IMG/VR virus record: IMGVR_UViG_3300041955_001923
Span: 1-34,925 of that record
From: a virus
Direction: 5' to 3' (one strand)
Length of the DNA stretch: 34,925 nt
Positions 1-34,925 of this stretch are shown one piece after another. Position 1 is the first letter of the stretch, and each line of letters starts with the position of its first letter. The translations under genes and the position numbers were made by a program. Below the pieces are notes generated by a model. The model worked only from the letters and a program-made list of their open reading frames with translations. It ran no database searches and had not been told where the DNA came from.

Positions 1-20
1 TTGCGACCTCCTGTTTGAAA

Positions 21-162
21 GGACCTAATCCGTAACGGGTTGTATCCAGAAATCGTCCGTAGGCTCGGCAATGTCCCCGGGCAGGTTTTTCCCGGCCCCG
101 GGCGGCTAAGAGCGGCCACAGCGCCTGCCCCGGACCACGGATCGATCCCCCGGATTAGGCCG
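21..162 (+). ncRNA. Candidate structured RNA or terminator-like element
   Basis: CCTAATCCG at 24-32 pairs perfectly with CGGATTAGG at 151-159. The next bases (GGG after a small bulge) can pair with CCC before the 3' arm. The 118 bases enclosed are GC-rich with several CCGGG/CCCGG inverted pairs, including one around a run of five T at 87-91. This is the shape of a multi-stem RNA closed by a long-range helix. I do not recognise the family. It could also be only the terminator of the upstream gene. Confidence 0.3.
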
Positions 163-360
163 GGGACCCCGTTGGACAGGCTCTCATCCGAGTCATGGAG
201 AACTTAACCCTTCCTCCTGCCTCAGATATATAGTCTCTCATGTTCATTTATAAATGGACACTCTTTTAGAGTCTGTTAATCCTGTAAATCCCATCAAAGG
301 TCTTTTTGCCAATCTGTGCTCTCTGCGCATGGTAGTGAGAACTTACCCGTCCGTGCATTT

Positions 361-420
361 TGCCGTTTCTATTGCCGTTTCTATTGCCGCTTCTGGTTGC
401 CGCTTCCGGTTGCCGTTTTG
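361..420. repeat. 12-bp tandem repeat, about five units
   Basis: Units of the form TTGCCGTTTCTA / TTGCCGCTTCCGG follow each other head to tail with small variations. There is no sign that it is translated. Confidence 0.7.
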
Positions 421-478
421 CAGGGCTAAATCACAACGTGGCATGATACTGCCGGATTAAAACGAATTCAGGAAGTAA

Positions 479-556
479 AGGATTGAGGGATTCAGGGATT
501 AAGGATTAATTCCCCAATTACTTAATTCCGGATTTCCCAACATCCCTTAATTGGGG
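479..556. repeat. Word-repeat hairpin, GGATT/AATCC family
   Basis: The left arm repeats GGATTNAGGGATT words and the right arm carries the complement. CCCCAATTA (513-521) and TAATTGGGG (548-556) form a perfect 9-bp inverted repeat. It is the first of a series of such elements placed in front of virion genes. Confidence 0.65.
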
Positions 557-634
557 GTTTTAAGCCCTTCCGGCTAAACGCCTCTGGTCATGGACTGGCC
601 AGGGAGAGCTTAGAGAAAGGAATGAAAACAGATT

Positions 635-850
635 ATGTGCTTCGGATCGCCTTCAGTTCCAGCTCCTCCACCGGCTCCTCCTCCTCCGCCGAGCCTTCCC
701 GACCAAGGCGTGCAGAATGCGGGGCAGAACCAGCGTAACCTGGCTGCCATGGCGTATGGGGCGAGCCAGACGATTTTGACGGGTCCGCAGGGATTGCAGA
801 CGCCGGCGGGGACAACGGCCAACAGCGGAAAGACGTTGTTGGGAGGCTGA
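635..850 (+). CDS. Small proline-rich phage protein upstream of the portal
   Basis: 71 residues. Residues 7-22 are almost pure proline and alanine, followed by LPDQGVQNAGQNQRN and a C-terminal ILTGPQGL...GKTLLGG. The pattern MC-G-polyproline-TGP-GL-KTLLG is seen in a family of small uncharacterised proteins encoded beside podovirus portal genes. Its role is unknown; a minor virion or head-completion role is a guess. The ATG follows an AAAGGAA at 616-622 with long spacing. The stop codon TGA is part of the first GGCTGAAGG word of the following repeat, so the repeat defines the end of the protein. Confidence 0.75.
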   Translation: MCFGSPSVPAPPPAPPPPPSLPDQGVQNAGQNQRNLAAMAYGASQTILTGPQGLQTPAGTTANSGKTLLGG

Positions 851-978
851 AGGAGAGGAGCAGGCTGAAGGTAATTAGGCTGTTAGGCTGAAGGTAATTA
901 GGCTGTTAGGCAGTACCTGAGAGCCTTCAGTCTCTCTTTTGCTTCAGCCTGCGCTTCGCCTTCAGCCTAATAGCCTAT
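841..978. repeat. Word-repeat hairpin, GGCTGAAGG/TTAGGC family
   Basis: The left arm (843-911) repeats AGGCTGAAGG and TTAGGCTG. The right arm (921-976) carries CCTTCAG, GCTTCAGCC and CAGCCTAATAGCCT. The arms are mutually complementary, so the transcript can fold. It ends directly at the AAAGGAG ribosome site of the portal gene. A stretch of nearly 40 bases in the right arm (from 938) recurs exactly in the gap at 2799-2837. Confidence 0.85.
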
Positions 979-991
979 AAAGGAGCTTTCT

Positions 992-2734
992 TTGGGAGAC
1001 GTTTTGCCCAGGGCGCGTACAAGCGAGGACCTCAAAATCCCACTCGTAAGTCAGATCGACAAGATTCCGCAGATCCGGGATTTGCGGAGATATGTGGACA
1101 GGCGGCTTGTGGGGCTGCGGGTTGACCGGTGGAGCTACTGGCAGCACTGGAGGCAGCTCAGCGATTTTATCCTGCCGCGGCGCGGCCGGTATCTCATGAC
1201 CCCCAACCAGGCGACCAGGGGCGACCCGGTCGGATCGAGGATGATCAATGAGACCCCCATATTTGCATTAAGGACTTTGGCGGCTGGACTAATGGCGGGG
1301 CTTACGAGTCCGGCCAGGCCGTGGTTTCGGTTGTCGATCAGGGACATGGACGTATCCGACAACACACCGGTCAGGCTTTGGCTTGACGAGGTGACCAAGC
1401 GCATGCTGACGGTGCTTTCCCAGAGCAACGCCTACAACGCGCTCCACGTGATCTACGAGGAGCTGGGGTGCTTCGGGACCGGACTGGTGCTGATAGAGGA
1501 GGATTATAACGATGTCATCAGGTGTCAGACCCTTACCGCGGGCGAATACTATCTCGCGTCAAGCGGCAATAATCAGATTGATACTCTTTACCGGGAATAC
1601 GTACTCGCAACAGGTCAGGTTGTGGAGCGCTTTGGACTTGAGAATTGCAGTCCCCAGGTCAAAAGCCTTTGGGCCAGTGGACAGCTCGATAAGGAAGTAA
1701 ACGTCGCGCAGGCGATCGAGCCAAACGACGACCGGGCCCCGCAAGTGCCGGGGCTTAAAGGGCGGAAGTTTCGGAGCGTGATCTGGGAGTGGGGGCAGAG
1801 TCAGAACCTGGTGCTCGACCTTCGGGGCTACCATGAGCAGCCCTTCTGCGCGCCCAGGTGGCATGTGATCGGAAACGATTCCTACGGCAGGTCCCCCGGG
1901 ATGGAGGCGCTGGCAAGCTCGAAGATGCTCCAGCAGTTGGAGAAGCGGACGGCCCAGGCGATAGACAAGGTGCTCAATCCTCCGATGGTGGCCGGCGTCG
2001 AGATGAAAAACGAGCCGGCGAGTCTTCTTCCGGGAGGAATTACCTATGTGACACGGATGGGACCCGATGGGGGATTTAAGCCCGCATACGAGGTGCCTCC
2101 GGATATCCGCGGGGCAGAGGAGAAGATCGCAAAGGCCGAAGAGAGGATCAACAGGGCCTTCTTTGCGGACCTGTTTTTGATGATAAGTCAAATGGATACA
2201 GTCAGGACGGCAACCGAGATCATCGAGCGAAAGCAGGAAAAGATGCTGATGCTGGGGCCGTTCCTCGAGCGCAGCCAGTTCGAGCTGATAAACCCGATGA
2301 TCGAGCGCGTGTTTGCCATGATGTTTCGCGCGGGGTTGATTCCCCCGGCGCCGCCTGAGATTAGGGGCCGAGCGTTTGATATCGAAACGATCTCGACCCT
2401 TGCCGATGCGCAGAAAAGCACGGCGACCACGGGGATCGAGCGGCTTGTGGCGTTTGTGGGAAATCTGGCGGCCGCCAAACCGGAGGTCCTGGACAATGTG
2501 GACATGGACGAGACGGTAAGGGAATACGCGGATTTGATCGGGGTTACACAGAAATTGATTGTGGAGCAGGAGAAGCGGGACGCCATAAGGAAGCAGAGGA
2601 TTCAGCAGGTGCAGATGCAGCAGGCGGCTCAAATGAGCATGGCCGGGGTGCAGGGGGCGAAGACTTTGAGTGAGACGGACGTTGGCGGCGGGCAGAATGC
2701 GCTGCAGAAAATGATGGGAACAGCAGTAGGCTGA
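992..2734 (+). CDS. Portal protein (podovirus head-to-tail connector)
   Basis: 580 residues, the usual size for T7 gp8-type connectors (Pfam Head-tail_con family). The portal forms the dodecameric ring at the DNA-packaging vertex through which the genome enters and leaves. Diagnostic stretches include an N-terminal W-S-Y-W-Q-H-W region, the GLMAGLTSPARPWFRL motif near residue 100, and a methionine- and glutamine-rich C-terminal helix. The start is TTG, chosen because a perfect AAAGGAG lies 6 bases upstream (979-985) and the frame has no better start. The last two sense codons and TGA (GTA GGC TGA) fall inside a GGCTGAAGG repeat word, so the C-terminus is set by the repeat. Confidence 0.93.
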   Translation: MGDVLPRARTSEDLKIPLVSQIDKIPQIRDLRRYVDRRLVGLRVDRWSYWQHWRQLSDFILPRRGRYLMTPNQATRGDPVGSRMINETPIFALRTLAAGLMAGLTSPARPWFRLSIRDMDVSDNTPVRLWLDEVTKRMLTVLSQSNAYNALHVIYEELGCFGTGLVLIEEDYNDVIRCQTLTAGEYYLASSGNNQIDTLYREYVLATGQVVERFGLENCSPQVKSLWASGQLDKEVNVAQAIEPNDDRAPQVPGLKGRKFRSVIWEWGQSQNLVLDLRGYHEQPFCAPRWHVIGNDSYGRSPGMEALASSKMLQQLEKRTAQAIDKVLNPPMVAGVEMKNEPASLLPGGITYVTRMGPDGGFKPAYEVPPDIRGAEEKIAKAEERINRAFFADLFLMISQMDTVRTATEIIERKQEKMLMLGPFLERSQFELINPMIERVFAMMFRAGLIPPAPPEIRGRAFDIETISTLADAQKSTATTGIERLVAFVGNLAAAKPEVLDNVDMDETVREYADLIGVTQKLIVEQEKRDAIRKQRIQQVQMQQAAQMSMAGVQGAKTLSETDVGGGQNALQKMMGTAVG

Positions 2735-2850
2735 AGGCTATTAGACTGTTAGGCTGAAGACTGAAGGCTGTTAGGTTTTAAGACCTTCAGCCTATCGTTT
2801 GCTTCAGCCTGCGCTTCGCCTTCAGCCTAATAGCCTTCAGCCTAATAGCC
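2727..2850. repeat. Word-repeat hairpin, GGCTGAAGG family, second copy
   Basis: Left arm 2727-2779 has AGGCTGAAGG and TTAGACTGTTAGGCTG words. Right arm 2784-2850 has CCTTCAGCC and repeated CAGCCTAATAGCCT. It shares nearly 40 identical bases with the gap at 938-976 and contains the portal stop codon. It ends at the AAAAAGGAA site of the next gene. Confidence 0.85.
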
Positions 2851-2866
2851 TAAAAAGGAATTTAAA

Positions 2867-3214
2867 ATGTTGAGACTTACTCAGGGAATTGACGGGATGG
2901 GGTTTCCGATCGTCGCCGGAATGCAGCAAAGCGATACGATCTATGTGAACGTCATGGTTGCGAATACGGCCCAGTATGTGACGGTGCCCAGCGGGGCGAA
3001 TTTCGTGCTCTTTGCAGCTTCGGGAAACAGCGACTTCTATATGCTGCTCAATGTGACGACCGGGCTTACCGTCCCTAATGCGACAGCAACGGAGGCTGCC
3101 GGGGCCTTGAGCATCCCGGAACTGAATCCGCTTTTGCGGCAGTTGAACGGGGCAAGCAAGATCGGGCTTATCAGCCCGACGGCGTGCGTGATCACGCTCG
3201 CGTTTTACAGTTAG
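2867..3214 (+). CDS. Small virion-associated protein, unknown
   Basis: 115 residues, no transmembrane segment, rich in small residues and alternating beta-like stretches (IYVNVMVAN, AQYVTVPSG, FVLFAASG). The composition suggests a beta-sandwich structural or decoration protein, and its place between portal and capsid genes fits a virion component. AAGGAA precedes the ATG. The TAG stop lies 9 bases before the next ATG, so it is probably cotranscribed and translationally coupled with the glycine-rich gene. I do not recognise the family. Confidence 0.7.
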   Translation: MLRLTQGIDGMGFPIVAGMQQSDTIYVNVMVANTAQYVTVPSGANFVLFAASGNSDFYMLLNVTTGLTVPNATATEAAGALSIPELNPLLRQLNGASKIGLISPTACVITLAFYS

Positions 3215-3223
3215 GGCGTCGAA

Positions 3224-4645
3224 ATGTCAGCAACGGTAAATTATCTCATTGTGGCCGGAGGCGGCGCCGGAGGCACTAACCTTGGCGGCGGCGGCGGCGC
3301 CGGGGGAATGCTTGCGAGCACTGCCAGCGTATCTTCCGGGACGGCCTACACGGTCACAGTCGGTGCCGGCGGCACTTCCAGCGCCCATAGCGGCGGGAAT
3401 TCATCGGTAAACTTCGACAGTGGAACGATTGCTGCCACTGGCGGCGGATATGGCGCCTATTATAATTCCGCTGGAGTCAGCGGAGGATCGGGCGGCGGCG
3501 GGCAAGGCGACGGAGGCAGCTACCCTACTGGAGCTTCGGGCACTGCTGGGCAGGGATATGCCGGGGGAAATGGAAATTCCTCGACCTATATCTCTGGAGG
3601 CGGCGGAGGTGCTTCACAGGTTGGCTATAACGCTTCGGGCAGTGCAGGCGGCGCAGGCGGCAATGGTTCCTCTTCATCGATTTCCGGAACTGCCGTTACT
3701 TATGCAGGGGGTGGCGGAGGCGCTGGATACACACCAGGAAGCACCACGGCGGGAGCGGGCGGTTCAGGCGGCGGCGGCGGCGGCGCGGCAGCTTCCGGGG
3801 CTGCCGGCACGGCAGGATCAGCCAATACCGGAGGGGGCGGGGGCGGCGGAGCAGGCAACTCAGGCGCAGGCGGAGCGGGCGGTTCGGGCATCGTCATTAT
3901 TTCCGCCACAATAGGAGTCATATCGAGCGCCACAGGCGGTTCGCATTCACAGTCAGGCGGCAACGATATTTGGACTTTCACTGCGAGCGGGACCTGGACG
4001 CCAACCCTCAGTTCGCCTGTTACGGTTTCTATATCCCACGGGGCCCTTACCCTTAGCGGCGAGCCTTCGCACGCAAACGAGGTGGACGGGATAGCTCATG
4101 GGGCATTGACCTTTGCGGCCAAAGCCCTGCATGTCAACCAGGCCATTGCAGTAGCGCATACTGCGCTCAGCCTGGCGGGTCAGGCCCTGCATATCAACGA
4201 GGCGCTTGTTATTGCTCATGGCGCCCTTACGCTGGCAGGGAAAGCGCTGCACGTAAATGAAGCCATTGTAATTGCTCACGTCGCTCTCAGCCTGGCGGGC
4301 AAGGCGCTGCACGTAAATGAGGCGATAGCTATTGCGCACGCGGTCCTTTCATTTTCCGCGAAAAGCCTCACCACGATAGTGGGGACAATGGTTGCAATTG
4401 GTTACGCGGCCCTGAGCTTTGCGGGTCAGGCTACCCATGTGAATGAGGTTATAGCGGTTGGCCATGCGGCTTTGACGATGGCCGGCAAGTCCCTGGTTGT
4501 GCTCGGCGCGACTGTAGTTTCAATCGCCTGCGGGGCGATGAGTTTTACCGGAAAGAGCCTTACAGGCGGGTTGAGAGCGATCAAGGCAGTGTATCTCAAT
4601 GTCTGGTCGATGTGGATGGGGAGCCCGCGGTCGCGGGGATATTGA
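3224..4645 (+). CDS. Glycine-rich virion protein with 20-residue repeats
   Basis: 473 residues in two parts. Residues 1-230 form a glycine-rich domain (YLIVAGGGAGG, many GGGGG runs, closing GGSGIVIIS), the layout of phage glycine-rich structural or fibre domains that fold as polyglycine-II sandwiches. Residues 272 to about 430 are 7-8 copies of a 20-residue repeat with consensus HGALTLAGKALHVNEAI.IA, encoded by a 60-bp DNA repeat. The last ~40 residues contain KAVYLNVWSMWMGSP, which recurs in the next small gene. Likely a fibre-like or surface virion protein; the receptor or partner is unknown. Ribosome site is weak (AGGG at 3213-3216), consistent with coupling to the previous gene. Confidence 0.75.
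   Translation: MSATVNYLIVAGGGAGGTNLGGGGGAGGMLASTASVSSGTAYTVTVGAGGTSSAHSGGNSSVNFDSGTIAATGGGYGAYYNSAGVSGGSGGGGQGDGGSYPTGASGTAGQGYAGGNGNSSTYISGGGGGASQVGYNASGSAGGAGGNGSSSSISGTAVTYAGGGGGAGYTPGSTTAGAGGSGGGGGGAAASGAAGTAGSANTGGGGGGGAGNSGAGGAGGSGIVIISATIGVISSATGGSHSQSGGNDIWTFTASGTWTPTLSSPVTVSISHGALTLSGEPSHANEVDGIAHGALTFAAKALHVNQAIAVAHTALSLAGQALHINEALVIAHGALTLAGKALHVNEAIVIAHVALSLAGKALHVNEAIAIAHAVLSFSAKSLTTIVGTMVAIGYAALSFAGQATHVNEVIAVGHAALTMAGKSLVVLGATVVSIACGAMSFTGKSLTGGLRAIKAVYLNVWSMWMGSPRSRGY
4037..4510 (+). repeat. 60-bp coding tandem repeat in the glycine-rich gene
   Basis: Head-to-tail imperfect repeats of about 60 bp encode the 20-residue units. Neighbouring copies around 4200-4340 are the most alike; the outer units are more diverged, and one unit is shortened and altered near 4350-4400. 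Such repeats can expand or contract by slippage or unequal recombination. Confidence 0.85.
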
Positions 4646-4648
4646 GCC

Positions 4649-4792
4649 ATGGCAAATACAACGGTGGTCATTGCGGCGGGATCGATCGGCTTTACCGGCA
4701 ACACGCTCTGGATAATCATGGGCCCGGTAAAAGCGATATATCTTGGAATTTGCTCGATGTGGGGCGGCAGCCCTAAAGCCAGGAGGGAGTGA
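4649..4792 (+). CDS. 47-residue miniature paralogue of the preceding C-terminus
   Basis: It starts 3 bases after the upstream stop codon. The 47 residues align with the last ~40 residues of the glycine-rich protein: GSIGFTGNTL against GAMSFTGKSL, then KAIYLGICSMWGGSPKAR against KAVYLNVWSMWMGSPRSR. It therefore appears to be a stand-alone copy of the final module. Two hydrophobic stretches may associate with membrane or with the parent protein. Its stop codon overlaps the ribosome-site region of the next gene. Function unknown. Confidence 0.65.
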   Translation: MANTTVVIAAGSIGFTGNTLWIIMGPVKAIYLGICSMWGGSPKARRE

Positions 4793-4793
4793 T

Positions 4794-5042
4794 ATGGGGT
4801 TTTTTGACCGATTCAAACAGAAGCCGACGATGGGAATCCAGGGCCAGCCGCTCGAGGTTGTCTCCGGTCCGGGGGATTACGACGCCGAAAGAAACTCGGC
4901 TCGGATAGAGCAGCTTCGCGAGAGCATAAAACAGTTCGAGGATAACGGCCACGGCGATCACCCAAGGGTTGCCGAGCACAAGACCGAACTCGCAAAACAT
5001 CTAAAAATAAGAGAGCTTTTCCACTCGGAAGAGGAGGCTTAA
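4794..5042 (+). CDS. Small phage protein, unknown
   Basis: 82 residues beginning MGFFDRFKQKPTMG. I use the ATG at 4794 and not the in-frame ATG at 4743, because AGGAGGGA lies at 4781-4788, the upstream extension overlaps the 47-residue gene, and it reads poorly. The C-terminal half is a charged helix (residues ~35-80) rich in Glu, Lys and His. No domain is recognised. Probably soluble and part of the head-gene operon; GAGGAGG inside its last codons serves the next gene. Confidence 0.65.
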   Translation: MGFFDRFKQKPTMGIQGQPLEVVSGPGDYDAERNSARIEQLRESIKQFEDNGHGDHPRVAEHKTELAKHLKIRELFHSEEEA

Positions 5043-5043
5043 A

Positions 5044-5499
5044 ATGGCATGGGTAGTCTACGATAAATTCAAACAGCAGGCCCTGGGGATCTCCGCCCAG
5101 ACCACGATCAATCTTGCAACCGATACGATCAAGTGTCTCCTGGTGACCGCGAGCTATACGCCTACACTGGCTTCAGATGCAAGCCTGAACACGAGCGGCG
5201 TCTATTCAAACCAGGTGCCGACCGGGACCGCTTATGTGGACAGAGGGCCAGCCCTGCCAAGTCCGACCGTGAGCGCTCCGGCGAGCGACATAATCACGTT
5301 TTCAGGGAGCAACATTGTTATTGCCCAGGACGCCGGGGGCGGCTTCACCACTGCCAGGTATGCGATTCTCTACAAGGATACCGGGACGAACTCGACCAGT
5401 TTTCTTATCTGCTATGCGGACCTGGGGGGAAACAAGAGCAACACGGGAGGGTCGTTGACGCTCCAGATAGATGCGGCGGGGATCTTCACGCTGACGTAA
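5044..5499 (+). CDS. Putative virion structural protein
   Basis: 151 residues starting MAWVVYDKFKQQALG, with the pattern INLATDTIKCLLVTASYTP followed by a beta-rich Gly/Ser/Thr body and a C-terminal LTLQIDAAGIFTLT. This is characteristic of a widespread but uncharacterised phage structural protein, often annotated as tail or decoration protein. It follows the previous gene after one base, with GAGGAGG at 5031-5037. Its place before the head genes supports a virion role; the exact role is unknown. Confidence 0.7.
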   Translation: MAWVVYDKFKQQALGISAQTTINLATDTIKCLLVTASYTPTLASDASLNTSGVYSNQVPTGTAYVDRGPALPSPTVSAPASDIITFSGSNIVIAQDAGGGFTTARYAILYKDTGTNSTSFLICYADLGGNKSNTGGSLTLQIDAAGIFTLT

Positions 5500-5580
5500 C
5501 GGAGGACGGAAGACGGATAACGGAAGACGGATGACGGAAGACGGAAGACGGAGGACGGTCTTCCGGCTAAAGCCGGTAAG
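5500..5580. repeat. GGAAGACGGA direct-repeat element
   Basis: About seven tandem words of the form GGAAGACGGA/GGAGGACGG, followed by GTCTTCCG and the small hairpin CCGGCTAAAGCCGG. Related elements are at 9480-9540 and 12248-12283 and, in frame, inside the scaffold gene at 6701-6740. Confidence 0.8.
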
Positions 5581-5595
5581 AGGAATGACCAGATT

Positions 5596-5919
5596 ATGAC
5601 GGAGGAGAATACCCCATACAACGCGGGCGATCCTCAGCATGTAGCCAGGCGCGAAAGGGGCTGGAAGACGCGGGACCTGCTAAAGAAAGCGGCGCTGCGG
5701 GGCCTGATGGGCGCGCCCGAGGGTCGGATGTGGATGTGGGACCTGCTTACCATGTGCGGGGTGTATCACAGTTCGTTTTCGGTCGAGGCGCTCGCAATGG
5801 CGTTTAATGAAGGCAGGAGGACCGTTGGGAACTTTCTAATAGGCGAGATCAACCGGTTGAGCCCGGAGCTTTATATGAAGATGGCGGTGGAGAACGAGGA
5901 GAGAACTCGTGAATCATGA
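5596..5919 (+). CDS. Bbp19-like phage protein
   Basis: 107 residues. The central part (GRMWMWDLLTMCGVYHSSFS, then MAFNEGRRTVGNFLIGEI) matches the short domain named after BPP-1 Bbp19, found next to scaffold and capsid genes. Its molecular role is not established; the conserved location suggests head assembly. AGAGGAA at 5580-5586 precedes the ATG. The last codons and TGA (CGT GAA TCA TGA) are the first words of a GTGAATC repeat, so the C-terminal RES residues are probably repeat-derived. Confidence 0.78.
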   Translation: MTEENTPYNAGDPQHVARRERGWKTRDLLKKAALRGLMGAPEGRMWMWDLLTMCGVYHSSFSVEALAMAFNEGRRTVGNFLIGEINRLSPELYMKMAVENEERTRES

Positions 5920-6004
5920 ATCGTGAATCGTGAGTAGAAAAAAATAAAGAACAAATGGGTTCTTTGCCAGTCACGATTCACGATTCACGATTCACGATTC
6001 ACGG
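5907..6004. repeat. GTGAATC / GATTCAC hairpin element
   Basis: The left arm (5907-5934) repeats CGTGAATCATGAATC and the right arm (5970-6004) repeats TCACGATTCACGATT. They are complementary over about 28 bases with a 35-base loop. The stop codon of the upstream gene lies in the left arm. A longer relative sits at 10143-10281. Confidence 0.85.
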
Positions 6005-6060
6005 CTCTTAGACGGGGTCCGCTTTAGCCCGGCCAGGCGAGAGCGGCGAATAGAACAGAA

Positions 6061-6102
6061 AGGCGCAATCGGGTGCCCGATCACTCGATATGCGCCTTTT
6101 TT
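6061..6102 (+). terminator. Rho-independent terminator before the HNH gene
   Basis: AGGCGCA (6061-6067) pairs with TGCGCCT (6091-6097); an inner ATCGGG/CCCGAT helix extends the structure; six T follow (6097-6102). It separates the Bbp19-like gene from the HNH-scaffold-capsid group. The frame open from 6090 overlaps its 3' arm, which argues for a later HNH start. Confidence 0.7.
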
Positions 6103-6149
6103 GTTGCCCCCGCGACACTATGCAACATGATACAACAGGACGAAACACG

Positions 6150-6578
6150 ATGCAACGACATCTTAAACTTATTCACGACCTCTTCAAGGGCAAGCCGGCC
6201 CATCTTCGCAGTCCGCAGTGGCATAGGGTCGAAAAAGAACACCTGGAGAAGGAGCCTGAATGTCAGTGGTGCGGGGGGACTGTGAGGGTGCAGGTGCACC
6301 ACATAGCGCCGTTTCATCTTGCGCCGGCATTGGAGCTGGACCCGAAGAACCTCATCGCGCTGTGTGAGGAAGGGGGATACCTCAACTGCCATCTCTTTCA
6401 CGGGCACAACGGGGATTGGAAGAGCTTTAACGATAAGGTGCGGGAGGAATGCACGGAGCATCAGAAATCACCGGACAGGCAGGTTCTGGACGTTATCAGG
6501 AAAGAGGACCCAGACCTGTTTGAATTCGTAACGAGAGCCAGACTTAAAAAGAAGCTTGAAAGGAAGCAAGATGCCTGA
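6150..6578 (+). CDS. HNH endonuclease
   Basis: 142 residues from the chosen ATG. It has the phage HNH layout: CQWCGG zinc knuckle pair, VQVHHIAPFHLAP (catalytic His pair), DPKNLIALC, and a second metal site with CHLFHGHNG. Such nucleases often act with terminase in packaging, or are free-standing homing enzymes. The start at 6150 (MQRHLKLIHDLF) is preferred over 6090 or 6120: AGGA lies 10 bases upstream, while 6090 lies in the terminator stem. Its last 8 bases overlap the scaffold start (ATG at 6571), so the two are translationally coupled. Confidence 0.85.
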   Translation: MQRHLKLIHDLFKGKPAHLRSPQWHRVEKEHLEKEPECQWCGGTVRVQVHHIAPFHLAPALELDPKNLIALCEEGGYLNCHLFHGHNGDWKSFNDKVREECTEHQKSPDRQVLDVIRKEDPDLFEFVTRARLKKKLERKQDA

Positions 6579-7308
6579 AGAGACCACAAGCGCGATCAAC
6601 AGCGCCGCCGTGGAAGACGGCGCTACCAAGACGGCCGAGCAGACGGCTCAGACGAATATCCTGGGCGATGCTGCCGACAAGACCGCAGAGACAAAGCCGG
6701 GGAAGACGGAGGACGGCGGACAGAAGACGGGGGACGGAGAAAAGAAGCCGGAGGAAAAGCCGGAAGAGAAGCCCGAGGAGAAAAAGCCCGAGGCCAAAGC
6801 GCCCGAGGAGTACGCGGAGTTCACGGTCCCTGAGGGGACAACGCTCGATGAGAAAACCGGGGCTGAGTTCAAGGTGATAGCCAAAGAGCTGGACCTGACT
6901 CAGGAGCAGGCGCAAAAGCTGCTCGATTTCGGAGGGGAAAAACTCCGGGCGCAGATCGAGGCCCCCTACAAGCTGTGGGCTGAGACCCAGGCGAAGTGGC
7001 AGGCCGAGGTGAAAGCGGACAATGAGATAGGCGGTACGAAGTTCGAGCAGAGCATAAAAGATGCCGCTCAGGTCTTTGTGCCGGGTGAAAGTAACCCGTT
7101 CGTCAAAACCGACGCAGAGGCCAAGGCCTTGCGTGAGGCGCTAAACATGACGGGCGCGGGGAACAATCCCGCAATGGTGAAGTTTTTCGTCAAGATTGGG
7201 AAGGTTCTTGCCGAACCGGGATCTCTTTCCGGAGGACCGGTGCGAGACAAGAAAGACACCCTTCTTGCGCAAATGTATCCGACGATGAATGAAGAAGGTA
7301 AGGGGTAA
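6571..7308 (+). CDS. Capsid scaffolding protein
   Basis: 245 residues, highly acidic, with a Lys/Glu/Pro-rich low-complexity part (residues ~44-80) and a helical C-terminal region (LTQEQAQKLLDFG, MVKFFVKIGKVLAE). This fits scaffolds of the BPP-1 Bbp18 type, which guide capsid assembly and then leave; it lies directly before the capsid gene. Start 6571 is chosen because AAGGAAG is just upstream; an in-frame TTG at 6556 is weaker. Residues ~44-57 (KTEDGGQKTGDGEK) are encoded by the same GGAAGACGGAGGACGG word found between genes at 5543-5558, so a repeat entered in frame. The stop TAA is inside a GGGGTAA repeat. Confidence 0.8.
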   Translation: MPEETTSAINSAAVEDGATKTAEQTAQTNILGDAADKTAETKPGKTEDGGQKTGDGEKKPEEKPEEKPEEKKPEAKAPEEYAEFTVPEGTTLDEKTGAEFKVIAKELDLTQEQAQKLLDFGGEKLRAQIEAPYKLWAETQAKWQAEVKADNEIGGTKFEQSIKDAAQVFVPGESNPFVKTDAEAKALREALNMTGAGNNPAMVKFFVKIGKVLAEPGSLSGGPVRDKKDTLLAQMYPTMNEEGKG

Positions 7309-7400
7309 GGGGTAAGGGGTAAGGGGTAAGGGGTAAGGGGTAGAGATGACCCAGAACCCAGGCGCCGCCTCTGACCCATAACCCATAACCCATAACCTTT
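7297..7400. repeat. GGGGTAA / CCCATAA hairpin element
   Basis: Left arm 7297-7343 is seven head-to-tail GGGGTAA words; right arm 7374-7400 is ACCCATAACCCATAACC. The scaffold stop codon is the first TAA of the array. It leads directly into AAAAAGGAG for the capsid gene. A shorter relative is at 9137-9202. Confidence 0.85.
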
Positions 7401-7422
7401 GACCTTAAAAAGGAGTTTCAAC

Positions 7423-8475
7423 ATGCCTGGCGGCGGTGGAGCAACCATAGGCCCTGTGGCCTTGACACTGGCGGATTGGGCCAAGCGGATAGATGATGAC
7501 GGAAAGATTGCCGAGATCATCAATCTTTTGTCCCAAACCAATGAAATCTTAGACGACATGCTCTGGGTGGAGGGAAATCTTCCGACCGGGCATAAAACGA
7601 CAATCAGGACGGGACTCCCGAGCGCTTACTGGCGCCTGCTTAATCAGGGCGTTCCGAGGGGCAAATCGACCACAGCTCAGATTATTGAGAGCTGCGGGAT
7701 GCTCGAAACTTACAGCGACATCGATGTGGACCTGGTGGCATTGTCCGGAAACGACCGCGCCTTCAGGCTGTCCGAAGAGCTGGCGTTTCTTGAGGGCATG
7801 AACCAGCAGATGGCCGGCACGATCTTCTACAACAACATCACCTCGACGCCTGCGGCTTTCATGGGTCTTTCGCCGAGATATCCGAGCATATCTACGGCAA
7901 CTTCCCAGACGGCGAACAATGTGCTGAATGCCGGCGGAACAAGTTCCACGTGCACGAGCGTGTGGCTTGTACATTGGGGGCCGATGTCGGTACACGGGAT
8001 TTTCCCCAAGGGTCAGAAGGCGGGTTTCCGGCAGGAGGACATGGGCAAAACGCCTGTGTACGATTCAAACTCCAATCCGTACTACGCCTGGCGGACCCAT
8101 TACAAATGGGACGCGGGGCTTGTGGTGAAGGACTGGAGGTATGCGGTCCGGATCGCCAACATCGATGTCAGCACGCTTTCGGGCGGGACGCCTCCCAACC
8201 TCATAAACCTCATGATCCGCGCGATTCACAGGCTGCCGACCCAGCCGGCCCGGGCCGGAAACGTGCAGACGAGCGACGCTCCAAGGCTCACCCTTGGGCA
8301 GGCGGGCTTTTACTGCAACCGCGCGATTTCCACCTGGCTGGATATTCAGGCGGTAAACAAGACGAACGTGCTGCTTCGGATGGAGGAGTTCGACGGAAAG
8401 CCCGTGACCACATTCAGGGGCATTCCGATCAGGACCTGCGACCAACTACTCAACACGGAGACGGCACTCACGTAA
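7423..8475 (+). CDS. Major capsid protein (Bbp17/GP7 type)
   Basis: 350 residues, the expected size for the HK97-fold capsid proteins of BPP-1-like phages. Features: N-terminal TLADWAKR, LSQTNEILDDMLWVEGN, TTIRTGLPSAYWRLLN, DLVALSGNDRAFRLSE, and a C-terminal FRGIPIRTCDQLL. Start at the ATG 7423 because AAAAAGGAG (7406-7414) is 8 bases upstream; the earlier in-frame TTG (7399) lies in the repeat flank. It is the most abundant virion protein of the phage and sits between scaffold and cement protein, as in BPP-1. Confidence 0.9.
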   Translation: MPGGGGATIGPVALTLADWAKRIDDDGKIAEIINLLSQTNEILDDMLWVEGNLPTGHKTTIRTGLPSAYWRLLNQGVPRGKSTTAQIIESCGMLETYSDIDVDLVALSGNDRAFRLSEELAFLEGMNQQMAGTIFYNNITSTPAAFMGLSPRYPSISTATSQTANNVLNAGGTSSTCTSVWLVHWGPMSVHGIFPKGQKAGFRQEDMGKTPVYDSNSNPYYAWRTHYKWDAGLVVKDWRYAVRIANIDVSTLSGGTPPNLINLMIRAIHRLPTQPARAGNVQTSDAPRLTLGQAGFYCNRAISTWLDIQAVNKTNVLLRMEEFDGKPVTTFRGIPIRTCDQLLNTETALT

Positions 8476-8479
8476 AAAG

Positions 8480-8552
8480 CAGGCTGAAGGTAGATAGGCT
8501 GAAGGCTTTTAGGTACTGCCTAACAGCCTAACAGCCTTCAGTCTTCAGCCTA
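8480..8552. repeat. Word-repeat hairpin, GGCTGAAGG family, third copy
   Basis: Left arm AGGCTGAAGGTAGATAGGCTGAA... and right arm GCCTAACAGCCTAACAGCCTTCAG are complementary around a short loop near GGTACTGCC. It ends at AAAAGGAG of the cement gene. Same family as 841-978 and 2727-2850. Confidence 0.85.
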
Positions 8553-8565
8553 AAAGGAGTTTGAG

Positions 8566-9132
8566 ATGATAATGGACGGACTTTTGATTTTGGACGGGAC
8601 CGTGTCCGCAACGGGCGTGTTTTCCGGGACTTCGGTTAATTCCGGGACCACGTTTGTAAGCGGCGGCGGCGGGACCACATCTTACAACATCATCGATGTC
8701 AGCCAGCTTGGGGCATCGGCCAAAGGGTACGGCCGAGACCTCGGTATTGGCGAGCCCCTGGAGCTTGTCGTAATGGCGACCGTGAGCTTTACCGGATCAA
8801 GCTCAACACTGACGGTGAACCTGCAGTACGCGCCTGACAACAATGGAGTACCCGGATCGTGGGTCACGGTAGCCTCAAGCGTTGCATTCACGCTCACCCA
8901 GCTTACCCTGCCCGCAACCGGTATGGGGGTCGAGTTGATGAGGATCAAGCTCCCGCCCATGACGCCTTCGCCGGCCACGGGCAGCGCGATGGTGAAGTAC
9001 ATTCAGATGCTGTACCAGGTGAGCGCGGCCAACATGACGGCCGGCGCGATCGCGGCTTTCATCGTGCTCGACAAGACGGCCCTGGGTCCGGGACTGGGAT
9101 ACCAGAGCGGGTATTCGAACCTGTATCTTTAG
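8566..9132 (+). CDS. Capsid cement protein (Bbp16 family)
   Basis: 188 residues. It begins MIMDGLLILDG and contains the family signature YGRDLGIGEPLELVV at about residues 55-69, followed by a beta-rich domain (TVNLQYAPDNNG). In BPP-1 the Bbp16 protein binds on the outside of the capsid and stabilises it; this gene lies directly after the capsid gene, as there. AAAAGGAG is 7 bases upstream of the ATG. Ends with TAG, followed by a repeat element. Confidence 0.82.
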   Translation: MIMDGLLILDGTVSATGVFSGTSVNSGTTFVSGGGGTTSYNIIDVSQLGASAKGYGRDLGIGEPLELVVMATVSFTGSSSTLTVNLQYAPDNNGVPGSWVTVASSVAFTLTQLTLPATGMGVELMRIKLPPMTPSPATGSAMVKYIQMLYQVSAANMTAGAIAAFIVLDKTALGPGLGYQSGYSNLYL

Positions 9133-9136
9133 GAGA

Positions 9137-9202
9137 CGGGTAATGGGTACGGGGTAAGGGGTAAGGGGTAAACCCATAACCCATAACCCCTGACCCCTGA
9201 CC
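9137..9202. repeat. GGGGTAA / CCCATAA hairpin element, second copy
   Basis: Left arm 9137-9170 (GGGTAATGGGTACGGGGTAA and repeats), right arm 9171-9202 (ACCCATAACCCATAACC and TGACCCCTGACC). The arms are almost adjacent, so a tight hairpin is possible. Confidence 0.82.
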
Positions 9203-9220
9203 TGCATGGAGCGAAGCGGA

Positions 9221-9478
9221 ATGGCCAAGTACAAACTTTTGGAAAGGGCGTTCATCCATCAGCGGCTGTGGGAGGAAGGCGAGATTGTCGAAGTGGATGA
9301 CAACCTCATGCCGGGGCCGCATATGGTTCCTCAGGATTCGGCGGCCAGGGCGGCGATGAAAAAGTACGGCGTCGTAAACGGGCCGCTTCCGAACCCTGTG
9401 GATGAACTCACGCGAGATGTGAGGAACTTTGGCGCTGCGCCGCAGGAAGTGAAATCCGGGATGGCGTCGAGCGCGTAA
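9221..9478 (+). CDS. Small virion-region protein, unknown
   Basis: 85 residues from MAKYKLLERAFIHQRLWEEG; an in-frame ATG at 9206 exists, but GGAG at 9208-9211 gives good spacing only for 9221. The N-terminal half (YKLLERAFI...LWEEGEIVEVDDN) resembles short proteins that follow cement genes in related phages; the rest is charged and probably flexible. Function unknown; a head-associated role is inferred only from position. Confidence 0.65.
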   Translation: MAKYKLLERAFIHQRLWEEGEIVEVDDNLMPGPHMVPQDSAARAAMKKYGVVNGPLPNPVDELTRDVRNFGAAPQEVKSGMASSA

Positions 9479-9479
9479 A

Positions 9480-9540
9480 CAGAAGTCGGAAGACGGAGGT
9501 AGGAAATCCGCCATCTGTCCTCTGATCTCCGATTTCCGTA
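9480..9540. repeat. GGAAGACGGA/TCCGATTTCC element, degenerate
   Basis: A short copy of the GGAAGACGGAGG word on the left and TCCTCTGATCTCCGATTTCC on the right form a weak inverted pair before AAAAGGAG of the next gene. Confidence 0.65.
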
Positions 9541-9554
9541 AAAGGAGTGAGCAA

Positions 9555-10139
9555 ATGCCTTCAATACCGATAAATTTTCAGAATAATGTGATCCCGCCCA
9601 TGAGCAATCTGGATGCCACCGGACGGGTGCTGGTCACGACCGAGGGCAACAAAAACACTTACCGCTATGCGAGCGTGGGCAACACGCTCTACAGCACGGC
9701 GGCTGCGGTCCTCGTTGAAATCCAGGGATCGGCCACAATGACCGTTCGCGTGAAGCGCATCTCCATCTGGTCCATCGTTGCCGCGACCGCAATTGAAGCG
9801 GACCTGACGCTGCTCAGATGTACGGCGATCTCTGCATCCGGGAGCGCAACGGCGATTACGGCCGGGAAGCATGACAAAAGCGATCCCGGGGCCACAGCCT
9901 TGGTAAATACCTACGCGGCGGCGGCTCTTGCCGGGACCGGTCATGCGATCATCGGGGCGGCGCCTTTGTCCCTCGGTGTGCTGGCCTGTTCGGCGACCGT
10001 GTGGGATTTCTGCCGGAGCTGCGACAAGCCGTTGATCCTGCGCGGGACCGGGGATGTTATCCAGGTCTACAACAACACCCTGACGCTCGGGACTGCGACC
10101 TACGGCTTCGAGATCGAGACAGAGGAAGACAATTCGTAG
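9555..10139 (+). CDS. Putative virion structural protein
   Basis: 194 residues with long beta-like stretches (LVEIQGSATMTVRVKRISIW, IEADLTLLRC) and a C-terminal region RGTGDVIQVYNNT...YGFEIETEE. No membrane segment or enzyme motif. The pattern suggests a beta-sandwich surface or decoration protein of the head; comparable uncharacterised proteins occur after cement genes. AAAAGGAG precedes the ATG with 7-base spacing, a strong site. Exact function unknown. Confidence 0.7.
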   Translation: MPSIPINFQNNVIPPMSNLDATGRVLVTTEGNKNTYRYASVGNTLYSTAAAVLVEIQGSATMTVRVKRISIWSIVAATAIEADLTLLRCTAISASGSATAITAGKHDKSDPGATALVNTYAAAALAGTGHAIIGAAPLSLGVLACSATVWDFCRSCDKPLILRGTGDVIQVYNNTLTLGTATYGFEIETEEDNS

Positions 10140-10142
10140 GCT

Positions 10143-10281
10143 GGTGAATCGTGAATCGTGAATGGTAGCTCGTGATTCGTGAATCGTGAATCGTGAATTG
10201 GAAAGACAAACAACTCGTGACTCGTGAGTCGTGACTCGTGATTGGTTTTCACCATTCACCATTCACCATTCACCAGTCACG
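10143..10281. repeat. GTGAATC / TTCACCA hairpin element, long copy
   Basis: Left part 10143-10199 repeats GTGAATCGTGAATCGTGAAT; middle 10212-10241 has CTCGTGACTCGTGAGTCGTG; right part 10247-10280 repeats ACCATTCACCATTCACC. Several alternative stems are possible. Ends at AAAGGAG of the next gene. Confidence 0.82.
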
Positions 10282-10297
10282 GCGAAAGGAGTGAGCA

Positions 10298-10735
10298 ATG
10301 AGCGAACTGTCGGTACTCATCAACGATGTAAAGGCGGAAATCGCGAAAGTCGAGGCCTGGTTTAAAGGCGTCAACTGGAATGAGGTCCTCACCTACTACA
10401 ACGATTTCATCAAAGGCCTGGAGCAATCCGTTCTGCCCGTGATCGAAGAACTGTTTCCCGGGACCACTTCAACGATTGGCAATCTTGTGACCCCGCTGCT
10501 CAACAATGCCACTACGGCCGTAACGGCCCTTACGACGGCGGCGAGCGCTTATGCGGCCGGGACGCTCAGTTCGTCAGACCTGACAACGGCGGCCCACGTC
10601 GTGCAGAGCGCGGTCGAGGCGGCAAGCGTTGTCGTCGGTGCGGCCGTGGCGGGAACAAGCAAGGCCGTGGCTGCGGCTTCGACAGCGAAGACAGCAGTCC
10701 CTGCCAGTTCGGTAAATCCGGCTGCGCTGGCTTAG
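10298..10735 (+). CDS. Alanine-rich helical protein, unknown
   Basis: 145 residues. The N-terminal ~60 residues form charged amphipathic helices (INDVKAEIAKVEAWFKGVNW, YYNDFIKGLEQSVLPVIEEL); the C-terminal half is rich in Ala, Val, Ser and Thr. No clear transmembrane helix. AAAGGAG with 7-base spacing supports the start. Positioned between head genes and the lysis cassette; no family recognised. Confidence 0.65.
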   Translation: MSELSVLINDVKAEIAKVEAWFKGVNWNEVLTYYNDFIKGLEQSVLPVIEELFPGTTSTIGNLVTPLLNNATTAVTALTTAASAYAAGTLSSSDLTTAAHVVQSAVEAASVVVGAAVAGTSKAVAAASTAKTAVPASSVNPAALA

Positions 10736-10736
10736 G

Positions 10737-10980
10737 GGCAGGACTGAGAACTGAGAAGCAAGGACTGAGGACTGAGGACTGAGCAACTACTCAAAACTCG
10801 AAAGTCCTCAAAAAATGGCTCACTCCGTGAGGAAGTTGCGAGTTGGCGAGTTGCGAGTTGGCCCCTTCGGGAGTTGCGAGTTGCGAGTTGGCGCGTTGCG
10901 AGTTTCTTCAACCCGTAACCCGAAACCCGGAACCCATTAACACCGGACGCAAACCCGTAACCCGGAACCCGGAACTCCTA
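10737..10980. repeat. Composite of three word-repeat elements
   Basis: Three unrelated arrays lie side by side: ACTGAGGACTGAGG words (10743-10784), GAGTTGCGAGTTGG words (10837-10903), and ACCCGTAACCCGGAACCC words (10914-10977). ACTCGAAAGTCCTC and TCACTCCGTGAGG lie between them. This is the longest gap between virion genes and has no credible reading frame. It ends at the GAGGGGG ribosome site of the lipoprotein gene. Confidence 0.8.
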
Positions 10981-10993
10981 TGAGGGGGATATC

Positions 10994-11347
10994 ATGATGC
11001 GATGGACGGCCCTTGTCTTTACGGCCTTTATACTGGCCGGCTGCGCCGCTAATTATCAGCCGGAAGTGAAGTACTTCGATCTCACGCCCAAAACAGTCGG
11101 CGCGGCCGTCTACTGGAAATCGACCGACAGCCTGGGCTTCGGAATCACCCATAAGGGCACCTACCTCTATCAGATCGACCATGAGGGAAATGCTACGGCC
11201 ATAGGGCACGATACGGCGAGTGCGCCGGGCCCCGTACAGGGGATAGTCCAGACGGGGGAGACTGCGGGGGCCACTACAGCCGTGGCCGGGGCGATACTCC
11301 CAATGTTGATCCCTCCGGCGAGCACGACAGTCAAAACGAGCAAATGA
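10994..11347 (+). CDS. Small lipoprotein of the lysis region (possible outer spanin)
   Basis: 117 residues with a classical lipoprotein signal peptide: MMRWTAL, a hydrophobic core, and lipobox LAGC with Cys17; the residue after Cys is Ala, so sorting to the outer membrane is expected. The mature part is not proline-rich as many o-spanins are, so the spanin role rests mainly on position before a holin-like gene and the muramidase. GAGGGGG at 10982-10988 supports the start. Its stop overlaps the ribosome site of the next gene (AAATGAGGAG), showing coupling. Confidence 0.65.
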   Translation: MMRWTALVFTAFILAGCAANYQPEVKYFDLTPKTVGAAVYWKSTDSLGFGITHKGTYLYQIDHEGNATAIGHDTASAPGPVQGIVQTGETAGATTAVAGAILPMLIPPASTTVKTSK

Positions 11348-11361
11348 GGAGAAAAACGGTG

Positions 11362-11679
11362 ATGGAATACCTGAAATGGTTCGTTAATGTCGCCTTTTAC
11401 TACGAAAAGGACAAGGCAAGCGGCAAGCCCTACTGGCAGGACCCGGCTTTCGTGGGCCTGGTGGTGAGCATCGCCTCGGTCGAAGCGCTCAAGTATCTGG
11501 GGGCAAACATCGATTCCGGCTTGCAGCTCAAAATCGTAGGCGTCATCACCGGGATCGGCGCGATCCTGTCGCCTCAGACGGGGATTGTGGAGAAGAAGCC
11601 GGAGCCGAAACCATGGCATGCGCAAGGGGAACCGGCTGATGCCAGTAGGGATCAACACAACCTGAGCTCGCTTAGTTAA
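11362..11679 (+). CDS. Holin-like small membrane protein
   Basis: 105 residues from MEYLKWFVNVAFYYEK. Two moderately hydrophobic segments (FVGLVVSIASVEALKYLG, about 30-47, and IVGVITGIGAILSP, about 57-70) separated by a short polar turn, followed by a charged tail. This size and layout suits a two-helix holin, and the next gene is the muramidase. GAGGAG (11346-11351) sets the ATG at 11362 and not the ATG at 11344, which overlaps the ribosome site. No family motif is certain, so holin is an inference from context. Confidence 0.55.
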   Translation: MEYLKWFVNVAFYYEKDKASGKPYWQDPAFVGLVVSIASVEALKYLGANIDSGLQLKIVGVITGIGAILSPQTGIVEKKPEPKPWHAQGEPADASRDQHNLSSLS

Positions 11680-11683
11680 AGAT

Positions 11684-11816
11684 CCACCACAGAGCCACGG
11701 AGGACACAGAGAAGTACTATGCTACGCAAAAACCGCAACCTGCGCAAATTTGCAAGTTTGGTAGGGTTTTACAGTAGACATCTCTTTTCTCTGTGATCTC
11801 TGTGCCTCTGTGGTGA
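11684..11816. repeat. CACCACAGAG / CTCTGTGGTG hairpin element
   Basis: Left arm 11684-11713 (CCACCACAGAGCCACGGAGG, ACACAGAG) and right arm 11789-11815 (CTCTGTGATCTCTGTGCCTC, TGTGGTG) are complementary. The loop contains AAACCGCAACCTGCGCAAA. A second copy lies at 14142-14284. The right arm ends at AAAAGGA of the muramidase. Confidence 0.85.
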
Positions 11817-11830
11817 AAAGGATTTTGGAC

Positions 11831-12247
11831 ATGGCCGATTACCCTGAGGATTTCCAAAAAGCCGTAGACGACCTCATCGACAACTGGGAGGGCGGCTACG
11901 TGAACGATCCCGACGACCCGGGGGGCGAGACGAAGTTCGGGATCTCGAAGCGGAGCTACCCGACTGTCAACATCGCCGCCCTTACGCGCGACCAGGCCAT
12001 CGCAATCTACTACCGGGATTTCTGGCAGAAGTACAAGCTCGATGGGATCCAGGATGCGCCGATGAGGGTCAAGGTTTTCAACATGGGCGTGCTCATGGGA
12101 ATGAAGACGGCGCTGATGCTGGCCATTGGCTGCCACAATATCGATGAATACCGCCAGGTGTGCGAGAAGCACTTCCAGGCGATTTGCATCAAGCACCCGG
12201 AGTGCAACAAATATCTCCATGGATGGACAAGAAGGGCATTGGCGTAG
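11831..12247 (+). CDS. GH108-family muramidase (endolysin)
   Basis: 138 residues. The N-terminal part shows the glycosyl hydrolase 108 signature WEGGYVNDPDDPGGETKFGI, where the Glu after Trp is the expected catalytic residue, then RDQAIAIYYRDFW. It cuts the glycan strands of peptidoglycan at lysis. The C-terminus ends CNKYLHGWTRRALA, matching the end of the associated PG_binding_3 region, but the middle is shorter than in typical ~170-180 residue members. The start 11831 is chosen because AAAAGGA (11816-11822) is 8 bases upstream; GTG codons at 11810 and 11813 lie in the repeat arm. Confidence 0.87.
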   Translation: MADYPEDFQKAVDDLIDNWEGGYVNDPDDPGGETKFGISKRSYPTVNIAALTRDQAIAIYYRDFWQKYKLDGIQDAPMRVKVFNMGVLMGMKTALMLAIGCHNIDEYRQVCEKHFQAICIKHPECNKYLHGWTRRALA

Positions 12248-12283
12248 CGGAGGACGGAGGACGGGGGACGGAAGACGGAGTAA
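12248..12283. repeat. GGAGGACGG direct-repeat element
   Basis: Four tandem words GGAGGACGG/GGGGGACGG/GGAAGACGG directly after the muramidase stop, leading to AAAGAGGAAAG of the next gene. Same family as 5500-5580. Confidence 0.75.
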
Positions 12284-12299
12284 AGAGGAAAGAATTGGT

Positions 12300-12683
12300 A
12301 TGACGCGCGAAGATACGCGGGACTGGTTATCGAAATACGGGATGTTCGTCCTGAATCTCGTGGTCATATTCATCATGCTGGGCGGCCATGCGGTTTATAC
12401 GGCCTTTATCATCGGGTCGATAAAAACCTTGAGCAGCGCCACGTGCGACAGGGTAACCGTGCTCGAGGTCGCCGTTGCGAAGCTGCCCGAACGATTCACG
12501 AGCCTGCAGGCCCACGAGGATTTCAAGGAGAAGGTGGCGATGCTCACGGCAAAAAGGGACGCCAGCGAAAAGGACCTCAAGGAAACCCTTGTCCGCAGCA
12601 CCGATGAACTGAAAACGGACATACGGGATTTGTCACGCAAGGTTGATGCGCACATGGAGCAGACACGGAGAAAAAGGGACTGA
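12300..12683 (+). CDS. Membrane-anchored coiled-coil protein (possible inner spanin)
   Basis: 127 residues. One long hydrophobic segment at residues ~14-41 (MFVLNLVVIFIMLGGHAVYT, then AFIIGSI) is followed by a charged heptad-rich helix to the C-terminus. An inner-membrane anchor with a periplasmic coiled coil is the layout of i-spanins, and the neighbours are muramidase, holin-like protein and lipoprotein. It could instead be a general phage membrane coiled-coil protein. AGAGGAAAG lies upstream of the ATG at 12300; an upstream in-frame extension overlaps the muramidase gene and is rejected. Confidence 0.6.
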   Translation: MTREDTRDWLSKYGMFVLNLVVIFIMLGGHAVYTAFIIGSIKTLSSATCDRVTVLEVAVAKLPERFTSLQAHEDFKEKVAMLTAKRDASEKDLKETLVRSTDELKTDIRDLSRKVDAHMEQTRRKRD

Positions 12684-12697
12684 GGACTGATAAAGCG

Positions 12698-12931
12698 ATG
12701 GGAACAATCGAGGGACCAAAGACAGACAAGGAGTGGCAGGCTCATGACGATGCGCACACGCTCGCCAGGGCCAAAGAGGTCATGGCCGATGAGAAGCGCC
12801 TGAAGGCAGCAACGGAAGCGGCGGAAAAGATAGCGAAGAACCTGGCGGAGGAAGCCGAACGCATGAAGGGGTCAAAGGATTTGCTCGATAAGATGTATCC
12901 GAAAATGGATACGGATAAGGACGGGAAATAA
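12698..12931 (+). CDS. Small charged helical phage protein
   Basis: 77 residues, mainly Ala/Lys/Glu helix, ending LLDKMYPKMDTDKDGK. The LLDKMYPKM end echoes the scaffold C-terminal region (TLLAQMYPTM), which may reflect a shared short binding motif. Ribosome site is weak (AGGAC). Its TAA overlaps the ATG of the next gene (TAATG), so the two are coupled. Function unknown. Confidence 0.6.
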   Translation: MGTIEGPKTDKEWQAHDDAHTLARAKEVMADEKRLKAATEAAEKIAKNLAEEAERMKGSKDLLDKMYPKMDTDKDGK

Positions 12932-13089
12932 TGGGCAAACGCTACCTCGACATGGGGGACCGGATCGAGCTCGCGAAGGCCGCGATGGAGTTTGCCGACA
13001 AGTACCAGTTGAAGCCCGTGCAGCTCTATCACGCAATGGTAGAGGCCGTGACCGAGGAGCCGGAAAAGGAGGGAAAAGAAGATGAGTAA
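12931..13089 (+). CDS. 52-residue acidic protein, unknown
   Basis: Starts in a TAATG overlap with the upstream gene and ends in an ATGAGTAA overlap with the downstream gene, an arrangement that strongly supports translation. Sequence begins MGKRYLDMGDRIELAKAAME and ends in a run of Glu and Lys. The helix FADKYQLKPVQLYHAMVEAV resembles a small helical binding domain. AAGGAGGGAAA in its 3' end serves the next gene. No family recognised. Confidence 0.65.
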   Translation: MGKRYLDMGDRIELAKAAMEFADKYQLKPVQLYHAMVEAVTEEPEKEGKEDE

Positions 13090-13300
13090 AGCATCCAAAT
13101 CATCTTCGAGTTCGAAGAGCAGCAAGTCGAGCATTCATATAAATCCGGCCCACAAAGGCGAGTTTACGCGGAAAGCGAACGCTGCCGGCAAATCCGTGCA
13201 GGAATACGCCAATGAGGTCCTCGCACCCGGCAGCAAGGCAAGCGGCTCGACGAAGAAGCAGGCTAATTTCGCCAGAAATGCGAAGAAATTTAAGCACTAA
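13082..13300 (+). CDS. Small basic phage protein
   Basis: 72 residues, Ser/Lys-rich at the N-terminus, then IHINPAHKGEFTRKANAAGK and SVQEYANEVLAPG, ending KKQANFARNAKKFKH. The IHINP-HKG-FT-KA-AGKSVQEYA and KKQANFARNA patterns occur in a family of short uncharacterised phage proteins encoded near tail genes. The strong basic charge suggests nucleic-acid or protein binding. Overlaps the upstream gene by 8 bases, with AAGGAGG just before the ATG. Confidence 0.7.
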   Translation: MSKASKSSSSSKSSKSSIHINPAHKGEFTRKANAAGKSVQEYANEVLAPGSKASGSTKKQANFARNAKKFKH

Positions 13301-13331
13301 AGATGATCCGCCTTCAGAAGGGGAAAATTAA

Positions 13332-14135
13332 ATGCCGGCTCAGGTAGACATTTGCAATAGAGCTTTGAGCGTCATCGGGACCCGCTCGAGCATCGCTTCG
13401 ATGACTGAGGCGAATCCGGAGGCGGAGGCCTGCACGACCCACTTCGAGGCGGCGACAAGGGCGCTCCTGAGGCTCGCGCCATGGAGCTTCGCCAGGTACC
13501 AGGCAAACCTTGCGCTCATCGCGGCGGCGGGAAACACTCCTGAAAATCCGAACAACACGCCTCCGTTTCCGCCTGTGCCCTGGACATACGAATACGCCTG
13601 GCCGCAAGACTGCGTGAGGCTTCGCCAGGTAAAGCCGCCCTATTATCCTCCGGGAGAAACGCCTGAAAACTCAGGGCTTGTCCTGATGCCGGGCTTTTAT
13701 CAGGCGCCGATGAACATGCCGTTTGGCTTCAACAACCGGCCAAGCTACCAGATCGGCCTGGACTACGATGCAAACGGCAATCAGATAAAAGTGATAATGA
13801 GCTACATCGAGGACGCCATAATCATCTACACGGCCCTGGTCGATAATCCGAACCTCTGGGACGACGAGTTCTCGGAAGCGATGGTTTTCATGCTCGCGTC
13901 TCACCTGGTGGGGGCGCTCATCGGCGACAAGCAGATGGACAAGGCGCTCTACGAGAAGGCAGCTCAGGCGGCGATCGTAGCGCGGGCCGTTGACGGAAAC
14001 GAGCAGCCGGTCAGTCCGAGCCATACGCCGGACTGGATCAAGGTTCGAGGGTACTATCCGATACCGGGGGATTTGCCTTATCCGACCGATGATGATTTCG
14101 GGGATTCGGGCGGCTGGGGCAACTGGATATGGTAA
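13332..14135 (+). CDS. Tail tubular protein A / adaptor (T7 gp11-like)
   Basis: 267 residues. N-terminal VDICNRALSVIGTRSSIASM, LLRLAPWSFARYQANLA, then PWTYEYAWPQDCVRLRQV are typical of the podovirus adaptor (gatekeeper) ring joining portal and nozzle. The C-terminal third carries a helical region (DEFSEAMVFMLASHLVGALI). Size is slightly above T7 gp11. The position ahead of fibre and nozzle genes fits. AGAAGGGG upstream of the ATG supports the start. Confidence 0.87.
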   Translation: MPAQVDICNRALSVIGTRSSIASMTEANPEAEACTTHFEAATRALLRLAPWSFARYQANLALIAAAGNTPENPNNTPPFPPVPWTYEYAWPQDCVRLRQVKPPYYPPGETPENSGLVLMPGFYQAPMNMPFGFNNRPSYQIGLDYDANGNQIKVIMSYIEDAIIIYTALVDNPNLWDDEFSEAMVFMLASHLVGALIGDKQMDKALYEKAAQAAIVARAVDGNEQPVSPSHTPDWIKVRGYYPIPGDLPYPTDDDFGDSGGWGNWIW

Positions 14136-14141
14136 AAGCAT

Positions 14142-14284
14142 TCACCACAGAGACACAGAGAACACAGAGGAAAGCATGACTAAGCTGAAAAACCAAAAGC
14201 CTTTGCTCTTTGCCTTTTACCCAAATTATATTTCTCTGTGATCTCTGTGCCTCTGTGGTGAGATGCTTTTCGCCTCTGTGGTGG
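14142..14284. repeat. CACCACAGAG / CTCTGTGGTG hairpin element, second copy
   Basis: Left arm 14142-14171 (TTCACCACAGAGACACAGAG, AACACAGAGG), right arm 14232-14260 (CTCTGTGATCTCTGTGCCTC, TGTGGTG) plus an extra partial right arm GCCTCTGTGGTGG at 14272-14284. The right arm agrees base for base with the copy at 11789-11815. Ends at GAAAGGA of the fibre gene. Confidence 0.85.
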
Positions 14285-14296
14285 AAAGGATTTTAA

Positions 14297-14806
14297 GTGC
14301 TGACGACAACGCAAAGCACGGTGACATATCTGGGCAATGGGGCAACGACCCAGTTTGCCTATAATTTCCTTGTGCCGGCCCAGAGCCAGATGGTCGTTAC
14401 GCTCACCAATAACAACGTGAGCCCGGCCGTCGTGACGACGTTGAGCACGAGCCAGTACAGCGTGAGCGGGATCGGGAACGCGACGGGGGGGATCGTAACT
14501 TATACGGTGTCGGGCAGCCCGCTTGCCTCCGGGTGGTCGATCACGATTCAGCGCGTTGTGCCCTACCAGCAAAATACCTCGCTTACGAACCAGGGCGCAT
14601 TTTATCCGCAGGTGGTCGAAGCGGCGCTCGATTACCTGACGATGCAGTGTCAGCAGCTTGCGGCGCAGATAGCGGGGCTGTCCTCCACTGAAACAACTGA
14701 GACAATGGTCCAGGCAGGCTCGACCGTTTTGCTCGATACGAGCAACGGTCATACCTATCAGCTCGTCTGCACGAATGGAATCCTGGGATTGGAGGAAATA
14801 TCATGA
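14297..14806 (+). CDS. Tail-fibre anchor, T7 gp17 N-terminal-like
   Basis: 169 residues; the first ~115 (YLGNGATTQFAYNFLVP, YSVSGIGNATGGIVTYTVSG, ITIQRVVPYQQNTSL, NQGAFYPQVVEAALDYLTMQ) match the conserved N-terminal domain by which podovirus fibres attach to the tail. The protein has no receptor-binding part; it ends soon after the domain and the next gene is the spike, so the two probably assemble as an adaptor plus spike. GTG start with GAAAGGA 7 bases upstream. The ATGA overlap at 14803-14806 couples it to the spike gene. Confidence 0.85.
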   Translation: MLTTTQSTVTYLGNGATTQFAYNFLVPAQSQMVVTLTNNNVSPAVVTTLSTSQYSVSGIGNATGGIVTYTVSGSPLASGWSITIQRVVPYQQNTSLTNQGAFYPQVVEAALDYLTMQCQQLAAQIAGLSSTETTETMVQAGSTVLLDTSNGHTYQLVCTNGILGLEEIS

Positions 14807-16524
14807 GCGGATTCACCGGGACAACCGTCTATTTCCAGACCAGCCTCGGATGGGTGACGCCTGAGCAGTACGGATGTATTGGAAACAGCAATGGAACGAC
14901 GGGCAATGGGACTGACAATACTGCCAATTTTCAGACCATGCTAAGTTCCGTGCCTGCGGGAACGACTGTCGTCACTGCGCCGGGCGCAATATATCGTTTG
15001 ACTGAAGCGGTTCATCTTTCTCAAAACAACATAACGATCACCGGCGGCGGCACGCTTTTCTTTGACGCAACGAGCTTTACGGCATGGATAGACGCTTATC
15101 CTGCCGCCCTCACCATCAGCTCAGGAACAGCCACGGTAGCAAGTCAAAGCGGGTCCATCGCACTTTCCAGGGGTGGCACGATTCTCGACCGGTTTACTAT
15201 GCGCGGCATAAAGATAACGAGCCTCGCCACAGCCGCCGCCGGGGTTCAGATAAACCACAAGTGCCTATACCCCAAGGGAATAAATCAGCTCGTGATCGAG
15301 CACTGCGCGTTCGAGGGATTTGGCGCTGAGGTCATTACTCCCGCCGGCGTGGACGAAGCCTGGATCGAGAACAACAGATTCTACAATTGCGCCTTTAATG
15401 CCTTTGGCGCGTTTGCATCGAGGGCGATTCATTTTAAAAATAACATCCTCGATACTGTCGGCCAGTTGGTCGAAACAGATGGCGATCTTGTCGAAATAAC
15501 GGGGAATATCGCATTGAATAGCGGAGGTCCCTCTTATGCCGGAAATGTTATGGCAGGGATTATCGTCTATCCCAGTTCATTCGATGAGCCCGCGAAAATA
15601 ATCGTCGAGGGCAACTACATTCATTCAAACCCATCTTATGACGCTGAACTTGGCTCAGCGATTAAGATAGGGGGAGCGCCCTCTTACAGCTCTGATTCGC
15701 TCATCCAGACTCTGTCGGTTCGCAACAACACCATCGACGGCGGATGGTGTTACGGGATCGGCGTATTTGCCCCTCCCTCGCCTACCGGGATGGAGGTTAT
15801 CGAAAATAATACGATTCGCATGAATTCTTCGACTAACACTCCAAATTTGCCGGAGGCGGCCATCTATGTTTATTGGAACAGCAGCGGATACAGCGCGAAA
15901 GCCTTCACGGAAGTCTATAACAACACGATTTCCCATGCAAACTCGTACACAAACCTCTCCATAGATATAAGCGGGGCCGGGCTGACTGTGCCGCCGAGCG
16001 TGAAGCTGCTTGGAAACAAAATCACGACAGCGGCTGCCCTGACCAGCGAAGACGACAACAGTGTTCTTAAGTATGGGGGCGTTATCTACATAGGCTATAA
16101 CGTAGGAAACCAGATCATCCGGGACAACTACGTCAATGGAACCAGGGTGGGCGTAAGGTCCGTTTTCGGAGCGGCGGCAGGGACGATCAACGGCTCGACG
16201 GCAGGCTATGCCAAAACCGCAGACGCGATTAAGTATCAGCTCGATTCCCACACCTATTCAAAGGGGGCCGCCGACAACCTGTGGAACCTGACGGGAGTTA
16301 GCACCTCAAACACGCAATATCTGAAAGTGCTTCTTTGCCTTGATTCGGGGGGCAACGGGCAGATTATCGCCGGGACTCCGGCAGCGTCACAGGCGGCGGC
16401 GCAGATACCGAAAGCCGGTCTCTGGCAGGACTGGGTCTCCGTGGGGGTTGTGGAAATACCGAATAGCTATTCAGGCGGCAGCCTGTCCGGGTTTGCTTTC
16501 TATGACATCATCGGGGAGTTTTAA
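14803..16524 (+). CDS. Beta-helix tailspike protein
   Basis: 573 residues. The N-terminal WVTPEQYGCIGN...NGTDNTANFQTML stretch is the pectate-lyase-3 type start of right-handed beta-helix spikes. Repeated N-N and G-N turns through residues ~160-460 (IENNRFYN, FKNNILDT, VEGNYIHSN, IENNTIRMN) mark successive coils. A separate C-terminal domain (about 470-573) ends in SGFAFYDIIGEF. Such spikes bind and often degrade a surface polysaccharide; no catalytic residue can be assigned by eye. Coupled to the fibre-anchor gene by ATGA. Confidence 0.85.
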   Translation: MSGFTGTTVYFQTSLGWVTPEQYGCIGNSNGTTGNGTDNTANFQTMLSSVPAGTTVVTAPGAIYRLTEAVHLSQNNITITGGGTLFFDATSFTAWIDAYPAALTISSGTATVASQSGSIALSRGGTILDRFTMRGIKITSLATAAAGVQINHKCLYPKGINQLVIEHCAFEGFGAEVITPAGVDEAWIENNRFYNCAFNAFGAFASRAIHFKNNILDTVGQLVETDGDLVEITGNIALNSGGPSYAGNVMAGIIVYPSSFDEPAKIIVEGNYIHSNPSYDAELGSAIKIGGAPSYSSDSLIQTLSVRNNTIDGGWCYGIGVFAPPSPTGMEVIENNTIRMNSSTNTPNLPEAAIYVYWNSSGYSAKAFTEVYNNTISHANSYTNLSIDISGAGLTVPPSVKLLGNKITTAAALTSEDDNSVLKYGGVIYIGYNVGNQIIRDNYVNGTRVGVRSVFGAAAGTINGSTAGYAKTADAIKYQLDSHTYSKGAADNLWNLTGVSTSNTQYLKVLLCLDSGGNGQIIAGTPAASQAAAQIPKAGLWQDWVSVGVVEIPNSYSGGSLSGFAFYDIIGEF

Positions 16525-16528
16525 GGGC

Positions 16529-16669
16529 AGTGAGGAGTGAAGAGTGAGCAGTGAGCAGCAAGAAGCAAAAATAACTCCTCTTGGTTCTATCGCTACGCGA
16601 GGAGCAGTGAGTAGTCATTGGGAACTGCCTTTTCTATTCACTGTTCACTGTTCACTGTTCACTATTCAC
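16529..16669. repeat. GTGAGCAGTGAG / TTCACTGTTCACTG hairpin element
   Basis: Left arm 16529-16558 repeats AGTGAGGAGTGAAGAGTGAG; right arm 16636-16669 repeats TTCACTGTTCACTGTTCACT. Between them lies GGTTCTATCGCTACGCGAGG. Ends at GGAG of the nozzle gene. Confidence 0.82.
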
Positions 16670-16678
16670 GGAGTTTAA

Positions 16679-19600
16679 ATGAGTCCGGTTAATTTCATTC
16701 AGCCTTCATTTGCCGCAGGCGAGATCAGTCCGAACCTTTGGGCCCGGGTGGACCTGGCCAAGTACCATATCGCGGCGAAGCTGCTCCGGAATTTTTTTAC
16801 ATGGCCGTCCGGGGGAGTGTCTAACCGCGCCGGTACGATGTTTGTCGGGAGATGCAGGAATTCGACCTGGCCCGTTCACCTGATACCCTTCCAGTTTAAT
16901 CTCATCCAGAACTATATGCTGGAGTTCGGCCATCTTTACATGCGCGTCATAATGAACGGCGGGTATGTGCTGGAGCCCTACTTTCCCATCCAGTCGATCA
17001 GCAACGCCAATCCGGGAGTCATCACGGCCGGGGGCAATAACTACAATGACGGGGACCAGGTCTTCATCGCCGGCACGGGCACGCAGCTCGACTCGACACC
17101 GGGGAAACAATATCTCGTCGCCAATGTGAATTCCGGCGCCGGGACTTTCACCCTGACCGACCTTGATGGAAACGTGGTAAACACGGCCGGCTATACGGCC
17201 TATGGAGGGGCGGCAACCGGGGGGACGGTCGCGAGGGTATTTACGCTTGCGACTCCCTATCTTGGATACGTGCCCGAGAGCGCTTTTTCGGTGGACGGTT
17301 TCTACCAGTTGAATCCGCTTGAAATCACCGTGCCAAGTCCGGGAACAAATGGAGGCTGGAAGGCCGGAGATCAGATCGTCATTTCGGGAACAGGGACCCC
17401 GCTCGATTCGACAACGCCATACCTTATTTCGGGCATAACGAGCGGAAACATCGTGAGCATCATGACTCTTGCCGGAAGCCCGATCGACGCGACGAGCTGG
17501 CCCACCTACACCGGCTACGGTGGATCGGCGGCTAAGATAAACCAGGCTGCGGGGTCCGAGGTGCAGCAGATCAAATGGACGCAGAGCGCGGATACACTCA
17601 CCTTGTGCCATCCGAACCATCCTCCCCAGGACCTGACGCGCACGCAGCACTGGATCTGGACCTTGACCGAGATCGATTTCGCCCCCCAGGTGGCAGCTCC
17701 GACAGGCGTCGCGTTCACCAATCAGGCGGGGACGAGCGGCTATACGGACACGAAGTGGAATTATTCATACCTCGTTACGGCCGTATCCGACACGCCTCCC
17801 GATGAATCCTATCCATCGGCGGCCGTGACCGGGACAGGCGTGCAGTTGAATTCCGATTCAGGGGCTTACAACATCATCACGTGGAAAGGCTTGACGGCGG
17901 CCCAGTATTACCGGGTGTACAAGGCGAACGCAACGTACAACCTTGCCATCGACCCTACGGTCGCCATGTACGGATACATCGGGACGGCGAAGGGGACCAG
18001 CTTTACCGATACCGAAATCGCTCCCGATTTTACGCAGGCGCCTCCCCAGGGGACAAATCCTTTTCAGATCGGGCCGATCACCGAGGTGGACGTTCTGACA
18101 TCGAGCGCGGATTTTTCTTCGGACATCGAGCTCGAGGTAACCGACATCACGGGCACGGGCGCGGTGCTCACTCCTGTTCTGACAGGGACTTCGCCGAACT
18201 GCACCATCACAGGTGTGACCGTGACAAACGGCGGACAGAACTACACGGCGCCGGTCGTAACGGTGGCAAATCAGGGGTCGGGATTTGCGGGCCACATAAA
18301 CGTCATACCAACGTGGGGCTTGGACGTTATCACGGCGACGGTCACAAACGGGGGGACGGGATACTTCGGGAAAGTCACGATAGCTCCATCGGGCGGCGCG
18401 GGCTGCACGTTCACGCCTCACATTACAAACGGGGTCATAAAGAGCATCACGGTGACAGGGACCCCGACTTCATCCTACACGAACAACGCAACCCTTACGG
18501 CAACTCAGAGCGCCGGCACGAGCGCGACATTCAAGCCCACGGTCACACCGAGCGGCAACTACCCGTCGTGCGCGACCTATTTCCAGCAAAGGAAGGTTTT
18601 CGCCGGCAGCAACGCGAATCCTCAGACAATCTGGATGACGAGGCCCGCCGATTACAAGAACATGGACGTGAGCAATCCGAGCCAGGCATCGGACGCCATT
18701 GTAATGACGATTGCGGCGAACCAGGTGAACGCGGTCAAATGGCTCGTGCCGATGAACAACCTCGTGATCCTCTCCTCGGGGGGCGCATGGCTTCTGGTGG
18801 GTGGCGCGATCACGAGTCCGGTGGCAGTCACCCCGTCGAACACGGTCGTTGTGCCTCAAAATTACGTGGGAGCAGCCGACCTTCCTCCGATAGTCATAAA
18901 TTACGATATCCTGTACGTGCAGGTGAAAGGTTCGATTGTCCGCGATCTCGCCTATAACTTCTGGGTGAACGTCTACACCGGAACGGACATGAGCGTTTTG
19001 GCGCAGCACCTTTTCTTCGGACACAACATGGAAAGATGGGCCTACGCCGAACAGCCTTTTTACCAGGTGTGGATCGTGCGCGACGACGGGGTGCTCCTTT
19101 CATTTACGTATCTCAAAGAGCAGGACGTTTACGCGTGGGCGCATCATGATTCTTTCGGCAGTTCGGGGACGGACCGGTTCATAAGCGTCGCATCCATTCC
19201 CGAGCAGCAAATCCCTCCGATCAATATGGATTCGGTTTACTTTGTGGTGCAAAGGACCATTCCGGGGATAAACGGCGGAAATCCCGTGAAATACGTCGAA
19301 CGGATGGACGGCCGGAATTTCCTCACGAACAATTCGGCCGATGTGACAAAGGCGTGGTTCGTTGACTGCGGGCTTCAATATTTTGGATCGCCGGCAACGG
19401 TGATTTCCGGTCTCGATCATTTGAACGGCGCAACGGTTTCCATCCTGGCCGATGGGAGCGTACAGCCCCAGCAGGTGGTCGTGAACGGGAGCATCACGCT
19501 GCAAAACGCGGCCTCGCGAGTGACCGTGGGGCTTGCCTACCAGGCGCAGCTCCAGACGCTTTGCATGGAACCTGAAGGCATGGTGATGCAGGTGCAGGAC

Positions 19601-19873
19601 TACCGGAAGAAAATCGCCGCTGTGGCTGTGAGGGTGAAGGATACTCGAGGACTTAAAGTCGGACCGAATTTTAACGACCTGACCGAGATAAAGGAAAGAT
19701 CGAGCGCGGTTTCGATGGGGACTGCGATCCCGCTTTTTACGGGGGACCAGAGGCTTGTGATCGACAACCAATATCTTGTGGATGACGACGTATGCATACA
19801 GCAGGATAACCCGCTGCCGTGCACGATTTTGGGGGTGATACCGGAGGTGAGCATTGGGGATTCGCCGGGATAA
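16679..19873 (+). CDS. Tail tubular protein B / nozzle (T7 gp12-like)
   Basis: 1064 residues, larger than T7 gp12 (about 794). The N-terminus (FIQPSFAAGEISPNLWARVD, LRNFFTWPSGGVSNRAGTMF, VHLIPFQFN) is the standard start of podovirus nozzle proteins. The excess length is due to inserted beta domains: two related GDQ-I-GTGT-LDST units near residues 120-290, a fibronectin-like region near 340-440, and Gly-rich VTNGG-NYTAP repeats near 510-620. The core resumes at FQQRKVFAGSNANPQTIWM. These inserts probably decorate the tail tip. Strong coding signal throughout; GGAG precedes the ATG. Confidence 0.9.
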   Translation: MSPVNFIQPSFAAGEISPNLWARVDLAKYHIAAKLLRNFFTWPSGGVSNRAGTMFVGRCRNSTWPVHLIPFQFNLIQNYMLEFGHLYMRVIMNGGYVLEPYFPIQSISNANPGVITAGGNNYNDGDQVFIAGTGTQLDSTPGKQYLVANVNSGAGTFTLTDLDGNVVNTAGYTAYGGAATGGTVARVFTLATPYLGYVPESAFSVDGFYQLNPLEITVPSPGTNGGWKAGDQIVISGTGTPLDSTTPYLISGITSGNIVSIMTLAGSPIDATSWPTYTGYGGSAAKINQAAGSEVQQIKWTQSADTLTLCHPNHPPQDLTRTQHWIWTLTEIDFAPQVAAPTGVAFTNQAGTSGYTDTKWNYSYLVTAVSDTPPDESYPSAAVTGTGVQLNSDSGAYNIITWKGLTAAQYYRVYKANATYNLAIDPTVAMYGYIGTAKGTSFTDTEIAPDFTQAPPQGTNPFQIGPITEVDVLTSSADFSSDIELEVTDITGTGAVLTPVLTGTSPNCTITGVTVTNGGQNYTAPVVTVANQGSGFAGHINVIPTWGLDVITATVTNGGTGYFGKVTIAPSGGAGCTFTPHITNGVIKSITVTGTPTSSYTNNATLTATQSAGTSATFKPTVTPSGNYPSCATYFQQRKVFAGSNANPQTIWMTRPADYKNMDVSNPSQASDAIVMTIAANQVNAVKWLVPMNNLVILSSGGAWLLVGGAITSPVAVTPSNTVVVPQNYVGAADLPPIVINYDILYVQVKGSIVRDLAYNFWVNVYTGTDMSVLAQHLFFGHNMERWAYAEQPFYQVWIVRDDGVLLSFTYLKEQDVYAWAHHDSFGSSGTDRFISVASIPEQQIPPINMDSVYFVVQRTIPGINGGNPVKYVERMDGRNFLTNNSADVTKAWFVDCGLQYFGSPATVISGLDHLNGATVSILADGSVQPQQVVVNGSITLQNAASRVTVGLAYQAQLQTLCMEPEGMVMQVQDYRKKIAAVAVRVKDTRGLKVGPNFNDLTEIKERSSAVSMGTAIPLFTGDQRLVIDNQYLVDDDVCIQQDNPLPCTILGVIPEVSIGDSPG

Positions 19874-19942
19874 AGATCGACGCGGGGACTGATCATAGAC
19901 AGGTCATGGAGAGACACGGAGACGCGGTGAAAGGAATCAGGA

Positions 19943-20110
19943 ATGCCCTGGACGCCGGCGGGATTTAAGATCAAAAATGCGCATCATCTGAGCCGCGAGC
20001 AAAGTAAAGTTGCGGCGCAGGTGGCAAACGAGGTGCTGGAGAAAACGGGCGATGAAGGACGCGCTGTCAGGGAAGGGATTGTCGCTGGCGAGAAGGCAAA
20101 GAAGAAGTGA
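19943..20110 (+). CDS. Small basic phage protein, 55 residues
   Basis: Reads MPWTPAGFKIKNAHHLSREQ, then a helix SKVAAQVANEVLEKTGDEGR and a lysine-rich end AGEKAKKK. The MPWTP-FK-N-LS and VL-TGDEG-A patterns recur in short uncharacterised proteins of many phages. AAAGGAATCAGGA before the ATG gives a usable ribosome site. It lies between the nozzle and ejection-protein genes. Function unknown. Confidence 0.72.
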   Translation: MPWTPAGFKIKNAHHLSREQSKVAAQVANEVLEKTGDEGRAVREGIVAGEKAKKK

Positions 20111-20141
20111 AAAACGGAAAATCCATATCTCCATATTTATT

Positions 20142-20170
20142 CTTCGCGGCTTCGCGGCTTCGCGTGAGAG
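20142..20170. repeat. CTTCGCGG direct repeat
   Basis: Three copies of CTTCGCGG followed by GTGAGAGG, which provides the ribosome site of the next gene. A related GACACGGAGACGCGGTG half-element lies at 19912-19928 before the preceding gene. Confidence 0.6.
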
Positions 20171-20177
20171 GTTTTTG

Positions 20178-20639
20178 ATGGCCCGAATCGTAGTCCCCGC
20201 GCATAGCGATCACCTATTTTGGCTCGCTAATAACATGAGTCAGGCGGACCGGGAGGAGGTGGCCGCCGCCGTGGGGATGGGGCCGTACAGGGCGCTCAAA
20301 GATTCGCTCGAGCGGTCGGCCGTGGCGTGGACGGGGCTGATGAACGACGAGCCGGTGTGCATGTGGGGAGTTACGCCCCTGGATATTCTGGGCGGGATCG
20401 GATCTCCGTGGCTGCTCGGGACGGACCAGGTGCAAAAATATGGATTCACGTTTCTGCGGGAGTGCAAGCGGCGGCTGCCGGCGATGCTGGAGCTTTTTCC
20501 GGTGCTTGCAAATTACGTGGACGCGCGGCACGGGCGGGCTATCAGGTGGCTCAAATGGCTTGGATTTAAATTCGATCCGGAGCCGGCGCCTTATGGGATT
20601 TGGAATATGCCGTTTTTTCGGTTTGAGATGAGGAGATAA
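20178..20639 (+). CDS. Internal virion protein A, gp13-like (GNAT-type fold)
   Basis: 153 residues from MARIVVPAHSDHLFWLANNM. The pattern (GPYRALKDSLERSAVAWTGL, PVCMWGVTPLDILGGIGSPW, then a helix and WLKWLGFKFDPEPAPYGI) is that of the T7 gp13/DUF2833 group, which has an acetyltransferase-like fold without proven enzyme activity. In T7 the protein is needed for virion assembly. GAGAGG at 20166-20171 sets the start; an open extension back to 20010 overlaps the small gene upstream and is rejected. Two bases before the next GTG start it ends with TAA. Confidence 0.8.
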   Translation: MARIVVPAHSDHLFWLANNMSQADREEVAAAVGMGPYRALKDSLERSAVAWTGLMNDEPVCMWGVTPLDILGGIGSPWLLGTDQVQKYGFTFLRECKRRLPAMLELFPVLANYVDARHGRAIRWLKWLGFKFDPEPAPYGIWNMPFFRFEMRR

Positions 20640-20641
20640 AG

Positions 20642-21211
20642 GTGGGCGCAGCAGCTCCAGTTCTAGCGATAGGCAGCATTATTGCGAGCCTCGGCGGCGC
20701 GGTTATGCAGGGCATCTCGGGATATGAATCGGCAAATTATAATGCTCAGGTTGCCCGGAACAACCAGATCGTCGCCAACCAAAACGCAAAGCTCGCGCTC
20801 GAGCAGGGTCAGGCCCAGGAGGAAGCCAAGCGTATCCAGACAGGCGAGATGATGGGCGGGATCGTCGCGAACCAGGCGGCGAGCGGTGTGAACCCGAATG
20901 AGGGTTCGGCCTTAGACGTCAGATCCTCAGCCGCTGAGATGGGCGAACTTGCCGCCGATACGATTAGATCTAATTTTAATCTTCAGGCGCGAAACCTCCA
21001 ATACCAGGGGGCACAATACGGCGCACAGGCGCAGCTTTACAGTTCGGCGGCAAACTGGGACATCGGAAACTCGATACTTGGCGGGGCATCGACCGTATCA
21101 AATAGGTGGCTGACATACGGCATGACGGGTGTGCCCGGCTTCAGTTTTAGCAATACGCCAGCTAATCCGATGGCTATGGGATACCAACTCTATGGTCCGG
21201 GAGGGGTCTAA
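20642..21211 (+). CDS. Internal virion protein B, gp14-like
   Basis: 189 residues. It starts with a hydrophobic Gly/Ala helix (VLAIGSIIASLGGAVMQGIS), then a long polar helix YNAQVARNNQIVANQNAKLA and the SGVNPNEGSALDVRSSAAEM motif, typical of T7 gp14-type ejection proteins that form the outer-membrane pore of the ejection conduit. GTG start with GAGGAG just upstream. The stop directly abuts the next ATG, so the ejection proteins are made together. Confidence 0.82.
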   Translation: MGAAAPVLAIGSIIASLGGAVMQGISGYESANYNAQVARNNQIVANQNAKLALEQGQAQEEAKRIQTGEMMGGIVANQAASGVNPNEGSALDVRSSAAEMGELAADTIRSNFNLQARNLQYQGAQYGAQAQLYSSAANWDIGNSILGGASTVSNRWLTYGMTGVPGFSFSNTPANPMAMGYQLYGPGGV

Positions 21212-24160
21212 ATGCCGGTAGTTCCAGGAGAGGCTTTTGTTCCAGCATTTGATGCACGACAGGAAATTCCGCAGGGTCAAGTGATCTACAACACAATCGA
21301 TAAGGCCACCCCTGAATCATTCGGCGGCCAAGTCGGGCAGACCCTTCAGCAGGCAGCGGACAAGCAAGAGCAGTCTGCCCTTGCCTACCAGCATTTAATT
21401 AACGAAACCTCCATAAACGATATTTATGCAAATCAATTTTCGCCCGCTTTTCGTGACTTATACGGTCAGTTCTATCAGCTTCGCGGGAAGGATGCTGCAG
21501 CGCAATTTCCGGCCTTTCAACAGCAAATGCTGGATTTGCGCAACCAGGTGCGCGATCAGCTTCCAAACTCGATGCAGCAAAAAATGTTCGATGCGTTATC
21601 GCAACGACGAATCAACATTGAACTTGATGGCATGCAAAGACACGCCTCAGAACAGGTAATGGCATGGAACACGGAGACCAGCAATAACATACTCGGTGCT
21701 TATGTCCAGAATGGAATTGATAAGTATAATGATCCGCAGCAACTCCAGCGAAACGAAAACAGCATTCTCGTTGAGACTGCCGCTTATGGCGCCGGAGGCC
21801 GGAATCCTGACGGCACACTAGATTATGGTCCTACCGGAGCGGGGCAATCAGCCGTAGCGATAAATATGAGGGCACAGCATTACATCGATCAGATGTACAA
21901 AGGCGCCATCGAAAGACAAATGATAACCGATCCTCAAGCTGGAATTGCGCTTTACGATCAGTACAAAAACAAGCTCTCCGGGCCTATGCAAGCTGAACTC
22001 GAAAGGGTTATCAAGCCGGTTCAGGAACTTGGACAGGCTCAGGCAGCCTATGGCAAGGTTACGGGTGGCGCAACGGCGGCAGCGATAGCGCAGGAAGCAC
22101 AGCGCCAGGGAGTTGACCCGGGTACGGCTCTGACGATCTGGAGCGCTGAGGGTGGCGTTACGAACCCACTCACGCCAAACGCCAAGGGCTCACCAGCTCT
22201 CGGGATCTTTCAGTTCATGCCGGACACGTGGGCCGGCATGGGCGGGACGGATCGGAACAGGACGGATATCAATCGTCAGATCCAGCTCGGAATAGCCCTT
22301 ACAAAGCAAAACAGCGATGCTCTCAAAGAAGACCTTGGACGGCAGCCGCAGCCATGGGAGGTCTATCTTGCTCACCAGCAGGGGATTGACGGGGCAACGG
22401 CGCTCATTCATGCAGATCCCAACGCCAACGCCGGTGATATCGTAGGAAATCCAAAAGCGATTAGCCAGAACGGCGGTACTCCGGACATGACCGTCAGCCG
22501 GTTTACCAACTACATCAAGGGTTACGTGGACAGGCATTCGATGATGTATGCGGCAAATGGTGTTCCCACCGCTCAGAATCTTACGGAGAATTACGAAACC
22601 GGTCTTCAGGCCGTGAGCGATCTTGCGCGCCAGGAACACCCGGGAGACCCACAGACCGAAGAACGATATCGAAGCCACTTTATTCAGCAGACGGGTCAGG
22701 CGCTCAATGCAGAGCGGGTGACGCAGCAGGCGAACGCCGGACTTATAAATAATGCTCTGACAGGGCCTGGACCTCTTAAATCCTGGCAGGAATTCATGTC
22801 TGATCCTGGAAGGGTGGATGCCTATAACAGTCTCTTCAAAACGGATCGCTCGATCTATGATAAGGTTGATAAGGCGATCACGACAAACGCCACGAGCGCG
22901 TGGGACCCTGCCGCTTCGGCCTCGACCGATCGACTTTACAACCAGCTTTACGGAATGTCGGTAACGGACAGGGACGGTTTCTCCAAACTCGATCTCATGC
23001 AGTATTACGGCGGGATGCCGGTATCTCAATTTAAGGACTTGAGAAATATTCAGCAAAAAATTCAGGAAAAGGACCCGGCTGAAGCGGCACGCCAAACCAA
23101 CATGAGCGCTTCTCTTACGGCCATCAGTGACGTGACGGATTTGGGCGCTGTTTCGCCGCAGTCGCCCTATTATAAGATGGATCAAGCTTCGGACCAGGTC
23201 TTTGAGCAGCAGAAATGGAACGAGTTTGTTGGAAGATTCGGGCAGGAGATCGGGGACTGGAGGCAGAACAACGGCGGCAAAATACCCTCTGTGCTGCAGG
23301 AAAGGGAGATCGCACAGCAAATCCTTTTTCCGCAAGGAACGCCGGCGCAGCACGCACAGCTTGGCGCCGAGGCCGCCTCAGGCTCCGAAATCCCAGGGCA
23401 CGGTGACACAGAGACGCTGGGACGCGGTGCCAAAACCGTCTCTCCATCTCCGAGTCCCCCCGTTTCCGCGTCAGTTTCATCCGAGGGCGCCAAGTTAACC
23501 AACCCGCCCCCAGACCATACAAATACCGGTATAAATATGAACGCAGATGCAAGTATGTTAGTATCTGACGGTAAACCCCATCAGGTCGATAGGGCGGAGC
23601 GGCAAACTGAGGGGATATCGCGCGATGCCGACGGGATGCATATTGCCGGCAGGGACGCCCCGCAGGAAGGGAATCCCTGGGGAACAGGGGCCGAAGGGAT
23701 GCCTGAGCTTTGGGACTTCCCAAAACATCCTGGGGTGACGAGAACTGATGAGGAGCCTTCAGATGCCGTTGCTTACTACACTCCGGATCGCCAGAAGTTT
23801 TTAGCTCCTCCCCAAACAGACTGGTCGGCCGTGTACGAGGCTGGTAAGGCGAATGGGCTAGACCCGATTGCAGCCTGGCGGGCACTCGGGTACTTCGGGG
23901 CGTTTGATTTTCAAAGGCAAAAAGATAAAAACCTTTTCATTAGTAAATATACGGACGCATCGAATTATGCGGTTGGCGTTTACATGAGGGGAGCAGGATT
24001 TTCTCTTGAGGAGACGAAATTTATAGCGGGACTGTTTGCGCATACAATGTCTTCAAATGCCGGCAAACCGGAACAGTCCACTTGGTGGACTAACGGCTGG
24101 AATGCGGCAGATTCAGGAGAATTCGCAAAACAGCCTGATTCGATGCAAGATATCGAATAA
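21212..24160 (+). CDS. Ejection protein with lytic transglycosylase and effector-like C-terminal domain
   Basis: 982 residues. Residues 1-285 are long helices (gp15/16-like). Residues ~295-420 are a lytic transglycosylase domain: GVDPGTALTIWSAEGG with catalytic Glu313, then LGIFQFMPDTWAGMGG. Residues ~430-725 are helical. Residues ~728-755 are encoded by an in-frame word repeat. The last ~225 residues are different in character (GYFGAFDFQRQKDKNLFIS, YTDASNYAVGVYMRGAGFS, SSNAGKPEQSTWWTNGW) and resemble C-terminal domains of polymorphic toxins, perhaps toxin-44-like; this is a by-eye comparison. The enzyme would open peptidoglycan for the DNA conduit. Partial copies of residues ~280-725 recur downstream with other C-termini. 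Confidence 0.85.
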   Translation: MPVVPGEAFVPAFDARQEIPQGQVIYNTIDKATPESFGGQVGQTLQQAADKQEQSALAYQHLINETSINDIYANQFSPAFRDLYGQFYQLRGKDAAAQFPAFQQQMLDLRNQVRDQLPNSMQQKMFDALSQRRINIELDGMQRHASEQVMAWNTETSNNILGAYVQNGIDKYNDPQQLQRNENSILVETAAYGAGGRNPDGTLDYGPTGAGQSAVAINMRAQHYIDQMYKGAIERQMITDPQAGIALYDQYKNKLSGPMQAELERVIKPVQELGQAQAAYGKVTGGATAAAIAQEAQRQGVDPGTALTIWSAEGGVTNPLTPNAKGSPALGIFQFMPDTWAGMGGTDRNRTDINRQIQLGIALTKQNSDALKEDLGRQPQPWEVYLAHQQGIDGATALIHADPNANAGDIVGNPKAISQNGGTPDMTVSRFTNYIKGYVDRHSMMYAANGVPTAQNLTENYETGLQAVSDLARQEHPGDPQTEERYRSHFIQQTGQALNAERVTQQANAGLINNALTGPGPLKSWQEFMSDPGRVDAYNSLFKTDRSIYDKVDKAITTNATSAWDPAASASTDRLYNQLYGMSVTDRDGFSKLDLMQYYGGMPVSQFKDLRNIQQKIQEKDPAEAARQTNMSASLTAISDVTDLGAVSPQSPYYKMDQASDQVFEQQKWNEFVGRFGQEIGDWRQNNGGKIPSVLQEREIAQQILFPQGTPAQHAQLGAEAASGSEIPGHGDTETLGRGAKTVSPSPSPPVSASVSSEGAKLTNPPPDHTNTGINMNADASMLVSDGKPHQVDRAERQTEGISRDADGMHIAGRDAPQEGNPWGTGAEGMPELWDFPKHPGVTRTDEEPSDAVAYYTPDRQKFLAPPQTDWSAVYEAGKANGLDPIAAWRALGYFGAFDFQRQKDKNLFISKYTDASNYAVGVYMRGAGFSLEETKFIAGLFAHTMSSNAGKPEQSTWWTNGWNAADSGEFAKQPDSMQDIE
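22656..23448 (+). repeat. 793-bp segment duplicated at 34084-34876
   Basis: The two segments align at a constant offset of 11428 bases from CCGAAGAACG at the left to TCTCCATC at the right, so there is no net insertion or deletion. They are nearly identical but carry scattered substitutions and two short clusters of change (near 22796-22800/34224-34228 and 22880-22910/34308-34338). A more diverged partial copy lies at about 30590-31880. Confidence 0.9.
23398..23478 (+). repeat. Word-repeat element inside the ejection-protein gene
   Basis: GACACAGAGACGCTGGGACG on the left and GTCTCTCCATCTCCGAGTCC, CGTTTCCGCGTCAG on the right form the same kind of inverted word pair that otherwise lies between genes (compare GACACGGAGACGCGG at 19912). 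It is in frame and adds residues GHGDTETLGRGAKTVS plus a Ser/Pro stretch at the boundary to the C-terminal domain. The second gene copy lacks it; the third has the left half. Confidence 0.7.
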
Positions 24161-24210
24161 CATAGCTATCCTACAGTAGATAGGTCTCCATAGCAGGGGT
24201 GGAGTTGAGC

Positions 24211-24648
24211 ATGAAGGGATGGCCTCGTCACTTGCAGTACGCTTGGCGTTGGGTCCGCATACCAGTGATTATAGTGATGGTGCTTTATTTAGTCCTTATC
24301 TGTATGCGAGCAGGGTATCACAGCACTTGTGCGCACGATATCCGGACGATAACCCCACAGCAGGGGAATTTTGACGCGGTAGTAGAAGAAGAATGTTGTA
24401 GCGGGTTCGGTGGCTGGTGTGAAGTGACGATTAAACTTCGCTGGAGAACCGGATGGGGTCTGGATACTAAGATATTTGCCTATGATCCAGATCTTGGACC
24501 GGGTGGGACTCATGATCCGGTCGTGGCTTGGTTGAGTGCAAATGAGTTAGAGATAGCTGTGGATAGTGTTAGTCACATTCATAGCCAACTTGGGCAAGCT
24601 CGCGGAGTCAAGATCACGTACCGCATCGGGAGTGTGAAGCACCCGTGA
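24211..24648 (+). CDS. Membrane-anchored protein, possible immunity protein
   Basis: 145 residues with one N-terminal transmembrane helix (residues ~15-35, RIPVIIVMVLYLVLICM) preceded by basic residues, so the C-terminal ~110 residues should face the periplasm. These contain a Cys-rich stretch (EEECCSGFGGWCEV) and a beta-rich WLSANELEIAV region. Start at 24211 because GGAG lies 6 bases upstream. It follows directly the ejection protein whose C-terminus looks like a toxin; a small membrane protein in that place would suit an immunity role, but no sequence motif proves it. Codon use appears less GC-rich than the virion genes. Confidence 0.6.
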   Translation: MKGWPRHLQYAWRWVRIPVIIVMVLYLVLICMRAGYHSTCAHDIRTITPQQGNFDAVVEEECCSGFGGWCEVTIKLRWRTGWGLDTKIFAYDPDLGPGGTHDPVVAWLSANELEIAVDSVSHIHSQLGQARGVKITYRIGSVKHP

Positions 24649-24681
24649 GGAGGCGGCATGAATACCTCGGGGAATCTTTAA
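24649..24681 (+). other. Strong translation start followed by only seven codons
   Basis: GGAGG at 24649-24653 stands 4 bases before ATG at 24658. The frame closes with TAA at 24679-24681 after MNTSGNL. Such a strong start for so short a frame suggests a gene cut off at this point, at the left edge of the TIGR04255 island, or a leader peptide. Confidence 0.4.
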
Positions 24682-24734
24682 TTTTCGGACTGTCCCATTT
24701 TAAGGTAGTGGCGCCTACTCATTGCATGCTCTAT

Positions 24735-24765
24735 GGTATAATAATTGCAAGACTTTTGGAGTCTT
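24735..24765 (+). promoter_or_regulatory. Sigma70-type extended -10 promoter and 5' hairpin
   Basis: TGGTATAAT (TATAAT at 24737-24742, with TG one base before it) is a consensus extended -10. No good -35 is seen at 17 bp. About seven bases downstream AAGACT (24749-24754) and AGTCTT (24760-24765) can form a hairpin at the expected 5' end of the transcript. It drives toward the TIGR04255 gene and is the clearest promoter in the window. Confidence 0.55.
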
Positions 24766-24905
24766 TATAGCATAAATATCGAATGTTTAGTGTTGCGATT
24801 TCGCCAAAGTCTGATAATCTTAATTATACAATGAACACTGCGCAATGTCCACAAGCCTCCAGGGTGGGGAAGGGAGGACGGAATAAAGAAAGGCTGGTAG
24901 TAGGT

Positions 24906-25667
24906 ATGGCAAAACGCGGACGCGCAATTCCATCGGAGCTTAAGCATGATGCGATCGTCGAAGCGCTCCTTGAGATCCGTTTCGACATGCGAAAGGAAAC
25001 CATTCCGGAGATTTTGTTTGGCCGCCTCGCTGAGCACGGGCCGTGGAAAGGATTCGAGCAAAGGCCACTGCCGGCTTATCAAGTCCCTCCGCCCCTGCGA
25101 CAAGCTGATCCGAACCTTCGCTTTCAACCTGTCTTTGAGTTGGCCGCACCTGATAAGCGGCGTACTATCCGCATTGGTCCGCATGTGTTGTCATACCATC
25201 GGCTCCGCCCGTACGTGGGTTGGGAAAAGTTCAAGCCTGAACTGGGGGAAGCAATTGACGGGTTGTTTTCGACGACTGAGGGTTTGAGCATCCGACGACT
25301 GGGGTTCCGATATATAAACGCGCTTCAAACCGATGTTCACGGCATCAGGTCGATATTGGACCTCGATCTGAAACTTTCAATAGCGGAGGAGAGTGTCTCC
25401 AGTAATGTGAACATCAACTTCACCACTGACATAAGCAACGATACTAACTGCACTGTTCGTATTGCCACGTCTGAATTCGTTCAAGGCGAGCTGCCGCCGA
25501 ACACTTCTGTCTTTGTCGATGTCGACGTTTTTACCAAAGAGGCCTTCAGAACGGAAGACCAAATCGAAGTAAAAAAATGGGTTGAGTTTGCCCACACGAA
25601 GGAGAAGGAGCAATTCTTCCGGCTTTTAACGGATCAGACTATTGACTCGCTCAAGAAGGAGGGATGA
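24906..25667 (+). CDS. TIGR04255 family protein
   Basis: 253 residues from MAKRGRAIPSELKHD, the usual length of this sporadically distributed family. Signatures: AIVEALLEIRFDM at residues ~17-29, IGPHVLSYHRLRPYVGWEKF at ~104-123, IRRLGFRYINAL at ~140-151, and KKWVEFAHTKEKEQFFRLLT near the end. No enzyme function is known for the family, which appears in mobile and accessory loci. I use the ATG at 24906 because the family begins shortly after it; the frame opens at 24783 but that extension has no family character. A promoter lies at 24735. First of three tightly packed genes. Confidence 0.78.
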   Translation: MAKRGRAIPSELKHDAIVEALLEIRFDMRKETIPEILFGRLAEHGPWKGFEQRPLPAYQVPPPLRQADPNLRFQPVFELAAPDKRRTIRIGPHVLSYHRLRPYVGWEKFKPELGEAIDGLFSTTEGLSIRRLGFRYINALQTDVHGIRSILDLDLKLSIAEESVSSNVNINFTTDISNDTNCTVRIATSEFVQGELPPNTSVFVDVDVFTKEAFRTEDQIEVKKWVEFAHTKEKEQFFRLLTDQTIDSLKKEG

Positions 25668-26243
25668 ATGCTCGCCAGCGCGACTGCAGAAGCTACAGCG
25701 TCATTTGGCATTAGAACTCGTGATGATTACTTGTCATCAGCGCATGCCGCCGAAGTGACCGGGCGTTACATCAGGAGGTTCTTTCCAGCTTCTCCACCGG
25801 TACTTTCGGACACCAAACCTGAGGACTCCATAAAGAGCCCAAGCCGTATCAAGCCCCAATGGCTCGCAACTGTTCAGGAACGCATGTACAGTTCAATCGT
25901 GCCTAAGGACAAGGAATTGGAGAATGATGGACGCTGGTTAAGGTATGGCGTGGCTGAGATAGCGTCCGCATTCTTTCAAATGACCTCAGATCTGTTGCCA
26001 AGCGAGCCACACATTTATGGGTCACAAATCGGTGATCTCGTTGCAGAGTTTGAGGATACACATGGGACTATGACGAGCATCATTACGCCCACGTCTGTCA
26101 TATTGTTTGCTGTGGTGGACGGCGTCCCTATTGAAAAAAGGTTAGTGCCCGGAAGTGATAGTCCCACCGCGTTGCGACGGGAATTACGAGAGTTGACTGA
26201 AAGCCTGCGGACGGGACAGCATGACGTGGAGACCACAAAATAA
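25668..26243 (+). CDS. Unknown protein, second gene of the TIGR04255 island
   Basis: 191 residues, starting directly at the base after the upstream stop, with AAGGAGGG as ribosome site in the upstream 3' end. Soluble, with a mixed alpha/beta look; a hydrophobic strand pair (SIITPTSVILFAVVDGVPIE) at ~138-158 and a charged C-terminal helix. No motif recognised. The exact abutment with the TIGR04255 gene and overlap with the next gene mean the three proteins are made together and probably act together. Confidence 0.65.
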   Translation: MLASATAEATASFGIRTRDDYLSSAHAAEVTGRYIRRFFPASPPVLSDTKPEDSIKSPSRIKPQWLATVQERMYSSIVPKDKELENDGRWLRYGVAEIASAFFQMTSDLLPSEPHIYGSQIGDLVAEFEDTHGTMTSIITPTSVILFAVVDGVPIEKRLVPGSDSPTALRRELRELTESLRTGQHDVETTK

Positions 26244-26694
26244 TGAGGACGTTGGGCCAAATGAACATATTGGTCGCCGCATCTTTGATGAGCCCCCGCT
26301 GGTAGGGGCGCGGGATCAGAAGCCCTTAGAGCGGCTAAGTATTCAGCATTTCGAGGATAAGGACGGGGAGGTGTCGCTCGACCGGCTAGGCCGGACGGGT
26401 ATCGACAAAGGCGTGGTAGGATACCTGCGGCGCCGAGCTGATAAAGCGGGGACTAAATTCAGGCGTACTAAGGCATTCCGTGGTTGGGCGGTACTCACCG
26501 CCCGCAAATTTGGGAGTCCCCCAGCTCCACCTGGCCATGCACTTTCCGTGATCGCTTCGCCTGTGCATGGAGACGACCTGGACGAAAATATCTACCACGC
26601 GTATGTTGTTGACCCGCGGAAAGATCGCTACATAATGGCGCTATATCTGCGCGAGTTGTTTGAAAATCACGGGACAGTGACAGAGGTAAAATAG
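26221..26694 (+). CDS. Unknown protein, third gene of the TIGR04255 island
   Basis: 157 residues, overlapping the previous gene by 23 bases. The N-terminal third is acidic and probably flexible; the central part is basic (GYLRRRADKAGTKFRRTKAF); the C-terminal part (HALSVIASPVHGDDLDENIY, HAYVVDPRKDRYIMALYLRE) looks like a compact alpha/beta domain. No known family. After its TAG the same frame continues for 24 further codons of basic character, which may be coincidence. Confidence 0.6.
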   Translation: MTWRPQNNEDVGPNEHIGRRIFDEPPLVGARDQKPLERLSIQHFEDKDGEVSLDRLGRTGIDKGVVGYLRRRADKAGTKFRRTKAFRGWAVLTARKFGSPPAPPGHALSVIASPVHGDDLDENIYHAYVVDPRKDRYIMALYLRELFENHGTVTEVK

Positions 26695-26905
26695 GCCACG
26701 CTGGTAAAGCGTAAGAACAGATTTTTGCGATTTCTTCCCGCTTGGTTTAGAAAGTGGCTTATCAAGCCGCGCGGATGATCGTCGTTGTGCTTGTTGGGGT
26801 AGTCGTGGATTTGATTCTCGGTTGTACCAGCGTAGGGGTTCCAAGCTTCCTCTTAGGCTTACTTTATTAAATCTGATACCTTGATCTGGGACATTCCCGT
26901 GCCTA
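26695..26905 (+). other. Gap with two possible tiny overlapping frames
   Basis: The 26221 frame continues past its TAG as a basic peptide (KRKNRFLRFLPAWFRKWLIK) to TGA at 26776-26778. There it overlaps, as ATGA, an ATG at 26775 that opens a 31-residue hydrophobic frame (MIVVVLVGVVVDLILGC...) ending TAA at 26868-26870. A basic stretch followed by a hydrophobic one could be a broken small membrane protein. Coding status is uncertain. Confidence 0.3.
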
Positions 26906-27526
26906 ATGCCAGAAGCGCTTCAACTCGATCTTTCAGACTTGCCCAAGCAACAGGCAGCGCCACTCACACTTGACCTTTCCGATCTGCCGAAGCAGCAAAG
27001 CGCACCACTGCAACTTGACTTGTCCGATCTTCCTAAAGCCGGCGCCGCCAGATACGTTGACGAAACGATAGCGCAGAAAGCAAAACCCGAAGATTCCTGG
27101 TTCTGGCAGAGCTTGGAATCCAGCGACACACTGAAACCTTACGCCCAGAAAGTGAGAGAATACGTTGAAAGCCCTACCGACACCAAAGGGGCCTGGGATT
27201 GGCTGACGAGCACCGTTCCGAAGTCGGCGGCTCAGTTGGGCGTCGGTTTGGCGAGGACGCCTTTTGACCTTGCCCAGACCTTTAGCGGCGAGTCTCGGGC
27301 CGCAATTGAAAAGTTTCTCCAGGAACACCCCGAATATGAGCAGATCGTTCGAGAAGACCCGACCGGTGAGAGCCTGCAAGCACTTGCCGGGATAGGCGCG
27401 GTGGAAGGAACCCTCAAGACGGCGGAAATGGCGGCCAAAGGGGCGGCGGTATTCATCGGAAAACCCCTGGGCATTGATACCGAAAACCAAACCTGGACCT
27501 GGGAGAATTTTAAAGATGCATGGTGA
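26906..27526 (+). CDS. N-terminal fragment of a polyvalent protein, three LDLSDLP repeats
   Basis: 206 residues. Three 15-residue repeats open the protein (LQLDLSDLPKQQAAP, LTLDLSDLPKQQSAP, LQLDLSDLPKAGAAR). The protein motif is kept although synonymous positions differ between copies, so the peptide itself seems to be under selection. A helical region follows, and the frame stops at TGA right where frame 1 continues with similar style (27520). This is the start of a large phage polyvalent protein of the kind encoded after ejection proteins and delivered with phage DNA. No strong ribosome site. Probably a broken gene. Confidence 0.65.
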   Translation: MPEALQLDLSDLPKQQAAPLTLDLSDLPKQQSAPLQLDLSDLPKAGAARYVDETIAQKAKPEDSWFWQSLESSDTLKPYAQKVREYVESPTDTKGAWDWLTSTVPKSAAQLGVGLARTPFDLAQTFSGESRAAIEKFLQEHPEYEQIVREDPTGESLQALAGIGAVEGTLKTAEMAAKGAAVFIGKPLGIDTENQTWTWENFKDAW

Positions 27527-27828
27527 ATCATCCGGTGGAATCATTCGCAGGAGTTTACCCGTTCGGCGCATCGTTTTTGAAGCGCAAGGGAATCACGCCT
27601 TCCGAGACTCAGATTAGAGAACTTGTGGAATCGGCGGTAAAGGATGAGAAAACACCTCTTGCGCAAGAGCTGAAAGAGGAATTGGCGAAAGGGCCTCCAC
27701 AGGAAGCTACTGTAACGCAAAACGAAAATCCACGACCAGGGGTTGTTGAATACCCTGCAAAGACATCTGCGAATATGGATAATACAAGGTGCTCAGGAAC
27801 CGGCAAGGATAGCAGGGACACCGTCTGA
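27520..27828 (+). pseudogene. Polyvalent protein remnant, middle part
   Basis: Frame 1 continues the previous fragment (VESFAGVYPFGASFLKRKGI, IRELVESAVKDEK). Near 27782 coding style passes back to frame 2 (QGAQEPARIAGTPSETDEGS) until about 27876, where TAG closes it, and from 27879 frame 3 takes over. Three frame changes within 400 bases indicate an accumulation of indels. The stretch looks like a low-complexity linker between the N-terminal part and the JAB domain. Confidence 0.55.
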
Positions 27829-27878
27829 AACAGATGAGGGCAGCAAAACATCGCTGGCCCCAAGTACTGCTCAGATAA

Positions 27879-29006
27879 TCCACGTTAGATGGCAGTGCGG
27901 TTAGTGCACGCCAAGCTGATATTCTCAGCGAACCTGAGCGATCATATCTCGAAGAATCAAAGAGGGTCAAAAAAGAACTTGAAACACAAGGCCGGGAAGA
28001 GGAACAATCAGGCTCAATTCAACCAGCATCTGCCACCGAAAGAGAAATTGGAGAGACTAGCGGATCGCAACCAGTTCCTGCTGTCGCCGGACCTTTTACG
28101 ACCATTGGAAAAGCGTTCCAGGATATCGAAAAAGAACCGGTCCATATAATCGGTCAGCCTATCAAGAGTTATGCTGATCTGGCTGAGCTTGCCCAAGGTT
28201 GGAGAAATCCAAATTATGAAGAGCTGCGTTATGTCTTTGTTAAGCGTGGAGTAATAGTTGACCACGAGGGCGTCACCTGTATGCACCCTGGATACTCCAC
28301 AGTTTATCTGGGTGACCTCGACCAATATATCGAGCACCTGCAAGACCGCATCAAGGCGCTGGGTGCTGACAGGCTCTACATGGTCCACAACCACCCGAAT
28401 GGAAATCCAACACCTTCGGACTCAGATATATGGGCCACTACAGCCATAGCCATGTCCATCCCGCAATTTAAGGGTCATATCATTATAAATTCGGGGAAAT
28501 ACGGTTATATAAACAGCACAGGATCAGACGCGACGGTCAAGCCACTCCCAAATCTTTCAAGTGCTTGGATTGACCCGATTATCCAACCTTCGGTTCCACA
28601 TGAATTGCTGGAAAGCAACGCCAGAACCATAGAGCACATCGCAAGCTGGGCTAAGGCGCTTATCAAAGATCGTGATATGCCGGTCCTCGTCTACATTGAC
28701 TCCGATAGTAAGGTGCGCGGGCTTCAGGAGGTCCACCCGCAGATTTTTACCAACATCCAGTTAATGCGCGAGAAGATGCCGCAAAAGCTTGTCGATTTCG
28801 GTTCGATAGGGGCTGTAGCCGTGCTTCCGGACAAACTTACCGAGGAAATGCTCGACGCGGTGAGAGCGTATGTTTCGGCACATGTACTTTGGGATGCCGT
28901 AGGGTTTGCTGGCAGGCTCCCATATTCATTTAGCGCAGGAGAACCCGATCTGAATTATTTTGGCGGTCGGTTGCGCGACACCATGCCTGCACAGACTGTC
29001 CGGTGA
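27879..29006 (+). pseudogene. Polyvalent protein remnant with JAB (RadC-like) domain
   Basis: Frame 3 is open from 27879 and reads a Glu-rich linker, then SYADLAELAQGWRNPNYEEL, VFVKRGVIVDHEGVTCM and VHNHPNGNPTPSDSD. This is the JAB/MPN metalloprotease domain found in phage polyvalent proteins: Glu before the GVT strand, H-x-H-P, Ser and Asp are all present, so the active site looks intact. But there is no ATG, GTG or TTG in this frame before 28281, which lies after the catalytic Glu, so no complete domain can be made without the lost upstream parts. The C-terminal 130 residues have no recognised domain. Confidence 0.7.
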
Positions 29007-29174
29007 CGGTAAAGAAAATTTTCGCTGGGTTCAGTCTGATGCAACCTTGCAGCGAGGCAGGGCAAATTACACATGCGCAGGATTTTTGCCAGATCAGGTG
29101 AAATCCCCGTTTGCCTGTAGTAAATTTGGGAGAAACGATCCCCAAATATGTACTTCATCCGGCGAGGTGCTTTT

Positions 29175-30161
29175 ATGTCGAAGAGTCGAACGAATTCCGC
29201 AAGGGTCGTGATAGAACCTGCCGGCAAAAACCCTTCGCCGGAAGAGTACGAGAAGAACATGGCTGCATATTTGGGCCTCCCTGTGGAAGAAGTGGAATAC
29301 GACCCTGATTCCCGGCTCCTGTGGTACAAAGGCAAGTTCTGCTTGGAGACCGGGCTTCTGATAGAGCCGTATCTTCTACCCCAGTCCTTGCCGGAGTCTG
29401 AGAGGCCTTCGACCAAAAAACCGGTTAAAATAATCAGACATCCGTTCAAGAACTTTGCAGATATTGCCGAACTCACCCGATCGTGGAGAAATCCAAAATG
29501 CGAGAAGTTGCGGCACCTCTATGTCAAGGACGGTGTAATAATCGACTATGAAAAGGCTGCGCGCCACGGGCTGGTGAGGGGCCTTCCCACAACCGGATAC
29601 ACCCGGGAAGAGGTAAAGCATATTAATGAGCGCATTGACGCGCTGTGCGCCGATTCTGTATTCATAATACATAATCACTATTCCGCTTATTCCTCCCCGT
29701 CAGCTATAGAAATAGAACTTGCGGCCATTTACATCCATATGGTTCCTAAACTAAAGGCGCATATCATTATAAACCCTGCATGGTTTTGTCTTATCACTTT
29801 GAAAGGCATAGCTATCCTGCGTGTGCTGGCGGACTGCCGGATTGAAGCCCCTGGCATCAATCGCGCACTCCCTCAGACGTACCGAACACAGCTTGACGCG
29901 GAGCCGAAAATCGTTGCCTGGACAAAGGTTTTGACCGAGAGGGACATTCCTGTTTTGATTGGCCTCAGAGATGAATATGGGCTTCGCACTTTGCAGAAAA
30001 TCTGCCTGCACGACATCGACAACTGGAACAAGGTTGTGGATATCATGGCACAAGACCCTGAAGACTATGAGGATGAGGACCCATTAGTTCTTAAGAAAAG
30101 GGCAGAAGCTCTCGAAGTAGCCCAGCCGTTGTTAAGACATGGGGTCTTCATTCGGTTCTAG
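29175..30161 (+). CDS. Second JAB-like domain protein, altered active site
   Basis: 328 residues from MSKSRTNSARVVIEPAG. Residues ~100-230 are a diverged copy of the JAB domain upstream: FADIAELTRSWRNPKCEKLR against YADLAELAQGWRNPNYEELR, VKDGVIIDYEKAA against VKRGVIVDHEGVT, and IIHNHYSAYSSPSAIEIE against MVHNHPNGNPTPSDSD. The HNH pair and Ser are kept, but Pro is lost and the metal-binding Asp is Glu, so activity is doubtful. CGAGGTG before the ATG at 29175 supports this start. The 168 bases before it contain no gene. Likely a stand-alone descendant of a polyvalent-protein domain. Confidence 0.68.
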   Translation: MSKSRTNSARVVIEPAGKNPSPEEYEKNMAAYLGLPVEEVEYDPDSRLLWYKGKFCLETGLLIEPYLLPQSLPESERPSTKKPVKIIRHPFKNFADIAELTRSWRNPKCEKLRHLYVKDGVIIDYEKAARHGLVRGLPTTGYTREEVKHINERIDALCADSVFIIHNHYSAYSSPSAIEIELAAIYIHMVPKLKAHIIINPAWFCLITLKGIAILRVLADCRIEAPGINRALPQTYRTQLDAEPKIVAWTKVLTERDIPVLIGLRDEYGLRTLQKICLHDIDNWNKVVDIMAQDPEDYEDEDPLVLKKRAEALEVAQPLLRHGVFIRF

Positions 30162-30582
30162 AACACGAAGTATGGTTTCGGGGGGGCGTGCTGGACGTAT
30201 ATCACAGCAATTTAAAATCGATAATGGGAGCGTGGTAGAGCGGTGTGCACGTAGCGGGGCTAAATTTTTCTCAGAAAATCCCGGACTTGAAGTGCAGGTC
30301 ATTTTTCATTACGCGCTAGATCATCAAACCCTCAAGCACTACCCTGGTACAGTAAGCGAGGCTGAAATGCACTCGCTGGAGAATCTGCGTGGCATCCCGT
30401 ACGACATTAATCCGAATGTTCACCTGCGACTGATACGGCGCGAGTGGAATCGTTTCTAGGAGCAGAATCCCAATCCGAGCAAGCAGGACTTGCTAGAAAA
30501 AGCCGCTGAAATTGATGCCAAATACGGCTCACACTTCAAACCGCCAGCAAGGAGGGAAATAATGAAATACTTTTACATTTAA
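30139..30582 (+). pseudogene. Toxin-like (HNH-type) C-terminal domain with internal TAG
   Basis: Frame 1 reads VQVIFHYALDHQTLKHYPGT, then SEAEMHSLENLRGIP, VHLRLIRREWNRF, TAG at 30457-30459, then EQNPNPSKQDLLEKAAEIDA and KYGSHFKPPAR. The pattern on both sides of the stop belongs to one domain that I know from C-termini of polymorphic toxins, where an aromatic residue (Tyr) normally stands at the TAG position and a His-His pair where this copy has Phe-His. So it appears inactivated twice. The frame overlaps the end of the JAB-like gene and has no good ribosome site. Confidence 0.6.
30549..30582 (+). other. Second strong translation start with only six codons
   Basis: AAGGAGG (30549-30555) is 6 bases before ATG at 30562, an ideal start, but the frame MKYFYI ends at TAA 30580-30582, and homology to the ejection-protein gene begins right after. 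It reads like the first codons of a gene, for instance an immunity gene following the toxin-like domain, cut off by the joined fragment. Confidence 0.4.
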
Positions 30583-30589
30583 CCGGAAA

Positions 30590-32137
30590 GTCACAGGCGG
30601 GGCAATAGCGCAGGCGATAGCCGGAGAAGCCGTGCGGCAGGGAGTTGACCCAGGTACGGCCCTTACGATTTGGAGTGCGGAAGGCAGTGTAACGAACCCA
30701 TCCACGCCAAACGCGAAGGGTTCACCAGCTCTGGGAATCTTTCAGTTCGTGCCGGACACGTGGGCAGGCATGGGCGGGACGGATCGGAACAGGACGGATA
30801 TCAATAGTCAGATCCAGCTCGGAATAGCCCTTACAAAACAAAACATCGATGCTCTCAAAAAAGATCTTGGCCGGCAGCCGCAGCCATGGAAGGTTTATCT
30901 TGCTCACCAGCAGGGGATAGACGGAGCAACGGCGCTCATTCATGCAGATCCCAACGCCAACGCTGGTGATATCGTAGGAAATCCAAAAGCGATTACGCAG
31001 AACGGCGGTACTCCGGACATGACCGTTAGCCAGTTCACGAACTACATCAAAGGTTACGTGGACAGGCATTCGATGATGTATGCGGCAAATGGTGTTCCCA
31101 CCGCTCAAAACCTTTCGGAGAATTACGAAGCCGGCCTTGAGGCCGTGACCGATCTTGCACGGCAGGAACACCCCGGAGACCCGCAGGCCGAAGAGCGATA
31201 TCGAAGCCACTTTATTCAGCAGATGGGTCAGCAGATTCACGCCGAGCAGGTGATCAACCAGGCGAACTGGAATACCGTCCGGGCGAGCCTTGCCGGTCCG
31301 ACTCCCGTCAAGTGATGGCGGGAATTCGTAAGCGATCCAGGGCGCCTCGATGCTTATAACTCCATCTATAAATCCGATCCTTCAGCCTATAACCTCGTTG
31401 ATAAGGCGATCACCACAAATGCGACGAACGCGTGGGACCCGCCCGCGACAGATCAAACCAATCAACTTTACGATAATCTCAACGGCATGCAGTACACGGA
31501 CCGAGACCGCTTCTCGAACCTCAACCTCATGCAACACTATGGCGGTATGCCGGTTGCTCAGTTGAACGGTCTGATGGACGCACAGGACAGGATTCGTAAA
31601 AATGATCCACCGGAAGCCGCGAAACACACCTCGCTCCAATCGTCTGTCAGCGCAGTGAAAGATTTGGCGGGCTTGGCCGCAGCTTCCGCCGAATCTCCTT
31701 TTTATGAAATGGACCGCACCTCGCCCTTCCCGCCCGAGCAGCAAAAGTGGAATGGATTTGTGAGCAAATTTGGACAAGCCCTGGAGGATTGGCGGCAGAA
31801 TAACGGCGATAGAATCCCGACAGATATGCAGAAGCGGGAGATTGCGCAAGGAATTCTTTTCCCGAACGGCGCGCCAGGGCAACAGCAAACGCCGCAGCAA
31901 GCAACGGCGAAACCCACGGAGGCGGCCACGCCGACAGCTACAGAAACACACAGACCGAACGGCGATCCCTTCAGCCTTTGGGTTGCGCAGCAATTAGAGG
32001 CGCATGATAAAGTCGTATCTGATGACACCATCGCCGCAACGAAAAAAGCCCTCCTCGCTAAGAATCCCAATATCGAAAAAGAATACCAGGGCATAACCCT
32101 GGTTCCCGCACAAAAGGCCGCGAACAATGCCGAATGA
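30590..32137 (+). pseudogene. Second copy of the transglycosylase ejection gene, truncated and interrupted
   Basis: From about 30590 the sequence aligns with the 21212 gene from residue ~280 on. The transglycosylase domain is retained (GTALTIWSAEGS, LGIFQFVPDTWAGMGG, Glu present). The first ~280 residues are missing. The frame is open from 30632 (GTG) except for TGA at 31313-31315, exactly where copies 1 and 3 have a serine codon in PLKSWQEF (here PVK-stop-WREF); one base change from TCA explains it. The C-terminus (QQTPQQATAKPTEAATPTAT, then IEKEYQGITLVPAQKAANNA) differs wholly from copy 1 and overlaps the next gene by 11 bases, which looks like the native end. Confidence 0.8.
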
Positions 32138-33857
32138 GATGGCGTTTGATTTTTCTTTGATTCCTGACGCACCAAAGCCGATGCAGTTCGATTTTTCCGG
32201 CATTCCTGACAAACCCAAGCCGGAAAGGACCCCCTACGCCGGTGAAGATCAAGGATCACAGCTTATTTCCTATACTCCCGATTCCTGGATAAACGATGAA
32301 ATCCCGGCCGCTCCAGCGCAACCGCTCTTTACTCCAGTGCCACGCCCACCGGAAAGACTCTACCGCGAGAATGCGCCGCAGATTTTGCAGGATACATGGA
32401 ATGCCGCTTCGCCAGAGCCGACTGTAGGTCCTCTTCGTGAACATCCCTTGCGGCCCGATGTCAGAAAGCCTTTATGGACTCTCTTCAAGGAACAAGCCCT
32501 TCCCAGCGAGCCGACCGGTATCCTCGAGAATTTGGAGGCCGGTCTTCGCCAGGCGTCCGCGCATGTGGCTGCAAATGTAATATCGCTAATCGGTTTTCCA
32601 ACGGATGAAAGCGGTGGACCCACCAGGGCGGAGCAGTACAACTCGATTTACAAGCTGATTTACAAAACTATTCTGCCGGATAACGTCGCACCTCCACAGG
32701 ATTTTCTGGACTCATTAGCTCGCGGGGTTGGAGAGGCCGCGCCGAATCTTGTTGAAACGATGCTGCTTTCCTATGCGACCGGTGGGGTTTTAAATCCGGC
32801 GTTCACCGGCATGGCTGAGAAATTCCCAACTTTTGTAGCCAAGCTATTTCCAATCGCCAGGGACGCCCTGACCTTCGGAGCACAGGGCGCACTCGAACCC
32901 GAACAGCCGGGCAGACAAGCCGCAATTGGAACGGGTGTAGGCGCGATCCTCGGAACTCTATCGCCTTACAGCAGATTAGCGCGGGTCATAGGCGGCGCTG
33001 GCATCGGGGCGGCACAGGAATATCTGACAGACCCTAACGCTACAGCTCAGGATTACGCTAGAAGCGCAACTCTTATGGGCGCTTTCGCGGGGTTGGCCGT
33101 AGCGCACGGATTGACCGTGGAAGAAACGATAGCCGGGACGCTTTTTGGTTGGGCAAAAGAAAAGGGTTACACGCCCGAGCAACTTAACAGATCGCTTCAG
33201 GTGCAGGGGATTAGGCCGGTTTTGAATGAGTTCGCGGAGGATGTGACACGGGGGTCTGCATCGGTCCAGAAACCTGGAATAGTTGTGGCTGAAAATATTC
33301 CTGCTCTGTACGACTTGGCTCTTTCCAGCAAAACGAATCAAAAAATCGAAATTAGATACAAAACGGTCGAGAGCGATGAGGCGGCGAGGCTATTCGAAGT
33401 AACTGGCAACAATCTCGAAGGTTATATCCATTCCATTGATAATTATGCCATTCGCCATATCATCAAGGAACACGGAGATCCAGTTACTGAAGCGGCAAGG
33501 GGCCAGATCCCCATCACAAAAGACGATATTTCAAAGATCCCCGAAATCGTAGATTCTCCGGACCAAGTAAGGGCTCTTAAAACCAAACAGGGCCGTGAAG
33601 GAATCGGGTATCTCAAAAGAGTAGACGGACAGGTTTTTTATGTTGAAGAGATAAGAACCGGGAAAAATCAGCTTGCAGCGGTGTCAATGCGAAAATATCA
33701 GGTCGGGGCGCCACGGGCAACTCCCGAAGGAGGCGTCGCGCAACCGTCCGAAACGTTCCCCGACTCTGACTTGGAAAATATACCACCTGAAGTCGATCTT
33801 GGCAACACTGGAGCCGAACAGACATCAAGAGGTGAATATACCACCCGAGCAAGCTGA
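32127..33857 (+). CDS. Polyvalent protein with C-terminal PBECR-like nuclease domain
   Basis: 576 residues. It opens with two 14-residue repeats (MAFDFSLIPDAPKP, MQFDFSGIPDKPKP), parallel to the LDLSDLP repeats at 26906. Residues ~130-360 are helical with several weakly hydrophobic segments (VETMLLSYATGGVL, AAIGTGVGAILGTLSP, LMGAFAGLAVAHGL). Residues ~430-528 (DNYAIRHIIKEHGD, EAARGQIPITKDDISKIPEI, GIGYLKRVDGQVFYVEEIRT) match the phage-Barnase-EndoU-ColicinE5/D-RelE-like nuclease class of polyvalent proteins, expected to cut RNA. It starts inside the end of the second transglycosylase copy (ATGCCGAATGA), as expected for a T7 gp15-gp16 type gene order. Confidence 0.7.
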   Translation: MPNEMAFDFSLIPDAPKPMQFDFSGIPDKPKPERTPYAGEDQGSQLISYTPDSWINDEIPAAPAQPLFTPVPRPPERLYRENAPQILQDTWNAASPEPTVGPLREHPLRPDVRKPLWTLFKEQALPSEPTGILENLEAGLRQASAHVAANVISLIGFPTDESGGPTRAEQYNSIYKLIYKTILPDNVAPPQDFLDSLARGVGEAAPNLVETMLLSYATGGVLNPAFTGMAEKFPTFVAKLFPIARDALTFGAQGALEPEQPGRQAAIGTGVGAILGTLSPYSRLARVIGGAGIGAAQEYLTDPNATAQDYARSATLMGAFAGLAVAHGLTVEETIAGTLFGWAKEKGYTPEQLNRSLQVQGIRPVLNEFAEDVTRGSASVQKPGIVVAENIPALYDLALSSKTNQKIEIRYKTVESDEAARLFEVTGNNLEGYIHSIDNYAIRHIIKEHGDPVTEAARGQIPITKDDISKIPEIVDSPDQVRALKTKQGREGIGYLKRVDGQVFYVEEIRTGKNQLAAVSMRKYQVGAPRATPEGGVAQPSETFPDSDLENIPPEVDLGNTGAEQTSRGEYTTRAS

Positions 33858-34149
33858 ATCTGATAATAAAATCATCGAATTCCGCAACGTCGGCCCCGAT
33901 ACTACAGAAGCAGTTTCCGACGTTTCGGATAAAATAAAAAATCTCGCCGCAACCGAAAGTTCGCGCAACCTATGGCGAAGGCTGACCGGCGCCATAACGA
34001 TTAATCCGGTCCCAAAACTTGCCCGTGTGGCAAACTGGGTTGCAGACAGGGCCGTCGAGCACGCAAGCGCCCGGATCGCCGTGCCGAAGAACGATATCGA
34101 AGCCACTTTATTCAGCAGACGGGTCAGGCGCTCAATGCAGAGCGGGTGA
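33832..34149 (+). CDS. Truncated gene fused to a duplicated segment
   Basis: GTG at 33832 with AAGAGG upstream opens VNIPPEQAESDNKIIEFRNV and continues with a helical region (RNLWRRLTGAITINPVPKLA, VANWVADRAVEHASARIAV). At 34084 the sequence switches to the copy of the ejection gene but in a different frame, giving a short meaningless tail ending at TGA 34147-34149. About 84 residues are genuine. They could be the beginning of another polyvalent or ejection protein; no family recognised. Confidence 0.5.
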   Translation: MNIPPEQAESDNKIIEFRNVGPDTTEAVSDVSDKIKNLAATESSRNLWRRLTGAITINPVPKLARVANWVADRAVEHASARIAVPKNDIEATLFSRRVRRSMQSG

Positions 34150-34876
34150 CGCAGCAGGCGAACGCCAGAGTTATAAATAATGCTCTGACGGGGCCTGGAC
34201 CTCTTAAATCCTGGCAGGAATTCATAAGCGATCCTGGAAGGGTGGATGCCTATAACAGTCTCTTCAAAACGGATCGCTCGATCTATGATAAAGTTGATAA
34301 GGCCATCACTGTAAATGGTCTTGCCGCATGGGACCCTGCCGCCTCGGCCTCGACCGATCGACTTTACAATCAGCCTTACGGAATGTCGGTAACGGACAGG
34401 GACGGTTTCTCCAAACTCGATCTCATGCAGTATTACGGCGGGATGCCGGTATCTCAATTTAAGGACTTGAGAAATATTCAGCAAAAAATTCAGGAAAAGG
34501 ATCCGGCTGAAGCGGCACGCCAAACGAACATGAGCGCTTCTCTTACAGCCATCAATGACGTGACGGATTTGGCCGCTGTTTCGCCGCAGTCGCCCTATTA
34601 TAAGATGGATCAAGCTTCGGACCGGGTCTTTGAGCAGCAGAAATGGAACGAGTTTGTTGGAAGATTCGGGCAGGAAATCGGGGACTGGAGGCAGAACAAC
34701 GGCGGCAAAACACCTTCTCTGCTGCAGGAAAGGGAAATCGCACAGCAAATCCTTTTTCCGCAGGGAGTTCCGGCGCAGGAGCCCCCAGCGTACGCCGGGG
34801 CCGCCTCAGGCTCCGAAATCCCAGGGCACGGTGACACAGAGACGCTGGGACGCGGTGCCAAAACCGTCTCTCCATC
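34084..34876 (+). repeat. Third, near-identical copy of an ejection-gene segment
   Basis: Direct repeat of 22656-23448 (offset 11428, no net indel). The left junction lies at CCGAAGAACGATATCGAAGC, which is common to both contexts; the right junction is just after TCTCCATC inside the word-repeat element. Confidence 0.9.
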
Positions 34877-34925
34877 GTTCGTCCAGCCGGGATCCGATTC
34901 AAGGGGTAGGAAGCCAGGTGATTAA
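34146..34925 (+). CDS. 5'-truncated third copy of the ejection protein, new short C-terminus
   Basis: 259 residues from a GTG at 34146. The frame corresponds to residues ~507-745 of the 982-residue ejection protein (SWQEFISDPGRVDAYNSLFK, LDLMQYYGGMPVSQFKDLRN, RFGQEIGDWRQNNGGK), so the transglycosylase domain is absent. After the word-repeat part (GHGDTETLGRGAKTVSPS) it changes to FVQPGSDSRGRKPGD and stops with TAA at the last base of the window. The GTG has no good ribosome site and the frame is open upstream to 34005 without a start, so this is probably a non-expressed fragment or a stored cassette. Confidence 0.65.
   Translation: MTQQANARVINNALTGPGPLKSWQEFISDPGRVDAYNSLFKTDRSIYDKVDKAITVNGLAAWDPAASASTDRLYNQPYGMSVTDRDGFSKLDLMQYYGGMPVSQFKDLRNIQQKIQEKDPAEAARQTNMSASLTAINDVTDLAAVSPQSPYYKMDQASDRVFEQQKWNEFVGRFGQEIGDWRQNNGGKTPSLLQEREIAQQILFPQGVPAQEPPAYAGAASGSEIPGHGDTETLGRGAKTVSPSFVQPGSDSRGRKPGD

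Follow-up and report, generated by a model that had tools for sequence, protein, structure and literature searches.

What do a gene of the TIGR04255 family and the two unannotated genes behind it do in the late region of a phage genome? The window analyzed here spans all 34,925 bases of an IMG/VR virus record and belongs to an epsilon15-like podovirus, with a head-tail connector (PF12236), a GP7-type capsid protein (PF20911), and internal virion proteins. All genes of the window lie on the same strand. An earlier note, made from the DNA sequence, had described the three genes as an island with its own promoter and had suggested a defense or superinfection-exclusion cargo. We examined the island within its phage, among related phages, and across the genomes in which TIGR04255 occurs.

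The three genes of the island

Gene 1 (P0001; 24906–25667, plus strand) encodes a TIGR04255 protein of 253 amino acids, the constant component of the module described below. The match to the NCBIfam model (TIGR04255/sporadTIGR04255) covers model positions 2–251 of 252 with an E-value of 1.1e-31 and a score of 110.6 bits, where the cut-off is 30, which makes the protein a clear member of the curated family; PHROG 5464 is also its family. Translation probably starts at the ATG at 24906 rather than at the listed ORF start at 24783, because residue 53 of the listed ORF is the first that the family model matches. Gene 2 (25668–26243, plus strand, 191 amino acids) begins directly after the TIGR04255 stop codon with a gap of 0 nt, and gene 3 (P0003; 26221–26694, plus strand, 157 amino acids) overlaps gene 2 by 23 nt. 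The earlier reading of an intact TIGR04255 gene followed by two abutting or overlapping unannotated genes is thus correct. Genes 2 and 3 have no match in Pfam, NCBIfam, PHROG, or PADLOC, and none of the three genes matches a PADLOC 2.0.0 family or system. In IMG/VR, we found no close relatives of any of the three and no second viral contig that carries the island.

For gene 1, AlphaFold gave a good model (pLDDT 86). Residues Y136, D205, and H230 of the protein are conserved. Read by the order of its elements, the model appears to be a duplicated beta-alpha-beta-beta-beta-alpha fold with two similar halves and no clear relative. All fold matches are weak: RepDE initiator (E-value of 1e-4 with a TM score of 0.3), TBP, AdoMetDC, and phosphagen kinases, the last with a Z score near 8 at an rmsd of roughly 4 or higher. 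We took no function for gene 1 from any of them. The sequence search for solved structures gave nothing useful. For gene 3, no known toxin fold was detected by Pfam, NCBIfam, or PADLOC, and its structure model is poor (pLDDT 35).

A variable block bracketed by ejection-gene repeats

The earlier note placed the island between ejection-protein and polyvalent-protein genes. It does lie there, but as part of a larger block of 6.4 kb (24161–30586, plus strand) that has no match in 20 kin regions; by alignment, 24199–30161 is without any match in them. On the left, the block is bounded by a complete ejection/transglycosylase protein gene (21212–24160, plus strand; PHROG transglycosylase, 5.7e-20) and on the right by a partial second copy of that gene (30587–31884, plus strand), which repeats 22055–23352 at 76% DNA identity. 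A further partial copy lies at 34084–34876 with 94% DNA identity. Since the island is inside this repeat-bracketed block, it is no isolated insertion. The extra copies comprise the SLT and C-terminal part of the ejection gene, and one of them is followed by a polyvalent gene; they may be orphan cassettes of the C-terminal part or else reflect an assembly fork. A near-identical contig (L088) ends at the ejection-gene repeat, so an assembly fork at that point has to be kept in mind.

In the best-matching kin (L089 and L344), the polyvalent gene, whose window counterpart starts at 32127, follows the ejection gene directly. TIGR04255 is absent from all 46 kin records, many of which are fragments. 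The island therefore shows the absence from otherwise syntenic relatives that is expected of a moron. Short, chance-level direct repeats are all that flank the island edges. The earlier note saw the left edge cut off a gene start; at 24659, an RBS-like stretch is followed by ATG-AAT-ACC-TCG-GGG-AAT-CTT-TAA. The gene flanking this edge has no relative among the kin or in IMG/VR, hence there is no empty site for comparison.

Two other genes of this region deserve mention. The polyvalent-type protein encoded at 32127–33857 contains a PBECR3 nuclease domain (phage Barnase-EndoU-Colicin-RelE-like) and is 42% identical to the product of the kin gene found right after the ejection gene. Within the block, 28281–29006 encodes a 241-amino acid protein with a short RadC/JAB-like stretch at residues 27–71.

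Upstream signals and base composition

The claim that the island has its own promoter rests on an extended −10 promoter-like box, TGGTATAAT, at 24734–24742 (plus strand). This putative element is the sole exact TGNTATAAT in the window, but the chance expectation is 0.44 per window, and at least one exact copy occurs in 36 of 100 shuffles. No −35 hexamer was found for the box, and it is absent from the sigma-70 matches of the window. A promoter at this position is plausible. At the expected 5′ end of the transcript, a small 7-bp hairpin (AAGACT/AGTCTT; 24749–24765, plus strand) folds with −5 to −7 kcal/mol, a stability that only 2–3% of mononucleotide shuffles equal. The hairpin noted earlier thus stands out from 97–98% of shuffles, whereas the whole 178-nt leader folds no better than chance (z = +1.6), and we rejected a structured leader RNA. 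We found no Rfam match in the leader and no plus-strand terminator flanking the island. Given the weak promoter evidence and the single direction of all window genes, late co-transcription is possible. On the minus strand, an 11-of-12 sigma-70 match (24851–24823) lies within the leader of the TIGR04255 gene, with nothing obvious to transcribe.

The GC content of the island (0.511) is indeed lower than that of the genes at 1–24160 (0.56), as the earlier note had observed. It is no mark of the island, however, because the region to its right (26906–30586) has a value of 0.505 and 11% of island-sized windows are as low; we rejected low GC as a sign of foreign origin.

TIGR04255 heads a modular three-gene operon

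To place the island in context, we analyzed the neighborhoods of 116 distinct TIGR04255 loci in windows of ±6 kb. We use the term module for a TIGR04255 gene with two same-strand genes behind it, a middle one and a third one, that abut or overlap; the window has this arrangement, with gaps of 0 and −23 nt. By tblastn, TIGR04255 is present in Pseudomonas phages Dobby and VW-6S, in Sulfurimonas phage SNW-1, and on plasmids of Phocaeicola and Thermus, in each case with two genes directly downstream. Its position in the other phages is an accessory one, adjoining the repressor or at the genome end. A genome scan yielded 15 TIGR04255 loci, and the family occurs patchily in 106 of 1015 sampled genomes from five phyla, a sample that includes a few chosen centre genomes. 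The homologous modules are mostly bacterial.

Across these phyla, the operon is conserved as a constant TIGR04255 gene, a middle gene, and a variable third gene. Among the third genes, about eight families can be told apart (PIN, HEPN, DUF7689, and several unnamed), and 86 of the 116 loci have a third gene from one of them. The other 30 loci have no classified third gene, and some loci (L310, L247, and L323) have no obvious partner pair. When HMMs built from the third genes were searched in the ±6 kb windows, they matched almost exclusively the third position of the TIGR04255 operon (PIN 6, HEPN 12–13, SNSC 25, Y3 30, Z3 9, X3 6, and N3 2 matches). All 6 PIN, 25 SNSC, and 14 HEPN matches (one HEPN copy counted twice) lie on the same strand just downstream of TIGR04255. 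Genes of the SNSC family are also found without a nearby TIGR04255 gene, several of them broken, and Y3 genes are linked to TIGR04255 at five of seven places.

The Pfam domains among the third genes are PIN (PF01850), HEPN (PF05168), and DUF7689. PIN enzymes are RNases used as toxins, and the acidic residues are conserved in the PIN third proteins. The HEPN third proteins carry a motif of the R-x-x-x-DY type instead of the classical R-x4-6-H; because the classical histidine is missing, this set may be non-catalytic. Some middle proteins, including those of the Z type, contain helix-turn-helix domains by Pfam, and the middle proteins of the PIN types have antitoxin-like C-terminal tails. Middle and third families co-vary without exception wherever both were modeled (X2/X3 at 6 loci, Z2/Z3 at 8, and Y2/Y3 at 26). 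Profile comparison among the middle families revealed no kinship apart from that of Y2 with the middle protein of the window.

Two further observations concern individual loci and genomes. At four loci (L250, L252, L242, and L245), helix-turn-helix middle proteins are paired with a long SNSC-type third protein, an arrangement that suggests autoregulation. In one genome (G052; L280 and other contigs), TIGR04255 occurs six times over five contigs, with differing third genes (HEPN, DUF7689, and Y3); one of these contigs holds two of the copies at a distance of about 7 kb.

Partner pairs are exchanged as cassettes

The earlier note had made conservation of the two partners with TIGR04255 a point on which its proposal should be checked. 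The three-gene architecture is kept, whereas different partner pairs take turns in it. A tree built from 114 TIGR04255 proteins places that of the window with those of L092, L093, and L094 (support 100). Its closest relative, from L092, is 68–69% identical, yet is followed by an unrelated SNSC pair. The L093 protein is 51% identical and is followed by the pair of the window in the same order: the middle gene (L093:6757-7329) is 38% identical to gene 2, and the third gene (L093:7304-7918) is about 50% identical to gene 3. A second such case is that of L270 and L318, whose TIGR04255 proteins are 56% identical and whose third genes encode DUF7689 and PIN proteins, respectively. On the whole tree, the third-gene labels require 39 changes against 70.8 in shuffles; the partner pairs are clustered but have been exchanged repeatedly. 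The middle and third genes are thus swapped as a cassette between close TIGR04255 relatives.

The family of the third gene of the window was seen in one other genome only (L093). As a lone query against the genome contigs, gene 3 found nothing, and its profile, searched in 369 and 299 further genomes, recovered only the source genome in the first set and nothing in the second. Gene 2 belongs distantly to the 'NWDG' (Y2) family of middle genes, by way of its L093 homologue: the Y2 HMM matches the L093 middle gene at 1.3e-10, gene 2 itself is below the HMM threshold, and profile-profile comparison with Y2 gives an E-value of 1.2e-5. Gene 3 has no match to the Y3 HMM, and its best profile-profile match is the Y3 third-gene family at a weak E-value of 0.012 (probability 3.5%), so that it may be a remote Y3 relative.

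As read from the sequence, the L093 operon adjoins genes for a phage-type major capsid protein and an integrase-like protein, and the nearest matching cassette is therefore also on a mobile element. The surrounding region (L093:1791-7918) is an integrated element of a proteobacterial MAG, with integrase-like and replication-like genes and a lone HK97-type capsid gene beside the TIGR04255 operon; it looks like a capsid-encoding satellite.

Modules are linked to defense operons

The neighborhoods were also checked for defense islands, as proposed earlier. The commonest neighbor families are a type III-like methyltransferase with helicase, a DUF1156 methyltransferase, a DUF499 ATPase, and an SNF2-type helicase, and 16 of 114 loci adjoin DUF499, DUF1156, SNF2-type helicase, or type III-like mod/res genes, which in several loci are only a few bases from the module. 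In a matched comparison on long contigs, 5 of 20 loci had defense neighbors, as against none of 20 controls taken from distant regions of the same contigs (p = 0.024, a small sample); loci and controls were also scanned with PADLOC. At three loci (L318, L299, and L317), the module lies amid or beside genes of the DUF499/DUF1156/helicase type, and the third genes are PIN or SNSC. Linkage of TIGR04255 modules to restriction and BREX-related defense operons is recurrent. The window itself, searched with representatives, has no DUF499, DUF1156, or helicase gene. Because such modules are found inside bacterial anti-virus gene clusters, that of the window may shield its host from competing phages.

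Comparison with known systems

DUF499/DUF1156/helicase loci belong to the BREX-related (Hma) defense systems, which, like BREX, are reported to have HEPN and PIN RNases as auxiliary or backup effectors (PMC12839542). TIGR04255 modules whose third gene is PIN, DUF7689, or SNSC resemble these auxiliaries in sitting in such DUF499-centered loci. The passages of that source on the HEPN and PIN nucleases present them mostly as standalone or fused domains and make no mention of TIGR04255, whereas here the proposed effector gene belongs to a three-gene module. Prophage defense by a HEPN protein is exemplified by Tha (PMC11087260); unlike Tha, the putative effector of the window is not a HEPN protein. 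A compact operon of three overlapping genes, the last of them toxin-like in certain relatives, also recalls tripartite type II toxin-antitoxin systems such as HipBST (PMC9325769). No sequence relation was found, however, and here an effector pair is exchanged as a cassette behind one constant gene. Other three-component toxin-antitoxin systems exist as well. As an accessory gene set in the late region that its kin lack, the island resembles phage morons and lysogenic conversion genes.

TIGR04255 is a name without a function, and the name and description as shown omit the three-gene modular context. The literature searched, which excludes most subscription papers, holds no mention of TIGR04255.

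Interpretation of the island

We consider it fairly probable that the three genes form a mobile TIGR04255 module, which the phage carries as a toxin- or effector-type defense cargo. The defense-type cargo suggested earlier is backed by the conserved architecture, the accessory positions in other phages, and the linkage to defense operons. In such a module, the third protein, P0003 in the window, would be the effector, and the middle protein its specific partner; gene 2 is accordingly proposed to be an adapter or antitoxin. TIGR04255 would be the constant component that links the middle-effector pair to a trigger or holds it inactive; TIGR04255 and the middle protein together would hold the effector silent, sense infection, or both. 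A trigger would free the effector, which would then stop either the cell, by abortive infection, or the phage that is entering it. The phage would carry the module as lysogenic-conversion cargo in the variable block behind its ejection gene.

The same genes might instead form an addiction module that stabilizes the prophage or replicon and has no anti-phage role, with gene 3 as toxin, gene 2 as antitoxin, and TIGR04255 as an extra regulator or chaperone. The tight gene overlaps, the PIN and HEPN third genes seen in some relatives, the antitoxin-like tails and helix-turn-helix domains of certain middle proteins, and the presence of modules on plasmids and phages would all suit such a role. We nevertheless regard it as unlikely: the association with restriction and BREX-related operons, within which some modules lie, points to a response to infection, and the module has three constant gene positions, not two. 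The location of the island could also speak for three proteins of the ejection/polyvalent region that are injected or act late in the lytic cycle, for example in counter-defense, as the genes are on the late strand in a block bracketed by ejection-gene copies. Such a function is rather improbable for genes whose homologous modules are mostly bacterial and in part inside defense operons, that no kin phage carries, and that elsewhere adjoin a repressor or a genome end.

An assembly join at the ejection-gene repeat, or decaying or inert passenger genes, would be in keeping with the three partly repeated ejection-gene segments, the near-identical contig that ends there, and the finding of the island on no other viral contig. 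However, the stretch from the complete ejection ORF to the island is continuous and free of repeats (23448–30587), all three frames are intact, and a matching operon exists in another phage-like element (L093), which together leave this explanation very little likelihood.

Beyond the window, we tentatively propose, at somewhat less than even confidence, that TIGR04255, with its duplicated beta-rich fold, is the universal hub of a new class of mobile immune modules with interchangeable adapter-effector pairs, common to phages, plasmids, and restriction or BREX-related operons. TIGR04255, which about 10% of the sampled bacterial genomes carry, becomes a testable system of a constant protein and exchangeable middle-effector pairs with known settings in defense operons, for which the window and L092, and L270 and L318, are natural swap pairs for comparison. 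If the proposal is true, the SNSC, Y3, and DUF7689 families would gain a likely effector role, and the modules would represent both a novel type of phage cargo and a widespread plug-in effector layer in the immunity of prokaryotes.
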